A stretch of DNA of 64,000 bases from Paludisphaera rhizosphaerae (GTDB taxonomy: Bacteria > Planctomycetota > Planctomycetia > Isosphaerales > Isosphaeraceae). The position numbers and the translations under genes were made by a program. Below are positions 1-64,000 of this stretch, piece by piece (position 1 is the first letter of the stretch; every line of letters begins with the position of its first letter). The stretch lies in the NCBI RefSeq assembly GCF_011065895.1, contig NZ_JAALCR010000009.1, forward strand, positions 248,001-312,000. Reading direction: 5' to 3'. Below the pieces are notes generated by a model. The model did no database searches. It saw only the letters and a program-made list of their open reading frames with translations, and was not told the origin of the DNA.

Positions 1-1030
1 CGCCATTGGTGATGGTGAACGTTCCGCCCTGGAGGTCGTCGACGGCGATGGCCCCCTTGCGGGCCTTGTCGGCGTAGTGGCCGATGGCCTTCTCGATGTC
101 GGCGAACGACATCGCGTCGGCGTCGCGGACCACCGGCACCATCAGCCCGCGCTCGGTGCTGACGGCCACGCCGATGTTGTAGAAGTTGTTGTAGACGATC
201 TCGTTCCCCTCGATCCGGGCGTTCACCGCGGGGAACGCCTTGAGGGCCTCGATCGTCGCCTTGATGAAGAACGACATGAAGCCCAGGGAAACCCCGTGGG
301 CCTTCTGGAACGCCTCCTTGTACTTGGCCCGCGTGTCCATGACGCGAGTCAGGTCGACCTCGTTGAAGGTCGTCAGGATGGCGGCCGTGTGCTGGGCCTC
401 GACGAGGCGCTGGGCGATCCGCTGCCGCAGACCGCTCATGCGCTCGCGGCGCTCACGACCCGCCTTGTCAGGGGCCGGCCGTGAAACAGCAGGAGCCGGC
501 GCCGGCGCGGGAGCCTTCGCCTCGGGAGCGGGAGCGGCCTTGGCGGCCGCGCCGGACTCGACGTGGGCGAGGACGTCCCCCTTGGTGAGACGGCCCCCCT
601 TGCCGGTCCCCTCGACCTGCGACGGATCGACGCCTTCCTCGGCGACGACCCGGCGGACGGCCGGGGAGAGGTGCTGAGCGCCCTCGGCGGCGGCCGGCGC
701 TGCGGGAGCGGCGGCCGGGGCCGGGGCTTCCGCCTTCGGGCCGTTGTCCGACGCCGGGGCGGCGGGCTTGGCGGCGGCGGGAGCGCCGGAGGGATCGATG
801 ACGCCGACGGTCGCGCCGATGGCGACGGTGTCCCCTTCGGCCGCCTGGACCTTGAGGACGCCCGAGGCCGGGGCGGGGACGACGTTGGTCGCCTTGTCGG
901 TCTCCAGCTCGAACAGCGGGTCGCCGGCCTTGACGGCAGAACCGTCGGCGGCGAGCCACTTGGCGAGGATTCCTTCGGAGATCGACTCACCGACTCCGGG
1001 GACGTTGATCGGGACGGCGGACGCGGACAT
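1..1030 (-). CDS. sucB: 2-oxoglutarate dehydrogenase E2 (dihydrolipoamide succinyltransferase), 3' end outside window
   Basis: This is the E2 core of the 2-oxoglutarate dehydrogenase complex, which transfers succinyl groups from lipoamide to CoA in the TCA cycle. About 343 codons are visible. An N-terminal lipoyl domain (residues 1-78) carries the acceptor lysine in ELETDKAT (K46). An Ala/Pro-rich linker follows, then a peripheral subunit-binding domain (SPAVRRVVAEEGVD, near residue 125) and a second Ala/Pro linker. The start of the acyltransferase domain follows (RMSGLRQRIAQRLVEAQ). The C-terminus, which should hold the HxxxDG catalytic motif, lies beyond the left edge. The ATG is 3 bp after the stop of sucA, so the two genes are almost certainly co-transcribed. 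The linkers leave some doubt between OGDH and PDH E2, but the sucA neighbour settles it. Confidence 0.93.
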   Translation of the reverse strand, partial: MSASAVPINVPGVGESISEGILAKWLAADGSAVKAGDPLFELETDKATNVVPAPASGVLKVQAAEGDTVAIGATVGVIDPSGAPAAAKPAAPASDNGPKAEAPAPAAAPAAPAAAEGAQHLSPAVRRVVAEEGVDPSQVEGTGKGGRLTKGDVLAHVESGAAAKAAPAPEAKAPAPAPAPAVSRPAPDKAGRERRERMSGLRQRIAQRLVEAQHTAAILTTFNEVDLTRVMDTRAKYKEAFQKAHGVSLGFMSFFIKATIEALKAFPAVNARIEGNEIVYNNFYNIGVAVSTERGLMVPVVRDADAMSFADIEKAIGHYADKARKGAIAVDDLQGGTFTITNG

Positions 1031-1033
1031 CGT

Positions 1034-3847
<2,814 letters not shown>

Positions 3848-4092
3848 CGAAATGGATCTCCTGGCCGGCCCGGCCGGTCGTTCGGCGTTGGGCGAGCCGC
3901 GGACTTGACGTTGCGTTGGTTGGCCAAACTCCGACGCGCAGCCCGAGCAAGGGGCCGGACGTCGGGATCCGGGGATTCGAATGTTCGTACGGAAACCGAG
4001 GCGCAGGGGTTGGCGCGGGCGAGAAAAACGCCCCGTCGGCCGTCGCGAGTCGGCTTCGTCGCTTCACCGCAGGCGACTCCATCGCCAAACCG

Positions 4093-4824
4093 TCATAATC
4101 GCTCGATCCATGATCGGTCCGAGAACTTCCCGACACACAGAGTTTCGAGCAAAACTTGGGGGACATCCGACGCCGTCGTGAGGAGGGCGGGGTGGGGCCA
4201 CGCCGAGCGGATTGATTCGATGAGAATTCTACGCCCTAACGGAACATTCATCAAGAAGTCCTCGTGCGTACGACTCTCTCGATACCCCGGCTGGCGCTCT
4301 GGAATCCGCAGATACCGGGATATCCGCGAAATTGAAAATTCGTGCAAGATCGTTGCGTGGACGAGCGCCCGCCGCCGCAGCCGACGCTGGGCGCTCCCCG
4401 AGAACTTCCTGCCCGCGATCGTCAGATCGCCCGACCCCTTCACCTCCACCGCCGGCCCGCGTGCGCGGATCGCCTCGGCGATGCGACCGAGGATATACGT
4501 CTGGGTGCCGTCCACCGTGACCATTTCGGGCGCGTAATCCATCGGCAGGACGACCGTGACGTTCAGCGCGCCCGGCCCGATCACGACGGTCCCCCCGCCG
4601 CTGGTCCGTCGGGCGATCGTCACGCCGTCCTCGCGGCAGGCGTCCACGTCGACCTCTTTGTGAAGCCGTCGCGACGAGCCCAGAACCACGGCATAATCCG
4701 TCTGCTCCCAGAACCTTAGGAGCGGACCCCGGTCGTTCTCATCGGCGTCGACGAGCATCGCCTCGTCGAACGCGAGGTTCTCATGAACGGTGGGGAGGGT
4801 GAGGAGAGATGCGTCGGGAGCCAC
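4093..4824 (-). CDS. Lipoate/biotin protein ligase family protein
   Basis: This 243-residue protein belongs to the lipoate-protein ligase A / BirA catalytic superfamily. It has the start region SLLTLPTVHENLAFDEAML, the glycine-rich motif RRTSGGGTVVIGPGALN (near residues 92-108) and a lysine in the segment AGRKFSGSAQRR, the usual adenylate-contacting lysine position. Members attach or transfer lipoyl or octanoyl groups to E2 and H proteins. Its place just upstream of sucA-sucB, on the same strand with a gap of about 245 bp, suggests it modifies the lipoyl domain of that complex. The start is GTG with a GGAG about 10 bp upstream. Whether it acts as a ligase (LplA) or an octanoyltransferase (LipM-like) cannot be told from sequence alone. 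Confidence 0.85.
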   Translation of the reverse strand: MAPDASLLTLPTVHENLAFDEAMLVDADENDRGPLLRFWEQTDYAVVLGSSRRLHKEVDVDACREDGVTIARRTSGGGTVVIGPGALNVTVVLPMDYAPEMVTVDGTQTYILGRIAEAIRARGPAVEVKGSGDLTIAGRKFSGSAQRRLRRRALVHATILHEFSISRISRYLRIPERQPGYRESRTHEDFLMNVPLGRRILIESIRSAWPHPALLTTASDVPQVLLETLCVGKFSDRSWIERL

Positions 4825-4904
4825 GCCGGCGGATGCTCCGTCGGAAGCGACCGACAGTGGTCGCGCAGATCGTTTTGCGTTGGATTGAGGCCGTCGCGAA
4901 TCGT

Positions 4905-5051
4905 CCTTCCCCCCTCGCGGGGGAAGGTGGCCGAAGGCCGGATGAGGGGGCGGCCGGCTTCGGATGGACGTCTAGCGATTTACTCTCGTGCGCCGCCGAT
5001 TCCCCCTCATCCGGCCGCTTCGCGGCCACCTTCCCCCGCGAGGGGGGAAGG
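4905..5051. repeat. REPIN-like inverted-repeat element, CTTCCCCC subtype
   Basis: Two copies of a unit lie in opposite orientation (4905-4950 and 5001-5051). Each has a palindrome of the form CCTTCCCCC...GGGGGAAGG, then a second small GGCC...GGCC stem, then GGATGAGGGGG. The whole could fold into one long hairpin. It lies between the lipoate ligase gene and the cytochrome gene. Related elements occur at 49530, 54565 and, as half units or relics, 38089, 39493 and 61795. Confidence 0.8.
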
Positions 5052-5083
5052 ACGTTATGGTCCGAATTCTCGCGACCGCAGCG

Positions 5084-5545
5084 TCAGAACCCGCCGTCCG
5101 CGGAGTCGACCCGGAAGGCCTGGTGGCATTCGGTGCAGGTCTTGTTGACGGTGTTGAGCTGGTCCTTGGCGTCCTTCTGCTCGGAGTCGGCCTTGCCGGC
5201 GATCTCGGCGAGTTTCAGGGATTCCTTCGCCCAGGCGTCCATCAGTTCGTCCCACTTCTTCTGGGGTTCAGGGACGTTCTTGGCGGCTTTGACGGCCTCG
5301 TTGTGGGGCTTGGATTCCTTGGCGAGCTTGGCCCACTCCTCGGCCGACTTCTTGACGTCTTCCTGCGACTTCTTGTACGCGGCGACGTTTCGGACGGCCT
5401 TGGTGAGGGTCGCCTTGTGCTTCTGGACCTTCTCCATGATCTTGCCCAGCTCGGTCTCGTCGTCGGCCGAGCGAGAGAAGGCCGTCGCGCTGAGGCCGAG
5501 GCCGACGGTCAGGCTCGCGGCCAGGATGATCCATTTCCGATTCAT
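5084..5545 (-). CDS. Small exported c-type cytochrome (cytochrome c'-like)
   Basis: This 153-residue protein has an N-terminal signal peptide (residues 1-24, hydrophobic core WIILAASLTVGLGLSATAF). One haem-binding CxxCH motif (CTECH, residues 137-141) lies close to the C-terminus. The body is Lys/Glu-rich and looks all-helical. A C-terminal CxxCH on a helical bundle of this size is the layout of class II cytochromes (cytochrome c' / c556). The protein probably acts as a periplasmic electron carrier or gas-binding protein. No partner oxidoreductase is adjacent: the lipoate ligase gene is downstream and purM is divergent. The family assignment rests on layout only. Confidence 0.8.
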   Translation of the reverse strand: MNRKWIILAASLTVGLGLSATAFSRSADDETELGKIMEKVQKHKATLTKAVRNVAAYKKSQEDVKKSAEEWAKLAKESKPHNEAVKAAKNVPEPQKKWDELMDAWAKESLKLAEIAGKADSEQKDAKDQLNTVNKTCTECHQAFRVDSADGGF

Positions 5546-5833
5546 GGTCGGTTCTCCTCGGAACGAGTCGCTTGGCGTTCAGGTCGCGCGAAGGCCCGAA
5601 ACGGCCTTTGGGGGGCCGACGGGGCCGGAAAAAGGGGTGGGTGCGGTAAGCCGGCCGAAACCTCGCCGATCGGCTCGGGGATCCTTAATCTATCCCTCGG
5701 GAGCGGTTCGATCAAGCTCGGGGGTCGGCGGTTGCGCCTTGCCGCCGCGGCGGTCGCTCGGCGATGATCCACCCTTGGGCGCGTCGGGCGCGGATCGGCG
5801 TCCCCCTCCTTGTATACCAGCTTCCGGACGGAC

Positions 5834-6901
5834 ATGAGCGAGCCACTGAATTATCGATCGGCGGGCGTGGACCTGAGCACCTATGACGAGACGATGGCCC
5901 GCCTTCCCCCTCTGATGCGGCGGACCTTCACCCCGCGCGTCATGGAGTGGAAGGACGGTTTCGCCGGCCTCTTCCGTCTGGACGCTCACATCGGCCTGCT
6001 CTCGCGGACGTATCGCGACCCGATCCTGGTGGCCTCCACCGACGGCGTCGGGACCAAGCTGAAGCTCGCCGTGGCCACCGGCCGGCACGACACCGTCGGC
6101 ATCGATCTGGTCGCAATGTCGGTCAACGACTGCCTTTGCGCCGGGGCTGAGCCGCTCATCTTTCTCGACTACGTCGCCATGAGCAAGGACGATCCCGAGC
6201 TGACCGCCAAGGTCGTCCAGGGGATCAGCGACGGCTGCATCGACGCCGAATGCGCCCTGATCGGCGGCGAAACCGCCATCCTCCCCGAGTTCTACCAGCC
6301 CGGCGAGTACGACCTGGCGGGCTTCTGCCTGGGCGTCGTCGAGCGCAAGCATCTCCTCAAGGGGGAGGAAATCCGGGTCGGCGACAAGGTGATCGGCCTG
6401 GCGTCCTCCGGGCTGCACTCCAACGGCTACAGCCTCGCTCGCAAGATCGTCCTGGACCACGCCAAGCTCAACCTGGACGATCACGTCGAGGAACTCGGCC
6501 GGACCGTGGCCGACGAACTCCTCTCCCCCACCCGGATCTACACCCGCGCCCTCAAGGGGACGTATCGCCACTATCGAGTGAAGCGGGTCATCCACGGGAT
6601 CGCCCACATCACGGGGGGCGGTTTGATCGACAATCCTCCGCGCATCCTCCCTGAGGGCTGTGGGATGCGTCTCACGAAGGGCTCGTGGGACGTCCCCCCC
6701 GTCTTCTCCTGGCTCCAGCGCCTGGGAGGGGTGGCCGAGGAAGAGATGTTCCGCGTCTTCAACATGGGGATCGGGCTTGTGCTGGTGGTCGCCGACTACT
6801 ACGCCGAGGCCGTCGTCCGCCACCTCGCCCGCGAGGCCGGCGTCCCCTCGTGGATCATCGGCGAGGTCGTCCCCGGCAATCGCGAGGTCGAGTGGGCCTG
6901 A
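5834..6901 (+). CDS. purM: Phosphoribosylformylglycinamidine cyclo-ligase (AIR synthetase)
   Basis: PurM closes the imidazole ring of FGAM to form AIR, the fifth step of de novo purine synthesis, in the cytoplasm. The protein has 355 residues, the normal family length. Typical segments are MSEPLNYRSAGVDL at the start, ASTDGVGTKLKLA (substrate and dimer region), GIDLVAMSVNDCLCAGAEPL, ALIGGETAILPEFY, GLASSGLHSNGYSLAR and HITGGGLIDNPPRILP. A TTG start eight codons upstream is possible. I chose the ATG at 5834 because conserved sequence begins there and a GGACGGA lies just before it. It stands alone: no other pur gene is in the window. Confidence 0.96.
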   Translation: MSEPLNYRSAGVDLSTYDETMARLPPLMRRTFTPRVMEWKDGFAGLFRLDAHIGLLSRTYRDPILVASTDGVGTKLKLAVATGRHDTVGIDLVAMSVNDCLCAGAEPLIFLDYVAMSKDDPELTAKVVQGISDGCIDAECALIGGETAILPEFYQPGEYDLAGFCLGVVERKHLLKGEEIRVGDKVIGLASSGLHSNGYSLARKIVLDHAKLNLDDHVEELGRTVADELLSPTRIYTRALKGTYRHYRVKRVIHGIAHITGGGLIDNPPRILPEGCGMRLTKGSWDVPPVFSWLQRLGGVAEEEMFRVFNMGIGLVLVVADYYAEAVVRHLAREAGVPSWIIGEVVPGNREVEWA

Positions 6902-6920
6902 GGCCGCCCAAAATGGCCGT

Positions 6921-6967
6921 GGACTGTCCCAATTTTGCGGAGTCCGCGGAGCAAAATGGGACTGTCC
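6921..6967. repeat. Imperfect hairpin repeat with GGACTGTCC arms
   Basis: GGACTGTCCCAATTTTGC (6921-6938) is followed after 12 bp by GCAAAATGGGACTGTCC (6951-6967). The arms are near-reverse complements, with AATTTTGC/GCAAAAT the clearest part. The element lies between purM and the Gln-rich protein gene. It differs from the 147-161 bp elements elsewhere in this window and may represent another REP-like family. Confidence 0.6.
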
Positions 6968-7055
6968 CCCTCTCCGAGGCCATTTCCGCGGCGGAGTCCG
7001 AGGCCGCCGAAAAGATTCGGTGAAAGGACGTCGTTCTTTCCGGGCCTCGGACACG

Positions 7056-7061
7056 TATAAT
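7056..7061 (+). promoter_or_regulatory. Candidate -10 box (TATAAT)
   Basis: A perfect TATAAT in very G+C-rich surroundings lies 43 bp upstream of the ATG at 7104. No good TTGACA-like -35 is seen at the expected spacing. The same hexamer occurs at 14684 and 32239, also just upstream of genes. Confidence 0.4.
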
Positions 7062-7103
7062 AGACGGACCTTTCGCTCGGCACATCTCCGGGGGGTGGAC
7101 GTC

Positions 7104-10100
7104 ATGACGGTCGGCGCCCAGACGCGGACGCAAGGCAAGCTCCTGGACTATCAGGAGTTCATCGAGCACCAAATCGCCCTCACCAGGCGGCGGATCAAGT
7201 ACATCGACCTGGTCACCTCTTGCCTCATTTTGGCGGTGGGGGTGGCGGTCACGCTGCTGGTGGAAGTGGTGCTCGACCACGCCTTCGGCCTCCCCGCCTT
7301 CGTGCGCCGGATCATCCTGTTCGGCGGTACGGCCGCGGTTTTGATGTTCGTCGCGCTGCGGATCGTCCGCCCGATGTTGCTCAAAATCAACTCGGTCTAC
7401 GCCGCCAGGACGATCGAGGGGGCCGACCCCGAGATCAAGAACAGCCTGATCAACTACCTGGAGATCAGCCGCGAGCCGGACAAGGTCTCCAAGCGGGTGC
7501 TGGCGGCGCTGGAGGCCCGCGCGGTGGCCGACCTGGCGCACGTCGAGATGGACGACGTGGTCGACCAGCGGCGGGCCATGCAGACGGCCTACGCGCTTTG
7601 CGGCGTGATCGTCGCTTTCTGCATTTACGCGGCCGTCACTCCCAAGAGCATCCTTGATTCCGCCAAGCGCGCTTTTTGTCTCCCGGACGTCGTCCGTCCG
7701 ACGAACACGAAGTTGATGAACATCAAGCCGGGAGACGACGCCGAGGCCTCCCAGGTGATCGCCGGCTCGAACGTCGCTTTCACGGTCGACGTCCAGGGCG
7801 TCCGGCCCGAGAAGGTCAAGCTGCACTACAGCGCCGACGGCGGCAAGTTCTACGCGGTCAAGGAGTTCGAGGCGGGCAAGAACTACTACGACCCCTGGGG
7901 GACTTCGATCGAGAACGTCCAGCAGAGCCTGGACTACTACGTCACGGCCAACGACGCCGAATCCCTCCACTACGAGCTGAAGGTTGTCCCCGCGCCTCGG
8001 GTCGAGTCGGTCTCGATCGACTACGACTTCCCCTCTTACACCGGCGCTCCTCCCCGATTGAACGTCGACGGCGGCAACATCGAGGCGATCGAGGGGACGC
8101 TCGTCACCGTCAAGGCTCGGACGAACGAACCGGCCCGCGCGGGGTCGCTGAACCTGACCACCGGCGCGTCGGCCCCGATGACCGTCTCGGATTCCGACGC
8201 CCAGGTGCTGACGGGCAAGTTCCGGGTCGAGAAGACGGGGATGTACACGATCAACTTCCGGACGACCGGGGGCCAGCTCAACCCCAGCCCGGTGGTCTAC
8301 GACATCCAGGCCATCCCCGACCGCGCCCCTTCCGCGCGGTTCATCCGGCCCGAGCGTTCCGGGGTGAAGGTCCCGGCCAACGTTCCCGTCGATCTGGTCG
8401 CGACCGGCGACGACGACCACGGCGTCAAGGACGCCACGCTCTACGTCCTCAAGGGGGAGGAATCGCTGCTGACGAAGAACATCCTGGACGGCCGCCCCGT
8501 TCAGTCGACGTTCACGGCGAGCGAAACCCTGGACCTGGAGAAGCTTCAGATTCCCCCAGGCACGGTTCTCACCTACTGGCTGGCCGTCCGCGACAACCGC
8601 GAGCCGACCACCAATCGCATCGAAACCCCCAGAGCGACGATTGAGGTCGGCGATCCCGTCGGCCAGCCCGAGAAGCAGGCGATCGAGCAGAAGCAGGCCG
8701 AGGAGCGCGAGCGCCGGGAACAGGAAGCTCGCGAGGCTCAGCAGAACCAGCCTCAGACTCCCCCCGACCAGCAGAAGCCCGACCAGAGCGACGACCGATC
8801 CGGCGGCCAGACCGACGAGAACGCCCAGGGCGGGAATCGCCTCCAGAACGACTCCGCGCCCAACGATTCAGGCCGACAGGCGCCCGAGCGCGGCGATAAC
8901 AACGGCGGCAAGTCTCAGCCGCAGGATGGTCAGAACCAGCCCGGCGAGCCTCGCCCCAACCAGGAGCCGTCTCAGGCCAACCAGCAGCAAGACCCCGCCC
9001 GCGACGCCGAGGCCGACGCCAAGATGAAGCGCCTCGAGGAAGCCCTCAAGCAGAAAGGCCTCCTCAACGAGAACCAGACGAAACCCGGTGAGAAGGGCCA
9101 GCCAGGACAGCCTCAGGATTCGCAGCCTCGCGCCGGAGACAACCGTCCCGACGAACGTCAGCGCATGCAGCAGCCCGACGGCGCGAACGGTCAGAATCCG
9201 GACCGTCAGCCTCAGGCCAACCCCGCCGGTCAGAACCCCGACAATCAGGTCAACCCGGGCGAACGCGCCCCCAATCAGCAGCCCCAGAACGCCGACCAGC
9301 GCGGGCAACAGGACCAGCCGGAGCAGCGGAAGGGCCAGCAGGAGCAGCAACAGGGGCAGCAGGGCCAGCAAGGCCAGCAGAACGGCCAACAGGGGCAGCA
9401 GGGTCAACAGAACGCGCAGCAAGGCCAGCAGGGACAGCAGGGGCAACAAGGTCAGCAGGGACAGCAGAACGGCCAGCAGGGACAGCAGGGGCAACAGAAC
9501 GCGCAGCAAGGCCAGCAAGGCCAGCAGGGGCAGCAAGGCCAAGAGGGCCAGAACGGCCAGCAGGGGCAGCAAGACCAGCAGGCCGGTCAACAGAACTCGC
9601 AGCAAAGCGATCAGCGCGGGCAGCAGGGACAGCAGGGTCAACAGAACGCGCAGCAAGGCCAACAGGGCCAACAGAACGGTCAACAGGGCCAGCAAGGTCA
9701 GCAGAACGCGCAGCAAAGCGATCAGCGCGGGCAGCAGGGACAGCAGAACGCGCAGCAGGGCCAGCAGGGGCAACAAGGTCAACAGGGCCAGCAGGGTCAG
9801 CAAGGTCAGCAGCAAGGACTGCAAAACGGCCAAGGCCAGCAGGGGCAGAAGACGGAACAGAATGATCAGCAGGCTCAGCAAGGCGGCCAGCAGGGACAAC
9901 AGAGCGAGCGCGATCGGCAGGCTCAGCAAGGCGGTGGCCAGCGTGGGCAGCAAGGGCAACAGAACGCCCAGCAAGGTCAGCAGAACGGCCAGCGTCAGCA
10001 GGGCCAGCAAGGCCAGAATGGTCAGAGCGGCCAGCAGCAGGATCAACGAAGCGATCAACGCGGACAGCAGAACGGCCAAGGTCAGCAGAACGCGCAGCAA

Positions 10101-12737
10101 GGCCAGCAGAACGGCCAACAGGGACAGCAAGGGCAACAGGGCCAGCAGGGCCAACAGAACGGCCAGGGACAGCAGAACGGCCAACAGGGCCAGCAAGGCC
10201 AGCAGAACGGCCAACAGGGCCAGCAAGGGCAACAGAACGGCCAACAGGGCCAGCAAGGGCAACAGAACGCGCAGCGAGGCCAGCAGGCTGGCCAGAATGG
10301 TCAGAACGGCCAGCAGCAGGCTCCGCAAGCCGGTCAGCAGAACGCCCAGCAAGATCAGCAGGGCGGACAGGGGCAGCAGAACGCCCAGCAAGGCGACCAA
10401 CGCGGCCAGCAGAATGGTCAGCAAGGCCAGCAGGCTGGTCAGCGGACTCAGCAGAACGGCCAGCAAGGCCAGCAAGCCGGTCAGCAGGGCCAACAAGATC
10501 AGCAGGGGCAACCGAACGGCGCCAGGCCGTCGAATGCGAACGATGCTCAGAGGACGGGGCGTCCCGATCAGAACGCCTCACCCGATCAGCAGCTGTCCGA
10601 CGCTGGGATGAAGAACCCGTCGTCCAACGATTCCAAGGCCCCGTCGCAAGGTCGTGAAGCGCAGGGGGCGGACGGCCGTCCGCTGCCCGACGGCGCGAAG
10701 CCGCAGCCGGGGCAGGAACCTCGCGCGGGCTCCGGCGACGCCCAGAGGAAGGACCAGACCGGCGAGGCGTCCAAGGACCAGCGGGAGGGCCAGGCTTCAG
10801 GAGAGCCTCGGGCCGACCAGAAGAACGCGATGACGCCCGACGGTCGGAACTCGCAGCAGGGCGAGAACCGCGAAGCCGCCCAGACCAAGGACCAGGCCGA
10901 CAAATCCGCCGCCGCCGACGCCCAGCGCAAGGAGGGGACGCGGCAGTCGGATCAAAACTCTCGTGACGGTCAGCAGTCGCAAAACACGAACGCCCAGCGC
11001 GACGCTTCCAGCAACAAAACGGGCGAGAAGTCCCAGGACGGCCGCACCGACGCCCAGGCCCAGGACGCCGCCCGGAAGGACGCCCAGCAGAAACAGGACG
11101 CGACCCGCGATCAGACCAAGTCCGCGCCTGGCCAACGGCCCGACGCCAAGGACGAGGCGACGAAGGACCAGGCCAAGGCCGAGTCCAAGAAGGAGGAAGA
11201 CGCTGAGCACAAGTCGCCTCCCATGAAGTTCACCCGGAAGGACGAGGAGAAGCCGACCCGTCCCGAAGACCGTCCCACGGACAACCCCGAGGACCAACCC
11301 TCCGAGCGTCGGCCCGAAGACCGGCAACAGCCCGGCCAGCCCTCGCGCGCCAACGACCCGTCCATGTCCTCCTCCCCGAACGGTGGCCAGGACCAGCAAA
11401 ACCAGCAAAACGGTCAGCAAGGCCAACAGAGGCAGCAGGGCCAGCAGGGTCAGCAGAACAATCAGCAAGGCCAGCAAGGGCAACAGAACAATCAGCAAGG
11501 CCAGCAGAACAATCAGCAGGGTCAGCAAGGCCAGCAGAACAATCAGCAGGGTCAGCAAGGCCAGCAGAACAATCAGCAGGGTCAGCAAGGTCAGCAGGGG
11601 CAGCAGCAAGGACAGGGCCAGCAAGGTCAGCAGCAAGGACAGCAAGGTCAGCAGGGACAAGGCCAGCGGGCTGGCCAACAGGGGCAAGGTCAACAAGGAC
11701 AGGGTCAGCAGGGTCAAGGTCAGCGGGCTGGCCAACAAGGTCAGGGTCAACAAGGTCAGGGTCAGCAAGGTCAGGGCCAACAAGGACAAGGCCAACAAGG
11801 ACAAGGCCAACAAGGACAAGGCCAACAAGGACAAGGCCAACAAGGTCAGGGCCAACAAGGACAAGACCAACAGGGTCAGGGTCAGCAAGGCCAAGGCCAA
11901 CAGGGTCAGGGTCAGCAAGGCCAAGGCCAACAAGGACAAGGTCAGGGCCAGCAGGGACAGGGTCAGCAAGGTGAAGGCCAGCAAGGACAGCAAGGGCAAG
12001 GACGGCAGGGTCAGGGCCAGCAAGGACAGCAGGGGCAACAAAGCGGCCAGCAAGGTCAGGGCCAGCAAGGACAGCAAGGCGGCCAGCAGGGGCAACAGAA
12101 CGGCCAGGATTCCCAGCAGGCCGAGGGTAGTCAGGCGAACGAGGGCCGGCAGGGCGGCGCCACGGGAGCGAAAACGCCGACTGGCGCCGGGCGGCCTGGA
12201 GCGGCTGGCAGTCCTCTGCCGAAGGCCGCACCCCAGGACGAAGAGCCGACGGCTCCGGTCTCTCAGCGCGACGACGTGGGCGCTGGCGACGCGGTCGCTC
12301 CGCGGAATCAGCCGCAGTCGGATCTGGTCCTCCGGACCATTCGGGACCTCCTCGACAAGAAGGCCGACACGTCCGACCTGGAAGCCGCGACCGGCATGAG
12401 CCGCTCTGAGATGGAGCAGTTCGTCAAGCAGTATGAGAAGATCCAGTCAGGCCCCGCCGGCCCCGGTCGCGAGATCGAGGTCAAGCCCGGCTCCGGCGAG
12501 TCCGCCCGAGCCACGCCGAACCTGCCGGGCCTCGACCCCCGAGTCTCGTCGACCCAGTCGATCAAGGAACGCGGGGTAGCCGTTCAGGACGAGGTCCGCG
12601 ACAATCAGGAGGGCGTCCGCTTCGTGCCCCCCGCGGAGTTCCGCGGCAAGCTCGAAGGCTACAAGAACGCCCTGTCGCGTTCCCGCCCGTCTTCCCCGGC
12701 TCCCGCGACGAAGCCGGCCTCCGGCGGGTCGCGGTGA
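7104..12737 (+). CDS. Giant membrane protein with two Gly-Gln-Gln low-complexity tracts
   Basis: This is a 1877-residue protein. The ATG at 7104 follows a GGGGGGTGG ribosome-binding sequence. The open frame extends further upstream, but that part is an antisense-like shadow of purM. Three membrane segments are visible (about 33-57, 68-88 and 161-179). An extracytoplasmic region of about 330 residues follows and looks beta-rich, with two Ig-like stretches. From about residue 512 the chain is hydrophilic. One tract of GQQ repeats (about 745-1135) and a charged Asp/Lys/Gln-rich spacer precede a second GQQ/GQGQQ tract (about 1429-1672). A more ordinary C-terminal segment of about 200 residues follows. 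The layout recalls large DUF4175-type membrane proteins with Gln-rich tails, but I do not claim that family. Function unknown. Repeat-driven length variation is likely. Confidence 0.88.
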   Translation: MTVGAQTRTQGKLLDYQEFIEHQIALTRRRIKYIDLVTSCLILAVGVAVTLLVEVVLDHAFGLPAFVRRIILFGGTAAVLMFVALRIVRPMLLKINSVYAARTIEGADPEIKNSLINYLEISREPDKVSKRVLAALEARAVADLAHVEMDDVVDQRRAMQTAYALCGVIVAFCIYAAVTPKSILDSAKRAFCLPDVVRPTNTKLMNIKPGDDAEASQVIAGSNVAFTVDVQGVRPEKVKLHYSADGGKFYAVKEFEAGKNYYDPWGTSIENVQQSLDYYVTANDAESLHYELKVVPAPRVESVSIDYDFPSYTGAPPRLNVDGGNIEAIEGTLVTVKARTNEPARAGSLNLTTGASAPMTVSDSDAQVLTGKFRVEKTGMYTINFRTTGGQLNPSPVVYDIQAIPDRAPSARFIRPERSGVKVPANVPVDLVATGDDDHGVKDATLYVLKGEESLLTKNILDGRPVQSTFTASETLDLEKLQIPPGTVLTYWLAVRDNREPTTNRIETPRATIEVGDPVGQPEKQAIEQKQAEERERREQEAREAQQNQPQTPPDQQKPDQSDDRSGGQTDENAQGGNRLQNDSAPNDSGRQAPERGDNNGGKSQPQDGQNQPGEPRPNQEPSQANQQQDPARDAEADAKMKRLEEALKQKGLLNENQTKPGEKGQPGQPQDSQPRAGDNRPDERQRMQQPDGANGQNPDRQPQANPAGQNPDNQVNPGERAPNQQPQNADQRGQQDQPEQRKGQQEQQQGQQGQQGQQNGQQGQQGQQNAQQGQQGQQGQQGQQGQQNGQQGQQGQQNAQQGQQGQQGQQGQEGQNGQQGQQDQQAGQQNSQQSDQRGQQGQQGQQNAQQGQQGQQNGQQGQQGQQNAQQSDQRGQQGQQNAQQGQQGQQGQQGQQGQQGQQQGLQNGQGQQGQKTEQNDQQAQQGGQQGQQSERDRQAQQGGGQRGQQGQQNAQQGQQNGQRQQGQQGQNGQSGQQQDQRSDQRGQQNGQGQQNAQQGQQNGQQGQQGQQGQQGQQNGQGQQNGQQGQQGQQNGQQGQQGQQNGQQGQQGQQNAQRGQQAGQNGQNGQQQAPQAGQQNAQQDQQGGQGQQNAQQGDQRGQQNGQQGQQAGQRTQQNGQQGQQAGQQGQQDQQGQPNGARPSNANDAQRTGRPDQNASPDQQLSDAGMKNPSSNDSKAPSQGREAQGADGRPLPDGAKPQPGQEPRAGSGDAQRKDQTGEASKDQREGQASGEPRADQKNAMTPDGRNSQQGENREAAQTKDQADKSAAADAQRKEGTRQSDQNSRDGQQSQNTNAQRDASSNKTGEKSQDGRTDAQAQDAARKDAQQKQDATRDQTKSAPGQRPDAKDEATKDQAKAESKKEEDAEHKSPPMKFTRKDEEKPTRPEDRPTDNPEDQPSERRPEDRQQPGQPSRANDPSMSSSPNGGQDQQNQQNGQQGQQRQQGQQGQQNNQQGQQGQQNNQQGQQNNQQGQQGQQNNQQGQQGQQNNQQGQQGQQGQQQGQGQQGQQQGQQGQQGQGQRAGQQGQGQQGQGQQGQGQRAGQQGQGQQGQGQQGQGQQGQGQQGQGQQGQGQQGQGQQGQGQQGQDQQGQGQQGQGQQGQGQQGQGQQGQGQGQQGQGQQGEGQQGQQGQGRQGQGQQGQQGQQSGQQGQGQQGQQGGQQGQQNGQDSQQAEGSQANEGRQGGATGAKTPTGAGRPGAAGSPLPKAAPQDEEPTAPVSQRDDVGAGDAVAPRNQPQSDLVLRTIRDLLDKKADTSDLEAATGMSRSEMEQFVKQYEKIQSGPAGPGREIEVKPGSGESARATPNLPGLDPRVSSTQSIKERGVAVQDEVRDNQEGVRFVPPAEFRGKLEGYKNALSRSRPSSPAPATKPASGGSR
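9340..10506 (+). repeat. Gly-Gln-Gln coding microrepeat, tract 1
   Basis: Nine-base periodicity (GGC/GGG/GGT CAG/CAA CAG) encodes GQQ units with scattered GQQN, GQQA and SDQRG variants. Synonymous third-base variation is high, so the protein repeat is kept better than the DNA repeat. Antisense frames here read as long Leu-rich ORFs, which are artefacts. Confidence 0.85.
11389..12111 (+). repeat. Gly-Gln-Gln coding microrepeat, tract 2
   Basis: A second tract in the same gene. It begins with GQQNNQQ units and shifts to GQGQQ units between about 11600 and 11960. The copies are more homogeneous at DNA level than in tract 1, with runs of near-identical 15-mers around 11780-11850, which suggests more recent slippage expansion. 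Confidence 0.85.
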
Positions 12738-12769
12738 GGACGCTCGCTGAATGCGTGGCGTTGACGAGT

Positions 12770-12930
12770 CCCCTCTCCCGCCGGGAGAGGGCAGCCGCGC
12801 AGCGGCGGGTGAGGGTTGTGGGGGTTCGGAGGAGACGTCGGTCTTGCGAGCGGCGAATCCGGGCTATGCCTACAGGTCCAACGACCCTCACCCGGTCCTC
12901 CGGGCCACCCTCTCCCGCCGGGAGAGGGGA
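12770..12930. repeat. REPIN-like inverted-repeat element, CCCTCTCCC subtype
   Basis: A 161 bp element. At each end lies the palindrome CCCTCTCCCGCCGGGAG plus AGGG, followed inward by a second short stem and GGGTGAGGG, in inverted orientation (units 12770-12817 and 12883-12930). Its inner sequence (GGACCTGTAGGCATAGCC on the minus strand) is also found in the element at 30177. It fills the gap between the Gln-rich protein gene and nadB. Confidence 0.85.
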
Positions 12931-13029
12931 CGTGTGTAGGGCTCGCCGCCTGGAATTTGGTCTCTTCACGAAACTGCGATTGCCCGCTTCCAGCAAACGC
13001 TCCTACTCCCGCTCAGGCGATTCTTAGCG

Positions 13030-14664
13030 ATGACGACCCCCCTCCCCTTGCCCCGCCGCTATCTCGTCGGCTTCGATCCCCGCGAGCTTCCCCACCACTT
13101 CGCGGACGTTGTGATCGTCGGCGGCGGCATCGCCGGCCTTCGCGCGGCGCTCGGCGCGCCGGCCTCCGCGCGGGTGCTCGTCGTGACCAAGGACGAGGTT
13201 CGCGAGAGCAACAGCAGCTACGCCCAGGGAGGCATCGCCGGGGTGATGGACCCCGAGGACCGCGTCGAGGACCACATCGCCGACACCCTCGCCGCCGGCA
13301 AGGACCTGTGCGACCCCCACATCGTCGACGTGGTCGTCCGCGAGGCCCCCGAGCGGATCCATGAGCTGATGGAGCTGGGAGCTCGGTTCGACACCGTCGA
13401 CGGTCACGTCGCGCTGGGGCGTGAGGGGGGCCACTCTCACGCCCGGATCGTTCACGCGATGGGCGACGAGACCGGCCGCGAGATCATGCGGGCGATCATC
13501 GCCAACGCCCGCTCGCGCAAGAACGTCCGCATCTGGCAGAACTGCCCGACCGTCGATTTACTGACGCACGAAGGCCGCTGCCGGGGAGTGCTCGTCTGGG
13601 ACAAGAGGCGCGGGTTCGCCCTGGTCTGGGCGCGGGCCGTCGTGCTGGCCGCCGGCGGCGCGGGGCAGTTGTTCCGCGAGACCACCAACCCTTCGATCGC
13701 CACGGCCGACGGCCATGCGATGGCCTATCGCGCCGGGGTCGAGCTGCGCGATATGGAGTTCATGCAGTTCCACCCCACGGTCCTGTACCTCGCCGGCTCA
13801 GCCCGATACCTTTTGACCGAGGCCCTCCGCGGCGACGGCGCGTACCTCCGCGACTCCAACGGCCACCGCTTCATGCCCGACTACGACCCCCGCGCCGAGC
13901 TTGCTCCGCGCGACGTCGTCTCGCAGTCGATCGCGGCCCAGATGGCGAAGACGCAGCATCCCAACGTCTACCTCGACCTGACCCACCTGGACGGGGAGTA
14001 CATCCGCAATCGCTTCCCCGGCATCGACCGCGTCTGCCGAGGGTTCGACCTGGACGTCACCCGCGACCTGATCCCCGTCTGCCCTGGCGCCCACTACATG
14101 ATCGGCGGCGTCACGGTCGACGACCGCGGCCGAAGCTCGCTCGACGGCCTCTGGGCGGCCGGCGAGGTCTCCAGCACCGGCCTCCACGGCGCGAACCGGC
14201 TGGCGTCCAACAGCCTGCTGGAGGGGCTCGTTTTCGGCGCCCGCGTGGCCGAGGACGTCGCCGACCGGCTTGAATCGGAAGGCCCCTGGCGGCTGGAAGT
14301 CCCGCCGATCGCCGTCGAGGCCCCGCGCGTTCGGCGGCCGTACATCGACCTGGACGACCTCCGCAAGTCGCTCCGCGCCCTGATGTGGCGGCGGATGGGG
14401 ATCACCCGCGACGCCGCCGGCCTGGCCGACGCCGCCCACCAGGTCGACCGCTGGTGCCGCTACGTCCTGCCTCACGTCTTCGACGACCCCGGCGGTTGGT
14501 CGATTCAGAACATGCTCACCACCGCCCGCCTGATGATCGCCGCCGCCGCCGGGCGGACGGAGTCGCGGGGCGTCCACTACCGATCCGACTTCCCGAACAC
14601 AGACCCAGCCTGGCGTCGGCACATCACGATCCAGGCGGTCGAACCGGAATCGACCGCCCGATGA
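13030..14664 (+). CDS. nadB: L-aspartate oxidase
   Basis: NadB oxidises L-aspartate to iminoaspartate, the first step of de novo NAD synthesis, using FAD. The protein has 544 residues. It carries the dinucleotide-binding motif VVIVGGGIAGLRAAL (near residues 27-41), the NadB signature SNSSYAQGGIAGVMD and REGGHSHARIVHAMGDETG. MEFMQFHPTVLY, LRGDGAYLRD and FMPDYDPRAELAPRDVVS form the active-site region. GAHYMIGGVTVDDRGRS and STGLHGANRLASNSLLEGL come near the FAD C-terminal motif. Fumarate reductase or SdhA is less likely, because the SYAQGGIA and GLHGANRLASNSLLE motifs fit NadB. No nadA or nadC is nearby. Confidence 0.94.
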   Translation: MTTPLPLPRRYLVGFDPRELPHHFADVVIVGGGIAGLRAALGAPASARVLVVTKDEVRESNSSYAQGGIAGVMDPEDRVEDHIADTLAAGKDLCDPHIVDVVVREAPERIHELMELGARFDTVDGHVALGREGGHSHARIVHAMGDETGREIMRAIIANARSRKNVRIWQNCPTVDLLTHEGRCRGVLVWDKRRGFALVWARAVVLAAGGAGQLFRETTNPSIATADGHAMAYRAGVELRDMEFMQFHPTVLYLAGSARYLLTEALRGDGAYLRDSNGHRFMPDYDPRAELAPRDVVSQSIAAQMAKTQHPNVYLDLTHLDGEYIRNRFPGIDRVCRGFDLDVTRDLIPVCPGAHYMIGGVTVDDRGRSSLDGLWAAGEVSSTGLHGANRLASNSLLEGLVFGARVAEDVADRLESEGPWRLEVPPIAVEAPRVRRPYIDLDDLRKSLRALMWRRMGITRDAAGLADAAHQVDRWCRYVLPHVFDDPGGWSIQNMLTTARLMIAAAAGRTESRGVHYRSDFPNTDPAWRRHITIQAVEPESTAR

Positions 14665-14683
14665 GGCGGCGCGTTTTGCGGTG

Positions 14684-14689
14684 TATAAT
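14684..14689 (+). promoter_or_regulatory. Candidate -10 box (TATAAT)
   Basis: A perfect TATAAT lies 36 bp upstream of the ATG at 14726, immediately after the nadB stop. It would give the downstream gene its own promoter. The -35 position has no clear match. Confidence 0.4.
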
Positions 14690-14725
14690 CGCCGCGTCGT
14701 CCCCTACGCCCGAAAGGAATCTCCC

Positions 14726-15409
14726 ATGAATGCCGGTCCCCTTCACTTCGTCGCCTGCCCTTCCTGCAAGGCGTTCGCCTGGTATGCCATGTCGTTCTCG
14801 GGGAACACCTTTGGGGCGAAGCGCTGGACCGACGGCAAGATGATCGCCCCGATGTGCCCGCAGCCCCCGTCATTCATCCGTTGCCGTTCCTGCACCTCGC
14901 TCTACTGGCTGGACGAGGCCCCGCGGCTGGGGACGCTCGATCCTCTGAGCCCGGCCGGGAACGACCCCCGATTTCGTTCCGCCCCCAGCGTTGAGGAACC
15001 GTCCGAGGCGGAATACTACGAGGCCCTCGAGAATCCCCCGAAAGACCCGCACCGCGAGCGCGAGCTGCGGACCCTCGCCTGGTGGAAGAGCAACGACGCC
15101 CGCCGGGGGACCGAAGGAGGCCAGGCCATCCAGTTCGGCGACGACGCCGCTCCTCTAAAGCAGGACGACGCCGAACCGGCGTCTTCCCAAGAGGGCCGCG
15201 TCGCCAACATGGAAGCCCTCGCGGCCATGCTCGACGAGTCCAACGACAGCGCCCTGCTCATGAAGGCCGAACTGCTTCGCGAACTCGGCCGATTCTCCGA
15301 GTCCGTCGCCCTCCTGGACCGCATCCAGGATCAGCGGCTTCAGAAGATCGCCGAACTCTTCCGAGGCTACTGCAAGGCCGAGGACGCCAAGCTGCACGTC
15401 CTGCTCTAA
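14726..15409 (+). CDS. Conserved hypothetical protein with N-terminal zinc-ribbon-like Cys pairs
   Basis: A 227-residue soluble protein. The N-terminus has two CxxC pairs, CPSC (near residue 10) and CRSC (near residue 52), consistent with a zinc ribbon. A middle acidic/charged stretch is followed by a C-terminal helical region (MEALAAMLDESNDSALLMKAELLRELGRF) that looks like one or two TPR-type helical hairpins. It ends in KAEDAKLHVLL. The ATG at 14726 has AAAGGA 7 bp upstream and is preferred over an upstream GTG. I do not recognise a named family. The last 11 codons are nearly duplicated at 20341-20376, after the histidine kinase gene. Confidence 0.8.
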   Translation: MNAGPLHFVACPSCKAFAWYAMSFSGNTFGAKRWTDGKMIAPMCPQPPSFIRCRSCTSLYWLDEAPRLGTLDPLSPAGNDPRFRSAPSVEEPSEAEYYEALENPPKDPHRERELRTLAWWKSNDARRGTEGGQAIQFGDDAAPLKQDDAEPASSQEGRVANMEALAAMLDESNDSALLMKAELLRELGRFSESVALLDRIQDQRLQKIAELFRGYCKAEDAKLHVLL

Positions 15410-15469
15410 GGCCTGCGGCCGGCCTCGGCTGGCAACCGTTTCTTCGCGGGAGCCATCGAGGATCGTCGG

Positions 15470-15506
15470 AAAAAAACATGGGTCCCAGACGACGGCCTGG
15501 GACCCA
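15470..15506 (-). terminator. Rho-independent terminator of the PEP-CTERM gene
   Basis: A 10-bp stem (TGGGTCCCAG at 15479-15488, CTGGGACCCA at 15497-15506) is followed, on the minus strand, by TGTTTTTTT. It lies about 140 bp downstream of the stop at 15647 and also separates the convergent plus-strand gene. Confidence 0.8.
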
Positions 15507-15646
15507 ACCCACCGAAAACGAGTCGTTAAGCCTGACCCCAAAGGGACTCGGGGGGCTCCGGCTCAGAGAGCCTCTGAAGAGATTCACGTCCTCGGCAGGG
15601 GCAGGCTTTCACGGGCGCTCGGTCGCCGCTCAAGCGGGGAGCGAGA

Positions 15647-16306
15647 TCAGGCCTGCGACCTACGACGACGCAAGACGGCGGCCAGCCCGCCGAGCGAGCC
15701 AAGGCCCAGCAGCGCGATCGACGAGGGCTCGGGCACGACCGCCGTGACCTGAACATTGCCCTGGAGGACGCCGTCGAACAGGGAGCCAGGCCCCGTCGAG
15801 GGCTTGATGGAGAGCGTGTAGGTGTAGCCCGCCAACGTGAGCGTTTTCGGGGCGACGTCGTAATTGACGATCATGCTGTTGATGCCCCGAGGGGAGCCCT
15901 GCGCGCTGCCGGTCACCTGGCCGGTGAAGTTGATCGTGCCGGTGAGCCCGCTGGGGCGGTCGGTGATCGTGAGCTGGTAATTGAAATTGACGGCGTAGCT
16001 CACCACCGTGTCGCTGCCCGAGGCGTTGAAGATGATGTTGCCGTAGTTGATGTCGGCTCCACCGGGCAGCCCGCCATTGATGCTCGTGCCCGTGTTGGTC
16101 GTGAACGTCAGGGAGTTGCCGGCCCCAATGCTGATGACGGCGGCGCCGAACCCCGGCGGATTCCCAGGCAGCGTCGGGGCCGTGGCCACGTTGACCGTCG
16201 AGACGTAGTCGAAGATCGGTCCAGCGACGGTCGCGGGAGCGTGCGTCAGTCCGAGGGCTAGGGCAAAGGCCGAGGCGGCCAGGAATCGGGCGGATAGCTT
16301 GATCAC
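15647..16306 (-). CDS. PEP-CTERM sorting-domain protein
   Basis: A 219-residue exported protein of unknown function. I chose the GTG at 16306, which has GGAG 6 bp upstream; the longer frame adds 26 non-conserved-looking residues. A signal peptide covers about residues 1-28 (LSARFLAASAFALALGLTH). The mature part is Gly/Thr/Asn-rich and probably beta-rich. The C-terminus is a classic PEP-CTERM tail: VPEPSSIALLGLG, a hydrophobic helix and RRRRS. Proteins with this tail are processed by an exosortase and linked to extracellular polysaccharide. No exosortase or EPS gene is in the window. A terminator follows the gene. Confidence 0.88.
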   Translation of the reverse strand: MIKLSARFLAASAFALALGLTHAPATVAGPIFDYVSTVNVATAPTLPGNPPGFGAAVISIGAGNSLTFTTNTGTSINGGLPGGADINYGNIIFNASGSDTVVSYAVNFNYQLTITDRPSGLTGTINFTGQVTGSAQGSPRGINSMIVNYDVAPKTLTLAGYTYTLSIKPSTGPGSLFDGVLQGNVQVTAVVPEPSSIALLGLGSLGGLAAVLRRRRSQA

Positions 16307-16912
16307 GACTGGCTCCGAGGAGGGTGAGTGGGAGGGACGATCGATCCATCCCGGCGAGACTGAGTGCGTCGATTCACGTGTCATGCGGATGGACTGTAGT
16401 CAAATCACCCACGATAAACAATCGGTGACGAATAAAATCGGCATGATGCGACGACGCACGAACGCGTTCCGAAGATCGGTTGCGTATGGGAGGTCAGAAG
16501 TTAGGTGCAGATTCGTCTGCAAAAAAAGGTGGCGCGATGGTGAGGGGAATTGGGTCTGCGCCGGGAGGGGTCGCTCACCTTACGAAAGTGAGATCCACTC
16601 GAAAAGGCCAATCAGCCCTCTGGCGTGACAGGAGTCGGAGAGGTGTCATCCTGGTGAGATGTGTCGTTGGGGCCTTGCTGGCCCCATTGGGGGGCGGGCC
16701 TAGTTAGGTAGGTCAGGGAAGGGCAAGACTCAGGCGTCCCTGAGCCCATCGGCGGCCGGTGGTCAGGCTCGAAAGCGAATTGGGGACCTTGCTTCGGGGG
16801 GCGGACTTCACGACAGACGAAGGTCGACCTTCAGCTTCACTGGGCTCGAACGACCTGCAACCCGTGCGCCGGTCCGGCCGGCGCGCGTTGCGAATCAATC
16901 GACGGGGCGGTC
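16307..16912. other. Non-coding stretch between the PEP-CTERM gene and the PepSY-like gene
   Basis: About 600 bp without a convincing gene. The part next to the PEP-CTERM start (16390-16450) is richer in A+T than its surroundings and probably holds its promoter. A small GCAGATTCGTCTGC hairpin lies at about 16508, followed by seven A residues on the plus strand. Short ORFs here lack coding character. Confidence 0.5.
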
Positions 16913-17182
16913 TCATTCGATGCCGAGCACTTCCCCTGACGCCGAAACCTCGACCTCGCGGACCTTGCCCCGCTTATCTTTGCCCCGGATCTCGTAGGCG
17001 TCTGCGCCCTCAACCTTCATCTTGTAAACGGTGTCGAACGTGTAACCCGGCAATTCCTTGCGGGCGATCTCCATGATCGACGGCGGAACCTGATCCAGGG
17101 GGACGATCTGATCGGCCGTCGGCTCATTCTCGCAGCCGCAGACAAAGACGATGAGAGTTAACGCAAATTGTGCTTTCTTCAT
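16913..17182 (-). CDS. Small PepSY-like lipoprotein
   Basis: An 89-residue protein with a lipoprotein-type signal peptide (FALTLIVFVCGC, lipid attachment probably C17). A compact domain follows, resembling PepSY / beta-lactamase-inhibitor-like folds: a helix (PPSIMEIARKELPGYTFD), then strands (YKMKVEGADAYEIRGKDKRG, VREVEVSASGEVLGIE). Such domains are often found next to two-component sensors and peptidases. The ATG follows the stop of the DUF1559 gene by 1 bp (TGAAATG), so translation is probably coupled. The divergent two-component system at 18274 makes a sensing role possible, but that is inference. Confidence 0.75.
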   Translation of the reverse strand: MKKAQFALTLIVFVCGCENEPTADQIVPLDQVPPSIMEIARKELPGYTFDTVYKMKVEGADAYEIRGKDKRGKVREVEVSASGEVLGIE

Positions 17183-17183
17183 T

Positions 17184-18110
17184 TCAGTAATCTCCCGGAA
17201 CGGCCTCGCCCCCGGCCCTCGTGGCGAGCGCCCTGAACGTCCGGTAGGGCATCGTGGTTTTCAGGAAGCCGACATGGCCGTCGGCGAAGACGAAGTTCAC
17301 GCCACCTGGGTGGAGGCTGTGGAACTGGTTGACCTCGCCGTTCGGGTCGCCAGGTCCGAGCCGCCCGCCTGCATGGCCCAGGATCATTCCTGGGCCGCCT
17401 TCGGCTCGCGGATAGCCGACGCCGTCGTCGTCGGTTGGGAAGAGGACCGCGTTGGTGACCGAGCCGACCCAGGTCGCCTCACCCAGCCGGTGCGACCGCT
17501 CGCCCACGGCGAGCGTTTGGGCGGTGCCGTCGGTGACGTCGCTGACGCCGATCCGGCTGTTTCGGAAGAACATGCCGTCGCCATCGATGCCGGGGTCGCT
17601 CGTGCCGTAAACGCCGATGTAGTTGGCCGGGGCGATCTCGCAGATCCGCTGAGTCGGGATGCCGCTCGCGTCTCGGACCATGGCCCACCAGGTTGGTTTC
17701 ACCGTGTCCGACGGGCAGAGGTATGGCCCGACGAGCGGCAGGCGACACGTCTGGTTGGACGGGGTCTCGATGGCCAGGAGGAAGTTGATGGTGTTGAAGA
17801 GGGGGGCCTGCTCCATCTGAGGCAGGAGCATCGCGGCCCATCCCCAGCCGGGGCCGGTGTCCGTGCCGTCGGCCAGGAAGTTTGAGATGTAGCCTGGCGG
17901 AAAGACGCGGTGCGCGCCTTCGTAGCTGTGGAGGGCCAGGCCGAGCTGCTTCAGATTGTTGATGCACTGGACGCGACGGGCCGCCTCGCGCGCCGCCTGG
18001 ACGGCCGGCAGGAGCAAGGCGATCAGGACGGCGATGCAGCTGATCACGACCAGCAGTTCGATCAGCGTGAATCCGCGGGATGAGCCCGTCGTGCAGCGTG
18101 AAGCAGGCAT
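17184..18110 (-). CDS. DUF1559 domain protein (pilin-like, planctomycete-type)
   Basis: A 308-residue protein of the DUF1559 family, greatly expanded in planctomycetes. It has a type IV prepilin-like leader and helix ([13 protein letters not shown], near residues 11-23) followed by [17 protein letters not shown]. The large C-terminal domain ends with the H[16 protein letters not shown] motif ([18 protein letters not shown]). The ATG at 18110 has GGAGAC about 5 bp upstream; the longer frame adds 12 residues before it. The family is thought to be secreted and assembled through a pseudopilin-type route, with unknown function. Its stop is 1 bp from the PepSY-like lipoprotein start, so the two form a unit. 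Confidence 0.92.
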
Positions 18111-18273
18111 GGGATGTCTCCGGCGGATTCGATCCGCGGAGAGCACGGTACCTCGGCGAGATGGCGGCGCCGTGGCTCGAAGATGACAGCTCTGTAATTT
18201 TCGGCGCCGAAGGACGGCCGGCCTCTAGAATGGGCCTGATCCCGCGAAACGAGCGCCCCCGGAGGGACGACCG

Positions 18274-18945
18274 ATGCGAGTGCTGGTGGTCGAGGACAAT
18301 CCGGAGATGGGCGCCCGCCTGGAGCAGGGACTCCGCGAGCAGGGGTTCGCCGTCGACCTCGTCGGGGACGGCGGCGAGGCGTACCGTTATGCGTCGGCCG
18401 GGGTTCATGACCTGCTCATTCTCGACCGCATGCTCCCCGGCCGCGATGGGCTCGACGTCCTCCGGGGCCTGCGAAAGGTCGGCGTGACGGCCCCGGCCAT
18501 CTTCCTCACCGCCCGAGACGCCGTCGCCGACCGCGTGGAGGGCCTGGACGCCGGCGCGGACGATTATCTCGTGAAGCCCTTCTCGTTCGCCGAGCTTCTG
18601 GCCCGCATCCGAGTCGTCCTGCGTCGGGGGAGCGAGCCGCTTCCCACGATCCTGCGTGTGGCCGACCTCTCGCTTGACCCGGCGGCTCGCGTCGTCGAGC
18701 GCGGGGGCCGGAGGGTCGACCTCTCGCCGAAGCAGTTCGCCCTGCTCCATTACCTGATGCGTCACGTCGGCCAGGTCGTCAGCCGCACCATGATCCAGGA
18801 GCACGTCTGGAATTTCGACTTCGACGGTCTCACCAACGTCGTGGACGTTCACATCAACCGGCTCAGGAACAAGGTGGATCGGGAGTACGACCGCCCGCTC
18901 ATCCACACCCTGCGGGGGGTCGGCTATGTCCTCCGCGAGGAATAG
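18274..18945 (+). CDS. OmpR/PhoB-family response regulator
   Basis: A 223-residue two-component response regulator. The receiver domain (residues 1-120) has the acidic pair EDN, the phospho-acceptor D51 in LLILDRMLPGRDG, T in FLTARD and K in DDYLVKPFSF. The C-terminal winged helix (about 128-222) has the typical LSPKQFALLHYLM, NVVDVHINRLRNKVD and HTLRGVGYVL. It resembles the CusR/CopR/TctD group. It overlaps the histidine kinase start by 20 bp and is divergent from the DUF1559/PepSY pair, which it may control. The signal sensed is unknown. Confidence 0.95.
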   Translation: MRVLVVEDNPEMGARLEQGLREQGFAVDLVGDGGEAYRYASAGVHDLLILDRMLPGRDGLDVLRGLRKVGVTAPAIFLTARDAVADRVEGLDAGADDYLVKPFSFAELLARIRVVLRRGSEPLPTILRVADLSLDPAARVVERGGRRVDLSPKQFALLHYLMRHVGQVVSRTMIQEHVWNFDFDGLTNVVDVHINRLRNKVDREYDRPLIHTLRGVGYVLREE

Positions 18946-20302
18946 GCCGTTTGGGCTCTGGACGAAGCTGACGCTCTGGTCGAGCCTCGTGCTCGCCGTT
19001 TCGCTCGCCGCCGGCTTCGCCTGGGTCCATCACGGCCTCGCCGGCGTCCTGGAGGCGAGGGACGACGCGTTCCTGGAGAGAAAAGCCGACGAGCTGGTCG
19101 CCGCGCTGGCGGGCGGCGCGGCCGAGAGCCGGGCCTCGCTCGACGCGGAGATCCGCCGCGAGGTCGCGGCCTATGAGGACGACGGCCTCATCATCGCGGT
19201 CCGGGAGCCGGGTCGGATCGCGGCCACGCCCAACGAGTCCACGGCACGGCGACTGGCCGAATCCCCGCCTGCCGTCGGAACTCCGACGACCGTGCAGGTC
19301 GTCCCCCAGGGCGGGCGGTTCCGGGTCCTCGCCACCCCGCCGGACGACGAAGGACTGTCGCTCGTGCTCGCCATCTCGCTCGACGAGACCGAGGCGACGC
19401 TCGCGGCGTTCGACCGCCGGGCGGCCTGGGGGGCCGTCGCTTTCCTCGCCCTGGCCGTCGTCGGCGGACTGTTCCTCTCGAGGCAGGCCCTGCGCCCCGT
19501 GACCGAGAGCATCGCAGCCGCACGACGCCTCGACCCCGCGAACCTGTCGGAACGCCTGCCGCTCACCGGGGCGGGGGACGAACTCGACGAACTGGCGGGG
19601 ACCATCAACGGGCTCCTCGATCGGCTCGCAGCCTATCACACCCAGGTCATCCGCTTCACGGCCGACGCCTCCCACGAGTTGAGGAGCCCGCTGGCCGCGA
19701 TGCGGGCCGCCGTCGAGGTCGCCCTCCAGCAGCCGCGAGACGAGGCCGCCTATCGCGACGTGCTCGCGTCGCTGGGCGAACAGTGCGAGCGGCTCACCGC
19801 CCTCGTCAACGGCCTGCTCCTGCTGGCCCAGGCGGACGCGGGGGAGGTGGTCGTCGGGCGAGACGTCGTGGATCTGTCGAGCCTGGCCGAGGATGCGGCC
19901 GAGATGTACGAACCGCTGGCCGAGGAACGGCGGCTTGCGTTTCGCTGGGAATGCGCCCCGGGGACCCAGGTTGCGGGGGACGCCCTGCGCCTCAGGCAAC
20001 TCGTCACGAATCTACTCGACAATGCGATGAAGTTCACTCCGCCCGGCGGATCAGTCCGGCTGGCCGTTCGGCGAGACGGCGGCGAGGCGATGCTCTCCGT
20101 CGCGGATACGGGGGGCGGGATCTCCTCTGAGCACCTGCCCCACGTCTTCGAGCGATTCTATCGCGCCGACCCCGCCCGCCCTTCGTCCGGCACGGGGTTG
20201 GGGCTGAGCATTTGCCGCTGGATCGTCGAGGCTCACGGCGGGACCATCTCAGTTGAGAGCCGGCCGGGTGCCGGGACGACCTTCCGCGTGACGCTCCGAT
20301 GA
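18926..20302 (+). CDS. Membrane sensor histidine kinase
   Basis: A 458-residue sensor kinase paired with the preceding response regulator (20 bp overlap). It has TM1 (about 14-36), a periplasmic sensor region of about 125 residues, TM2 (165-186), HAMP (187-240) and the dimerisation/phospho-acceptor helix ADASHELRSPLAAMR with His250. The HATPase domain follows, with an N box (LVTNLLDNAMKFT), G1 (SVADTGGGI), an F box (VFERFYRAD) and G2 (SSGTGLGLSICRWI). The HAMP plus short periplasmic domain layout is that of CusS/QseC-like kinases, often metal or envelope-stress sensors. The specific signal cannot be assigned. Confidence 0.94.
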   Translation: MSSARNRPFGLWTKLTLWSSLVLAVSLAAGFAWVHHGLAGVLEARDDAFLERKADELVAALAGGAAESRASLDAEIRREVAAYEDDGLIIAVREPGRIAATPNESTARRLAESPPAVGTPTTVQVVPQGGRFRVLATPPDDEGLSLVLAISLDETEATLAAFDRRAAWGAVAFLALAVVGGLFLSRQALRPVTESIAAARRLDPANLSERLPLTGAGDELDELAGTINGLLDRLAAYHTQVIRFTADASHELRSPLAAMRAAVEVALQQPRDEAAYRDVLASLGEQCERLTALVNGLLLLAQADAGEVVVGRDVVDLSSLAEDAAEMYEPLAEERRLAFRWECAPGTQVAGDALRLRQLVTNLLDNAMKFTPPGGSVRLAVRRDGGEAMLSVADTGGGISSEHLPHVFERFYRADPARPSSGTGLGLSICRWIVEAHGGTISVESRPGAGTTFRVTLR

Positions 20303-20376
20303 CGCGCGGTCCCATCCCCATCGTGGCCCGCCTATCCCACAAGGCCGAGGACGACAAGCTGCATATCCTGCTGTGA
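20299..20376 (+). pseudogene. 25-codon ORF whose tail copies the end of the 14726-15409 protein
   Basis: An ATG overlaps the kinase stop (ATGA) and opens a 25-residue frame ending in KAEDDKLHILL. The zinc-ribbon-like protein at 14726-15409 ends in KAEDAKLHVLL. About 36 bases including the stop are nearly identical in both places, and the bases after the stop look distantly related. The simplest reading is the 3' remnant of a second copy of that gene, left by a rearrangement. A real microprotein cannot be excluded. Confidence 0.5.
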
Positions 20377-20581
20377 GACCGGCGTACGGCCCGGCCCGAG
20401 GCTCTCGAATCAGAACGAACCGTCGACGTCCTCCACAAGATGGGCCCAAGGTCGAATCAGGGCCCAAAGCTCACTGAGGAGTGATGAACAGGGAAGACGA
20501 AGGTCCTCGAACACCCTTTATGTTTCACAGTCTGCTCAGGCGGAAGCGGCTTCTTCGCTCGGCGGGTGAGGATGTGTCGTT

Positions 20582-21400
20582 TCAAGCCCTGCCGAGTTTC
20601 ACCGACCGACGGGCCATGAATCGCATCATCGCACTCCACCCTGAATCGCCGAAGAGGCGACGCATCAGAAAGTATTGCCAGGCGATGACCGGGTAGCGGA
20701 GTCGACGCGATGGGTCGGTCGCCGCACGGTAGATAGTCGCCGCGACCTTCTCGGGCCCCGGGAGACGCTCCGCCTGGGCCTTGGTCATCGCCTCGAAGCC
20801 GTCGGCCAGCTCGCGATAGGCCGGGTGCTCGGCCCGGGTCATGCTGCTGCCGCCGAAGTTGGTCTTCGAGCCGCCCGGCTCGACCAGCTTGAGGCGGATG
20901 TCGAACTGGTCCAGTTCGTATTGCAGCGACTCGGTGAGCCCCTCGACGGCGAACTTGCTGGCGTGGTAGGCCGACAGCAGGGGGAAGGTGAGGCGTCCCC
21001 CCATCGAGGAGACGTTGACGATGGTTCCGTGCCCGGCCTTCCGCATGACGGGCAGGACTTCCTTGGTGACCTGGGCCAGCCCGATGACGTTGGTGTCGAA
21101 CTGGCGTCTGAGGTCTTCCTGCGATACGCCTTCGAGCGGCCCCATGACCGCGTACCCGGCGTTGTTGACGAGCACGTCGACGCCGCCGAACTTCTCGACG
21201 GTCGCCGCCACGCCCGAGCGGACCGATTCCGGGTCGGTTACGTCGATTCGCGGCGTGAACAACCCCGGCTGGGACCACGATTCCGCCTTCTCGGGGGTCC
21301 GCATGCTTGCGGCGACGTTCCACCCCTTCTCGTGGAACAGCAACGCGACGTCCTTGCCGAACCCGCTCGACGCCCCCGTGATGAGCACCGTCTTGGCCAT
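20582..21400 (-). CDS. Short-chain dehydrogenase/reductase
   Basis: A 272-residue classical SDR. It has the cofactor motif TGASSGFG (residues 8-15), an NNAG stretch (VLVNNAGYAVMG), the catalytic Ser in VNVSSMGG and the catalytic YxxxK as YHASK. The C-terminus is longer than the minimal fold and hydrophobic/basic, like SDRs acting on lipids or steroids. The ATG at 21400 follows AGGGAG; the longer frame is unlikely. It is divergent from a TetR regulator, and the inverted-repeat operator between them covers both promoters, so repression by that TetR is very likely. The substrate is unknown. Confidence 0.92.
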   Translation of the reverse strand: MAKTVLITGASSGFGKDVALLFHEKGWNVAASMRTPEKAESWSQPGLFTPRIDVTDPESVRSGVAATVEKFGGVDVLVNNAGYAVMGPLEGVSQEDLRRQFDTNVIGLAQVTKEVLPVMRKAGHGTIVNVSSMGGRLTFPLLSAYHASKFAVEGLTESLQYELDQFDIRLKLVEPGGSKTNFGGSSMTRAEHPAYRELADGFEAMTKAQAERLPGPEKVAATIYRAATDPSRRLRYPVIAWQYFLMRRLFGDSGWSAMMRFMARRSVKLGRA

Positions 21401-21440
21401 GCTATGATTCTCCCTTTCGATGAACCCACGCACCCGGAGG

Positions 21441-21473
21441 ACTATTGACACTTTTACTCAATTTGTCAATAGT
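21441..21473. promoter_or_regulatory. TetR-type operator between SDR and TetR genes
   Basis: A perfect 10-bp inverted repeat, ACTATTGACA (21441-21450) and TGTCAATAGT (21464-21473), has a 13-bp spacer. TTGACA reads as a -35 box in both directions and AATAGT sits 17 bp away as a weak -10. Binding here would therefore block both divergent promoters. The same TTGACA-N13-TGTCAA pattern recurs at 22900-22924. Confidence 0.8.
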
Positions 21474-21479
21474 CGGAAT

Positions 21480-22034
21480 ATGGCAGACGACAAGAGGGAA
21501 CGCCTGCTCTCGGCGGCGAAGGACGTGTTCCTCCGCTACGGGTACAAGCGGGTCAGCATGAACGACATCGCCGAGGCGGCCGGCATCTCCCGGCCGAGCC
21601 TCTATCTGGTTTTCAAGAGCAAGGAGGACGTCTTCCGGGGCGTCTACCGGCGGTGGGTCGAGGAGACCGTCGACGAAATCGAGCGGGGTGCCTCGGCCTT
21701 CCCGACGTTGGAGGAGAAGCTTCGCTTCGCCTTCGACCTCTGGGCGGTGCGTGCGTTCGAGGCGGCCCGGCGGTCGACCGAGGCCGAGGAGCTGATGAGC
21801 TGCACCCTGGAGTTCGCCAAGGACGAGGTGAAGGCGAGCGACGAGGCGTTCGGACGATGTCTGGCCGCCCTCATCGCCTCGGCCCGCAAGGGGCGACGCA
21901 CGAAGGAGGCTCTGCCGCCGGAACGGACGGCCCGCATCCTGGCGGGGAGCGTCCGGGGCTTCAAGCAGACGGCGACCGATGCGGCGGAATTGCGTCGGAT
22001 GGTCGCCGACCTGCTCACGCTGGTCCTCGATTGA
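21480..22034 (+). CDS. TetR/AcrR-family transcriptional regulator
   Basis: A 184-residue repressor. The N-terminal helix-turn-helix domain is clear (ERLLSAAKDVFLRYGYKR, then MNDIAEAAGISRPSLYLVF and KSKEDVF), followed by an all-helical ligand-binding domain. The ATG at 21480 lies only 7 bp from the operator right arm, so the transcript may be leaderless or nearly so; an upstream frame reads through the operator and is unlikely. It is divergent from the SDR gene and convergent with the exported 238-residue protein gene. It probably represses itself, the SDR and perhaps that exported protein. The ligand is unknown. Confidence 0.93.
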   Translation: MADDKRERLLSAAKDVFLRYGYKRVSMNDIAEAAGISRPSLYLVFKSKEDVFRGVYRRWVEETVDEIERGASAFPTLEEKLRFAFDLWAVRAFEAARRSTEAEELMSCTLEFAKDEVKASDEAFGRCLAALIASARKGRRTKEALPPERTARILAGSVRGFKQTATDAAELRRMVADLLTLVLD

Positions 22035-22052
22035 ACGCGAAGACGGGACGCG

Positions 22053-22769
22053 TCACCGCCCGGCGGTCGGGCGGTACGTCACCTTGGCGTCGAGTTGTTT
22101 CGCATCCCCCGGGGTTCCGCTCGTGGCGAGCGTGAGCCCCCGATATTCGACCAACGCTTTGGAGCAGTCGTCGATCACGTAATACGACGGTTCCGAGAGG
22201 GCCCGGACGATGGGGTTGGGGGACTCCATCTTGAATTCGGCGAGCGTCCGGCCTCCCTGGCTCCAGGTCCGCTCCTTGGTCACCTTGAAGGTGAACGACT
22301 GCCGCATCACCGGGACCGGGACGTCGAACTTCACCGCACGGCCAGCTTGCAGTTCGTCCCATCTCGCCGCGATGTGCTCCGGGACAGCGTTGTAGGCCAC
22401 CATGACGCCCGAGTCGTTCTCGCTGCTCCGCTTCGTCTTGCCTCCCTGGTTGGCGGCGTAGAACGCCTTGCCCTCCTTGAACTCGACGGCCGCCGACTCG
22501 CCGGTCTGGGCCTGCTCGTACCGCACGCCCGCGAGGCGGCCTCCCGCGTAGGTCGCTTCGAGCGAGGCGACAACCCGGCCGCCACGGTCTCGGTAGTGTT
22601 CGAAGAGCACCCGGCCCCCGCCCACCTCCTTCCAGCCCCGCTCGACGGTGTAGGCGACGCCCCCGCCCGCAGCCGGGACGACGTCGCCCACCGTGGTCGG
22701 TTCGGACGCCCGCGTCGCCTCGGCGAGCCCCAGGGACGCGGCCAGCATGAAGCCCATGACCTTCTGCAT
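22053..22769 (-). CDS. Exported hypothetical protein, possible TetR regulon member
   Basis: A 238-residue protein with a signal peptide (about 1-22, MGFMLAASLGLAEATRA). The mature part looks beta-rich, with strands such as GRVLFEHYRDRGGRVVASLE and RQSFTFKVTKERTW, similar in feel to DUF3108-type lipid- or steroid-binding barrels. I do not assert a family. The ATG is preceded by a strong GAGGGAGGA. It is convergent with TetR (18 bp apart). About 130 bp upstream of its start lies a TTGACA-N13-TGTCAA site like the operator at 21441, which suggests shared control with the SDR. Confidence 0.82.
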   Translation of the reverse strand: MQKVMGFMLAASLGLAEATRASEPTTVGDVVPAAGGGVAYTVERGWKEVGGGRVLFEHYRDRGGRVVASLEATYAGGRLAGVRYEQAQTGESAAVEFKEGKAFYAANQGGKTKRSSENDSGVMVAYNAVPEHIAARWDELQAGRAVKFDVPVPVMRQSFTFKVTKERTWSQGGRTLAEFKMESPNPIVRALSEPSYYVIDDCSKALVEYRGLTLATSGTPGDAKQLDAKVTYRPTAGR

Positions 22770-22899
22770 CGGAATCCTCCCTCGTTTCGGTCGTCCGTGG
22801 TCCGGACCGCCGTTCCCCGGCGGGCCTTCGCGACGAGCTAGGACCGGGGACGCGGCGTCCGATTTGTCAATTAGACATTTTGTGTCTCTGTGTCTGTTG

Positions 22900-22924
22900 T
22901 TGACAATATTTGTCTAAATGTCAA
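22900..22924. promoter_or_regulatory. Second TTGACA-N13-TGTCAA candidate TetR site
   Basis: TTGACA (22900-22905) and TGTCAA (22919-22924) have exactly the same 13-bp spacing as the operator at 21445-21469, and the right arm extends to TGTCAATA as there. Extra half-sites (TTGTCAA at 22864-22870) lie closer to the gene at 22769. Confidence 0.65.
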
Positions 22925-22926
22925 TA

Positions 22927-23270
22927 CCGGCGAGGGACTACCCCGAACGGCGTCGCCAGCCGCCGGTCAATCGAACGGTTCCATGTACACGAGGTCTTCG
23001 GCCGCGTTGAGTACGGCCGAGCGGATGGCTTGCCGCTCATGGACGTGGACATCTCAAGGACGCCACGGGGACGTCAGCAGGCCGAGCAGACTGCCGGGAG
23101 GTTTTGTGCAGGATAACCCCCCCTTATCCTTCTCTGCCCTCGTGCCGATTTCCGGACATAACGCCCTTTATATCCGTCAAAGGAATGCTTGGCGTGGTCG
23201 CGGATATGCAGTAGCGGTGTCGAACCCTGATCGGCGGTTCGCATGAACTAGGGATAGGTCGGATCCGCGC
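22927..23270. other. Intergenic stretch, possible gene relic
   Basis: About 340 bp with no supported gene. On the minus strand, bases 22967 to about 23053 read as an open stretch of natural-looking sequence ending at a stop (HERQAIRSAVLNAAEDLVY). It has no start and an upstream stop in frame, so it may be the tail of a decayed gene. Confidence 0.35.
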
Positions 23271-24179
23271 TCATGCCGTCGGTGCATCGAGCTCGGACAG
23301 CCGCCGATAGCCTGTCCCGACTTGAACCGGCGGGTCGATCCGGCGCTGTTTGGGGGCGGTGCGGGGGATGTAACCTTCGGCGTAGGAGGGCTTGAAGCGG
23401 CGGATGCGGGCGAGGACGGCGTCGACGTCGGGGAGTTGGGCGGCGTCGAGCTTGGCGAGGACCTTGTCGTCCTCGCTGAGGAGGTCGTCGTCGTTGATGA
23501 TGCCTTGACGGAAGGCTTCGCGGAGGGCTTCGGCGAACTCGTTGTAGATGTACGCCTCGATCCCGCTGGCCCACCAGTCGCGGTTCATCACGTCGAACAA
23601 CCGGACGGCCAGGCGGGCGACGGCCGGGTCGGTGAAGACGATCGTGGAATCGACGACGGCGACTGCCCCCAGGATCCGCGCGACGTCGTCGCGGCGGACG
23701 ACCTGGCAGGCCATGCCGTCGCGGAGGAAGTAGTCCAGCCGATCGGCGCAGAGCCACGGCAAGGGACGCTCCAGCAGCGGGTAGCGGGAGTCGTCGAAGA
23801 ACTCCTCGGGGGCGAAGCCCAGCCGGTCGAGGGCCGCGACGACGTCGGGCCGGCGCAGGAGGATCGGCTTGAGCGTTTCGTGGTGGTCCTGCTCTTCCGA
23901 GGTCACCAGGAAGTCGACCGCGTGCGAGAAGGCCGTATGCGAGACGTCGTGCAACAGGCCGGCGATCTGCTCCTGACGGTCCGCCCCCAGGCTGCGCAGG
24001 AGGACGAAGACGCCCAGGCTGTGCTCGAACCGCGAGACGTTTTTGAAGGGGAATGCGATCGCCGACGGCCCCGCCTGGCGGATGCCTCTCAGTCTCTGGA
24101 ACGTCGGCCCCTCAATCAAGCTCAGGATCGCGGGGTCGTCGATCTCGACGTGCCCGTAGACCCTGTCGTGCCAGTGCAT
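23271..24179 (-). CDS. HD-domain phosphohydrolase (SAMHD1/dGTPase-like)
   Basis: A 302-residue cytoplasmic HD-superfamily hydrolase. Metal ligands are visible: H53 in SRFEHSLGV, the HD pair at 77-78 in LLHDVSHTAFSH, and a late Asp in LCADRLDYFLRDG (near residues 144-150). The start HWHDRVYGHVEIDDP and the segment TPAFQRL-like TFQRLRGIRQAG are typical of the SAMHD1/YdhJ-type HD family, which hydrolyses (deoxy)nucleoside triphosphates or other phosphoesters. It stands alone on the minus strand, divergent from the peroxiredoxin. The true substrate cannot be inferred. Confidence 0.9.
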   Translation of the reverse strand: MHWHDRVYGHVEIDDPAILSLIEGPTFQRLRGIRQAGPSAIAFPFKNVSRFEHSLGVFVLLRSLGADRQEQIAGLLHDVSHTAFSHAVDFLVTSEEQDHHETLKPILLRRPDVVAALDRLGFAPEEFFDDSRYPLLERPLPWLCADRLDYFLRDGMACQVVRRDDVARILGAVAVVDSTIVFTDPAVARLAVRLFDVMNRDWWASGIEAYIYNEFAEALREAFRQGIINDDDLLSEDDKVLAKLDAAQLPDVDAVLARIRRFKPSYAEGYIPRTAPKQRRIDPPVQVGTGYRRLSELDAPTA

Positions 24180-24358
24180 CAGACGTCGACCCTCTCTTCG
24201 GTGGCGGGCGTCGTCGACCCGCCGAGAGCGCCCATAACTTCATGATCCGAACCGGGCCGGGGATTGACAAGGGCGCGCAGGGCTGTGGGATGATCGTTGC
24301 CGTCGGGATTTCGATGATCCGGTTTCACCATCGCCCCGAATTGGGGCGGGAGGACGAC

Positions 24359-24883
24359 ATGCTTCGACGGATCGCGCTTCTGGGACTGGGGATCGCGGCA
24401 ACGACCACGTTCGCTCAAGCGGCCGAGCCGAAGGTCGGCGACCCCGCGCCGGCGTTCGCGATGCAGGGTTCGGACGGCAAGACCCACGCCCTGGCCGACT
24501 ACAAGGGCAAGAGCGCCGTGGTGCTGGCCTGGTTCCCCAAGGCGTTCACCGGCGGCTGCACCAAGGAATGCCAGTCGTTCGCGACGGCCGGCGACACGCT
24601 CAAGAACCTGAAGGTCGCCTACTTCACGGCGAGCGTCGACGAGGCCGACCAGAACAAGAAGTTCGCCGAGTCCGTCAACGCCGACTACCCGATCCTCAGC
24701 GACCCGTCCAAGAAGGTCGCCGAGGCCTACGGCGTCGTGCATGAAGGCCGCCCCGTCCCCGAGCGCTGGACGTTCTACATCGACAAGGAAGGGATCATCC
24801 GCGAGATCGACAAGAAGGTCGACGTCGCCAAGGCCGCCGAAGGCGTCGCCGCCAAGGTCAAGGAACTGAAACTGGCTCAGTGA
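24359..24883 (+). CDS. Exported peroxiredoxin (BCP/AhpC-TSA type)
   Basis: A 174-residue thiol peroxidase with a signal peptide (MLRRIALLGLGIAATTTFAQA), so probably periplasmic. The thioredoxin-fold body has VGDPAPAFAM and the peroxidatic region FTGGCTKECQSF. There the first Cys takes the CP position (the usual P is replaced by G: TGGC) and the second Cys lies four residues later as in BCP/PrxQ. Later segments are DYPILSDPSKKVAEAYGV and WTFYIDKEGIIREI. The ATG at 24359 has GGCGGGAGG just upstream; the longer frame is non-coding. It would reduce hydroperoxides using a thioredoxin-like donor. Confidence 0.92.
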   Translation: MLRRIALLGLGIAATTTFAQAAEPKVGDPAPAFAMQGSDGKTHALADYKGKSAVVLAWFPKAFTGGCTKECQSFATAGDTLKNLKVAYFTASVDEADQNKKFAESVNADYPILSDPSKKVAEAYGVVHEGRPVPERWTFYIDKEGIIREIDKKVDVAKAAEGVAAKVKELKLAQ

Positions 24884-24919
24884 GCATCAAAGACGGCGAC
24901 CCCGCCGAGCCCCTCTGGT

Positions 24920-25080
24920 CCCCTCTCCCGCCGGGAGAGGGTGGCCCGAAGGGCCGGGTGAGGGTCGTCGGACTGGAGACATCGCGACGAGACGTCGATC
25001 GCCTACAGCCGACATGCCCTCCGCGCTCCCACGACCCTCACCCGCCGCTGCGCGGCTGCCCTCTCCCGGTGGGAGAGGGA
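24920..25080. repeat. REPIN-like inverted-repeat element, CCCTCTCCC subtype
   Basis: A 161 bp element with inverted end units (24920-24970 and 25031-25080). Each has the CCCTCTCCCG palindrome plus a GGCCCGAAGGGCC- or GCCGCTGCGCGGC-type second stem and GGGTGAGGGTCG. It has the same length and layout as the elements at 12770 and 30177. Confidence 0.85.
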
Positions 25081-25800
25081 ACTTCAATCGCGGCCCGATC
25101 GCTCCCACCGGCCCCTGATTCCCTGCCTGTCTTCCCCCCTCTCGCCCCACCTCGCATTCAGGTCATTTCCTCGATCGCGCAAAACCTCTCGGGAAAGCTC
25201 AAGGCCCGGGAGGAATTCGTCGATAACTGCTCTGGTACTCCTGAATCACCTCTAGTAAAAGGGGCCCACCGCGGTGAACGCGATCCCCTCCGATCGTCGT
25301 ATACCCTGGGCGGGACGCCCCGGGTTTTCGGACATCAGGGAGGACGCGGACGCTGCGGGACTGCCGGCCGACCTCGACGGGTCGTCGGCCTCGTCTCCGC
25401 TTCGACGGAACCACGGGGCCTTGATTTCACGTCGCTCTTCGACTGGTGGGACGCGGACGGCCATGAGGGTCGTTCGTGGGGCCGATTTCGCGAGGCCCGC
25501 CGCCCAAGGAAGGTCCGGGGGAAATCCCCGGCACGTCGCTCCACCCCTCGAATTTCATCTTCTTCTTTCGGCCCCCACGCTCTCCTCCGAGAGCGCGGAT
25601 CGTGCGCGCCGAGGGTCGCCCCGAGCTTCGGGGATGGACCTTGGCGGAACGAGGCGGACCGGACTCTCGCGACAATCAGCCCGGTCGACCTCCTCCTTGG
25701 CTGAAGCCGGGGCGGAGAGCGGCAAGCTGGTCCCGGGTCCCGCCCGCGCCCGAGGCGCATCGGCGGACGGACGCCCACGAGGGAAAGGAGTCCTTGCGGC
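25081..25800. other. Long non-coding stretch upstream of the thioredoxin-trypsin gene
   Basis: About 720 bp with no convincing gene. The open frames that cross it are Arg/Pro/Ser-rich and have no ribosome-binding site. A CCGGGGGAAATCCCCGG hairpin is seen at about 25515-25531. The region may be a long leader or the remains of decayed sequence. Confidence 0.45.
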
Positions 25801-27447
25801 ATGAAACTCGCACCTGCGCTGCTCCTGTTCGTCATCGTCGGTCAGGCCGCGGCGGGAGAGTCCCAGCCGCTGATGCTCGACTTCCACGCCGACTGGTGCG
25901 GCCCCTGCCGCCAGATGCGCCCAGCCGTCGACGCTCTCGTCGCCAAGGGCTATCCGGTCAAGTCGGTCGACATCGATAAATCCCCCAAGCTGGCGGCGAA
26001 GTACAAGGTCGACGGCGTCCCCACGTTCATCGTCGTCGACGAGAACGGCGGCGAGATCGCCCGGACCTCCGGCGCTCAGCCCGTCAAGCAACTGGCCCAG
26101 TTCTACCTCGACGCTCGCGAGCAGGCCGTCGCTCACTCCGGTGATCGCGGCGACGCCGACGCCGACGCCGACGAGGAGCCCGCCGCCGATGAGGCCGAGG
26201 AAGCTCCCGCCGCGGAAGCCGACCAGTCGGAAGACGCCCTCACCGAAGAGGAGATCGCCGACCGCGCCCGCCAGAAGCCGGTCAATCCCAAGCCCTGGGA
26301 GACCGTCGTCCGGATCAAGGTGTACAACGGCAACTCGGTCGGCTTCGGCTCGGGGACGGTGATCTACAGCTCGCAGGAAGAGTCGATCATTCTCACCTGC
26401 GCCCACATCTTCAAGGTGGACGGCGAGCGGAAGATCCCGCCGGCGAAGTTCACCAACAAGATCGGCATCGACCTGTTCAACGGCCGGATCAAGGTGGTGG
26501 ACGGCAAGGCCCAGTTGTCCTGCGTCGAGGAAGGGATCCCCGGCAAGGCGATCGACTACGACTTCGCCTCCGACGTCGGTCTGATCCGGATCCGCCGCGG
26601 CAACCTCCCCTACGCCCACGTCGTGCCGTCGCACTGGACTCCGCTGGTGCGGATGAGCATGACGACCGTGGGATGCTCCGAGGGGCACGACGCCACCGCC
26701 TGGAGCACCAAGATCACCCGCTCCCCCAGCCGGATGTTCCCCAAGAACCCCGAGCACCTGGCGCTCGAGTGCGAGTTCGCCCCGCTTCAGGGGCGGTCGG
26801 GCGGCGGCCTTTTCACCGACGACGGTTTCGTCGCCGGCGTGTGCAACTTCGCCGAGCCGCAGGGCGACAAGGGGCTCTACGCCGCCCCGGAGTCGATCTA
26901 CAAGATGCTCAACCGCAACAAGCTGGCGGATCTTTACGCTCCGCCGTCGCTGGGCGGCTCGAACACCTTGCTGGCCTCCAACTCCGCCGGCCGACGCGCC
27001 GCCGCGGGAACCGTCCGCGGCCAGTCGCCCGACCGCGACGAGGCGCCTCGCAAGCCGGTCCGTCCGGGGCAGGTGACGATCCCCGGGCCGGAGATGCTCC
27101 TGGCCGACGAGGATCTGCCGAGCCGGTCGAACTCGCGCAGGCCTCAGGTTCAGCCCGCCAGCAACAAGGTCGGCGACCGCCGCCTCGCCTGGTCGCCGAC
27201 CCGTTCGGCCGATCCGTCCCCGCGGTCGATGGACGACAACGTCGTCCAGCAGACCGACCTGGACCTCGACCCCGCTGTGGACAACTCGCGGTTCGAGCCT
27301 CCGGCCTACGAGGACGACGAACCGGTCGATTCGAGGGTCAACGACGAGGACGTGGTCGCTCCTCGCAAGGAGTCGCGCAAGCCGACCCGAAACGCCCCCG
27401 TCCGGTCCTCCTCCGAGGGTTGGCGGCCCGCGGGCTCCGGTCGCTGA
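25801..27447 (+). CDS. Secreted thioredoxin-trypsin fusion protein
   Basis: A 548-residue exported protein with an unusual fusion. A signal peptide covers residues 1-19. A thioredoxin domain (20-105) has the redox motif WCGPC at 32-36 and the cis-Pro loop VDGVPTF. An acidic Ala/Glu/Asp linker (112-155) follows. A trypsin-like serine protease domain (165-375) has the triad His202 (LTCAHIF), Asp258 (ASDVGLI) and Ser333 (QGRSGGG). The last 170 residues are a low-complexity Arg/Pro/Asp tail. Both active sites look complete. It may couple disulphide handling with proteolysis outside the cytoplasm, but this is inference. A strong terminator follows. Confidence 0.9.
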   Translation: MKLAPALLLFVIVGQAAAGESQPLMLDFHADWCGPCRQMRPAVDALVAKGYPVKSVDIDKSPKLAAKYKVDGVPTFIVVDENGGEIARTSGAQPVKQLAQFYLDAREQAVAHSGDRGDADADADEEPAADEAEEAPAAEADQSEDALTEEEIADRARQKPVNPKPWETVVRIKVYNGNSVGFGSGTVIYSSQEESIILTCAHIFKVDGERKIPPAKFTNKIGIDLFNGRIKVVDGKAQLSCVEEGIPGKAIDYDFASDVGLIRIRRGNLPYAHVVPSHWTPLVRMSMTTVGCSEGHDATAWSTKITRSPSRMFPKNPEHLALECEFAPLQGRSGGGLFTDDGFVAGVCNFAEPQGDKGLYAAPESIYKMLNRNKLADLYAPPSLGGSNTLLASNSAGRRAAAGTVRGQSPDRDEAPRKPVRPGQVTIPGPEMLLADEDLPSRSNSRRPQVQPASNKVGDRRLAWSPTRSADPSPRSMDDNVVQQTDLDLDPAVDNSRFEPPAYEDDEPVDSRVNDEDVVAPRKESRKPTRNAPVRSSSEGWRPAGSGR

Positions 27448-27478
27448 GTCGCCGAAAAAGGCCCATCCGAGCCTCCAG

Positions 27479-27526
27479 GAGGCCGACGCCCTCTCGCACG
27501 CGAGGGCGTCGGCCTCTTGTATTTTT
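27479..27526 (+). terminator. Rho-independent terminator
   Basis: A perfect 15-bp stem (GAGGCCGACGCCCTC at 27479-27493 and its complement at 27502-27516) has an 8-base loop and is followed by TTGTATTTTT. It ends transcription of the thioredoxin-trypsin gene. Confidence 0.92.
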
Positions 27527-27592
27527 GACGCGAGCCTGATCGAGTGGGATTCGCCGGATTTCCCGATCGAGTCCCCCAAAGGCCGACCCGCC

Positions 27593-28546
27593 ATGAACCG
27601 CCTGGCCGCTTTCGCGCTCGCCGTCGCGCTTTCCATTCCGATGCTCGCCGCGGCCGACGATTCGCCCGTTCCGCCGGGCAAGGCGCTGGTGTTCACCTCG
27701 TTCCGGGGCAACGGCGAGGACGGTCTCCATCTGGCGGTGAGTCGCGACGGCTACACCTGGACGCCCCTCAACGGCGATCGGCCGATTTTTCAGCCCAAGG
27801 TGGGGGGCGGACTCGTCCGCGATCCCAACATCGCCCAGGGGCCCGACGGCGTCTACCACATGGTCTGGACGACGGGGTGGACGCGTTCCGGGATCGGCTA
27901 TGCAAGCTCGCGCGACCTCGTCCACTGGTCCGAGGCGAAGCACATCGACGTCATGAAGGACGAGCCGAAGACCCGCAACGTCTGGGCGCCGGAAATCTTC
28001 CACGACGACAAGGACGGGCGGTTCCTCATCTTCTGGGCCTCCACGATTCCGGGGAAATTCCCCGAGACCCAGGAAGGGGGCGACGAGGGCTACAACCACC
28101 GGACGTACATGACGTCGACGAAGGACTTCCAGACGTTCACGCCCACGAAGCTGTTCTACGACCCTGGTTTCAACTCGATCGATTCGACGATCATCCGCGA
28201 CGGCTCGCGCTACGCGATGATCATCAAGGATGAGACTCGCACGCCCCCCGCCAAGAACCTGCGGGTCGCCTTCGCCGAATCGCCCGCCGGCCCGTTCGGC
28301 CCCCCTTCTCCGCCGATCACCGGGAAATACTGGGCGGAGGGTCCCTCGGCGATCAAGCTGGGGGATCGCTGGTTCGTTTACTTCGACAAGTACGTCGACC
28401 ACCGTTACGGGCTGGTCACCTCGCCCGACCTGGCCCACTGGACGGACGAGTCCGATCGGGTCCATTTCCCGAAGGACTTCCGCCACGGCAGCGTCCTGCT
28501 TGTCCCTGATTCCATCCTCTCCGGCTTTGAAACGGCCGGCCGCTGA
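27593..28546 (+). CDS. Secreted GH43-like five-bladed beta-propeller glycosidase
   Basis: A 317-residue exported protein (signal peptide 1-21). It has the hallmarks of the GH43/GH32-like propeller superfamily: LVRDPNIAQGPDGVYHMVWT, with Asp at the general-base position; repeated blade segments (GIGYASSRDLVHWSEAK, MTSTKDFQTFTPTKLFYDP, GLVTSPDLAHWTDES); NVWAPEIFHDDKDGRFLIFW; and KYWAEGPSAIKLGDRWFVYFD with a candidate acid Glu. It probably removes arabinosyl or xylosyl groups from plant or algal polysaccharides. It is followed 38 bp later by an M28 peptidase gene, probably in one transcript. Substrate specificity is not predictable here. Confidence 0.88.
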   Translation: MNRLAAFALAVALSIPMLAAADDSPVPPGKALVFTSFRGNGEDGLHLAVSRDGYTWTPLNGDRPIFQPKVGGGLVRDPNIAQGPDGVYHMVWTTGWTRSGIGYASSRDLVHWSEAKHIDVMKDEPKTRNVWAPEIFHDDKDGRFLIFWASTIPGKFPETQEGGDEGYNHRTYMTSTKDFQTFTPTKLFYDPGFNSIDSTIIRDGSRYAMIIKDETRTPPAKNLRVAFAESPAGPFGPPSPPITGKYWAEGPSAIKLGDRWFVYFDKYVDHRYGLVTSPDLAHWTDESDRVHFPKDFRHGSVLLVPDSILSGFETAGR

Positions 28547-28584
28547 GCCGGTTCCCGCCTCGACACCGCCGAAAAGGACCGTCC

Positions 28585-30141
28585 ATGAAGCGTTCGCTCC
28601 TGATGTTCGTCCCCGCCTTGTCGGTTTCGTCCGTCGTCTTTGGGCAGGCTCCCACGGAAACGCCCGATCTTGAACCGCCGGCCGCCGCCGTGCAGTCGAT
28701 CACCGCGCCGGAGATCGGCGGGCACTTGAACTTCCTGGCGTCGGACGTGATGCGAGGCCGCGAGGCCGGCTCGCCCGAGGCGAAGATCGCGGCCGAGTAC
28801 CTGGCGTCGCACCTGAAGGCGATCGGGGCCGTGCCGCTCGGTGATCCCGAGCGCGGCAGGCGGTCGTACTTCCAGAAGTTCTGGCTTGAGGCCGCGACGC
28901 CCTCCTCGGAGGGGGCCGAGCTGAGCCTGACTCTCGAACTCGACGGCGCGACCCGCAGCATCCCCTGCAAGCTGGGGACGGACTACATGTACGCTCCCCA
29001 TGGCGTCGTGGCCGGGGAGTTCGACGCCCCTGCCGTGTTCGTCGGCTACGGACGCGTTCAGCCTGATCGGAGCATCGACGACTACGCGGGCCGTCCCGAC
29101 GTGAAGAACCGCTTCGTCCTGGCCTACCGCGGTCTGCCGGACGGCCGGCCCGGGAACGACTTCTTCTCCTCCCAGGCCAAGAGCCAGACGGCCCGTGAGA
29201 AGGGAGCGCTCGGGCTCATCCTGATCGACCCCCCGGGCGCGTCTCCGGCCCGTCCCGCGCTGCCGATGTCGCCCGCGGAAGTCGGCTTCGACCGGCCGCG
29301 AGTCACCCTCGGACCGGCCCCGGCCGAGATCCCCGTCATCGCCCTGTCCGATCCCATCCGCGACGTCCTGGTCGCCTCGCTGGGGCTCTCCGGGCCCGAC
29401 GTCTCCCCGCCGCGAATGGATGCGGTCGGCGACCTGCGCGTTCGGCTCGTCCACGCCGCGACTCGCGAACCCCGCGAAGACCGCAACGTCGTAGGCTACC
29501 TCCCCGGCTCCGACCCCGAGAAGAAGAAGGAGCTGATCGTCTTCAGCGCCCACTTCGACCACGAGGGGGTCAAGAACGGCGAGATCTACAACGGCTCGGA
29601 CGACAACGCCTCCGGGACCAGCGGTGTGCTGGAGGTCGCCCAGGCGTTCGGGGCCGCGGAGCGTCCCGCCCGTAGCATCGCCTTCCTGTGGGTCTCCGGC
29701 GAGGAGAAGGGCCTGCTGGGGAGCAAGTGGTTCGCCGACCACCAGGCCCTCCCCAACGGCTGGAAGATCGTCGCCGACATCAACATGGACATGATCAGCC
29801 GCAACGACTCCATGAAGATCGGCGCGACGCCCTCGCCCGACCACAAGGAGTACAACACGCTGGTCGTCGACGCCGCCGCCGCCACCAAGGCCGAAGGCCT
29901 GGAGATGATCTTCGACTCCGACCCGTATTTCGGCCGGACCGACAGCTACAACTTCGCCGCCAAGGGCGTCCCCGTCATCTTCTTCTTCGCCGGCCTGCAC
30001 GACGACTACCACAAGCCGACCGACGACGTCGAAAAGGCCGACCTGGAGAAAGCCGCCCGCGTCGCCCGCGCCGCCTTCCGCCTGGGCTGGAAGACCGCCC
30101 AGGCCCCCGAGCCGCCGAAGAAGGTGGAAGGCAAGCCCTGA
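28585..30141 (+). CDS. Secreted M28-family metallopeptidase
   Basis: A 518-residue exported aminopeptidase-type protein (signal peptide about 1-20). A PA-like insert (about 150-270) precedes the zinc-peptidase core. The two-zinc ligands are visible in order: His in VFSAHFDHEG, Asp in NGSDDNASGTSG, Glu-Glu in WVSGEEKGLLGS, Asp in VADINMDMI and His in HDDYHKPTDDVEKAD. Such enzymes release N-terminal residues from peptides in the periplasm or outside the cell. It lies 38 bp after the GH43-like gene and is followed by a 161 bp inverted-repeat element. Confidence 0.93.
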   Translation: MKRSLLMFVPALSVSSVVFGQAPTETPDLEPPAAAVQSITAPEIGGHLNFLASDVMRGREAGSPEAKIAAEYLASHLKAIGAVPLGDPERGRRSYFQKFWLEAATPSSEGAELSLTLELDGATRSIPCKLGTDYMYAPHGVVAGEFDAPAVFVGYGRVQPDRSIDDYAGRPDVKNRFVLAYRGLPDGRPGNDFFSSQAKSQTAREKGALGLILIDPPGASPARPALPMSPAEVGFDRPRVTLGPAPAEIPVIALSDPIRDVLVASLGLSGPDVSPPRMDAVGDLRVRLVHAATREPREDRNVVGYLPGSDPEKKKELIVFSAHFDHEGVKNGEIYNGSDDNASGTSGVLEVAQAFGAAERPARSIAFLWVSGEEKGLLGSKWFADHQALPNGWKIVADINMDMISRNDSMKIGATPSPDHKEYNTLVVDAAAATKAEGLEMIFDSDPYFGRTDSYNFAAKGVPVIFFFAGLHDDYHKPTDDVEKADLEKAARVARAAFRLGWKTAQAPEPPKKVEGKP

Positions 30142-30176
30142 CTCAAGAGACACACGAGTAATCAAGTGTGCAAAGT

Positions 30177-30337
30177 CCCCTCTCCCGCTGGGAGAGGGTG
30201 GCCCGAAGGGCCGGGTGAGGGTCGTCGGACCTGTAGGCATAGCCGACTTTTGCGGCTGACCCCACCCGAGACGCCCTCTGAAATCCGACGACCCTCACCC
30301 GCCGCTGCGCGGCCGCCCTCTCCCGGCGGGAGAGGGG
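30177..30337. repeat. REPIN-like inverted-repeat element, CCCTCTCCC subtype
   Basis: A 161 bp element with inverted end units (30177-30228 and 30286-30337). It has the same palindrome and GGGTGAGGGTCGTCGG core as the elements at 12770 and 24920. Its inner GGACCTGTAGGCATAGCC is shared with the element at 12770. It lies between the M28 gene and the convergent PEP-CTERM gene. Confidence 0.85.
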
Positions 30338-30362
30338 ACGAGGAGAGCCTGCGCCGGCTCGA

Positions 30363-31085
30363 TCAGGATCGTCGTGAAGCCTGCCACGCCCCCATGGCAA
30401 CCAGCGCAAAAACCAGCCACGCCGCGGGCTCGGGCGTGTTGGTCGCCAGGCCGGAGACGAGCTGGGCGGTCATCTCGATCTCTTGCGGCGAGGAGAGGTC
30501 GAGCATCCCCCCCGTCGAGCCGTCGCTGGAGCCCAGCAGGTAGTTCGAGACGCCGTCGTACGTGAAGACGCCGGCGACCTCGCCGGGAGGGTTGTACGGG
30601 GCTTCCATCGAGGGGAACGCGCCGAAGGCGTTGTGGAACTGAAGTGAGTCGGGATCCGCGGCGTTGGCGATCAGGGCTCCCTGGATGACGGTGGTGATCG
30701 GCGACGCCAGCGCGACGCCGTCCACGGCGTCGATCTGGATGGTGATCGCGTATTCGGCCGCGTGGTAGCCCGACGCGCCGGCCGACGCGGCGCCGATGAT
30801 CAGCTTCCCGATCGGGAAATCGACCGTCGAACCCTCGGGCAGTTGGTTCGGAAACGCCGCATAGCCAAACGGCGAGGCCGTCTCGATGGTCTGGTCCTGC
30901 ACGCCCTGGAATGAGATCGACGGAGCCGACACGGACGTCGCCCCGAGGCTCGACTCGTACGTGCTGTACGTGATCGTGTGGGTGGCGCCGGTGATCGGCG
31001 AGGCGTCGGCCGAGGGCAAGCCGGCGACGGAGAGGACGACGGCCGCGAGGATCGGCAGGCGGGCGAGTCGACGGTGCGGGCTCAT
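30363..31085 (-). CDS. PEP-CTERM sorting-domain protein
   Basis: A 240-residue exported protein. The ATG at 31085 is preceded by AAGGAGGAAG; the longer frame adds 36 unlikely residues. It has an N-terminal signal peptide (RRLARLPILAAVVLSVAGL). The body is Ser/Thr/Gly-rich and probably beta-rich. The C-terminal tail TPEPAAWLVFALVAMGAW ends in ASRRS and fits the PEP-CTERM pattern, although less Gly-rich than usual. It is unrelated in its body to the PEP-CTERM protein at 15647. Function unknown; probably an extracellular or envelope protein processed by an exosortase encoded elsewhere. It is divergent from the GH16 gene. Confidence 0.8.
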   Translation of the reverse strand: MSPHRRLARLPILAAVVLSVAGLPSADASPITGATHTITYSTYESSLGATSVSAPSISFQGVQDQTIETASPFGYAAFPNQLPEGSTVDFPIGKLIIGAASAGASGYHAAEYAITIQIDAVDGVALASPITTVIQGALIANAADPDSLQFHNAFGAFPSMEAPYNPPGEVAGVFTYDGVSNYLLGSSDGSTGGMLDLSSPQEIEMTAQLVSGLATNTPEPAAWLVFALVAMGAWQASRRS

Positions 31086-31335
31086 GACTTCCTCCTTGGC
31101 GTCCCCGAGGATCTCCGATCCCCGGCCGAGAGTTTGGCCGACTGCGCAAACTCCAGCGTTCAGGAAGTTAGTGACATGTTGCCCGGCCGTCAATGCGTTC
31201 CCTCGCCTCCTCGCCGTTTTTATAAAGCCGAAGTCGACTGGGCGTCGGCGGCCGACGCTTGCCCGAGGCCTCGGTCCGTTTCACAATGACGGCCTGCGAC
31301 GCTTCGCCAACCCTGCTGCCCAGAGGAGCCCGGCC

Positions 31336-32220
31336 GTGATCGCCACCTCTCGCCTCAGCCGCCCCCGGCCGTCGTTCATCGCCTCCTGCATCGCCCTCGC
31401 GCTGGCCGCAACGGCCCATGCTCAAACATCGACGCCGAAGGACAAGGCAACCGATTTGAAGCTCGTCTGGTCCGACGAGTTCGACGTCGACGGCCCTCTC
31501 GACCCGGCGAAGTGGACCTATGAGAAGGGCTTCGAGCGCAACGAGGAACTCCAGTGGTATCAGCCCGAGAACGCCCGCTGTGAGAAGGGGCTTCTTGTGA
31601 TCGAGGCTCGCAAGGAGTCGCGGCCCAACCCGCTGTTCGTGGAGGGGGCGAAGGACTGGCGGAGGTCCCGGCGCGACATCGAATACACCTCGGCGAGCGT
31701 CACCACGCGGGGGCTCCATTCGTGGACGTTCGGTCGGTTCGAGATGCGCGGACGGATCGACGTCCGCCCCGGGATCTGGCCCGCCTTCTGGTCGCTGGGG
31801 ACCTCCGGCCGATGGCCCGCCAACGGCGAGATCGACATCATGGAATATTATCGCGGCATGCTCCTGGCCAACGTCGCCTGGGGCAGCGACAAGCCGTACA
31901 AGGCGATCTGGCGCGACCCTCGGATCAAGCTGGAGGACCTCGGCGGCGAGGCCTGGGCGAAGGAGTTCCACGTCTGGCGGATGGACTGGGACGAGAAGGC
32001 CATCCGCCTCTCGGTCGACGATCGCCTCCTCAACGAGACGCCCCTCTCCGAGACGGTCAACCAGGACGGCTCCAACAGGAATCCGTTCCTCCACCCGCAA
32101 TACATCATTCTCAACGTGGCCGTCGGCGGGATGAACGGCGGCGACCCCTCGAAGACGGAGTTCCCCGCGCGGATGGAGGTCGACTACGTCCGGATTTATC
32201 AACGGCCGGCGACTCCGTGA
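31336..32220 (+). CDS. Secreted GH16-family glycoside hydrolase
   Basis: A 294-residue exported enzyme of the GH16 laminarinase/beta-glucanase type. The GTG at 31336 has AGGAG 8 bp upstream; the longer frame runs antisense into the PEP-CTERM gene and is unlikely. A signal peptide covers about residues 1-28. The catalytic motif GEIDIMEY gives the ExDxxE pattern (nucleophile, helper Asp and acid/base). LVWSDEFDVDGPLDPAKW, NARCEKGLLVIEAR and GRFEMRGRIDV are typical flanking strands, and YIILNVAVGGMNGG is typical of the C-terminal half. It probably cleaves beta-1,3- or mixed-linkage glucans or galactans. Confidence 0.94.
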   Translation: MIATSRLSRPRPSFIASCIALALAATAHAQTSTPKDKATDLKLVWSDEFDVDGPLDPAKWTYEKGFERNEELQWYQPENARCEKGLLVIEARKESRPNPLFVEGAKDWRRSRRDIEYTSASVTTRGLHSWTFGRFEMRGRIDVRPGIWPAFWSLGTSGRWPANGEIDIMEYYRGMLLANVAWGSDKPYKAIWRDPRIKLEDLGGEAWAKEFHVWRMDWDEKAIRLSVDDRLLNETPLSETVNQDGSNRNPFLHPQYIILNVAVGGMNGGDPSKTEFPARMEVDYVRIYQRPATP

Positions 32221-32238
32221 CCCGGAAGGGTCGGAGAG

Positions 32239-32244
32239 TATAAT
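32239..32244 (+). promoter_or_regulatory. Candidate -10 box (TATAAT)
   Basis: A perfect TATAAT lies 18 bp after the GH16 stop and 81 bp before the ATG at 32326. It is probably the promoter of the small His-rich protein. No clear -35 is seen. Confidence 0.4.
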
Positions 32245-32325
32245 AGGTTCAGCGGTTAGGACCCAGAACGACGCACGCGAGGGAAGGGCCAAGCGCCAAC
32301 GGCGGCGAAGCCCGGGAGGTTGAGT

Positions 32326-32589
32326 ATGTCGGAGCACCAGAGCCACAAGCACGGACACCATCAGCCGGAACAGTATCGCCTGATCGACGCAGACGGTCGC
32401 GAGTTGGCCTACGGGGATACCATCCAGTATTTCAAGGGCGTCGTCACCGACCTCAAGCCGGGGAAGTACACGATCCAGGAAGTCATCGCCGATTCGCTGG
32501 GGCACGCCCACGAGGTCCGGAACTGGGGCTCGATCCGCCACATGGACGACGGGTCGGTCCTCCTCCATCCCGACGAGCAGAGCGCCTGA
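32326..32589 (+). CDS. Small conserved-looking protein with His-rich N-terminus
   Basis: An 87-residue soluble protein. The first 13 residues are His-rich (SEHQSHKHGHHQP), a possible metal-binding tail. The rest looks like a compact beta-domain (YRLIDADGRELAYGDTIQYFKGVV, KYTIQEVIADSLGHAHEVRNWG). I know no named family. The ATG has GGGAGG 7 bp upstream, and a TATAAT lies at 32239, so it is probably expressed from its own promoter. It sits between two secreted glycosidase-like genes on the same strand but has no signal peptide. Confidence 0.72.
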   Translation: MSEHQSHKHGHHQPEQYRLIDADGRELAYGDTIQYFKGVVTDLKPGKYTIQEVIADSLGHAHEVRNWGSIRHMDDGSVLLHPDEQSA

Positions 32590-32680
32590 AACTCGTCGCC
32601 GTCGACCGCCGCGGCGCTCGGGCCGACGTCCACGGCCTGAGGCGCTGCGGCGTTTCTCCTTCCTCGCTGGAACCACCGTC

Positions 32681-34840
32681 ATGAAGTCGCCTCAAGCGGC
32701 CGTGCTCGCGCTCGTCCTGGCCTGCTCGTCGGGCTCAATCACCGTCGCTCATGCCGAGGAGGGCGTTCGCGACACGTTCAGCGACACCTGGGTGGCCGTC
32801 GACGGCCTGGGCCGGCGGGTCCCCACCGCGGCCGAGGTCGGGCCGCCTCGACCCAACAAGACGGTGGCGATCTTCTACTTCCTCTGGCTGGGCCGCAGCG
32901 GCGAGGACGGCCCGTTCGACATCACCAAGATCCTTCAGGCGTCGCCCAACGCCATGAGCGAGCCGAACAACCCGTTGTGGGGGCCCAAGCAATACCCCCA
33001 CCACTGGGGCGAGTCGATCTTCGGCTATTACCGCAACGACGACCCGGCCGTCCTGCGCAAGCACGCCCAGATGCTCGCCGACGCGGGCGTGGACGCCGTC
33101 TTCTTCGACGTCACCAACCAGTTGACGTACCCCGAGAGCTGGAAGGCGCTCGGGGCGACCTTCGACGAGATGCGCAAGCAGGGGCTCCGCGTCCCCAAGA
33201 TCGCCTTCCTCACCCCATTCTGGGCGCCAAAGAAGGTCGTCCGCGAACTCTATGATCAACTCTACAAGCCCGGCCTGTTCCCCGATCTCTGGTTCCAGTG
33301 GAAGGGAAAGCCGTTGATCCTGGCCGACCCCGACCTGCTGCGCGACGTCGTCCTGAAGCGCGAGTCGCATCGGACGTCGGTCCCGCTCGCGGCCGGCGAG
33401 AAGCTGGGGACCGCCTTCAAGGTCGATGCGCCGTTCGACTCCGCGGCTTTCTCCACGCCGACCTGGGGCGAGCACGGCTCGTCCGCCCTGCTGACCCTCC
33501 GCCGAGGCAGCGCCAACGGCGAGGTCGTGGCGACCCAACGGGTTGAGGACGTCCGCGACAACGCCTGGTCCGGCGTGGTCCTCGACGCCCCCGCGGCGGC
33601 GGGCGACTACTACCTGGAGATCTCCGAACCGAAGGGTCGCATCGGCGTTTGGAAGAACGGGAAAGACGAGCCGAACCTGCGGGTGAGCCGGTTCGACGAC
33701 GCCGACCGCCCCCTGTTCTCCTTCTTCACCTTCCGCCGCCCCCAGCCCGACTATTTCCAGGGCCCGACCGCCCGCGCCCAGTGGAGCTGGCTGGAGGTTT
33801 ACCCCCAGCACGCCTTCCCCGACGAGGACGGTCGGCCCGAGCAGATTTCCGTGGGCATTGGGCAGAACGCCGTCGACGGCAAGCTCGGCGTCCTGAGCCA
33901 CCCGCGAGGCCACGGGCGGAGCTTCTCCAACGGCGTCCAGCCGGGGCCGGAAGGATTTGATTACACCGGCAAGAACTTCACCGAGCAGTGGCGGCGGGCC
34001 CATGAGGTCGACCCGCCCCTGGTCTTCGTCACCGGCTGGAACGAGTGGATCGCCGGCCGGTTCGACGAGAAGTTCCCCCTCGCCGGCGCGGGGCCGGTCA
34101 CGTTCGTCGACCAGTTCGACCGCGAGCACAGCCGCGACATCGAGCCCATGAAGGGGGGCCACGGCGACGCCTTCTACTACCAGCTCGTCTCCGAGGTCCG
34201 CCGCTACAAGGGGGCTCGTCCCGTCCCGGCGGTCGCTTCGCGTCCGATCGCCGTCGACGGCCGGTTCGACGACTGGGAAGGCGTGGCTCCCGAGTTCCGC
34301 GACACGATCGGCGACCCGATGCACCGCGACTATCCCGGCTGGGGCCGGACGCTCCGCTACGTCGATCAGTCCGGCCGCAACGACATCATCGCCGCGAAGG
34401 CCAGCCGAGACGCCGACCGCGTCTGCTTCCTGCTGCAATGCGCCGGGCCGATCAGGCAGACGCCCGACATGGGCGGCCCGATGCTTTTCCTGGACGTCGA
34501 CTCCGACCCCAGGACCGGCTGGCTGGGCTACGACTTCGTCGTCGGCCGCACGCCCGGGCGGAGGATGATCGAGCGGAACGTCGACGGCCGCTACCAGTGG
34601 GCCGACCCGCAGCCCGTCGAGGCCGCGATGAACGCCGACCGCCTGGAAATCGCCGTCCCCGCTTCGTCGCTGGGATTGAAGCCGGGCGCGGCCACGATCG
34701 ACTTCAAGTGGGCCGACGCCGTCGCCGAAACGGGCGACTGGTCCGACTTCACCCTCCACGGCGACGCAGCGCCCAACGACCGGTTCAACTACCGGGCGGT
34801 GTTCGGGAGCGGGGACGGACCATCGAAATCGGACCGTTGA
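32681..34840 (+). CDS. Secreted GH71/GH99-like TIM-barrel protein with C-terminal CBM-like domain
   Basis: A 719-residue exported protein (signal peptide about 1-25). The N-terminal half reads as a TIM barrel similar to GH71/GH99 or related endo-acting hydrolases: TVAIFYFLWLGRSGED, AQMLADAGVDAVFFDVTNQ, VPKIAFLTPFW and the late strand LVFVTGWNEWIAGRFDE. A beta-sandwich-like insert lies near 240-320. The C-terminal part (about 515-715) begins IAVDGRFDDWEGVAPEFRD and resembles CBM9-type or DOMON-like carbohydrate-binding modules. It probably acts on a polysaccharide. The family placement is by motif feel only. A strong bidirectional terminator follows. Confidence 0.78.
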   Translation: MKSPQAAVLALVLACSSGSITVAHAEEGVRDTFSDTWVAVDGLGRRVPTAAEVGPPRPNKTVAIFYFLWLGRSGEDGPFDITKILQASPNAMSEPNNPLWGPKQYPHHWGESIFGYYRNDDPAVLRKHAQMLADAGVDAVFFDVTNQLTYPESWKALGATFDEMRKQGLRVPKIAFLTPFWAPKKVVRELYDQLYKPGLFPDLWFQWKGKPLILADPDLLRDVVLKRESHRTSVPLAAGEKLGTAFKVDAPFDSAAFSTPTWGEHGSSALLTLRRGSANGEVVATQRVEDVRDNAWSGVVLDAPAAAGDYYLEISEPKGRIGVWKNGKDEPNLRVSRFDDADRPLFSFFTFRRPQPDYFQGPTARAQWSWLEVYPQHAFPDEDGRPEQISVGIGQNAVDGKLGVLSHPRGHGRSFSNGVQPGPEGFDYTGKNFTEQWRRAHEVDPPLVFVTGWNEWIAGRFDEKFPLAGAGPVTFVDQFDREHSRDIEPMKGGHGDAFYYQLVSEVRRYKGARPVPAVASRPIAVDGRFDDWEGVAPEFRDTIGDPMHRDYPGWGRTLRYVDQSGRNDIIAAKASRDADRVCFLLQCAGPIRQTPDMGGPMLFLDVDSDPRTGWLGYDFVVGRTPGRRMIERNVDGRYQWADPQPVEAAMNADRLEIAVPASSLGLKPGAATIDFKWADAVAETGDWSDFTLHGDAAPNDRFNYRAVFGSGDGPSKSDR

Positions 34841-34848
34841 CGAAAGCC

Positions 34849-34890
34849 AAGCAGGCAGGCTGGGTCTTGCTCGACACAGCCTGCCTGCTT
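34849..34890. terminator. Bidirectional terminator between convergent genes
   Basis: A 14-bp perfect stem (AAGCAGGCAGGCTG at 34849-34862, CAGCCTGCCTGCTT at 34877-34890) has a 14-base loop, followed by GTTGTTCTTC. It lies exactly between the stop at 34840 (plus) and the stop at 34914 (minus). Confidence 0.82.
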
Positions 34891-34913
34891 GTTGTTCTTC
34901 CTCGATCGGCGGG

Positions 34914-35771
34914 TCATTCGTCGTCTTCGGCGCCTCTCAACTCCTCGTCTTCCAGGCCCATCTCCTTGATGACGGCGGAGAGCGTGTCGCGGACCTCGGA
35001 CATGCCGGCCGGGCGCTTCTCAGGGTTCAGGCTGAGGCAGTCCAGGATCAGCTTGTTGAGCCGGGAGAGGATCCGGGGGTTGATCTGATTGACGGGGACG
35101 ATCTTGCGCTCGACGCCCGCCCGGGGGATGTCGTTCTGGACGTATCGTCCCGTGAACATGCGGTACATCGTCGCGCCGAAGTTGTAGACGTCGGTCCGTT
35201 CGTTGACGATGCGCTCGGCGGCCTGTTCGGGGGCGATGTACTGAGGGGTCCCCTGGACGCGGTTCTTCTCGACGCCGCGGACCCAGGCGGTGCCGAAGTC
35301 GATCAGCTTCACCTGGCCGGTCTTGGTGAGCATGATGTTCGACGGCTTGAGGTCGCCGTGGTAGACGCCCCGTCGGTGCATGTGCGCCAATCCTGAGGCC
35401 ACCTGAGCGAACATCAGGACCAGTTGGTTCAGCTCCGGGGCCTCGATCTCGTCGAGCGTCTTGCCGTCGACAAGCTCCATCAACAGCTCGACGCCCACGG
35501 TCTTGACGAACCAGGCCTTCTTAACCCGGATGTCGTAGATCTTGGCGATGGTCCGGTGGTTGAGCTTCTGGGCGGCGTCGTACTCGGTCTTCGCCTGCTC
35601 GATGTAGATCTCGTCTTCCGGCTCTTGCTTGCGCACGACCTTGAGCGCATACCGCTTGCCGCCGTTCTTGTCGGCGATCTGGAGGATGGTGCTGCCTGCC
35701 CCGGTCCCCAGGGTGCCGACCACCCGGTAATGCAATCCCGAGAACCTGGGCGTTGCCGTGACGCTTGCCAT
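34914..35771 (-). CDS. Hanks-type Ser/Thr protein kinase (catalytic domain only)
   Basis: A 285-residue cytoplasmic kinase consisting only of the catalytic domain. It has a glycine loop (GTLGTGAGSTILQ), the ATP lysine in RYALKVV, the catalytic loop YHGDLKPSNIML (HGD in place of HRD), KLIDFGTAW as the Mg loop, GTPQYIAPEQ as the P+1 and APE region, and DVYNFGATMYRMFTGR. There is no membrane segment or sensor domain. The HGD form is common in planctomycete kinases and keeps the catalytic Asp. The ATG at 35771 is preferred over an upstream frame. Targets are unknown. It shares its strand with the FKBP gene upstream (about 100 bp gap). Confidence 0.93.
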   Translation of the reverse strand: MASVTATPRFSGLHYRVVGTLGTGAGSTILQIADKNGGKRYALKVVRKQEPEDEIYIEQAKTEYDAAQKLNHRTIAKIYDIRVKKAWFVKTVGVELLMELVDGKTLDEIEAPELNQLVLMFAQVASGLAHMHRRGVYHGDLKPSNIMLTKTGQVKLIDFGTAWVRGVEKNRVQGTPQYIAPEQAAERIVNERTDVYNFGATMYRMFTGRYVQNDIPRAGVERKIVPVNQINPRILSRLNKLILDCLSLNPEKRPAGMSEVRDTLSAVIKEMGLEDEELRGAEDDE

Positions 35772-35875
35772 TCTCTGCCTCTTGGATGCTGATGCTTGGT
35801 CGGACCGACGGCCCTCTTCACGAGGGCCCGTCTCGGCGCGCACCATCGGAATGGTTGGGGGCCGACCGAATCAGG

Positions 35876-36442
35876 TCACTTGATTTCCAGGAGTTCGACT
35901 TCGAAGATCAGCGTGGAATTGGCGGGGATCTTCTTCTGCTCCTGCGCCCCGTAGCCCATCGTCGGCGGGATGACCAGTTTGCGGAGTTCGCCGACCTTCA
36001 TGCCCGGGATGCCGTACTCCCAGCCCTTGATGAGTTGGCCGCTTCCCAGAGTGACCTCGAAGGGGGCGCCGCGATCGCGGCTGGAGTCGAACTGACTGCC
36101 GTCGCTGAGCGTGCCGACGTAATGGAGCTTCGCCACCCGACCCGACTTGAGCTCCTCGCCGGTTCCCTCTTTCAGCGTCGTGTACTGGATGTCGCCGGTG
36201 AGGGTTTTCGTTTCGCCGATCGCCGTGGAAGGGGCCGGCGGGTACGGCTCCGCGCCCTTGACGGCCGCGGTCGAGGACGAGGATCGGGCTCCTTGCTCGC
36301 CCAGGGCCTCCGCGGCGTTCTTCTCGTCGACCTTGTGGACCGGGGTCGCCCCCGGCGGCATGACCGGCACGATCTGGCCCGGCTCGCCGCAGCCGGCCAA
36401 TGCCACGGCCAGCGACAGGAACCCCAGCAACCCTCGCCTCAT
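35876..36442 (-). CDS. FKBP-type peptidyl-prolyl isomerase lipoprotein
   Basis: A 188-residue lipoprotein foldase. A lipoprotein signal peptide ([10 protein letters not shown], lipid Cys18) is followed by a low-complexity linker to about residue 80. A single FKBP domain (90-188) has [20 protein letters not shown], the Phe/Val pocket [33 protein letters not shown] and the end strand [12 protein letters not shown]. It should catalyse prolyl cis-trans isomerisation at the outer face of a membrane and may help fold the many exported proteins coded here. It is upstream of the kinase gene and downstream of surE on the minus strand. Confidence 0.94.
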
Positions 36443-36576
36443 CGGAAGAATCCCCCAGACAGACCGAGACTAAAGTATAAACGAATCGGACAAAGATGGC
36501 GTAAAGAACGGCCAGCGCCCCGCGCACCGATCCATGCTCTAGATTATGCCACGCCCGTAAAGGCTTCGGCCAGACC

Positions 36577-37308
36577 TCAGCCGTTCGCCGCGCCCGGTTC
36601 CGGTTCGAACAGGCGGATGAGGCTGACGGCGATTCGGCCGCCGAAGCAGGCCGCCACGTCGCATCCCTCGCGGCGAGGACGCTGCTGATAGTCGCCTCGG
36701 TACAGGGCGCGGTCGCCGTCGACCTCAAAGTGCAGAGGCAGCGGCGAGGGGTCGAGCGGGCAAAAAACAACCTCGGGGTCGGGGGCGTCGGCCGGGGGGT
36801 GGGGGAGGTTGACGTTCCAGAGCGTGCCAGGTTGCCAGGGACGCGACAGCAGGTCCACCAGCACGGGCCGAGCCCAGCGCGCCGCGCGGGCCCAGTCGAT
36901 GGTCCGCCCTCGGGCGATGTAGTGCGACACGGCGATTCCCGGCACGCCGTGCAGGACGGCCTCGCGGACGGCGGCGACGGTCCCGGAGTGGAAGACGTCC
37001 ACCCCCAGGTTCCCCCCCGCGTTGATCCCGGCGATCACCCACGAAGGCCCCGGCGCCAGATGATGCAGCCCGACACGGACGCAGTCGGCCGGCGTACCGG
37101 AGACGGCGACGACGCCTCCTTCGTGGGTCGTGGCGTGGAGGTGCGCATGGGTCGTAACCCGGTGTCCGCAGCCTGATTCGGCCGCCAGCGGCGCGATCGT
37201 CTGAAGGGTTCCCAGGCCTGCGGCGGCCTCGCGCAGGGCGGCCAGGCCGGGGGCGTCGTAGCCGTCGTCGTTGGTCAGCAGCAGCGTTCGCGCAGCCTGT
37301 TCCGCCAT
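36577..37308 (-). CDS. surE: 5'/3'-nucleotidase SurE
   Basis: A 243-residue SurE-family phosphatase that dephosphorylates nucleoside monophosphates and possibly short polyphosphate. The metal-binding start is LLLTNDDGYDAPGL. Also present are SGTPADCVRVGL and the characteristic GINAGGNLGVDVFHSGTVAA. WNVNLPHPP lies in the late part. Two in-frame ATGs (37308 and 37314) lie behind GAGG; I chose 37308, which gives an ideal 6-bp spacing. It is close in length to E. coli SurE (253). Cytoplasmic. No pcm or surA neighbour is present here. Confidence 0.94.
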   Translation of the reverse strand: MAEQAARTLLLTNDDGYDAPGLAALREAAAGLGTLQTIAPLAAESGCGHRVTTHAHLHATTHEGGVVAVSGTPADCVRVGLHHLAPGPSWVIAGINAGGNLGVDVFHSGTVAAVREAVLHGVPGIAVSHYIARGRTIDWARAARWARPVLVDLLSRPWQPGTLWNVNLPHPPADAPDPEVVFCPLDPSPLPLHFEVDGDRALYRGDYQQRPRREGCDVAACFGGRIAVSLIRLFEPEPGAANG

Positions 37309-37557
37309 CCTCATCCTCGTTTCAGCAGCCTCGCCCGTCGTCCAGGGGATTGTCGGCCGGGGGGCCGGCGTTGTCAAACCCGCGCGGAGTTCGCATTTTC
37401 GCCGATGCGCTCGACGTGATAGAGTGTCGTGGAACCTCGATCTCGCTTCGGACGTCGAACGTCCTGTCGCCGACGTCGGCCGGACTACGAAGAAGACATC
37501 GAGGAAGCCCGTCCGTTCGACCGCCTCGTTCCTTCGCCCGCGACTTCCCGAACACGC

Positions 37558-38055
37558 ATGGACCGAAACTCAACCAGCCCCCCTCGCGCCCGCGCGGCCG
37601 CACGTAAAAGCGGCGTCGACGGGCTGTCGACGACGACGGAAATCCGCAAGCCGGCGCACCTTCCCAGCCGGTTCGACGTCCCGGTCTCGGCGATCGGCCC
37701 GCTCTTCCGGGCCCGCCTGGAGCGGATCTTCCGCTGTCGCGTCGAGTTCGACCTGGACGTCAACGCCCGCGCGACGGTGCGCGTGCTCGGCGGCTATTAC
37801 CGGACGCGCCGGTTGATCCGCATCTACGCCCACGACCGCGACCAGGGCCGCCGCCCGCTGGAGGAACTGTTCGACACGTTCCTCCACGAGGTCGCCCATC
37901 ACCTGGAATACACCGAGCCCGGCAGCTTCTCCGCCCGCGCCTGCGGCCGAGTCCCCGGCCGCATGCACAGCCGCCTCTTCTGGCGGATCCTCGGCGAACT
38001 GAAATACCGCTGGGCCGACCTGCAACGCCAGGCCGTCGTCCGCGACGACGATTGA
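37558..38055 (+). CDS. Small putative zinc metallopeptidase (SprT/YgjP-like)
   Basis: A 165-residue cytoplasmic protein. The core motif HEVAHHLEY (HExxH) is followed about 25 residues later by HSRLFWRILGEL. This HExxH...HSxxFW pattern is that of the YgjP/WLM/SprT-like minimal metallopeptidases, where the third His completes the zinc site. The N-terminal about 35 residues are Arg/Ala-rich and probably disordered. The preceding segment (RRLIRIYAHDRDQGRRPLEELFDTFL) fits the family's strand-helix entry. The ATG at 37558 is chosen as the start because sequence upstream is Arg-rich and atypical. The function is not known; related proteins act in DNA-protein crosslink repair. Confidence 0.72.
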   Translation: MDRNSTSPPRARAAARKSGVDGLSTTTEIRKPAHLPSRFDVPVSAIGPLFRARLERIFRCRVEFDLDVNARATVRVLGGYYRTRRLIRIYAHDRDQGRRPLEELFDTFLHEVAHHLEYTEPGSFSARACGRVPGRMHSRLFWRILGELKYRWADLQRQAVVRDDD

Positions 38056-38088
38056 TGAAGTTCTCAGTCGGGGCCGACCTGGTATCGT

Positions 38089-38139
38089 CCCTTCTCCCCC
38101 CGGGAGAAGGTGGCCCGAAGGGCCGGATGAGAGTCGTCG
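38089..38139. repeat. Single REP half-unit
   Basis: CCCTTCTCCCCCCGGGAGAAGG is followed by TGGCCCGAAGGGCCGGATGAGAG. This is one end unit of the inverted-repeat family without its partner. It lies directly after the metallopeptidase gene. Confidence 0.7.
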
Positions 38140-38167
38140 CGCTTCGGAGACAGCCGCCCGCTCAAGA

Positions 38168-38563
38168 TCAGCTGTCGCTGGACGGGCCGCCGTCCGGGAG
38201 GACGCAACTCGACTCGTCTCGACCAAATCCTTCGATGAAAAGCGATCCGTAAAGTTCGCATCCCCGAGAAGTGGTATCGATCGGGTGGGAATAGACCTTG
38301 GCGATCGTGATGACGACGCCGGTCAGGTTGATGCCGTAATGGTCGTGCAGCCTCTGCCAGCCAAGGGCTATCCCTTGGCGGACATCTGGAAACCATCGCG
38401 TCGTTTCCTCGTCGGCGATCTCACCGATCAAGACCTTCACGGTCTCGACAGAAGGGTCGTGCCGACTCGTGTAATCAAAGCTACACCAAGGTCCGCGACC
38501 GCCGTTGTTGATGTGGATACGGCAGCGACCTGTCCGTGGCTCGCGTACCGTCCGTCGTTCCAC
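38168..38563 (-). CDS. Hypothetical protein, possibly EF-G domain IV-like fold
   Basis: A 131-residue protein. It starts at GTG with AGGAGG 6 bp upstream, which supports it as a real gene. The segments VRQGIALGWQRLHDHYGINLTG, VVITIAKVYSHPIDTTSRG and LYGSLFIEGF resemble the domain IV (ribosomal S5 D2-like) pattern of translation factors, where a GI..al..G helix is followed by a strand and H..D.S..ELA. This is a weak resemblance and not a call. It has no signal peptide. It lies between the metallopeptidase and DUF1080 genes and shares its strand with the latter (72 bp gap). Confidence 0.68.
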   Translation of the reverse strand: MERRTVREPRTGRCRIHINNGGRGPWCSFDYTSRHDPSVETVKVLIGEIADEETTRWFPDVRQGIALGWQRLHDHYGINLTGVVITIAKVYSHPIDTTSRGCELYGSLFIEGFGRDESSCVLPDGGPSSDS

Positions 38564-38635
38564 TCCTCGCCTCCTCTTTCAGCCCGTTTTCGATCAGTCG
38601 GCGGTCCTCCGGAAGCGGAGGACCGCCGCACCCAT

Positions 38636-39265
38636 TCAGGGCAATTCCTCGATCTCAACGTCCTTGAACCGGACCTCCATCGGCGGGCCGGCGTGGACCT
38701 GGAAGGCGATGATTCCCTCGTCGGGGAACTTCTCGTCCTCGCGATCGATGACGGTGACGCCGTTGAAGACGATGGTCAGGTGCTTGCCCTTGAAGGTGAT
38801 GACGTAGTCGTTCCAGTCGTCCTTCTTGACGACCGGCGCGGCCTTCTCGATGCCGGTCGTGTCCACCATGCCCCGGCCGCGTTCTTCGTAGAGCAGGCCC
38901 CAGTACTTGTCGGCGGCGTCGGCCTGGGGGCCGGAGACGGCGCCGTCGGGAGCGCGCTTGCTGCGGACCTGGATGCCCGAGTTGTGGTTGCGGAGCTTGA
39001 GCTTCACCTTGAGGACGAAATTCTTGTAGCTCTTGTCGCTGACCAGGAACTCGTTCTTCTTGAGCTGCTTCTCGGCGGTCCGGCCGACGATCACGCCGTC
39101 CTCGACCGAGAAGAGCGACTTGTCGTCGGGCGTGATCCAGCCCGTCAGGTCCTTGCCGTTGAACAGCGGCTTGAAGGCGCTCTGGGCGCGGGCGGTCTGG
39201 CCGGCGGCCGTCAGCGCCAGCGATGCGGCGAGCAGGCCCGCCAGTCGGATCGTCGTCGTGCGCAT
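38636..39265 (-). CDS. Exported DUF1080 (3-keto-disaccharide hydrolase) domain protein
   Basis: A 209-residue exported protein (signal peptide about 1-27). It carries the DUF1080 / concanavalin-like jelly-roll domain abundant in planctomycetes: AFKPLFNGKDLTGWITPDD, FSVEDGVIVGR, FVLKVKLKLRNHNSGIQVR, DDWNDYVITFKGKHLTIVFNG and the end segment GIIAFQVHAGPPMEVRFKDVEIEEL. Some family members hydrolyse 3-keto-glucosides, but most are uncharacterised and may bind carbohydrates. The ATG is the first residue of a well-formed signal peptide. It is divergent from the hpn operon. Confidence 0.92.
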   Translation of the reverse strand: MRTTTIRLAGLLAASLALTAAGQTARAQSAFKPLFNGKDLTGWITPDDKSLFSVEDGVIVGRTAEKQLKKNEFLVSDKSYKNFVLKVKLKLRNHNSGIQVRSKRAPDGAVSGPQADAADKYWGLLYEERGRGMVDTTGIEKAAPVVKKDDWNDYVITFKGKHLTIVFNGVTVIDREDEKFPDEGIIAFQVHAGPPMEVRFKDVEIEELP

Positions 39266-39573
39266 TGGTCATTCCCCTGGATGTTCGAGACCCGCCGCGC
39301 GGCCGAAGGATTCGGAGGGAGTTCGGGCCGGCGGCGACGCGCCGATTGTCGATGCGCGGCCGGGCGCGGTCAATGGGCCGGGTGGCGGGAGTCGACCCCG
39401 GCCGTTAGAATCGATCGCGACCGACCGTCACGGGATCAGGTGTCGACCGGCTCCGCGATCAGAGCGGCCGCCGGATGCTCGTCCGCCGCCGGTCGTCCCC
39501 CTCATCTGACCCTGCGGGGTCTCTCCTCCCCCCCAGGGGAGAAGACGTTTCATCGACCGCGGAGCGATAGGGA
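39266..39573. other. Intergenic region between DUF1080 gene and hpn operon
   Basis: About 308 bp. It holds a REP-type half-unit (39493-39548, GTCCCCCTCATCTGACC...GGGGAGAAGACG) just upstream of hpnC. The remainder must contain the divergent promoters, but I see no clear -10/-35 pair. Confidence 0.55.
39493..39548. repeat. Single REP half-unit upstream of hpnC
   Basis: A unit of the CTTCCCCC family in which the second stem is TGACCCTGCGGGGTC, as in the element at 54565. Only one copy is present. It ends 25 bp before the hpnC start. Confidence 0.65.
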
Positions 39574-40533
39574 ATGACGTTCGAGGCGGATCTCCGGCGA
39601 TTCGGCCCACCGGCCTGCGAGACCCTCGCCCGCCGGGACGCGCTCGACTATTGCGCGAAGTTGACCGCCAGCCACTACGAGAACTTCAGCGTCGTCACCT
39701 GCCTCACCCCTCGCGAGCATCGCCCCGCCTTTCAGGCCGTTTACGCCTTCTGCCGATGGTCCGACGACCTGGGCGACGAGGTCGGCGATCCTGAGCGCTC
39801 GCGCGAACTCCTCGCCTGGTGGCGCGGCGAGCTGGACGCCATGTACGAGGGCCGCGTCCGACACCCCGTCATGATCGCCCTGGCCGAGACCGTCGAGCGT
39901 TACGGCATCCCCCCCGAGCCGTTCCACGCCCTGATCGACGCCTTCGTCCAGGACCAGGACGTCACCGACTACCAGACCTTCGAGCAGCTTCGCGACTACT
40001 GCACCCGCTCCGCCGATCCCGTCGGCCGGCTGGTCCTGTACGTCGCCGGAGCGTTCGACGAGGAGAACGCCCGACTTTCCGACTTCACCTGCACGGCCCT
40101 GCAACTGGCCAACTTCTGGCAGGACGTGGCCCGCGACCTGGACATCGGCCGGATCTACCTCCCGCGCGAGGATCGCGACCGCTTCGGCGTCCGCGACGAC
40201 GACCTGCGGGCGAAACGGTTCACGCCGGCCTTTGCCGATTTGCTCCGCTTCGAGGTCGCCCGGACCCGCGAACTCTTCGCCGCCGGCCGCCCGCTGATTC
40301 CGCGAATCCCCGGCGAGTTCGCCGTCGACGTGGATCTCTTCTGGCGTGGAGGAATGGCGATCCTCGACCGGATCGAAGCCTGCGGCTACGACGTCCTCAC
40401 CGCGAGGCCGAAGCTAGGTAAGACGGCGAAGGTTTTCCTGTTGACCCGCGCAGTGGTCGGTCTGGCCCGCGTTCGCCTGCTCGGTCGCAGCCAACGGCCC
40501 GAGGCGGCCGCGATCGGGGGGGCCTCGCGGTGA
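39574..40533 (+). CDS. hpnC: Squalene synthase subunit HpnC
   Basis: HpnC releases hydroxysqualene from presqualene diphosphate in the three-enzyme bacterial squalene route (HpnD, HpnC, HpnE), which feeds hopanoid synthesis. The protein has 319 residues of the all-helical trans-isoprenyl diphosphate synthase fold. It has the first acidic motif FCRWSDDLGDE and the second NFWQDVARDLDIGRIYLP. SADPVGRLVLYVAG and LTASHYENFSVVTCL are typical of HpnC. It is the first gene of an operon and overlaps hpnD by 4 bp (GTGA). A REP half-unit lies just upstream. Confidence 0.95.
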   Translation: MTFEADLRRFGPPACETLARRDALDYCAKLTASHYENFSVVTCLTPREHRPAFQAVYAFCRWSDDLGDEVGDPERSRELLAWWRGELDAMYEGRVRHPVMIALAETVERYGIPPEPFHALIDAFVQDQDVTDYQTFEQLRDYCTRSADPVGRLVLYVAGAFDEENARLSDFTCTALQLANFWQDVARDLDIGRIYLPREDRDRFGVRDDDLRAKRFTPAFADLLRFEVARTRELFAAGRPLIPRIPGEFAVDVDLFWRGGMAILDRIEACGYDVLTARPKLGKTAKVFLLTRAVVGLARVRLLGRSQRPEAAAIGGASR

Positions 40534-41435
40534 CGACCGACGCCCGGCTCGCGGAGAGCTACCGATTCTGCGGCGAGGTCGCTCGCCGCGAGGCTCGCAA
40601 CTTCTACCTGGCGTTCCGGCTGCTGACGGCGGAACGTCGCCAGGCCATGTGCGCGCTCTACGCCTTCATGCGCCATTCCGACGACCTGGCCGACGATGAG
40701 GCCCCGGGCGTTGACAAGGCCGCCGCCCTGGCCGGTTGGCGGGCCGACCTCGACTCCGCCCTGGAAAGCCGCGAGTCGACGTGGCCGGGCCTTCCCGCGC
40801 TGGCCGATTCCGTCCACAAATTCGCGATCCCCCCCGCCCTGCTCCACGAGGTCATCGAAGGCGTGGAGATGGATCTGTCGCCCCGTCGGTTCGATCACTT
40901 CGACGAGCTGGTGGATTACTGCCGGCACGTTGCGTCGGCCGTCGGCCTCTGCTGTATTCATATCTGGGGATACGACTCCGACGGCGGCCGCGCCGAGCGC
41001 CTGGCCGACCGCTGCGGGCTGGCCTTGCAGCTTACCAACATCCTCCGGGACGTCCGCGAGGACGCCGGGCTCGGCCGCGTCTACTTCCCCCGCGACGACA
41101 TGGAACGCCACGGCGTGACCGACGCCGACCTGCACGCCGACCACGCCGGCCCCGCCCTGCGAAACCTGGCGGCCGACTACGCCGCGCGGGCCTACGCCTG
41201 CTACGATGAGGCCGCCGGGCTGGTCCCGCTGGTCGAGCCGATCGGCCGACCGGTCTTGTTGACGATCGCCGGGATTTATCGCGCGGTACTCGACGAGATC
41301 GTCCGTCGCGATTACGACGTGCTCGCCGGCCGGGCGTCGATCCCCAAGCGGCGGAAGATCGCGATCGCCCTTCGGTCGCTCTCCTCGCGATTCCGCCGGA
41401 CGGAGAAGCCCCGGGAGAGGGACCTCGTCTCGTGA
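40530..41435 (+). CDS. hpnD: Presqualene diphosphate synthase HpnD
   Basis: HpnD condenses two farnesyl diphosphates into presqualene diphosphate. The protein has 301 residues. The start is GTG in the GTGA overlap with the hpnC stop. Motifs are ARNFYLAFRLL at the N-terminus, FMRHSDDLADDE as the first Asp-rich motif, NILRDVREDAGLGRVYFPRDD as the second, and VGLCCIHIWGY in between. The C-terminal tail is basic. It lies centrally in hpnC-hpnD-hpnE and should be translated in step with its neighbours, which have the same 4-bp overlap at both ends. Confidence 0.96.
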   Translation: MTTDARLAESYRFCGEVARREARNFYLAFRLLTAERRQAMCALYAFMRHSDDLADDEAPGVDKAAALAGWRADLDSALESRESTWPGLPALADSVHKFAIPPALLHEVIEGVEMDLSPRRFDHFDELVDYCRHVASAVGLCCIHIWGYDSDGGRAERLADRCGLALQLTNILRDVREDAGLGRVYFPRDDMERHGVTDADLHADHAGPALRNLAADYAARAYACYDEAAGLVPLVEPIGRPVLLTIAGIYRAVLDEIVRRDYDVLAGRASIPKRRKIAIALRSLSSRFRRTEKPRERDLVS

Positions 41436-42925
41436 GTCGGACGCCCCCTCCCCCGCCCAGCGTCGTGATCGTCGGCGGCGGTCTCGCCGGCCTGGCGACG
41501 GCTGCGACGCTCGTCGACCGCGGCCTGCGGATCACCCTGCTGGAGAGCCGCCCGAGGCTCGGCGGCCGGGCCAGCTCATTCAACGATCCCACGACCGGCG
41601 AACTGGTCGACAACTGTCAACACGTGAGCATGGTCTGCTGCACGAACCTCGCCGATTTCTGCCGGCGGGTCGGCATCGACGGCCTCTTCCGCCGCGAGCC
41701 GGCGATCACGTTCCTCGGCCCCGACGGTCGCACGTCCGAGCTTCGCGCGGGAATCGGCCCTGCGCCGTTCCACCTGTCGGGGAGCTTCCTGCGGGCCAAG
41801 TACCTGAACTGGCGGGACAAGATCCGCGTCGGCTACGGCCTGGCCCGGCTGGCGCTCGATGAGCAGGCCGCCGAGTCCAACGAGCCCTTCGCCGATTGGC
41901 TGATCCGCAACGGCCAGAACGTTCGGACGATGGTGCTCTTCTGGGGGACGGTCCTCGTCTCCGCGCTCAATGAGCGGCTCGACCAGATGGACGTCGGCCT
42001 GGCGCGCCAGGTCTTCGTCGACGGCTTCCTGATGAACCGGGAAGGCTTCCAGATGGAGGTCCCCTCCGCCCCGCTGGGCGAGTTGTACGGGCTTCGGCTG
42101 GAGTCCTGGCTGCGCGAGCGCGGAGTCGACGTTCGGTTGACGACGGGCGTCCGCACGATCGACGGCGACGATGGCGCATCGGTGCGCGGCGTCACCCTCC
42201 GCAACGGCGAAACCATCCCCGCCGATTTCGTCGTGGCGGCCGTCCCGTTCGATCGCATCCCCGGCCTGCTCGATCCGACCCTTCGGCCCCTCGTCCCGGG
42301 GCTCGACAGCCTGGGCCAGATGGAATCCTCGCCGATCACCGGCGTCCACCTCTGGTTCGACAAACCGGTCTGCCCGTTCGACCACGTCGTCGCGCCGGGG
42401 CGGTTCGTCCACTGGGTCTTCAACCACACGGCGCTCCAGGGCCGGGGCGGCGACAACGGCGGCCAGTACCTCCAGATCGTCATCAGCGCTTCGTATGATC
42501 TCCTGTGGATGAACAAGGAGATGATCCGCGACGCCGTGCTGGCCGACCTGGCCGCGATGTGGCCCGCCGCGAAGGCCGCGACCCTCACGCACTGGCGGGT
42601 CGTCACCGAGCACGGCGCGACGTTCGCCGCGAGACCCGGCGTGGACGCGCTCCGCCCCTCGCAGCGGACCCCCGTCGACGGCCTCTTCCTGGCCGGCGAT
42701 TGGACCGACACCGGCTGGCCCGCCACGATGGAGGGGGCCGTCCGCAGCGGCTATCTGGCCTCGCAGGGGATCCTGGAAGACCTCGACCGCCCTGCCCGGC
42801 TCCTCCGTCCTGATCTCCCTCCCGACCGCCTGGCCAGCCGGCTGCTGTCACGCAGGACGGCTCTTCGGTTCGCGCCCGACTTCGAGGAGTGCGCCGTTGA
42901 ACCGAGCGAGGGGCCCCAGACGTGA
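41432..42925 (+). CDS. hpnE: Hydroxysqualene dehydroxylase HpnE
   Basis: HpnE is an FAD-dependent amine-oxidase-fold enzyme that reduces hydroxysqualene to squalene. The protein has 497 residues and starts at GTG in a GTGA overlap with hpnD. The N-terminal dinucleotide fold is SVVIVGGGLAGLATAATLVD, with LLESRPRLGGRASSF after it. ELVDNCQHVSMVCCTNL lies in the substrate-binding region. The C-terminal FAD motif is LFLAGDWTDTGWPATMEGAVRSGYLA. It completes a full squalene module; no squalene-hopene cyclase lies in the window. A fourth gene follows with another GTGA overlap. Confidence 0.96.
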   Translation: MSRTPPPPPSVVIVGGGLAGLATAATLVDRGLRITLLESRPRLGGRASSFNDPTTGELVDNCQHVSMVCCTNLADFCRRVGIDGLFRREPAITFLGPDGRTSELRAGIGPAPFHLSGSFLRAKYLNWRDKIRVGYGLARLALDEQAAESNEPFADWLIRNGQNVRTMVLFWGTVLVSALNERLDQMDVGLARQVFVDGFLMNREGFQMEVPSAPLGELYGLRLESWLRERGVDVRLTTGVRTIDGDDGASVRGVTLRNGETIPADFVVAAVPFDRIPGLLDPTLRPLVPGLDSLGQMESSPITGVHLWFDKPVCPFDHVVAPGRFVHWVFNHTALQGRGGDNGGQYLQIVISASYDLLWMNKEMIRDAVLADLAAMWPAAKAATLTHWRVVTEHGATFAARPGVDALRPSQRTPVDGLFLAGDWTDTGWPATMEGAVRSGYLASQGILEDLDRPARLLRPDLPPDRLASRLLSRRTALRFAPDFEECAVEPSEGPQT

Positions 42926-43962
42926 CCGAGATTGAGGCGAAGGCTGAAGCGCCCTCGGATCGAAGGCGTCGGATCGTTCGACTCGTGACGCTCGTCGCGG
43001 CGTGGGGCCTGCTCGCGCTGGACGTTCTGGGGCTCGTCGGTTTCGCGGTTCGGGATCGCACGGTCCTGCTGGCGCTTTTGATGTATTTGCCGCTGATACC
43101 CCTCGGGTTGGCGTCGCTGGTTCTGGACCTCCTTCATCGCGGCCGTGCGGTGCGAGGGCCGCGGTGGCTGCTCGCGTTCGTCGGGCTCGCGGGGGCGGCC
43201 GCGTCCAGCACGGTGATGATTGGGAGGGGCCCGCAAGCCGTTTCGGCGGTCGACGCAGCCGCGCAGGATGAGGTCGTCGTTCTCCACTGGAACGTTCTGT
43301 GGGGAGGCCGACCGTCCGGCGAAGCGACCTGGACGGGGATGGAAGACGCCATCCTCGGGAGAACGCCGGACGTCGTCGTACTGAGCGAGGCTCCTCCCGG
43401 CGAACAGCTTGACTCCCTCAAGAAGAGGCTCGGTCCTGAGTGGTCGTCGACGTGGGGCGAGCACGATCAGACGAGCGGCTACTGGTACAGGATTGCGGCG
43501 TTCTCGAGATGGCCGGTCGGCGAGGGCCGACGCGTTCCCGTGAGGAACGGCACGGCGCTGGATGTGCGGATCGAGCGCCCCGGTCGGCCGATCCGGCTGC
43601 TGGTCGTCGACGGCCAGAGCAAGATCACCCAACTCCGCACGCCGTTCCTGCACGACGTCGCCGAGGCCTGCCGGAAGGCGGCCGACGAGGGAGCGCCCTA
43701 TGACCTGATCGCCGGCGATTTCAACGCCGTGGGCCGCAGCCTGGGGTTCGACGCCCTCCGCGCGACGGCCGGCGGCTACGAGCCGGCCGCGGCGTCCTCG
43801 ATCGGTTGGCGCGCGAGCTGGCCAATGCCGCTCCCCGTCTTCGACATCGACCACGTCTGGGTTCACGACGGCTGGCGGATCCGTTCGTGTTCGCTGTTCG
43901 CCAGCCTGTCATGCGATCACCGCGGGCAGGTCGTGCGGCTGACGAGCCCGCCCGGTCAGTGA
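42922..43962 (+). CDS. Membrane-anchored endonuclease/exonuclease/phosphatase (EEP) family protein
   Basis: A 346-residue protein. Three N-terminal membrane helices (about 18-43, 47-70 and 81-99) are followed by an EEP-fold domain with the expected active-site residues: Asn in VVLHWNVLWGG, Glu in VVLSEAPPGE, Asp-x-Asn in LIAGDFNAVGRS, and two late His-containing motifs, FDIDHVWVHD and LSCDHRGQVV. The fold hydrolyses phosphodiesters or phosphomonoesters. The GTG start overlaps the hpnE stop by 4 bp, so it is translationally joined to the squalene operon. A lipid-related or headgroup role is possible but unproven. It converges with the TPR gene 26 bp away. Confidence 0.9.
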   Translation: MTEIEAKAEAPSDRRRRIVRLVTLVAAWGLLALDVLGLVGFAVRDRTVLLALLMYLPLIPLGLASLVLDLLHRGRAVRGPRWLLAFVGLAGAAASSTVMIGRGPQAVSAVDAAAQDEVVVLHWNVLWGGRPSGEATWTGMEDAILGRTPDVVVLSEAPPGEQLDSLKKRLGPEWSSTWGEHDQTSGYWYRIAAFSRWPVGEGRRVPVRNGTALDVRIERPGRPIRLLVVDGQSKITQLRTPFLHDVAEACRKAADEGAPYDLIAGDFNAVGRSLGFDALRATAGGYEPAAASSIGWRASWPMPLPVFDIDHVWVHDGWRIRSCSLFASLSCDHRGQVVRLTSPPGQ

Positions 43963-43988
43963 TCGCGGGATGGGCCGACGATTCTGAG

Positions 43989-46900
43989 TCAGGCCCGGGT
44001 CGGTTCCGGGGCGGGCCGGCCTTCGGGTTTGGCGGCGGGCTTGCGGTTTTCTTCGGGAAATGCCGCGCGGAGCCAGGTGGCCGCGAGCGCCCGCGACCAC
44101 GGGTCGCCGAGGACGTCTCGTGAGGCGGCGACGAGGTACTTCTTCGCTTCCTGCTCCTTGCCGTGGTCGAGCAGGAATCGAGCGACCATGAGTCGCTGAT
44201 AGTCGGGCGACTCGGGGAGGATCGAGTCGATCACCTCGTCGGCCGCCTTGAAGTCGAAGCCCTTGTCGGGCGCGGCCAGGGCGTTGTGGAAGAGGTCGCA
44301 CAGGGCCTTCGTCTTGGGGCCGACGTTCTCCATGCCGTCGAGCATCTTGTCCAGGAGGGCGTCCCGCTTCGCGTCGGCGCCAATCTGGTCGTAGATGAGC
44401 AGCAGCGGAACGCCGAACGCCCCGTTGGGCTTGGCTTCGTTCTGGGGCTCCAGCACGCGGACGGCCTGATCCAGGTCCCCCTCCAGCCAGTGGACGTACG
44501 CGACCAGGGTCGGTTCGTTCGCGGCGCCCTGCCCCCGGATGACGGCGGTGGCGAAGTCGCGGGCCTCGTCGAGGTCGCCCCGGCCGGTCCGATGGCAGAA
44601 CAGGTACCAGTTCGTCCAGGAGTTCGGATACCGGACGGCGTTGCGATGGAGCCAGACCTCCGCCGAGTCCAATTCGCCGAGCCGCTCGTCGACCTCGGCG
44701 GCGCAGCTCATGGCCCACTGGGCCCAGGTCTCGGCGGCGGCGTCGGAGTAGGGCTTGGCCAGCTTGGGCTCGTTTCGTTTGAGGTAGTAGTTCGCGAGCT
44801 TGACCTGCACCCGAGCATGGCCCAGGCCGGCGTCGTCCGGGTTCTCCAGGTAGGTGTTCAGCGTCTCGAGCCAGCGGTCCTCATCCCCCAGGCCCTCGTA
44901 GCAGGCGGCGAGTTGCTCGTAGGCGTAGCGATCGGCCGAGACGGCGATGTACTTCTCCCAGATCGGCAGGGCGTCCTTGAAGCGTTTCTGCTCCAGGAAC
45001 GTCTTGCCCAACTGCTGAAGGAATGCGGGGGACTCGCCGGCGTCCTTCTTCCATTGCTCAAGCTTCGCCTGCGAATTGGCCCAGTCGTACTTCAACAACA
45101 ACGCTCGGGCGTAGGGGTTGTAGGGGCTGATCTCGAGGAGAAATTTCGAGTAGGCGAGGCGCTGGGGAGCCACATCGTAAATGGATCGCGAGATGTCGCA
45201 GGCGTTTAGCCCGCCGTGCGAAGCGGCCCTCGACCAAAGGAAAGAGTACTCCTGCATCAGGCCCATGCGCGTCAACCGCATGGCGAAATCCAGGTAGGTC
45301 GGCAGAATGTCGGTCGGGTCGTAGTTTGCCACCAGCTTGCGGAACTCGGCGGTCTCGTCGGCCTGTCCGGCCACGGTCCCGAGGAAGGAACGCAGGCGAT
45401 GGGTGGCGACCTGGGGGCGAACTTCTTCCCAGTACTCGTCGACGGGGACGCTCCATTTAACCGTCATGAACATGAGGCGTCGCTCAACCTGGACGAAACG
45501 GAATTCACGGGCGAGCAGGCCGAGCACCCCCCAGTCGAGTTCGCCGTCGTCGACCTTGGGGCGGCCGGCGTCTGAGAGGGCCTCGTCGAGGGCCTGATCG
45601 TCGGCCTGGCGTTCCAGGGCCTTGCGGACGCGTTCCGGAAGTCCCGGGACGGCTGCCAGCTTGGTGCGGTAGAAGTGCTGAAAGCTCTGCGGCCCCAGGA
45701 CCGTGGCCCGATGCAGGTCGTTGATGTCGCCGTTGGCGCAGATCACGTCGAAGGCTCGCCCGCAGTCCGGGTCGCGCTTCACAACGTCCTCGGCGGCGTG
45801 GACGACCTGGCGCGTGCTGGTCGGATATTCCACGTCGGTCAGCTTGAGGAATGCGGCCAGGCGGTCGTATGGGGCGGCGACGCTTTCCAACCGCTTGACG
45901 TCGTACTTCATGCCGGCTTCGATCACATCGACCCATTCGGGAGCCGGGGCGGCGTTCGGCGACTTGGCGTCAATCGCGGCGGCTGTTTCCAGGTCTCGCA
46001 GTGCGGCGGCGTGGACGCCTCGGAGGGCTCCGACGAACGCGCGATGGCGGAGGGCCCACGACGAGTTCGGATCCCGCGCAACCATCCGCTGGGCGTAAAG
46101 CCAGGCCCTTGCCTCAAAGGCCAAAGGAGCAGCGCTCCAGAGGTGGGACGTGAGGGCGGCGAGCTGCGCGTAAGCCCTCGTGAGGGCACCCAGCCGCGCG
46201 GGGGATTCGCCGTCGGTCCGGATGGCCTTGTGCAGCATGCGGACGGCCTCGAAGTGGTCGACCAGGCCGAGGGTTTGCAGCTTCTCCTCAACGCCCGCCG
46301 GGACCGGCGCGTCGGCCTTGTAGGTGTTGGGCTTTCCCTTGACGCCCAGGCCGTCGAGCACGGCCGGGATCTTGGTCCGGGACAGCTTCTCAAACCGCGA
46401 GACGTGCCGGATCTCGTGGCCGATCAGATGTTCCTCCTGCGAGAGCTTGGCGTCATCGACCTCCAGGTCCTCGTCCAGGAGAGGTTTCGTCTCGGCGACG
46501 GGTCGCAACTGCATCTGGGGGTGGTCGCCCATCTCGGGCGTGGCGACGATCAAGCCGGGAGCGTCTTCAGGTGCATCCGGCGGGGCGTCGTCGAGCAGCT
46601 CGTCGCGGGTGGCGAGGCCTCGCTCGTCACGCGCCGCAATCAGGACGGCCTGCCGCGCGTACTCGCGGAAAAGGACGTCCTCGCACTCGCCCGACCGCAT
46701 CCCCACGTTCTGAGGTGCCAGGGGCCGACCCATCATCGCGGTCATCGGACCGGCCTCACCCGATCTCGCCAGGACCAGACGGCTCACCACGGCCGGCTCA
46801 ATCGTCGGTTGTGGGGCTGCGGGGCCAGAGGCCGGCGGCGCGGCCGCCGTCTGAGGGGGCGTCGGCGGAAACCAGGGCCTCGGCGGCAGGTTCTGGAAGA

Positions 46901-47054
46901 TCACGACCCCGGCGACCGCGATCACGGCCAGAGCCACGCCCGCCGTCGCCCGGCTGCTCCTCGACCGCGCTGGCGTGGGACCGGCCGTCTCGACCTGATT
47001 CGTCGTCGAATCACTCGACGCGAGGCTCGACCCTTCTCCTTCGCTCGAAGACAT
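43989..47054 (-). CDS. Large TPR-type membrane-anchored protein
   Basis: A 1021-residue protein. The N-terminal 36 residues are Ser/Thr-rich and probably cytoplasmic. One membrane helix (about 37-53) and a Pro/Ala linker follow, then a long helical repeat region. TPR-like units are clearest in the second half: PAFLQQLGKTFLEQKRFKDA, YAYEQLAACYEGLGDEDRW, and VQVKLANYYLKRNEPKLAKPY. A segment near 209-217 reads EHLIGHEIRH (an HExxH), which may be chance. The C-terminus is Pro/Ala/Lys-rich. It is likely a periplasmic scaffold. No partner is obvious. It is convergent with the hpn operon and has the thi fusion upstream on the same strand. Confidence 0.82.
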   Translation of the reverse strand: MSSSEGEGSSLASSDSTTNQVETAGPTPARSRSSRATAGVALAVIAVAGVVIFQNLPPRPWFPPTPPQTAAAPPASGPAAPQPTIEPAVVSRLVLARSGEAGPMTAMMGRPLAPQNVGMRSGECEDVLFREYARQAVLIAARDERGLATRDELLDDAPPDAPEDAPGLIVATPEMGDHPQMQLRPVAETKPLLDEDLEVDDAKLSQEEHLIGHEIRHVSRFEKLSRTKIPAVLDGLGVKGKPNTYKADAPVPAGVEEKLQTLGLVDHFEAVRMLHKAIRTDGESPARLGALTRAYAQLAALTSHLWSAAPLAFEARAWLYAQRMVARDPNSSWALRHRAFVGALRGVHAAALRDLETAAAIDAKSPNAAPAPEWVDVIEAGMKYDVKRLESVAAPYDRLAAFLKLTDVEYPTSTRQVVHAAEDVVKRDPDCGRAFDVICANGDINDLHRATVLGPQSFQHFYRTKLAAVPGLPERVRKALERQADDQALDEALSDAGRPKVDDGELDWGVLGLLAREFRFVQVERRLMFMTVKWSVPVDEYWEEVRPQVATHRLRSFLGTVAGQADETAEFRKLVANYDPTDILPTYLDFAMRLTRMGLMQEYSFLWSRAASHGGLNACDISRSIYDVAPQRLAYSKFLLEISPYNPYARALLLKYDWANSQAKLEQWKKDAGESPAFLQQLGKTFLEQKRFKDALPIWEKYIAVSADRYAYEQLAACYEGLGDEDRWLETLNTYLENPDDAGLGHARVQVKLANYYLKRNEPKLAKPYSDAAAETWAQWAMSCAAEVDERLGELDSAEVWLHRNAVRYPNSWTNWYLFCHRTGRGDLDEARDFATAVIRGQGAANEPTLVAYVHWLEGDLDQAVRVLEPQNEAKPNGAFGVPLLLIYDQIGADAKRDALLDKMLDGMENVGPKTKALCDLFHNALAAPDKGFDFKAADEVIDSILPESPDYQRLMVARFLLDHGKEQEAKKYLVAASRDVLGDPWSRALAATWLRAAFPEENRKPAAKPEGRPAPEPTRA

Positions 47055-47130
47055 CGCCGCGCCCTCCCGGCCCGCCGCGACGGGCCTCGACCCTGGATTA
47101 TGAAGCCGCGTTCATGTTTTGCTGTGAAAT

Positions 47131-47161
47131 GCCCCGAGGATCTTAGTTCACCTCTCGGGGC
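47131..47161 (-). terminator. Candidate terminator after the Clp_N/ThiE fusion gene
   Basis: An 8-bp stem (GCCCCGAG at 47131-47138, CTCGGGGC at 47154-47161) has a 15-base loop, 40 bp past the stop at 47202. On the minus strand it is followed by ATTTC, so the U-run is weak. Confidence 0.45.
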
Positions 47162-47201
47162 GTTGCAAGCATCATGTGTTGGGGTCGAGAGGACGTCGGA
47201 T

Positions 47202-48764
47202 TCAACGGATCTCCACGGCGTCGAGGGCCGCGCGGAGGGCGGCGGCGGCGGCGCGAGGGCGGTCGGCCTTGACGACGGCGGCGCTGACGGCGATCCGGCT
47301 CGCGCCGGCTTCCAGCACGCGGTCGACGTTCGTCTCGTCGACGCCGCCGATGGCGAACCAGGGGAGGTTCGTGGCCTCGGAAACGGCTCGGACGTAGGCC
47401 AGGCCGGCCAGTTCGGGCTCGGCGAAGTCCTTCGTCGCGCTGGGGAAGACGGGCCCGACTCCGAGATATCCCGCGCCGGCGAGGACGGCGGCGTCGAGCT
47501 GGGCGCGTTCGTGGGTCGAGACGCCGATGACGAGGTTCGGCCCGACGATCCGGCGGGCGTCGCGGACGGTCACGTCGTCCTGGCCCAGGTGGACGCCGTC
47601 GGCCCCGGCGAGGCGCGCCAGGTCGGGGCGGTCGTTGAGGATGAACCGCGCCTTGGCCTGGGCGGTCATGATGCGGACCTCGCGGGCGCGGCTGAGCAAC
47701 TCGCGGTCGGAGAGGTTTTTCTCGCGGAGCTGGATCACGTCGGCGCCGCCGGCGAGGGCCTCGCCGACGATCCAGGTCAGGTCGCCGAGCGTCGGCAGGC
47801 CGCCGATCAGCACCATCAGGCGGCAGTCGGCCAGCGAGCGATAGGCGTGGACGGCCGTCATCACCAGCTTTTCGAGCGTGTAGACGTCGTAGCGGAGGAC
47901 CTCGAAGCGGCCGGCGAGCCAGACGTCGACGAGCTTGCAGTACTCCTCCAGCGACCGCAGGGCCTCGCCGGTGCGCTTGAAGTTGGCGGCGAGCACGGCG
48001 CGGGGGTTCTCGCGCACCTGCTCGGAGGGGGTCATGATGTGCGTGCCGACGTCTTCGCGGGTGTCGCGGGCGGAGAGGAGGAAGTCGAGGTCGAAGCCCT
48101 TCAAGGCGTCGGCCAGGCGGTGACGGGTCTCCTTGAGCCGGCGGGTCAGCCCGGGGTCGTCCAGGACGAACCGGGCGTAGTCTTCGACGACGCGGAGGCC
48201 TTCTCGGGCGCGATTGCCCGAGGCGTCGATGACCCGGGCCAGGTCGACCGATCGGGTCGAGTCGGAGAGGTCCAGCGGCGGCCCTTCCAGGGGGGGCAGC
48301 GGACTGGCGTCGACCTCCGGGCGGGTGAGCAGTTCGCGGAGGCCCTCCAGGTCGAGGCCGGCGTCGCGGAGGGGCTCCAGCGCGAAGGCCGCCTCGACGA
48401 CCAACCCGGCCAGCAGGTGCTCGGTGCCGACGCTCTCCTTGCGGCCTCCTTCGCGGGCGCGGGAGGTCGCCTCGGAGACGACGGCCCGCATCGCCTGGGA
48501 GCGGAGGGCTTCCTGGGGGATCTCGTCGAGCAGGTCGTAACCGCCTGATTCGGTCTCTTCGAGGGGGACGACGCCGAGGGCTTCGCGCACGCCTCCGGGG
48601 GCCAGGCCGAACTCCTCGATCAGTTCCGAGGCGCGGGATTCGGGCTCGTCGACCAGGGCGGCGACGAGGTCTCCAGGCTCGACCGTTGCGGCCCCTCGCG
48701 AGCGAGCCCGTGACGCGGCTCTGTCCATCGCGCGCCGGGCGCCCGGAGTCAGCGTTTCATCCAT
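47202..48764 (-). CDS. thiE: Clp_N-like / ThiED-type / thiamine-phosphate synthase fusion
   Basis: A 520-residue fusion. Residues 1-150 resemble two Clp N-terminal repeats (TPGARRAMDRAASRARSRG, VGTEHLLAGLVVEAAF). Residues about 165-305 resemble the N-terminal extension of cyanobacterial-type ThiE (VIDASGNRAREGLRVVED, TRHRLADALKGFDLDFLLSA). Residues 315-520 are a full thiamine-phosphate synthase: GADVIQLREKNLSDREL, RFILNDRPDLARLAGADGV, HLGQDDVTVRDARRI, YLGVGPVFPSATKDF and PWFAIGGVDETNVDRVLEAGA. This joins HMP-PP and thiazole phosphate in thiamine synthesis. The first domain is unexpected in this pathway. No TPP riboswitch was seen upstream and no other thi gene is near. Confidence 0.9.
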   Translation of the reverse strand: MDETLTPGARRAMDRAASRARSRGAATVEPGDLVAALVDEPESRASELIEEFGLAPGGVREALGVVPLEETESGGYDLLDEIPQEALRSQAMRAVVSEATSRAREGGRKESVGTEHLLAGLVVEAAFALEPLRDAGLDLEGLRELLTRPEVDASPLPPLEGPPLDLSDSTRSVDLARVIDASGNRAREGLRVVEDYARFVLDDPGLTRRLKETRHRLADALKGFDLDFLLSARDTREDVGTHIMTPSEQVRENPRAVLAANFKRTGEALRSLEEYCKLVDVWLAGRFEVLRYDVYTLEKLVMTAVHAYRSLADCRLMVLIGGLPTLGDLTWIVGEALAGGADVIQLREKNLSDRELLSRAREVRIMTAQAKARFILNDRPDLARLAGADGVHLGQDDVTVRDARRIVGPNLVIGVSTHERAQLDAAVLAGAGYLGVGPVFPSATKDFAEPELAGLAYVRAVSEATNLPWFAIGGVDETNVDRVLEAGASRIAVSAAVVKADRPRAAAAALRAALDAVEIR

Positions 48765-48928
48765 CGTTTCCTCGATCCTCGCGCCCCGGCCGGCCGCCGG
48801 GATGTTGAACTGTTGATCGATGTCCCTTGAAAAGACCGTCGCGGGACACCAAGATGAACGGATCGGCCTCGCCTGAATGGCCCTCCGGAAGCCGCCCGCC
48901 CGAACGACCCCAGCAGAGGACCCCCACC

Positions 48929-49510
48929 GTGCCCGGACGCATCCTCATTGCCGCGACGACCCTCCCGATCCTGGCCTTCTTCGCGGCTTTCGCCGTCGGG
49001 GCCGACGACAAGAAGCCGACCTCGGTCCTCGACTTCAAGGTCAAGGACATCGACGGCGCCGAGGTGGCGCTGTCGAAGTACCAGGGGAAGGTGCTGCTGA
49101 TCGTCAACACGGCCAGCCAGTGCGGCCTCACCCCGCAGTACAAGGGGCTCGAAGAGCTCTACAAGAAGTATAAGGACCAGGGCCTGGAAGTGCTCGCCTT
49201 CCCGGCCAACGAGTTCGGCAAGCAGGAGCCGGGCACGAATGCAGAGATCAAGGAATTCTGCACCTCCAAGTACAACGTGACGTTCCCCGTCTTCTCCAAG
49301 ATCGTCGTCAAGGGGCAGGGGATCCACCCGCTCTACTCCTTCCTGACCGGCGAGGCCACCGACCCCAGCTTCGCCGGGCCCATCGGCTGGAACTTCGCCA
49401 AATTCCTGGTCAATCGCAAGGGCGAGGTGATCGCCCGCTTCGACCCCAAGACCACCCCCGAGTCGGCCGACGTCGTCAAGGGCGTCGAGAAGGCGCTGGC
49501 GGAGAAGTGA
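48929..49510 (+). CDS. Exported glutathione peroxidase-family thiol peroxidase
   Basis: A 193-residue protein. The GTG at 48929 has AGAGGA 8 bp upstream and begins a signal peptide (RILIAATTLPILAFFAAFAVGA), so the enzyme is probably periplasmic; an earlier ATG frame would give a non-signal extension. The GPx signature is complete: VNTASQCGLTPQYKGLEELY with the active Cys, VLAFPANEFGKQEPG with Gln, and the late WNFAKFLVNRKG with Trp-Asn. It reduces hydroperoxides, in bacteria usually with thioredoxin rather than glutathione. Together with the peroxiredoxin at 24359, it suggests strong peroxide defence outside the cytoplasm. Confidence 0.94.
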   Translation: MPGRILIAATTLPILAFFAAFAVGADDKKPTSVLDFKVKDIDGAEVALSKYQGKVLLIVNTASQCGLTPQYKGLEELYKKYKDQGLEVLAFPANEFGKQEPGTNAEIKEFCTSKYNVTFPVFSKIVVKGQGIHPLYSFLTGEATDPSFAGPIGWNFAKFLVNRKGEVIARFDPKTTPESADVVKGVEKALAEK

Positions 49511-49529
49511 GCCGGTAGGCTGTTCGACG

Positions 49530-49874
49530 GTCTTCCCCCCTCGCGGGGGAAGACAGATCGCGAAGCGATCAGATGAGGGGGACGACCGCCGGCGGACGAG
49601 GATTCGACGATCGCCTTTTACGCGAAGCCGATCCCCCCTCATCCGGCCCTTCGGGCCACCTTCCCCCGCGAGGGGGGAAGGCCGTTGTGGTTCGGACCCA
49701 AACGATGCGAGGATCTGTCTTCCCCCCTCGCGGGGGAAGACAGATCGCGAAAGCGATCAGATGAGGGGGACGACCGGCGTCGCACGTGCATCCGGTGCAT
49801 TGCTCTGAGAGCCTCGCTGGTCTCCCTCGTCGGGCCTTTCGGGTCGCCTTCCCTTGCGAGGGAAGGCCGTTGTT
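49530..49874. repeat. Cluster of four REP units (one inverted pair plus two more)
   Basis: Units lie at 49530-49585 (forward), 49631-49684 (reverse), 49719-49775 (forward, almost identical to the first) and 49820-49874 (reverse, degenerate). The first two form a pair of about 155 bp like the element at 54565. Units 3 and 4 form a second, decayed pair. The right edge directly abuts the truncated macro-domain gene. Confidence 0.8.
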
Positions 49875-50103
49875 GCTGCTGGCGATCCACGCCCACAACC
49901 GATCGAACGACCAGAAGATCGAAGTCGCTGCGTTCCCCGCCATGGGGACGGGATTCGGAGGCGTCCCCTTCGACGAGGCGGCCCGCCAGATGGCCGCCGC
50001 CTACCGCCACTTCCTCGAGCCGCCCCACCGCATCGACTGGGACTTCGTCGTCGACCGCCAGCGCGCCATCCAGTACGACGGCGACCGTCAGGTCGCACGC
50101 TGA
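49870..50103 (+). pseudogene. C-terminal remnant of a macro-domain-like gene
   Basis: About 77 codons with no start. LLLLAIHAHNRSNDQKIEV is followed by AAFPAMGTGFGGVPFDEAA and RQMAAAYRHFLEPP. This matches the C-terminal half of macro-domain-like proteins, whose usual pattern is V..PG.GTG.G....D..ARQM..AY. About 100 N-terminal residues with the ligand-binding start are missing. Homology begins exactly at the end of the last REP unit, so an element insertion or a recombination between elements probably removed the 5' part. Confidence 0.7.
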
Positions 50104-50165
50104 CGATGGGCGCGATTCATTATCGGGACGATTCGACCGGCCTCACGCCTGGAGGTAGCTTGAAG

Positions 50166-50798
50166 ATGGTTCGATCACGATGGTTCCGACTCGTACTTGG
50201 AATTGTCGTTTTGTGGCTGGCGATTACAGGAGGCCAGCCCGGTCGAAAATTCTGGCGGGCGACCTCGAATCTTTTCGTGATGGAGGGGCCGTCGGGGCTC
50301 ATCGTTCTGACGCCGGTCTATCGGTCATCAAGGGGGGGGCCGTTCTCAGATACCTTCATGGGGCCTGTTGATTATCTGTTCCGGTCCGACGTCGGCCCCG
50401 ACGGTTTGGTGCTCTCCCGGGAGTATCGCCCGAAACGTTATCTCGCCCTACGGATCGCTGAACCCGGAATCCTAGGCTCCGACCTCTTCCTCATGGAATC
50501 GCCAGAAGGTCCGAAAGCGAAGCTCATGAAGTTCGATCCAGGGGGGCAAATCGTCGCCGCGAGCCCCGCCGAGTGCGACGCCTTTCGCGATCCCGGCCCC
50601 TCGCCCGAGTGGATTCGCCTCGACGAATACCAATCCACGCGGCATGCGATCGCGATCAACGTGGAGAGAGAAGGCGACCACACGAGGATCGTCGCCGAAT
50701 CGACCTTGGAGGGAAAGCCCTGGCGGCGCGTGCTGGTCGACGTCGATACCCGCCCCTGGTATGCCCGCAGGCGTTACGATGATCTTGAGGACCGCTGA
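50166..50798 (+). CDS. Hypothetical membrane-anchored or exported protein
   Basis: A 210-residue protein I do not recognise. A hydrophobic N-terminal helix (RWFRLVLGIVVLWLAITGG) could be an anchor or a signal. The rest is mixed alpha/beta with short acidic/aromatic segments such as LVLSREYRPKRYLALRIAE and GDHTRIVAESTLEG. The ATG at 50166 lies 10 bp after GGAGG; a TTG at 50160 has better spacing and is a possible alternative start, while the ATG at 50106 would put the anchor inside the chain. It lies between the macro-domain remnant and a Uma2 gene. Confidence 0.7.
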   Translation: MVRSRWFRLVLGIVVLWLAITGGQPGRKFWRATSNLFVMEGPSGLIVLTPVYRSSRGGPFSDTFMGPVDYLFRSDVGPDGLVLSREYRPKRYLALRIAEPGILGSDLFLMESPEGPKAKLMKFDPGGQIVAASPAECDAFRDPGPSPEWIRLDEYQSTRHAIAINVEREGDHTRIVAESTLEGKPWRRVLVDVDTRPWYARRRYDDLEDR

Positions 50799-50907
50799 AC
50801 TCGGCTCGGGTCTCTGATTCGAATCGCCAGCAACCCTCGCGCCTGACTTCTGGGTGTCGGGATCAGCAAGAACGGGGCGTGCTCGGCATGCGAACGGAGC
50901 CGCTCTG

Positions 50908-51465
50908 ATGGAGACTTTGGAACCGAAGCAAGAGCCGATCACGGCCGAGGAGTTCTACTGGTTCCCCGACACGCCGTGCATCGAGGAGTTGGTACGCGGC
51001 CGAGTCGTCTCGTGGCCGTTGCCGGGAATGATGCACGGCCTCGTCTGCGTTAACGTCGGGACGGAGCTTTCCCGACACGTTCGTGCCCATGATCTTGGGC
51101 GGGTCTTGAGCCGTTCCGGGCTCATCACCGAACGCAATCCCGATACGGTCCGAGGGCCGGACGTTACCTACTACAGCTACGCCCAGTTGCCGCGAGGCAA
51201 GATTCCCGACGGCTATTCCTCGACGCCCCCCGAGTTGGTCTGCGAGGTTTTTTCGTGGAACCACCGATGGGTCGAGCATCTGGAAAAGACCGCCGAATAC
51301 CTGAAAGCCGGCGTCCTCGTCGTTCTCATTCTGGACGCCGACACACGCAAAGCGCACATCTTCGAGGCCGACAAGCCGCCGATCGTGCTGAACGCCGAGG
51401 ATGTGCTCCGGTTCGAGTCGATCCTGCCGGGCTTCGAGGTCGTCGTCGGCCGGCTGTTCGCGTGA
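50908..51465 (+). CDS. Uma2-family (DUF820) putative endonuclease
   Basis: A 185-residue protein of the Uma2 family, a PD-(D/E)XK restriction-endonuclease-like fold that is greatly expanded in cyanobacteria and planctomycetes. It has the N-terminal ITAEEFYWFPDTPCIEELVRG, the metal-binding Asp in VRGPDVTYYSY and the Glu in PPELVCEVFSW. The later segment EKTAEYLKAGVLVVLILDAD contains a basic residue at the motif position. Function is unknown; mobile or selfish behaviour has been suggested. The ATG at 50908 follows a GGAG and starts at the conserved region. It is convergent with the toroid protein gene. Confidence 0.9.
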   Translation: METLEPKQEPITAEEFYWFPDTPCIEELVRGRVVSWPLPGMMHGLVCVNVGTELSRHVRAHDLGRVLSRSGLITERNPDTVRGPDVTYYSYAQLPRGKIPDGYSSTPPELVCEVFSWNHRWVEHLEKTAEYLKAGVLVVLILDADTRKAHIFEADKPPIVLNAEDVLRFESILPGFEVVVGRLFA

Positions 51466-51484
51466 CGGGAGCGGCGTTCAGCGT

Positions 51485-53521
51485 TCAGCCCGGCTTGGGA
51501 GGGTCGAGGGCGGGGAGGCCGTCTTCCGGGTCTTCGGGGAGGCTGGGTTTGTCGTAGAGGCGGAGGTAGCGGTAGTAGACCTCCAGCGTGAGGGCGGCGA
51601 AGGTGGTGCAGTAGATCCGGCCGCCGCGGGAGCCGTAGACGCTGTCGTCGGGGTCCCAACTGCCGGCCTGGTGGCCGGACGTGCGTTGGAGCGAGACCAG
51701 GCGGTCGCGCACGCGGTCGTTCCAGCGGGCCCAGGGGCGGCCGCCGTGCTGGTACATGGCGAGGGTCGCGTAATACCAGTAATACACGTTGGTCGAGCCC
51801 TTGTCGGATTCGTGCTTGAGCAGGAACTCGGCCGCCTCCGTGCTGGCCGGGCCGGGGCCGCCCCCGCCCAGGAACTGGCGGCAAACCCAGGCCTCGGCCG
51901 TCATCGTGGGGGTGACGTCCTCCCAGGGTTGGTACTTGGCCAAACCCTTGGCGTCGCCGTCGGCGACGCGCTGGAGCCAGGTCGCCGCTCCTTTCTCCAG
52001 CGACGCCTGATCGGGGATTGGCACCCCGGTCTCCCGGGCCGACTTGAGGGCCATCACGACCCAGCCCAGGATGCTGGTATCGCCCACCGTCGCCCCGGGG
52101 GCGTACCTCCAGGAGAGGCCGTCCTTGGCCCGGGCTTTCGCCAGGAACGCGACGGCTTTCTCGGCCGGTTCGCGGAGGCGAGGGTCGAGCGACAGGGCGT
52201 AGGCCTCGCAGAGGGCCAGCGTGGCCATCGCGTGGCAATACATGCCGACGGTCTTGGCGACGCCCCGCAGGTCGCCGTCGGGCTTCTGCTGGCGGAGGAG
52301 GAACGTCAGGCCCTTGGCGACGGTCGTCGCGTACTTGCCTTCCTTGTGCGTGTAGCCCGCACCCAGGTAGGTGAGCAGGGCGAGGCCGGTCAGGCCGGTG
52401 TCGGCCTCCCAGTAGGCGCACTCGCCGAAGCAGACCTGGCCGGCCGGGCAGTGGACGGTGAAGTCATCGTCCCCATCGACGACCTCGCCGTCGTCGTAGC
52501 GGGCGGTGCCGCCGTCCCAGCGGCCGTCGGCGTCCTGATGGCGGGCAAGCCAGTCCAGGGCCCGCTCCACGGCCTGCTCGCTGGCCGGGCTCGCCCCCGA
52601 TCGCTGGGCGCGGGTCGAGCGGTCGGCGTCGAGGCGGGGGCGGTAGATCTTGGGGACCTCGGTGATCGGCCCGCGAGGCGTGGACGACAGGTCGGCGAGC
52701 GGAGGCGCGGCGGGGGCGGTGGGCGTCGGCCGAGGCGTCGCGACGGCCAGCGGCGGCGGCTCGGGCCTGGAGACCGGCTTCTCCGTCCGCTCAGGAGTCG
52801 GCCGGGTCGTCGGCCGGCCGGATCGCAGCCTCGTATCGCCTGCGAGGGGGACGTTCCCCGGGCGCGGCTCGGCGTCGGGCGTGATGTCGAGCCTGGGGAT
52901 CTCGGGGGCGTTCAGGGTTTTGTCGTCGGTTGCGGCGATGGCTTCCGGGGCCGCGGCGGGGACGGCGGGAACGGAGTCCGGGGGCCTCGGGGCCTCCTCC
53001 GGAGCGGCCGGCTTCGGAAGCTCGGGCGCGGCGGGAGCGGCCGACTCCAGGGCCAATGGAGGAGCCGGTGAAGCTTCTGGCGCCGCCGCATGAGCCTCCA
53101 ACTCAGGACGAGTCGGGTCGAGGCGGCTCGCAGCCAGCGCGACGGGAACCTCCAGGCGGTCCACCGGCGAGGGGACGCGACCGGGCCGACCGTCGGTCGA
53201 GGCGAACGGCTGGACCTCGGTCGTCGGGCCTCCCGGCTCGACGACCGGCGAGACCCGGATCCGGCGGATATGCTCGCCTTCGTCGTCCGCGGAGCGGCTG
53301 GGGTTCAGGGCCCGCATCACGGCCGGAACGCCGCTGCCGCCCAGTAGAAGGGCGGCGTGCGCGGCGATCGAGAGGGCCAGGCAGCGGCGGATCGCCTGGC
53401 GCGATCCCCAACTCACCCAGACGAGGATCGCCAGCGCCAGCAGGCCCACCGCCCCCAGCGCCCACGCGCCGAGATCGGCCCTGAGCAGCAGCAGGAACGA
53501 TTCCAGGTCCAATCCGGTCAT
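51485..53521 (-). CDS. Membrane-anchored alpha/alpha-toroid protein with TonB-like anchor and Pro-rich linker
   Basis: A 678-residue protein. The N-terminus has a membrane segment (about 19-38) and a second (about 47-68) that carries SIAAH, i.e. Ser51-x3-His55, the TonB-type SxxxH signature. A long Pro/Ala/Glu-rich linker (about 75-310) follows. The C-terminal half (320-660) is a prenyltransferase/squalene-oxidase repeat domain: ALDWLARHQDADGRWDGG, TGLTGLALLTYLGAGYTHKEG, MYCHAMATLALCEAYALS, NVYYWYYATLAMYQHGG and FAALTLEVYYRYLRLYD. The DxDD acid motif of hopene cyclases is not seen. It is downstream of the ExbB-like gene (86 bp) and paralogous to the protein at 59516. It may be a binding or sensing domain in the periplasm. 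Confidence 0.88.
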   Translation of the reverse strand: MTGLDLESFLLLLRADLGAWALGAVGLLALAILVWVSWGSRQAIRRCLALSIAAHAALLLGGSGVPAVMRALNPSRSADDEGEHIRRIRVSPVVEPGGPTTEVQPFASTDGRPGRVPSPVDRLEVPVALAASRLDPTRPELEAHAAAPEASPAPPLALESAAPAAPELPKPAAPEEAPRPPDSVPAVPAAAPEAIAATDDKTLNAPEIPRLDITPDAEPRPGNVPLAGDTRLRSGRPTTRPTPERTEKPVSRPEPPPLAVATPRPTPTAPAAPPLADLSSTPRGPITEVPKIYRPRLDADRSTRAQRSGASPASEQAVERALDWLARHQDADGRWDGGTARYDDGEVVDGDDDFTVHCPAGQVCFGECAYWEADTGLTGLALLTYLGAGYTHKEGKYATTVAKGLTFLLRQQKPDGDLRGVAKTVGMYCHAMATLALCEAYALSLDPRLREPAEKAVAFLAKARAKDGLSWRYAPGATVGDTSILGWVVMALKSARETGVPIPDQASLEKGAATWLQRVADGDAKGLAKYQPWEDVTPTMTAEAWVCRQFLGGGGPGPASTEAAEFLLKHESDKGSTNVYYWYYATLAMYQHGGRPWARWNDRVRDRLVSLQRTSGHQAGSWDPDDSVYGSRGGRIYCTTFAALTLEVYYRYLRLYDKPSLPEDPEDGLPALDPPKPG

Positions 53522-53607
53522 CGCGCCCCTCGTCCCCTCGGCCCGTCCGTGCCCCCCCGTTCATCCACATCCCAGCATAGTCGAAACGCCCGGAGACCGC
53601 ACGCGGT

Positions 53608-54540
53608 TCACGCGCCGGCCGAGGAGTCGTCCCTGAGCTTGCGCGGGGCCGATTCCCGCACCGGGATCACCATGATCGGCCGTCGCGGGCTGGAGGCGTC
53701 GCCGATCCGGATGTGCGGCGTCGAGGGATACGAGGGGGCGATCGGCTGCGGCGACGGGGCGGGCGGCGGCGCGACCGTGAGCGTCGGCGCATGGGCCTTC
53801 GTGGTCATGGCGACGGCGTCGATGGTCTCGGCCCCGATCCGGTCGAGCGTCGCGCCCAGGCGTTCGACGCGGGTGGCGAGCAGGTCGTAGAGGACGAGAG
53901 CCGCCACGCCCAGCGCCGCACCGGCGATCAGGGGAGCCAGGGCGTCGGCCGTCGCCGGGCCGGTGACGGGGGCGTCGCCTGAGAAGCGGAGCAAGCGATC
54001 CGCGGCCAGGAGGGCGCCCAGCAGGCCCAGCAGCGGAGCCAGCACAGCGATCCTCCGCAGCGTCCCGACGTTCCGGCGCAGCCGGTCGGACTCCCAGCGG
54101 TGGGCCAGGCCCACGGCGCGTTCCATGTCGACGGCCGGCCGTCCCCAGCGTCGGACGGCCGCCAGGGCCACGCGGGCGGCGGGGCTGGGGTGCATCTCGC
54201 AGTAGTCGAGCGCCTTGCCGCCGTCGAGCTTCCCTTCGTGCAGGCGGTCGAGGAACTTGGAGAGGAAGTCCCTGGGGACGACGGCCCGGCGTCGCAGACG
54301 GAGGAGCCGTTCCAGCGTCACGCAAACGCCCAGGGCCGCGCAGGCCGCGAGGCCGCCCCAGGTCATGCGCTCGGCGGGGGGCGTCCGCTCGTACCAGGCG
54401 AGCGTCTGGGCCCCGGCGCGGGCTGCCAGTCGCTGGGCCTGGGCCGAGAGATCGGCCGCGTTCGGCCCGGCAGCCGTCGCCGACGCCGAGGCGATCACAA
54501 TCGCGGCCGCCGCTGCGGCGATCCGAGTCATCACGATCAT
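53608..54540 (-). CDS. MotA/TolQ/ExbB-family protein with atypical pore residues
   Basis: A 310-residue membrane protein. After an N-terminal signal-like segment it has three helices (about 60-78, 162-184 and 200-221) in the TolQ/ExbB layout, with the long cytoplasmic region between the first and second. Family motifs are VLAPLLGLLGALLAADRLL and ALAPLIAGAALGVAALVLYDLL. At both positions where ExbB has pore-lining Thr (GLLGT and TA.G), this protein has Ala or Gly, so proton conduction is doubtful. No ExbD/TolR gene is in the window. The C-terminus is Pro-rich. The ATG has GGAG 7 bp upstream. It lies between the TPR protein gene and the TonB-anchored toroid gene. Confidence 0.85.
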   Translation of the reverse strand: MIVMTRIAAAAAAIVIASASATAAGPNAADLSAQAQRLAARAGAQTLAWYERTPPAERMTWGGLAACAALGVCVTLERLLRLRRRAVVPRDFLSKFLDRLHEGKLDGGKALDYCEMHPSPAARVALAAVRRWGRPAVDMERAVGLAHRWESDRLRRNVGTLRRIAVLAPLLGLLGALLAADRLLRFSGDAPVTGPATADALAPLIAGAALGVAALVLYDLLATRVERLGATLDRIGAETIDAVAMTTKAHAPTLTVAPPPAPSPQPIAPSYPSTPHIRIGDASSPRRPIMVIPVRESAPRKLRDDSSAGA

Positions 54541-54564
54541 GGACGGGCTCCTTCCCAGAGAACC

Positions 54565-54724
54565 GTCTTCCCCCCTGGAGGGAGAAGACAGACCCCGCAG
54601 GGGTCAGATGAGGGGGAGATCGGCGCGGCGCGGTCGACGATCCGTCGGATGCGAGTCCGACGGCGGTCGTCCCCCTCATCCGGCCCTTCGGGCCACCTTC
54701 CCCCTCCAGGGGGGAAGGCCGTTA
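54565..54724. repeat. REPIN-like inverted-repeat element, CTTCCCCC subtype
   Basis: A 160 bp element with inverted end units (54565-54620 and 54667-54724). The ends are GTCTTCCCCCCTGGAGGG and its counterpart with a GGCCCTTCGGGCC-type second stem. It lies in the 211 bp gap between the TPR protein stop and the ExbB-like gene start, and so splits an otherwise likely operon. Confidence 0.82.
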
Positions 54725-54751
54725 CGATCGCTTCCTTGCGAATCATGGCGG

Positions 54752-57700
54752 CTATTTCTTTCCGGACGGATGTTCGGCCAGGACCTTGTCGCGGCGGGCT
54801 TTCGCCTCGGCGGCGTGGGGGTCGTCGGAGAAATCTTTCGTTAAGCGTTCATACGTCTCGGCGGCTTCGGACCAGCGTCCCATGCGTTCGTAGACCTTGC
54901 CGGCTTCCAGCAGGGCGGCGGCTCGACGCCTTGGGGAGTCGTAATTGATATCGACACGGAGGAACTCCCGGAGCGCCTGGAGGAACTTCTCCTCGTGGAA
55001 GAAGGTTTCGCCGATCATGAGCTGGGCCTGCGCCGCCAGGTCGCCCTGCTGCCGGCGGGCGTCGATCACCGCCTGGAAGGCCGTGCGGGCGTCTTCCGGG
55101 CGGCCCAGGCCGAGCAAGGCACGGCCTCGGGCGAACTCGACGGGGTCACGCTCGGCGGGGACGGTGATCGAGCCCTTGAGCGCGTCGGCCTCGTCGAGCG
55201 CCGGCTGCCAGCGCTTGAGGCCGAGGAGGCACTCGATGCGACGCTCCTTCGCCAGTTTCAGGAGGTCCGGCGGATCGTCGGGGGCCGCTGGGGCGGCGAT
55301 CAGGTCGGCCAGGGTCTTCTCGGCCGTCTCGAACTGGTCCTGTCGTAGTGCGGCCTCGGCGCGGAGGAATTTGGCCTCTCGGATGCGAGGATTGGCCGGG
55401 GTTTCGGCGATCAGGCGGTCGAGCGTCGTCGCGGCCTGGGGCCATTCGGCTCGTTCGATGCGGGTGCGGCCCAGGCGGTAAAGGACGTCGGCGGCGAGCC
55501 GTTCCGGGAGCTTGGGGGCGTCTGGGCCTGTATCGTCGACGAGCGGTGCGAGCAGCTTCTCGACCTCGGCGAAGTCCTTCCGCGCGTTGGCCGATTCCGC
55601 CAGGTTGAACCGGGCGTCGGCCGCGTAGGGGCCGTTCGGGAAGTCGGCGAGCAGGCCGGCGAAAACCTTGTCGGCGTCGTCGAGTTTGCCGTCGTCGACG
55701 AGGTCCCAGCCGCGTTCGGCGAGCAGAGCGTCGATGGGCTGGTTGATCGCCTTGAGGCGGTCGCGGGCGGCGTCGCCGTCGAGGAGTTTGCCCAGCAACA
55801 CGGCGGCCTCGCCGGGCTTGTCCTTCGCCAGCAGCCGAGAACGGGCGAGCGCCGCGAACAGGGCGGCGTCCTGCTTCGGCGCGCGAGTCTCGACCTGCTC
55901 GTAGGCGGCGAGGGCCTCGTCGAGCTTGCCGGACGCCTCGACGGCCCTGGCTTTCTCCAACAGGAGGTCGGCGGTCTTCGTTTCATCGGTCGTCCGGGCG
56001 AGGAGGGCGTCGAACGCCTTCGCGGCCGAGGCGGCGTCCCCCTGTTTGGCCAGGGAGCGAGCGAGGCCCAATTCGGCCCGGTCGTGGATGTTCGGGTCGG
56101 TGGAATCGGCCAGGGTGCGGAATCGCTCGACGGCCTTCGGGAGTTCGCCGGCGTTCACGAACGCCTCGGCCAGCCGGAGTTGGGCGGGGGGCAGTGCGGC
56201 GCTCCTCGGAAAGCGCGTTGCCAGGCGGTCGACGGTCTCGGCGGCGTCATCGCGACGGTTCAGCGCCAACAGGGCGGCGGCGCGATTGGCCAGGGCGTGA
56301 TCGGCGATCGGACCGTCGGGAGCGGCTTCGAGATACTGGGCGAAGGCGGCCTCGGCCTCGGCGAAGCGGCCGGCGTCCAGATGGGAGCGGCCCAGCAGGA
56401 AGGCGGCGTCGGCCCCGGCGCCCTTGCGGGAGGACTTCGCCAACTCGGCCAGCATGGCGTCGGCCTGCTCGGTCTTGCCGACGGCCCGGTAGGCCTGAGC
56501 CAGCTCATATCGGGCGGCGTCGACGACTTCCGGCGAAGGGGCGAGCGGCTTCGCCCCCTGGCCCAGGATCGCCTCCAGCGCCGGGATCGCGTCGGCGGGA
56601 CGGCCGTCGGCGACTGCGGCTTTCGCCTGCACGAGCAGGACGTCCGCGTGCAGCTTGCTCTCGGGGAACTTCACGGCGAAGTCCTGGGCGAGCTTTTCCG
56701 CCCCGGTCTTGTCGCCGGCCTGGAGCGCGAGCCGGGCGGCTTCAAGCCAGGCGTCGTCGGCCCAGGGGCCGGACGGAGCCGTCTCCGCGACCTTCAGGAA
56801 CCGCTCCCGCGCGTCGGGAAGCCGCTTCAAGGCCCGCAAGGCCTCGGCCGAGCGGAAGAGCAAGGCCGGCAGCAGCAGCGACTTCTCGGCCCGGGGGATC
56901 GCGTCGTCGAGCGTCTTCAACGCGGCTTCGGCCTGGTCGCGGCGGAGATCGGTCGAGGCCAGATCCAGGCTCGCTTCCAACGACGTCGCATCGGCCGGGT
57001 CGGCGGCGAGCGGACGCAGCAGGTCGGCCGCCTCGTCGAGCCGGTCGAGCTTGAGCAGCGCCTGAGCGCGGCGAAGCCGGGCCTCGGATCGCAGAGGGCC
57101 CGAACCGCCGACGTCCCCCAGCGCCTTCTCCGCGACCTCGTAACGGCCGGCGGCCAGCTCGATCTTGCCGACCTGAAGTCTCGCCTTGTCGATCCATTCG
57201 GGCGGATTGCGGCGGATCAGATCGTTCAGGACGTCGAGCGCGGCCTGGGTCTCTCCGGTCGCCGCGAGGGCACGCCCCAGGCCGTAGCGGGCGCGATCGG
57301 CGAGCCGTGCGTTGGGGAAACTCTTGAGCGCCTGTTCATAGGCTGAGCGGGCGGCCTTGGGGTCGTCCAGGGCCGACCGCACGTCGCCCAGGTAGGTCCA
57401 GGCGGTTTCCAGATTGGGGTGTGCTTCGGGAGCGTCGGTGAACCGTTCGAGCGCCTCGCGCGCAGCGGGGAGATCCCCCAGCATGTACGAGAGTTCCCCC
57501 AGCCGATACCAGGCCGTTCGCGCCCGGGCATGCTCAGGGGCCCGGCGGAGGAACTCGCGGAAGGCGTCGCGAGCCTCGCGGTAGTGGCCCTGAAGCAGCT
57601 CCGCGCTGGCGAGGCCGAAGCGGGCGTCGTCGCCGTGGGGAGGCTTGGGATCGGTCTCCAGGAACTTGGCGTACTCGTCGGCCGCCAGGTCGTACTTGCG

Positions 57701-57889
57701 CTGGCGAAAGAGTTCGTGCGCGAATCGGAGGGCCCGGGGCATTGGGCTGGGGGCCTCGGCGTCCTGTCCTGTCGCGACGCTCGCCGCGGCCAGCAGCAGG
57801 AGGCCCGCCAGGGCGCGCAAGGGCGCCGGGCCGCGTCGACGACCCGCTCCTCTTCCCTCCCTGTCCCAGCCGAGGCCGATCAATCGCAC
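54752..57889 (-). CDS. Large exported tetratricopeptide-repeat protein
   Basis: A 1045-residue exported protein. A basic N-terminus and hydrophobic core (LRALAGLLLLAAASVATGQ) act as a signal peptide. The rest is almost entirely TPR/Sel1-like helical hairpins with a period of about 34 residues: RKYDLAADEYAKFLETDPK, GHYREARDAFREFLRRAP, GRFAEAEAAFAQYLEAAP and MGRWSEAAETYERLTKDF. The GTG at 57889 touches its own GGGAGG; a TTG at 57883 has better spacing and may be the true start. It is probably a periplasmic scaffold working with the ExbB-like and toroid proteins downstream, as YbgF-like TPR proteins do in Tol systems. That link is inference. Confidence 0.85.
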   Translation of the reverse strand: MRLIGLGWDREGRGAGRRRGPAPLRALAGLLLLAAASVATGQDAEAPSPMPRALRFAHELFRQRKYDLAADEYAKFLETDPKPPHGDDARFGLASAELLQGHYREARDAFREFLRRAPEHARARTAWYRLGELSYMLGDLPAAREALERFTDAPEAHPNLETAWTYLGDVRSALDDPKAARSAYEQALKSFPNARLADRARYGLGRALAATGETQAALDVLNDLIRRNPPEWIDKARLQVGKIELAAGRYEVAEKALGDVGGSGPLRSEARLRRAQALLKLDRLDEAADLLRPLAADPADATSLEASLDLASTDLRRDQAEAALKTLDDAIPRAEKSLLLPALLFRSAEALRALKRLPDARERFLKVAETAPSGPWADDAWLEAARLALQAGDKTGAEKLAQDFAVKFPESKLHADVLLVQAKAAVADGRPADAIPALEAILGQGAKPLAPSPEVVDAARYELAQAYRAVGKTEQADAMLAELAKSSRKGAGADAAFLLGRSHLDAGRFAEAEAAFAQYLEAAPDGPIADHALANRAAALLALNRRDDAAETVDRLATRFPRSAALPPAQLRLAEAFVNAGELPKAVERFRTLADSTDPNIHDRAELGLARSLAKQGDAASAAKAFDALLARTTDETKTADLLLEKARAVEASGKLDEALAAYEQVETRAPKQDAALFAALARSRLLAKDKPGEAAVLLGKLLDGDAARDRLKAINQPIDALLAERGWDLVDDGKLDDADKVFAGLLADFPNGPYAADARFNLAESANARKDFAEVEKLLAPLVDDTGPDAPKLPERLAADVLYRLGRTRIERAEWPQAATTLDRLIAETPANPRIREAKFLRAEAALRQDQFETAEKTLADLIAAPAAPDDPPDLLKLAKERRIECLLGLKRWQPALDEADALKGSITVPAERDPVEFARGRALLGLGRPEDARTAFQAVIDARRQQGDLAAQAQLMIGETFFHEEKFLQALREFLRVDINYDSPRRRAAALLEAGKVYERMGRWSEAAETYERLTKDFSDDPHAAEAKARRDKVLAEHPSGKK

Positions 57890-58421
57890 CTCCCGCTCCG
57901 CGGATCCACACCAACAATCGGCGATCGTCGTCGGATCAACCGTCCTGATCTTCGGTTTTCGCCGTCCGCGACAGACGCCCTCTCCGTCAATCTATCGTCG
58001 GCCGGACGCGCCGCTCAAGCCTCGGAGGCCGCCGTTCGACCGTCGGAATCGCGCAGGAACATCCCTACCACTGGATCGGCATGTTAGACTTCGGACAACA
58101 ACAGCAACTTCGGGACCCGCCCAATCCACGCGCGGCGGACCACTCGCCGATTGCCTAGCTCGCTGAAACGCTATAAGTTGGCGCAGTTGTTGCGGTCAGC
58201 TCAACCTGCGAGGTCGGCTTAGGCGATTGAGTCCAGAAAAACTGTTGGGTGGATCCTGGACTCGGCGTTAAAGTCGGTATAGTCTGCTGGAAATTCGCAA
58301 AACACCCAAAGCTCGCAGTTGGTGAGCTAGTATAGTAGAGCGAACTCTGCCTCCTGTACCGCCTCCGGCGTGTAAGCGAGTCTTCAGCAACTTTTGTTCG
58401 GCCCCCGTGGAGATTGCAACA
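57890..58421. other. Divergent promoter region of TPR and 13-residue-repeat protein genes
   Basis: About 530 bp with no gene. From about 58130 to 58400 it is richer in A+T than its surroundings. It holds two TATAGT hexamers (58278-58283 and 58331-58336) that could act as -10 boxes for the plus-strand gene. No repeat element is seen. Confidence 0.5.
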
Positions 58422-59279
58422 ATGCTTCGCTCTTCGTTGTTCGGCGCGGCCGCGCTAGCCTTCGCGGCTTCTCCGGCCTTCGCTCAGGCTCCGTCCAAGC
58501 AGGCCCCCGTGCCGGTCGCTCCGGCCAAGGTCGCGCCGGTCCCCGTCGCTCCGACCAAGGTCGCGCCGGTCGCTCAGGCTCCTGTGGCCCCGACCAAGGT
58601 CGCGCCGGTCGCCCAGGCTCCTGTCGCTCCGACGAAGGTCGTCCCGGTCGCGCAGGCTCCTGTGGCTCCGACGAAGGTCGTCCCGGTCGCCCAGGCTCCT
58701 GTGGCTCCGACGAAGGTCGTCCCGGTCGCCCAGGCCCCTGTGGCCCCGACCAAGGTCGCGCCGGTCGCCCAGGTCCCTGCCGCTCCGGCCAAGGTTGAGC
58801 CGACTCCGGTTGCTCCGACGAAGGTCGTGCCGGTCGCCCAGGCCCCGGTTGCTCCGACGAAGGTTGTGCCGGTCGCCCAGGCTCCTGTGGCTCCGACGAA
58901 GGTCGTCCCGGTCGCCCAGGCTCCTGTGGCTCCGACGAAGGTCGTCCCGGTCGCCCAGGCTCCTGTGGCCCCGACCAAGGTTGTTCCAGTCGCCCAGGCC
59001 CCGGTCGCCCCTGCCAAGGTCGCCCCGGTTGCTCAGGCTCCTGTGGCTCCTGCCAAGGTCGCGCCGGTTGCTCAGGCTCCTGTGGCTCCTGCCAAGGTCG
59101 CCCCGGTCGCTCAGATCCCGGCCACGCCTGCCAAGGTCGTCCCGGTCGCTCCGGCTGCCCCGGCTCCTGCCGCTCCGGCTGACGAGCCGCCGCCGGCCCC
59201 CGCCCCGGCTCCTGCCGCTCCGTCGATCCCGGCGGCTCCGACGATCCCGGCCGTCCCGCCGGTCCCGACCGCCAAGTGA
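58422..59279 (+). CDS. Secreted Pro/Ala/Val protein built of 13-residue repeats
   Basis: A 285-residue exported protein (signal peptide 1-21, SSLFGAAALAFAASPAFA). Residues 48-239 are 14 near-perfect copies of the 13-residue unit [AV]PVAQAPVAP[TA]KV, broken once by a short 10-residue variant (EPTPVAPTKV). The C-terminus is Pro/Ala-rich with no further domain. Each unit has one Lys, so the chain is evenly spaced in positive charge and should be extended (polyproline-like). It could be a periplasmic spacer, a wall- or polymer-binding strap, or a surface polymer. The ATG has GGAG 9 bp upstream. A terminator follows. No family is recognised. Confidence 0.88.
   Translation: MLRSSLFGAAALAFAASPAFAQAPSKQAPVPVAPAKVAPVPVAPTKVAPVAQAPVAPTKVAPVAQAPVAPTKVVPVAQAPVAPTKVVPVAQAPVAPTKVVPVAQAPVAPTKVAPVAQVPAAPAKVEPTPVAPTKVVPVAQAPVAPTKVVPVAQAPVAPTKVVPVAQAPVAPTKVVPVAQAPVAPTKVVPVAQAPVAPAKVAPVAQAPVAPAKVAPVAQAPVAPAKVAPVAQIPATPAKVVPVAPAAPAPAAPADEPPPAPAPAPAAPSIPAAPTIPAVPPVPTAK
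58563..59138 (+). repeat. 39-bp coding tandem repeat
   Basis: Fourteen 39-bp units (one 30-bp variant among them) encode the 13-residue repeat. Neighbouring copies such as those at about 58620-58730 and 58880-58970 are almost identical at DNA level, so copy number probably varies between strains. Confidence 0.88.
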
Positions 59280-59312
59280 GTCTGGGTCGAGTCGAGACGC
59301 GAAAATCACCGA

Positions 59313-59346
59313 AGTCCCCGGCCGTTGCTGGTCGGGGACTTTTTTT
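59313..59346 (+). terminator. Rho-independent terminator
   Basis: AGTCCCCGGCC (59313-59323) and GGTCGGGGACT (59330-59340) form an 11-bp stem with a 6-base loop, followed by a run of six further T. It lies 33 bp after the stop of the repeat protein gene. Confidence 0.92.
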
Positions 59347-59515
59347 GCGCGCACGAACGAAGGAAATCGGCGATTCTCAAGACGGGGCCGCGCGAGGCGT
59401 CGCCTGAGTATAGGCAGGAAACGCGCTCGGCGCCTGGCGGATTCGCCCGGCGTGCCCCTAGAATGGACGAGCAACCCGGGACGGTGACGCCACCTCGATC
59501 CAACCGAGTCCCCCC

Positions 59516-61123
59516 ATGAGGCTCCGCGATCTACCGCAGCGAGTCGTCGACCGCGTAAACCGTTCCAGCGCGGCCTGGGAGGGGCGGGACATCAACCCCC
59601 ACACCCTTCGCTCCGTGCCTTCGTGGGGCGTCAGCCTGTTGTTGCATGCCTTGTTCCTGCTGTTGATGGCGCTCCTGATCCGTCATGGCGCTGGAGACAT
59701 CCACGATCGCTCGTTCAGCGGCGAGATTTCCCCCCCCGGCGACCTTGGCGACGTCACGTCGCTCGTCGATGCCGATCGTTCGGGAGATCCGTTTACGAAC
59801 CTGGATTCGCCCAACCCGCCCTCGATGGGCTTCGGCCAGCCTGACCCCGAGTTGAAGCTCACGAACCAGCCGGAGATCGCCGGCCTGTCGATGTTCGCCG
59901 GCGACGCGGCGGGCCCGACGCCCAAGCTGAACGCCACCCCCTCGCTGATGGGGACGGCCCCGATGCCGGGACTCTCCGTGAACATCCAGGCCCCCTTCTC
60001 CGGCCGCAGCGGCATCGCCCGCGCGGAGTTGGTTCGTCGCGAGGGGGGGACGGTTCATTCCGAGAAGGCCGTCGAGGACGGCCTGGCCTGGATCGTCCGC
60101 CATCAGAAGGCGGACGGGTCGTGGGTGCTGAACGTCAATGAGGTCTGCCAGACCTGCTCGCCCAATGCGTCGATCCTTTCTCAAACCGGGGCGACCGGCC
60201 TGGCCCTGCTCCCCTTGCTGGGCGCCGGCTACAGCCACACCGTCAAGAGCCGGCATCAGGCCGCGGTGCGACGGGGGCTGGAATGGCTCGTCGCGCATCA
60301 GCAGGAGAACGGCGACTTCTACGTCGGCGGTACGCCCATCGGCTGGCTCTACAGCCACGCGATCGCGTCGATGGCTCTCTGCGAGGCCTACGGCCTTTCG
60401 CGCGACCCCCAGCTCAAGGAGCCCGCGCGTCGCGCTGTAGCGTTCATCGTGGAGTGCCAGGATCCCCAGACCGGCGGATGGCGATATCGCCCTGGTCAGG
60501 CCGGCGACACCTCGGTCTTCGGCTGGCACATCTTCGCTCTCCGGAGCGCGAATCTCGCCGGATTGACGGTTCCCAAGCAGACGATTCGCGGCTGCACCGA
60601 CTACCTGAACCTCGCCTCCACGGACGGCAAGAAGATCCTCTACGCCTACCAGCCCGATCGACCGGCGACGCCGGTGATGACCGCCGAGGCGCTCGTCGGC
60701 CGGCAGATCCTGGGGTGGCCCCGGGAGCATCCCTCGCTGGTCAAGGGGGCCGGCCGGGTCGCCGCCGACCTGGAGACGAACGAGGATCGGAACATCTATT
60801 ACTGGTATTACGCCACCCAGCTCCTGCACAACATGCGGAACAAGGACTGGGAGCGCTGGAACCCCCACGTCCGCGAAGCCCTGATCCGCAGCCAGATCCA
60901 CGCCGACGGCTGCCCCAACGGCAGTTGGGACCCCCAGTTCCCCAGCCCCGACCGCTGGGGCGTCGGCGCCGGCCGGCTCTTCCAGACCTCCCTCTCGATC
61001 CTGACCCTGGAAGTCTACTACCGCTACCTCCCCCTCTACCGCACGTCCGACGAAGACGGCATGGAAGGCATCACCCCGCCGCTGACGCCGAACGCCACGC
61101 CCAATCCGGTGAAGCAGCCGTGA
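59516..61123 (+). CDS. Membrane-anchored alpha/alpha-toroid protein with TonB-like SxxxH anchor
   Basis: A 535-residue paralogue of the protein at 51485. One N-terminal membrane helix (about 36-56, SWGVSLLLHALFLLLMALLI) carries Ser40-x3-His44, the SxxxH signature of TonB anchors. A linker to about residue 180 follows, shorter than in the paralogue. The toroid domain (about 185-510) has ALWIVRHQ-type repeats: GLAWIVRHQKADGSWVLN, TGATGLALLPLLGAGYSHTV, GLEWLVAHQQENGDFYVGG, NIYYWYYATQLLHNM and SILTLEVYYRYLPLYR. No DxDD cyclase motif is present. There is a Pro-rich tail. It is not adjacent to the ExbB-like gene but lies in the same 10 kb cluster. Confidence 0.88.
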   Translation: MRLRDLPQRVVDRVNRSSAAWEGRDINPHTLRSVPSWGVSLLLHALFLLLMALLIRHGAGDIHDRSFSGEISPPGDLGDVTSLVDADRSGDPFTNLDSPNPPSMGFGQPDPELKLTNQPEIAGLSMFAGDAAGPTPKLNATPSLMGTAPMPGLSVNIQAPFSGRSGIARAELVRREGGTVHSEKAVEDGLAWIVRHQKADGSWVLNVNEVCQTCSPNASILSQTGATGLALLPLLGAGYSHTVKSRHQAAVRRGLEWLVAHQQENGDFYVGGTPIGWLYSHAIASMALCEAYGLSRDPQLKEPARRAVAFIVECQDPQTGGWRYRPGQAGDTSVFGWHIFALRSANLAGLTVPKQTIRGCTDYLNLASTDGKKILYAYQPDRPATPVMTAEALVGRQILGWPREHPSLVKGAGRVAADLETNEDRNIYYWYYATQLLHNMRNKDWERWNPHVREALIRSQIHADGCPNGSWDPQFPSPDRWGVGAGRLFQTSLSILTLEVYYRYLPLYRTSDEDGMEGITPPLTPNATPNPVKQP

Positions 61124-61162
61124 ATTGAAGCTGAAGGCGATCGAGGAGTGCAGGTTACGCCC

Positions 61163-61759
61163 ATGTCTCAGCTACGGCGACCACTCAGTAACCTCTTGAC
61201 GAGCCTCATGATAGCGATGATGTTCATCGCCTTCCTCCTTGCATTAGCCGACCAGATGAGTTCGGCCGAACTTACGGAGTCGGCCTTGAGGAAGGAGGCG
61301 TGGAACTTTCGGCCGAAGGATATCACCCTGGAATTCATGGTCCAAGTTCTGGGCGACCGTGGGATCGACGTCCTCAAGCAGGCGACGGACGTCGAGTTGC
61401 TGCGAGTAACCAGGGGTTCAGAGGAGGACAAGGTGGTGCCGACCGGCGTCATGCTGGGTGAAGCCGTTGCCTTGAGGACTGCCTCCCTGCTCATGGATCA
61501 CAGGAACTACCTGGGCGCGCACCACCATCCCGTTCTGGACGACGCCTCGCTCCGCTTGGTCGGCTTGCGGTTCCGCAACGGTTCCTCAATCCTTGACGTC
61601 GTCACAGAGGTGGGAGGTGTGTGGTTCAGATTCGCCCTCCACGATCAGGCCGGAAGGAAGGTGCAATCGTCTGGTGGGCTTCAGTTGATGACCGACCCTG
61701 AATTAGTAGAGCTGTCCATGTGGCTTTCCCGCCAGGGATACACCGTCCGGGATGGCTGA
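61163..61759 (+). CDS. Unknown membrane-anchored protein, tandem paralogue 1
   Basis: A 198-residue protein, first of three paralogues in a row. The N-terminal membrane helix (LLTSLMIAMMFIAFLLALA) is followed by a periplasmic or cytoplasmic domain of about 165 residues. Conserved blocks shared by all three are LGDRGIDVLKQATDVELLRV, VPTGVMLGEAVALRTASLLM, DHRNY, LVGLRFRNG and a late DPEL. The ATG at 61163 was chosen by alignment with the starts of the other two; a GTG at 61148 is possible. I do not recognise the family, and no catalytic motif stands out. Confidence 0.78.
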   Translation: MSQLRRPLSNLLTSLMIAMMFIAFLLALADQMSSAELTESALRKEAWNFRPKDITLEFMVQVLGDRGIDVLKQATDVELLRVTRGSEEDKVVPTGVMLGEAVALRTASLLMDHRNYLGAHHHPVLDDASLRLVGLRFRNGSSILDVVTEVGGVWFRFALHDQAGRKVQSSGGLQLMTDPELVELSMWLSRQGYTVRDG

Positions 61760-61794
61760 TCATTCGAAAGTTGTCCATCGGTTGCGATAGTTCG

Positions 61795-61852
61795 TTCGAC
61801 CCCCTGGAGGAAAGACAGGCCGCGAAGAGGTCAGATTAGCGGGACGACCGCC
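61795..61852. repeat. Degenerate REP half-unit
   Basis: GACCCCCTGGAGGAAAGACAGG...AGGTCAGATTAGCGGGACGACCG resembles the forward unit at 54565 but with several changes. It is probably an old relic between the first two tandem paralogues. Confidence 0.5.
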
Positions 61853-62057
61853 GAATCGATTTCAGTTGCCGGTTCTCAGTCGTCAGAGCGGATCGTGGGG
61901 TGCCGTGGTTGAGAACTGGAAACTGCCAACCCACAACACCTGAGCGGCCGCCCTTACCTCTGATGATGGATGAAATTATGATGGTATTTTTGTGATTCAC
62001 ATATGAAACTATGTATGAACATCAGTCAAGTCGGAGGGCGATCGAGAGGCAGCGTTC

Positions 62058-62660
62058 ATGTCCCAGCCCCGCGTAAGATTGACGAGCCTCATGATCGCTA
62101 TGGTGTTCATCGCCTTCAGTCTGGCGCTGTTTAACCAGGTCAGATCGGCCGCGTTTCGAGAGGCGGCCTTGGAGCAGCAGTTGAGGGAGAGTCGGTCGGG
62201 AGCCTTCACCCTGGAAGTTATGCACCTCTTATTGAGCGACCGAGGGATCGAAATCCTCAAGCAGGCGTCAGATGTCGAGGTGCTTCGGGTCTCATGGCTC
62301 CCAGATGAATACGACGTCGAGGTGGCACCGACTGGAGTCATGCTGGGCGAAGCCATGGCTGCCAAGGTCGCTTGTGCGCTGATGGACCACAGGAACTACA
62401 GGCCCGGACACCGGGAGCCATTCATGGACTCGTCGCCACCGCCACCGCCGCTGGTCGGGTTGCGTTTCCGAAGGGGGGGGATCCTCGACGTCCTCGTCGA
62501 ACCAGGATTCTCTGAGACTGCCTTGGGGGAGGTCCGGTTCAAGATTTATGATCAGGAGGGAAAGATAGTGCATTCATACGAATCGCCAATTGACATATGC
62601 AATCCTGAATTGCAACGGGTAATCAAGCGGCTGTCCCGTCAGAAAAACCCGGGTAAATAA
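62058..62660 (+). CDS. Unknown membrane-anchored protein, tandem paralogue 2
   Basis: A 200-residue paralogue of the genes on either side. The anchor helix is RLTSLMIAMVFIAFSLALF. Shared blocks are LLSDRGIEILKQASDVEVLR, APTGVMLGEAMAAK, LMDHRNYRPGH, LVGLRFRRGG and NPELQRVIKRLSR. A run of five prolines (PPPPP) before LVGLRF is specific to this copy. The ATG lies after GAGAGGCAG, a context repeated before the third copy. The 300 bp before it have no gene. Function unknown; the anchored domain may face the periplasm. Confidence 0.78.
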   Translation: MSQPRVRLTSLMIAMVFIAFSLALFNQVRSAAFREAALEQQLRESRSGAFTLEVMHLLLSDRGIEILKQASDVEVLRVSWLPDEYDVEVAPTGVMLGEAMAAKVACALMDHRNYRPGHREPFMDSSPPPPPLVGLRFRRGGILDVLVEPGFSETALGEVRFKIYDQEGKIVHSYESPIDICNPELQRVIKRLSRQKNPGK

Positions 62661-62730
62661 GTGCGTCTCGCGCGCTATCGGGCCAACAGCGGCCTGCTAT
62701 GAGGCCCTTGCCGGTCGAGAGGCAACTTCC

Positions 62731-63303
62731 ATGTTCTGGCCCCGCATCAGTCCGAGAAGCTTCATGATCGGTCTGGCGTTCATTGCTTGCGCCCTGACGC
62801 TTCTCGGCGTGAACAGGCTGGCCGAGAGCCGGGAACGGGATTTGAGGATGCAGGTGGCCGAGTCCAGGTCGAGAAAACTTGCCCTGGAGGGGATGACCAG
62901 CCTCCTAAGCGACCGTGGGATCGACATCCTTATGCAGGCACCGGACGCCGAGTTGCTCAAGGTTTGTCAAGGCAGGTCGGAAGACGGTACCGCTCTCAAC
63001 CTGGTCACGCCGACCGGCGTCATGCTGGGCGAGGCCGTCTCGCGGAGGATGACCTGCGTGCTGCTGGATTACCGCAACTACCGGTCAATAAACGCCGATG
63101 ACCTGCCCGAGCCTGGATTCGGCCTGCGCCTCCGTAGCGGCTTCGGGACGGTCGACGTCCTCATGGACGCAAGCGAAGGATCTTCGCATCAGAATGTTTG
63201 GATAAACCGAACTCGGGATGGAGAGTTGATGCATGCGTCCGGTTGGAGATGCATGAACGACCCCGAGCTGCAAAAGCTGGTTGAGTCGATCCTCAGTCGG
63301 TGA
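62731..63303 (+). CDS. Unknown membrane-anchored protein, tandem paralogue 3
   Basis: A 190-residue paralogue, the shortest of the three. The anchor is SFMIGLAFIACALTLLGV. Shared blocks are LLSDRGIDILMQAPDAELLKV, VTPTGVMLGEAVSRRMTCVL, DYRNY and NDPELQKLVESILSR; the middle LVGLRFR block has become FGLRLRSG. The ATG follows GAGAGGCAACTTCC. Its stop overlaps the start of the next gene by 4 bp (GTGA), which suggests translational coupling with that unknown protein. Confidence 0.78.
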   Translation: MFWPRISPRSFMIGLAFIACALTLLGVNRLAESRERDLRMQVAESRSRKLALEGMTSLLSDRGIDILMQAPDAELLKVCQGRSEDGTALNLVTPTGVMLGEAVSRRMTCVLLDYRNYRSINADDLPEPGFGLRLRSGFGTVDVLMDASEGSSHQNVWINRTRDGELMHASGWRCMNDPELQKLVESILSR

Positions 63304-63884
63304 GTTCCGAGCGGTCGCGAAGGAGACCTCGTTTGGCGAGCCAGCGAATCACAGTCGCAAAGATCGGCGGCGTCGCGGCCGACGTCGTCCTGGTGCGGTT
63401 GCGGGGATGGGCCGAGGCTCGCCAAAGCTCCGACCCCGATGAATGGTCGAGCGAGCAATGGCTTGCGAGCGTCCGAGTCGAGGTCGACGCCTTCGCCGAA
63501 CGGCTGCGTGCCAACTCGCTCGCGCCGCCCGTGATTTTCTTCGTAGAGTGGTCGGACCTGTGGTCGATGGGCGATCTCTTCCGCCGTTGGCTCTCGCCGC
63601 CCGGCGGTCCGTCGCCGATCGAGATCCACGCCGATCGCGTCTCGGTCTTCGGCTACTCTCTCCCCGACGGCTACCGCCTGGCGTGCCACCTATCATCGGC
63701 CGGTCCGCAGCTATGCGACGAGTCGAACCAGTTCATCGCTCGGCTCCGCGAATCCCTCGAAGCCCGCCGCTCCCTGGCGGAGAAGTCCGCGTTGATCGTG
63801 GTCCGCGAGGTCGTCGGCGGCCTGGTCACGGATGAAGAAATGGAGGCTTCCCTGGCCGTCGTTCCGGAGTGGCTCCAAGGGTAG
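63300..63884 (+). CDS. Hypothetical protein coupled to the tandem family
   Basis: A 194-residue soluble protein I do not recognise. The GTG start overlaps the previous stop (GTGA). Segments such as LRGWAEARQSSDPDEWSSEQ, PVIFFVEWSDLWSMGDLFRR and SALIVVREVVGGLVTDEEM suggest a mixed alpha/beta fold. There is no signal or membrane segment. A TTG at 63333 is an alternative start. The overlap suggests it is made together with the third tandem paralogue, perhaps as a cytoplasmic partner, but the two share no sequence. Confidence 0.7.
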   Translation: MSSERSRRRPRLASQRITVAKIGGVAADVVLVRLRGWAEARQSSDPDEWSSEQWLASVRVEVDAFAERLRANSLAPPVIFFVEWSDLWSMGDLFRRWLSPPGGPSPIEIHADRVSVFGYSLPDGYRLACHLSSAGPQLCDESNQFIARLRESLEARRSLAEKSALIVVREVVGGLVTDEEMEASLAVVPEWLQG

Positions 63885-63905
63885 CCCGAACGCCAACCCT
63901 TATGG

Positions 63906-63966
63906 GCTGGGTCGAGACCCAGCTCAAGCAGGCCAGGGATTTTCCAGGCTGGGTCACGACCCAGCC
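63906..63966. repeat. Two tandem GGCTGGGTC/GACCCAGCC hairpins
   Basis: GCTGGGTCGAGACCCAGC (63906-63923) and GGCTGGGTCACGACCCAGCC (63947-63966) are two perfect hairpins, 22 bp after the last stop. They may serve as a terminator or as a small repeat family; they have no T-run. Confidence 0.6.
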
Positions 63967-64000
63967 TACGAGAACCGGAACGGCTTTTTACTTCGCGTTC

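Follow-up and report, generated by a model that had tools for sequence, protein, structure and literature searches.

The two membrane-anchored proteins T1 and T2, encoded in a 64,000-nucleotide stretch of Paludisphaera rhizosphaerae DNA (the window), are probably TonB/TolA-like transducers with an alpha/alpha toroid as the C-terminal domain. In the family Isosphaeraceae, to which this genome belongs, they would be driven in trans, with the ExbB-like protein encoded beside T1 being a remnant or scaffold.

Organization of the Toroid Locus

The features of the locus are listed in Table 1. An earlier note on this DNA gave the reading frames, lengths and strands of T1, T2, the ExbB-like protein and the TPR protein, and all were found to be correct. 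T1 adjoined the ExbB/TolQ-like gene and the large TPR gene, and the described paralogy of T1 and T2 was supported by their alignment (42% over T2 residues 221-529). T1 orthologues were present in 33 of the 37 family genomes, by hand count among the matches listed. Pfam matches to Pec_lyase and Lysostaphin_N were set aside as partial or compositional.

Table 1. Positions and strands of the features in the window.
Feature	Position	Strand	Remark
T1 (P0001, 678 aa)	51485..53521	-	Two-helix anchor with SxxxH, Pro-rich linker, C-terminal toroid
T1 second membrane helix (about residues 45-66)	53324..53389	-	Holds S51/H55
T1 linker (about residues 75-295)	52637..53299	-	Pro/Ala-rich
T1 alpha/alpha toroid domain (about residues 300-660)	51542..52624	-	Model and squalene-hopene cyclase match
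ExbB/TolQ-like P0002 (310 aa)	53608..54540	-	Family-specific form, ExbBw, without conserved pore residues
L204 codon of P0002, aligned with Thr181 of E. coli ExbB	53929..53931	-	Thr in 19/19 other ExbB rows, 0/27 ExbBw
TPR protein (P0003, 1045 aa)	54752..57889	-	First gene of the set; signal peptide by eye
T2 (P0004, 535 aa)	59516..61123	+	Single-helix anchor with SxxxH, toroid
T2 membrane helix (about residues 36-56)	59621..59683	+	Holds S40/H44
T2 toroid domain (about residues 165-515)	60008..61060	+	By alignment to T1

Soon after its helix, the T1 linker contained a short strand-like stretch, HIRRIRV. In a weak test, such a strand pattern (a "motor box", searched as a simple pattern) was commoner just past the helix in T1-type proteins, but not present in all of them. 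It was observed in 8/29 first linker windows against 7/181 others for T1, in 6/13 against 4/78 for L137-L150, and in 38/70 against 70/553 for the named set of loci (best 80 of 578). The corresponding values were 1/18 against 2/99 for other toroids and 0/26 against 2/21 for T2.

The Toroid Domain

The toroid fold proposed in the earlier note was borne out by a structure model of T1 residues 300-678 (pLDDT 93.0), of which the best PDB match was squalene-hopene cyclase 2sqc (Z 27.0, rmsd 3.8 over 309). The fold is also common to 2-epimerases, GH76 and others, and families missing from the fold-match lists were not counted as excluded. By eye, the GDTS of the toroid resembled the DDTA of the cyclases. 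The note had also stated that the DxDD motif is lacking. Its letters in fact occur twice in T1 (DGDDDF and DPDDSV), but the motif is not conserved: they were present in 10 of 68 aligned toroids, at no fixed place. Cyclase activity by the DxDD route was therefore rejected.

The alignment of 68 toroids contained 23 invariant columns, which include D481, Y428, E439, Y580, Y583, Y584, W622, E647 and R651 of T1. A ring that did no more than bind proteins would hardly seem to require so many invariant positions. Together with a fold common to several enzyme families, they would suit an envelope enzyme or ligand binder (for isoprenoid or sugar) that the anchor only localizes and that the motor would regulate or move, force not being the point. 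We consider this reading unlikely, since DxDD is not conserved, the cyclase model TIGR01507 gave T1 25.8 bits, far below its cut-off of 431.1, and the motif and gene linkage described below would be left unexplained. The Pfam SQHop_cyclase_C cut-off of 26.1 bits was barely passed (26.8).

Conservation of the SxxxH Anchor Motif

SxxxH is the short membrane motif through which TonB and TolA engage ExbB, a motor driven by protons. As the earlier note had described, S51/H55 of T1 and S40/H44 of T2 fell in N-terminal hydrophobic segments, and the conservation test that it had proposed found the motif in 85/88 toroid proteins encoded by related genomes (29/29 Isosphaeraceae T1, 26/26 T2-type, 30/33 others). 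The Isosphaeraceae T2 all carried it (25/25). In the named set (best 80 of 578), it was present in 70 of the 74 toroids with an intact N-terminus, or 69 by eye, the script count for L275 being spurious (its helix has AxxxH); eight ORFs truncated at the start of a contig were left out. As a chance control, one rule was applied to both sets of proteins, a 19-residue hydropathy of at least 1.3 within the first 250 residues. SxxxH lay within such a segment in 86/88 toroid ORFs compared with 16/356 other genes of the same stretches. At a hydropathy of 1.6, it was found in 73 of the 84 toroid ORFs having such a segment and in 9/247 other genes. The toroid proteins are all homologues, so the conservation counts are not independent.

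This non-independence speaks for another reading, a plain anchor kept by common descent, in which SxxxH would serve the packing of its own helix and be unrelated to ExbB. Eight solo toroid ORFs (L142, L163-L167) lay in stretches without a motor gene, some of them cut by contig ends, and seven of the eight still carried SxxxH; T2 stood without motor genes in 19 stretches. However, the T1 and T2 anchors were little alike by eye besides S and H, with different helix numbers and flanks, and both kinds occurred in ExbB-ExbD operons in some families. We therefore regard the plain-anchor explanation as improbable.

The motif had been called the TonB signature, which stood for S and H but not for the rest of SHLS in T1. 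Counted from the first Ser, SHLS has Leu at +11 and Ser at +15, a spacing taken from the TonB sequence given in PMC12215075. At +11, T1 had Gly in 27 and Ser in 2 sequences (n = 29) and T2 had Leu in 19/26; at +15, T1 had Pro in 22/29 and T2 had Ile or Val in 17/26. According to the same source, Ser16/His20 of E. coli TonB touch Ser34/Trp38 of ExbB near the cytoplasm (PMC12215075). In the toroid anchors, S and H lay before the midpoint of the helix.

Toroid Genes in Tol-like Gene Sets

The proposed co-occurrence test indicated that toroid genes often stand in TPR-ExbB-ExbD-toroid sets across Planctomycetota, with ExbD and TPR genes co-occurring as well. The outcomes of this test and of the conservation test thus both favored the reading of the note. 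ExbD was directly upstream of the toroid gene in 12/12 T1-like loci (L137-L150, with L142 and L144, two of 14, set aside). Among the named loci, 24 had TPR, ExbB, ExbD and toroid, 12 had ExbB, ExbD and toroid, and 20 had ExbD and toroid; 21 had no motor gene in the stretch, some being cut by contig ends. This set keeps the best 80 of 578 and thus leans to T1-like toroids, and it overlaps the first set at three loci on the same contigs (L208 = L123, L211 = L121, L282 = L174).

The cassettes resembled Tol genes. Among the cassette genes examined, two ExbB and two ExbD had their best scores with the models of TolQ and TolR, without reaching the cut-offs, and one TPR protein passed the YbgF cut-off. 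P0003 scored 254 bits with the YbgF model (cut-off 90.1), a value inflated by its many TPR repeats. In two relatives (L223 and L267), a PD40 (TolB-type) propeller was found in the same protein as the toroid.

In Isosphaeraceae, the gene sets were reduced. No ExbD was found near T1 in any of the 29 T1 stretches, the window locus included, and neither ExbB nor ExbD was found in the 19/19 T2 stretches of Isosphaeraceae outside the window's genus. A TPR gene was present in 20 of the 21 stretches holding both T1 and ExbBw. At L118 and L124, T1 abutted the TPR gene, ExbB being gone from between them and SxxxH being kept. In the toroid tree (FastTree, rooted on family f3 by our choice), all 34 Isosphaeraceae T1 grouped together as a single clade, itself part of a larger clade of 93 rows in which motor-linked toroids were frequent.

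The Local ExbB-like Protein Lacked Pore Residues

P0002 passed Pfam MotA_ExbB (33.3 bits, cut-off 22.9), a profile of P0002 and its relatives matched TolQ at 4.4e-22, and its structure model matched ExbB/TolQ chains. The pore threonines of E. coli ExbB are Thr148 and Thr181; P0002 has Ala176 and Leu204 at these places. The TM3 pore residue equivalent to Thr181 was a threonine in 0/31 ExbBw compared with 72/72 other ExbB, and the Thr148 equivalent was kept in 13/31 compared with 72/72. The equivalents of Pro190 (TM3) and Ser34 (TM1) were present in 0/31 and 1/31 ExbBw, respectively. At the place of Trp38, other residues, mostly Val or Leu, were found in the groups counted. Arg182 of ExbBw (24/27) was considered as a partner of the acidic residue in the first T1 helix and was dropped, because no clean covariation was seen by eye.

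The ExbBw clade was seen in Isosphaeraceae only, and in a quick tree search (with L207, a fused ORF, left out) it had a long stem of 1.64 changes per column inside the cassette ExbB clade. By hand count among the matches listed, ExbBw was found in 28/37 genomes, all 28 of which also had T1, and in 0/4 genomes without T1. Among those matches, T1 was present and no ExbBw was found in five fragmented assemblies (G011, G019, G026, G029 and G033); in G019, a contig-edge fragment elsewhere weakly matched P0002.

The earlier note had suggested an energized or force-bearing complex at this locus. An ExbB beside T1 that has no ExbD and has lost the TM3 threonine, TM3 proline and TM1 serine makes a locally energized T1 complex unlikely, and energization of T1 by the local ExbB was rejected. 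The helices may instead be driven in trans by an intact ExbB-ExbD pair encoded elsewhere; alternatively, the complex may be a passive scaffold.

We also considered whether the first helix of T1 had replaced ExbD inside the ExbB pore. It began with an acidic residue in 27/27 Isosphaeraceae T1 placed by script (of 29), compared with 1/11 in L137-L150, and a precedent has been proposed for a vWA family without TolR (PMC12204202, section 8). By charge, however, this helix would have its N-terminus outside, which would put the acid on the periplasmic side, and the TM3 threonine that it would have to face is gone in ExbBw, whereas the published vWA case keeps the threonine ring. Such a replacement is thus very improbable.

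Candidate Motors Elsewhere in the Genome

Seven ExbD matches were found in the window's genome, none more than about 1.5 kb away from the nearest of four other ExbB genes; an intact ExbB-ExbD pair lies on contig C9 at 229.6-230.8 kb. A match of the ExbB3 kind, the proposed trans motor, was present in 32 of the 33 genomes having T1 (from a reading of lower rows, among the matches listed), and ExbD lay beside the ExbB3-kind gene in six of six fetched stretches. The Pro190 equivalent was likewise missing from ExbB3 (0/7). TonB_C (PF03544) was found in 0/37 family genomes, the window's genome included, and in 5/59 overall, and the TonB-receptor Plug domain in 0/37 and 8/59, respectively. The ExbB-ExbD pairs of the family thus occur without a recognized TonB.

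These results bear on whether the Isosphaeraceae T1-ExbBw-TPR set is energized at all. If it were not, ExbBw would be a scaffold pentamer and the toroid a static tether, with no trans motor. The ExbD-less T1 stretches, the lost ExbBw residues, the long ExbBw stem, and the operons at L118 and L124 that keep TPR and toroid without ExbB would all be consistent with this. A static tether would not need SxxxH, however, and the motif is invariant in the T1 and T2 of the family; ExbBw is still kept in most of the genomes in the matches listed, and a candidate motor of the ExbB3 kind accompanies T1 almost throughout them, with adjoining ExbD in all six fetched stretches. We consider the unenergized reading rather unlikely. 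A broader version, tentative and somewhat less doubtful, is a planctomycete Tol-like trans-envelope system, of which literature searches turned up no description, with a ligand-binding toroid as the working end of a transducer driven by protons. In Isosphaeraceae, its motor would have lost ExbD and the proton path and turned into a passive scaffold, a ring still holding a TonB-like helix.

Proposed Mechanism

In the preferred explanation, that of toroid-ended transducers, the typical form is that outside Isosphaeraceae, where the gene of the T1 kind closes a Tol-like set that encodes, in order, a secreted TPR protein, a TolQ/ExbB-type pentamer, a TolR/ExbD-type dimer and the toroid transducer. 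Proton flow through ExbB-ExbD would be passed to the SxxxH helix by physical contact, then through the Pro-rich linker to the toroid, which would act on a candidate periplasmic or outer-membrane partner. Within Isosphaeraceae, the set has lost ExbD, and its ExbB has lost residues of the proton path and the helix-reading network. There, T1 and T2 would most likely engage, through their SxxxH helices, the intact ExbB-ExbD pair encoded elsewhere, on contig C9 in this genome, and ExbBw would be a remnant or scaffold.

The planctomycete genomes examined have ExbB-ExbD pairs, although 54/59 are without TonB_C and 51/59 without the Plug domain. For what some of these motors drive, the toroid proteins offer a concrete candidate that can be tested; if so, the list of terminal domains on TonB-like anchors grows. 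The Isosphaeraceae branch would offer a natural case of a 5:2-type motor without its proton path and a transducer that keeps the grip motif.

Comparison with Known Systems

The closest known kind is the vWA force transducers (Williams-Jones et al. 2025), which are alike in anchor, linker, foreign end domain and gene neighbors. They have a TonB-like helix with conserved Ser/His, a disordered linker and a foreign globular domain (PMC12204202, section 8), and in PVC bacteria their gene neighbors often include TPR and tolQ-like genes and a pair of tolR-like ones (PMC12204202). In contrast, T1 and T2 end in a toroid, not a vWA fold, and T1-type cassettes have one ExbD gene, those of family f3 two. 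The words toroid, squalene and cyclase are absent from the main text of PMC12204202, and no toroid-ended TonB-like transducer was found in literature searches. The earlier suggestion that the system may be undescribed thus holds for the toroid form, but a foreign domain on a TonB-like anchor is already in print for vWA.

T1 and T2 share with TonB-ExbB-ExbD and TolA-TolQ-TolR the layout of SxxxH anchor, linker and terminal domain. Their terminal domain is unrelated, the toroid replacing the TonB_C/TolA domain, and no TonB_C domain or TonB receptor was found in the family. The relatives are encoded with ExbB/TolQ and ExbD/TolR, whereas the window locus has the ExbB-like gene only. The likeness to Tol-Pal lies in cassette ExbB/ExbD nearest to TolQ/TolR, a TPR protein nearest to YbgF, and the PD40 fusion in two relatives. 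With squalene-hopene cyclase and the class II terpene cyclases, T1 shares the alpha/alpha toroid; its own toroid is about 360 residues, membrane-anchored and without a conserved DxDD. Finally, the TPR protein resembles YbgF/CpoB of Tol-Pal in its TPR repeats, above the YbgF cut-off, and in its signal peptide (by eye), but the planctomycete TPR proteins are about 1000-1180 aa long, with many repeats.

Conservation of the Membrane Anchors

T1 and T2 are paralogous proteins with a membrane anchor and an alpha/alpha toroid. In the first set of toroid ORFs, SxxxH, the TonB/TolA helix motif engaging ExbB, was retained in all 29 Isosphaeraceae T1, all 26 T2-type proteins (25 from Isosphaeraceae and one from another family) and 30 of the remaining 33. 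The three misses were L141 (AxxxH), L144 (contig-cut) and L163 (lipoprotein-like N-terminus). With an identical automatic rule for both sets, the motif was detected in 86/88 toroid ORFs versus 16/356 other genes in the same stretches. Among the best 80 of 578 loci from named genomes, it was present in 70 of 74 proteins with an intact N-terminus, one of the 70 being spurious. The fuller SHLS motif was not kept in T1, which retained S and H alone.

Features of the window and of related stretches (window positions unless another stretch is named)
Feature	Position	Strand	Remarks
TPR gene	54752-57889	minus	same strand as ExbB-like gene and T1
ExbB-like gene	53608-54540	minus	between TPR gene and T1
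T1	51485-53521	minus	two N-terminal hydrophobic segments, Pro/Ala-rich linker, C-terminal toroid
T2	59516-61123	plus	one N-terminal hydrophobic segment with S40/H44, toroid
Repeat protein gene	58407-59279	plus	directly upstream of T2; signal peptide (by eye); Pro/Ala/Val/Lys repeat
Three small membrane proteins	61148-63303	plus	after T2; similar-looking, in tandem; 203, 200, 190 aa; no Pfam match at E 0.01
Fusion gene	47202-48764	minus	single 520-aa gene; Clp_N, ThiD2, thiamine monophosphate synthase domains
ExbB3-ExbD1	C9 229.6-230.8 kb		threonines intact
L163 toroid protein	L163:5210-7606	plus	Ig-like-looking repeats and the lipoprotein-like N-terminus replace SxxxH anchor (by eye)
L223 toroid protein	L223:5746-9993	plus	PD40 (TolB-type) propeller N-terminal of both helices
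L267 toroid protein	L267:5035-8571	plus	PD40 propeller, as in L223

S51/H55 of T1 were located in the second hydrophobic segment. The positive loop between the two helices suggests that helix 1 may enter from outside and helix 2 lead to the periplasm, an orientation that agrees with the PD40 propeller preceding the same helix pair in L223 and L267; by eye, the L249 protein resembled these two. Separately, the acidic residue opening helix 1 was conserved in 27/27 placed Isosphaeraceae T1 (of 29) versus 1/11 ExbD-bearing relatives (L137-L150).

Distribution of the Gene Set in Isosphaeraceae

By hand count, T1 was found in 33 of 37 Isosphaeraceae genomes, and the four without it were 74 to 89% complete. 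In the same count ExbBw, the Isosphaeraceae-specific ExbB form, was found in 28 of the 37, all with T1. The two shared one fetched stretch in 21 of these 28, with the TPR gene in 20 of the 21; in the other seven they lay far apart or on separate contigs, with the TPR gene beside ExbBw in five. In G011 and G019 (L118, L124), TPR abutted T1 with no ExbB between. In the window, T2 lay 1.6 kb past the TPR gene start on the opposite strand. Searches with 13 ExbD queries (E 0.01) detected no ExbD in the 29 T1 stretches. The window spans positions 248001-312000 of contig C9 in a genome of 8.05 Mb. This genome contained seven ExbD matches, beside four of seven MotA_ExbB matches; those without adjacent ExbD were ExbBw and two on contig C7.

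Gene Neighbourhoods in Relatives

ExbD was directly upstream in 12/12 T1-like loci outside Isosphaeraceae (L137-L150, leaving out two of 14 loci), seven of which had ExbB within the stretch. In family f3, all six loci (L151-L156) read ExbB-ExbD-ExbD, gap, toroid; the toroid gene was of the single-helix type, and the gap gene, examined in L151 (364 aa), matched nothing in Pfam at E 0.1. Family f2 carried ExbD-toroid at one site and ExbB at another, adjoined by a TPR gene in 5/6 fetched stretches. Complete TPR-ExbB-ExbD-toroid sets occurred in L157-L160 and L127, the last being another set of the Isosphaeraceae genome G022. Motor genes were absent from the stretches of solo toroids (L142, L163-L167; eight ORFs), and L162 had ExbB without a toroid.

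Among the best 80 of 578 named-genome loci, 24 were TPR+ExbB+ExbD+toroid, 12 ExbB+ExbD+toroid, 20 ExbD+toroid, 21 toroid only, and three (L208, L210, L211) TPR+ExbB+toroid without ExbD, their ExbB being Isosphaeraceae-type. ExbB-ExbD-toroid, with or without TPR, also occurred there in Phycisphaerales, Kiritimatiellae (L264) and Sumerlaeia (L260) records. The best NCBIfam models were TolQ for two cassette ExbB and TolR for two ExbD, all below cut-offs, and YbgF for one cassette TPR protein (267.5 bits, cut-off 90.1); thus we termed the cassette Tol-like.

ExbB Divergence and the Candidate Trans Motor

PMC12215075 describes contacts of E. coli ExbB Ser34 and Trp38 with TonB Ser16/His20, and of Trp38 with Pro190. 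E. coli Thr148, Thr181 and Pro190 were placed on an alignment of 72 other ExbB and 31 ExbBw (103 rows; two identical ExbBw pairs). Thr181 was kept in 72/72 others versus 0/31 ExbBw, Thr148 in 72/72 versus 13/31 (14 Ser; Ala in the window's protein), Pro190 in 62/72 versus 0/31, and a TM1 serine that we equated with Ser34 in 69/72 versus 1/31. The Trp38 place was mostly Val or Leu.

ExbBw formed a single clade (support 100; stem 1.64 changes per column) nested in a 69-row cassette-ExbB clade (support 95). All 34 Isosphaeraceae T1 toroids likewise fell in one clade, nested in a mostly motor-linked 93-row clade. The simplest history is a TPR-ExbB-ExbD-toroid ancestor, from which Isosphaeraceae lost ExbD while ExbB drifted or was redesigned.

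SxxxH persisted despite the loss of reading residues from the local ExbB, and also where ExbBw was absent. By our reading of the search listing, a match of the ExbB3 kind occurred in 32/33 T1-bearing genomes; ExbD was present in all six stretches checked, and Pro190 in none of the seven tree rows. A trans motor, for which we propose ExbB3-ExbD1, most likely drives T1 and T2 in Isosphaeraceae; the main rival is a passive scaffold.

Fold of the Toroid Domain

T1 residues 300-678 were modelled with 67 aligned relatives (pLDDT 93.0). Squalene-hopene cyclases were the top structural matches (Foldseek, VIA-align; 2sqc, Z 27.0, rmsd 3.8, 20% identity over 309 aligned). Further down the ranking came more class II terpene cyclases, together with 2-epimerases, glycosidases and additional proteins that share this fold. 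The letters of the cyclase motif DxDD were present in only 10/68 toroids, including T1, at varying places. These results indicated that the T1 toroid shares the cyclase fold but is not a member of the squalene-hopene cyclases. The 68-row alignment had 23 invariant columns (T1 numbering): Q329, G333, W335, T378, Y428, E439, W471, Y473, D481, W487, Y530, Y580, Y583, Y584, W597, Q612, G620, S621, W622, G634, L646, E647 and R651. The toroid likely holds a ligand pocket.

TonB Context and Published Kin

PF03544 (TonB_C) and PF07715 (Plug) were found in 0/37 Isosphaeraceae genomes, and in 5/59 and 8/59 genomes overall; OmpA-type domains were present in 53/59. In PMC12204202, vWA transducers are described with TPR-tolQ-tolR neighbours, and their anchor logic is the same as that of the toroid proteins. 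No toroid transducer was found in the open-access literature searched.

The repeat gene upstream of T2 consists of about 16 copies of a 39-base unit, and similar repeat ORFs flanked T2 in 4/4 same-genus T2-bearing stretches (L108, L109, L111, L112).
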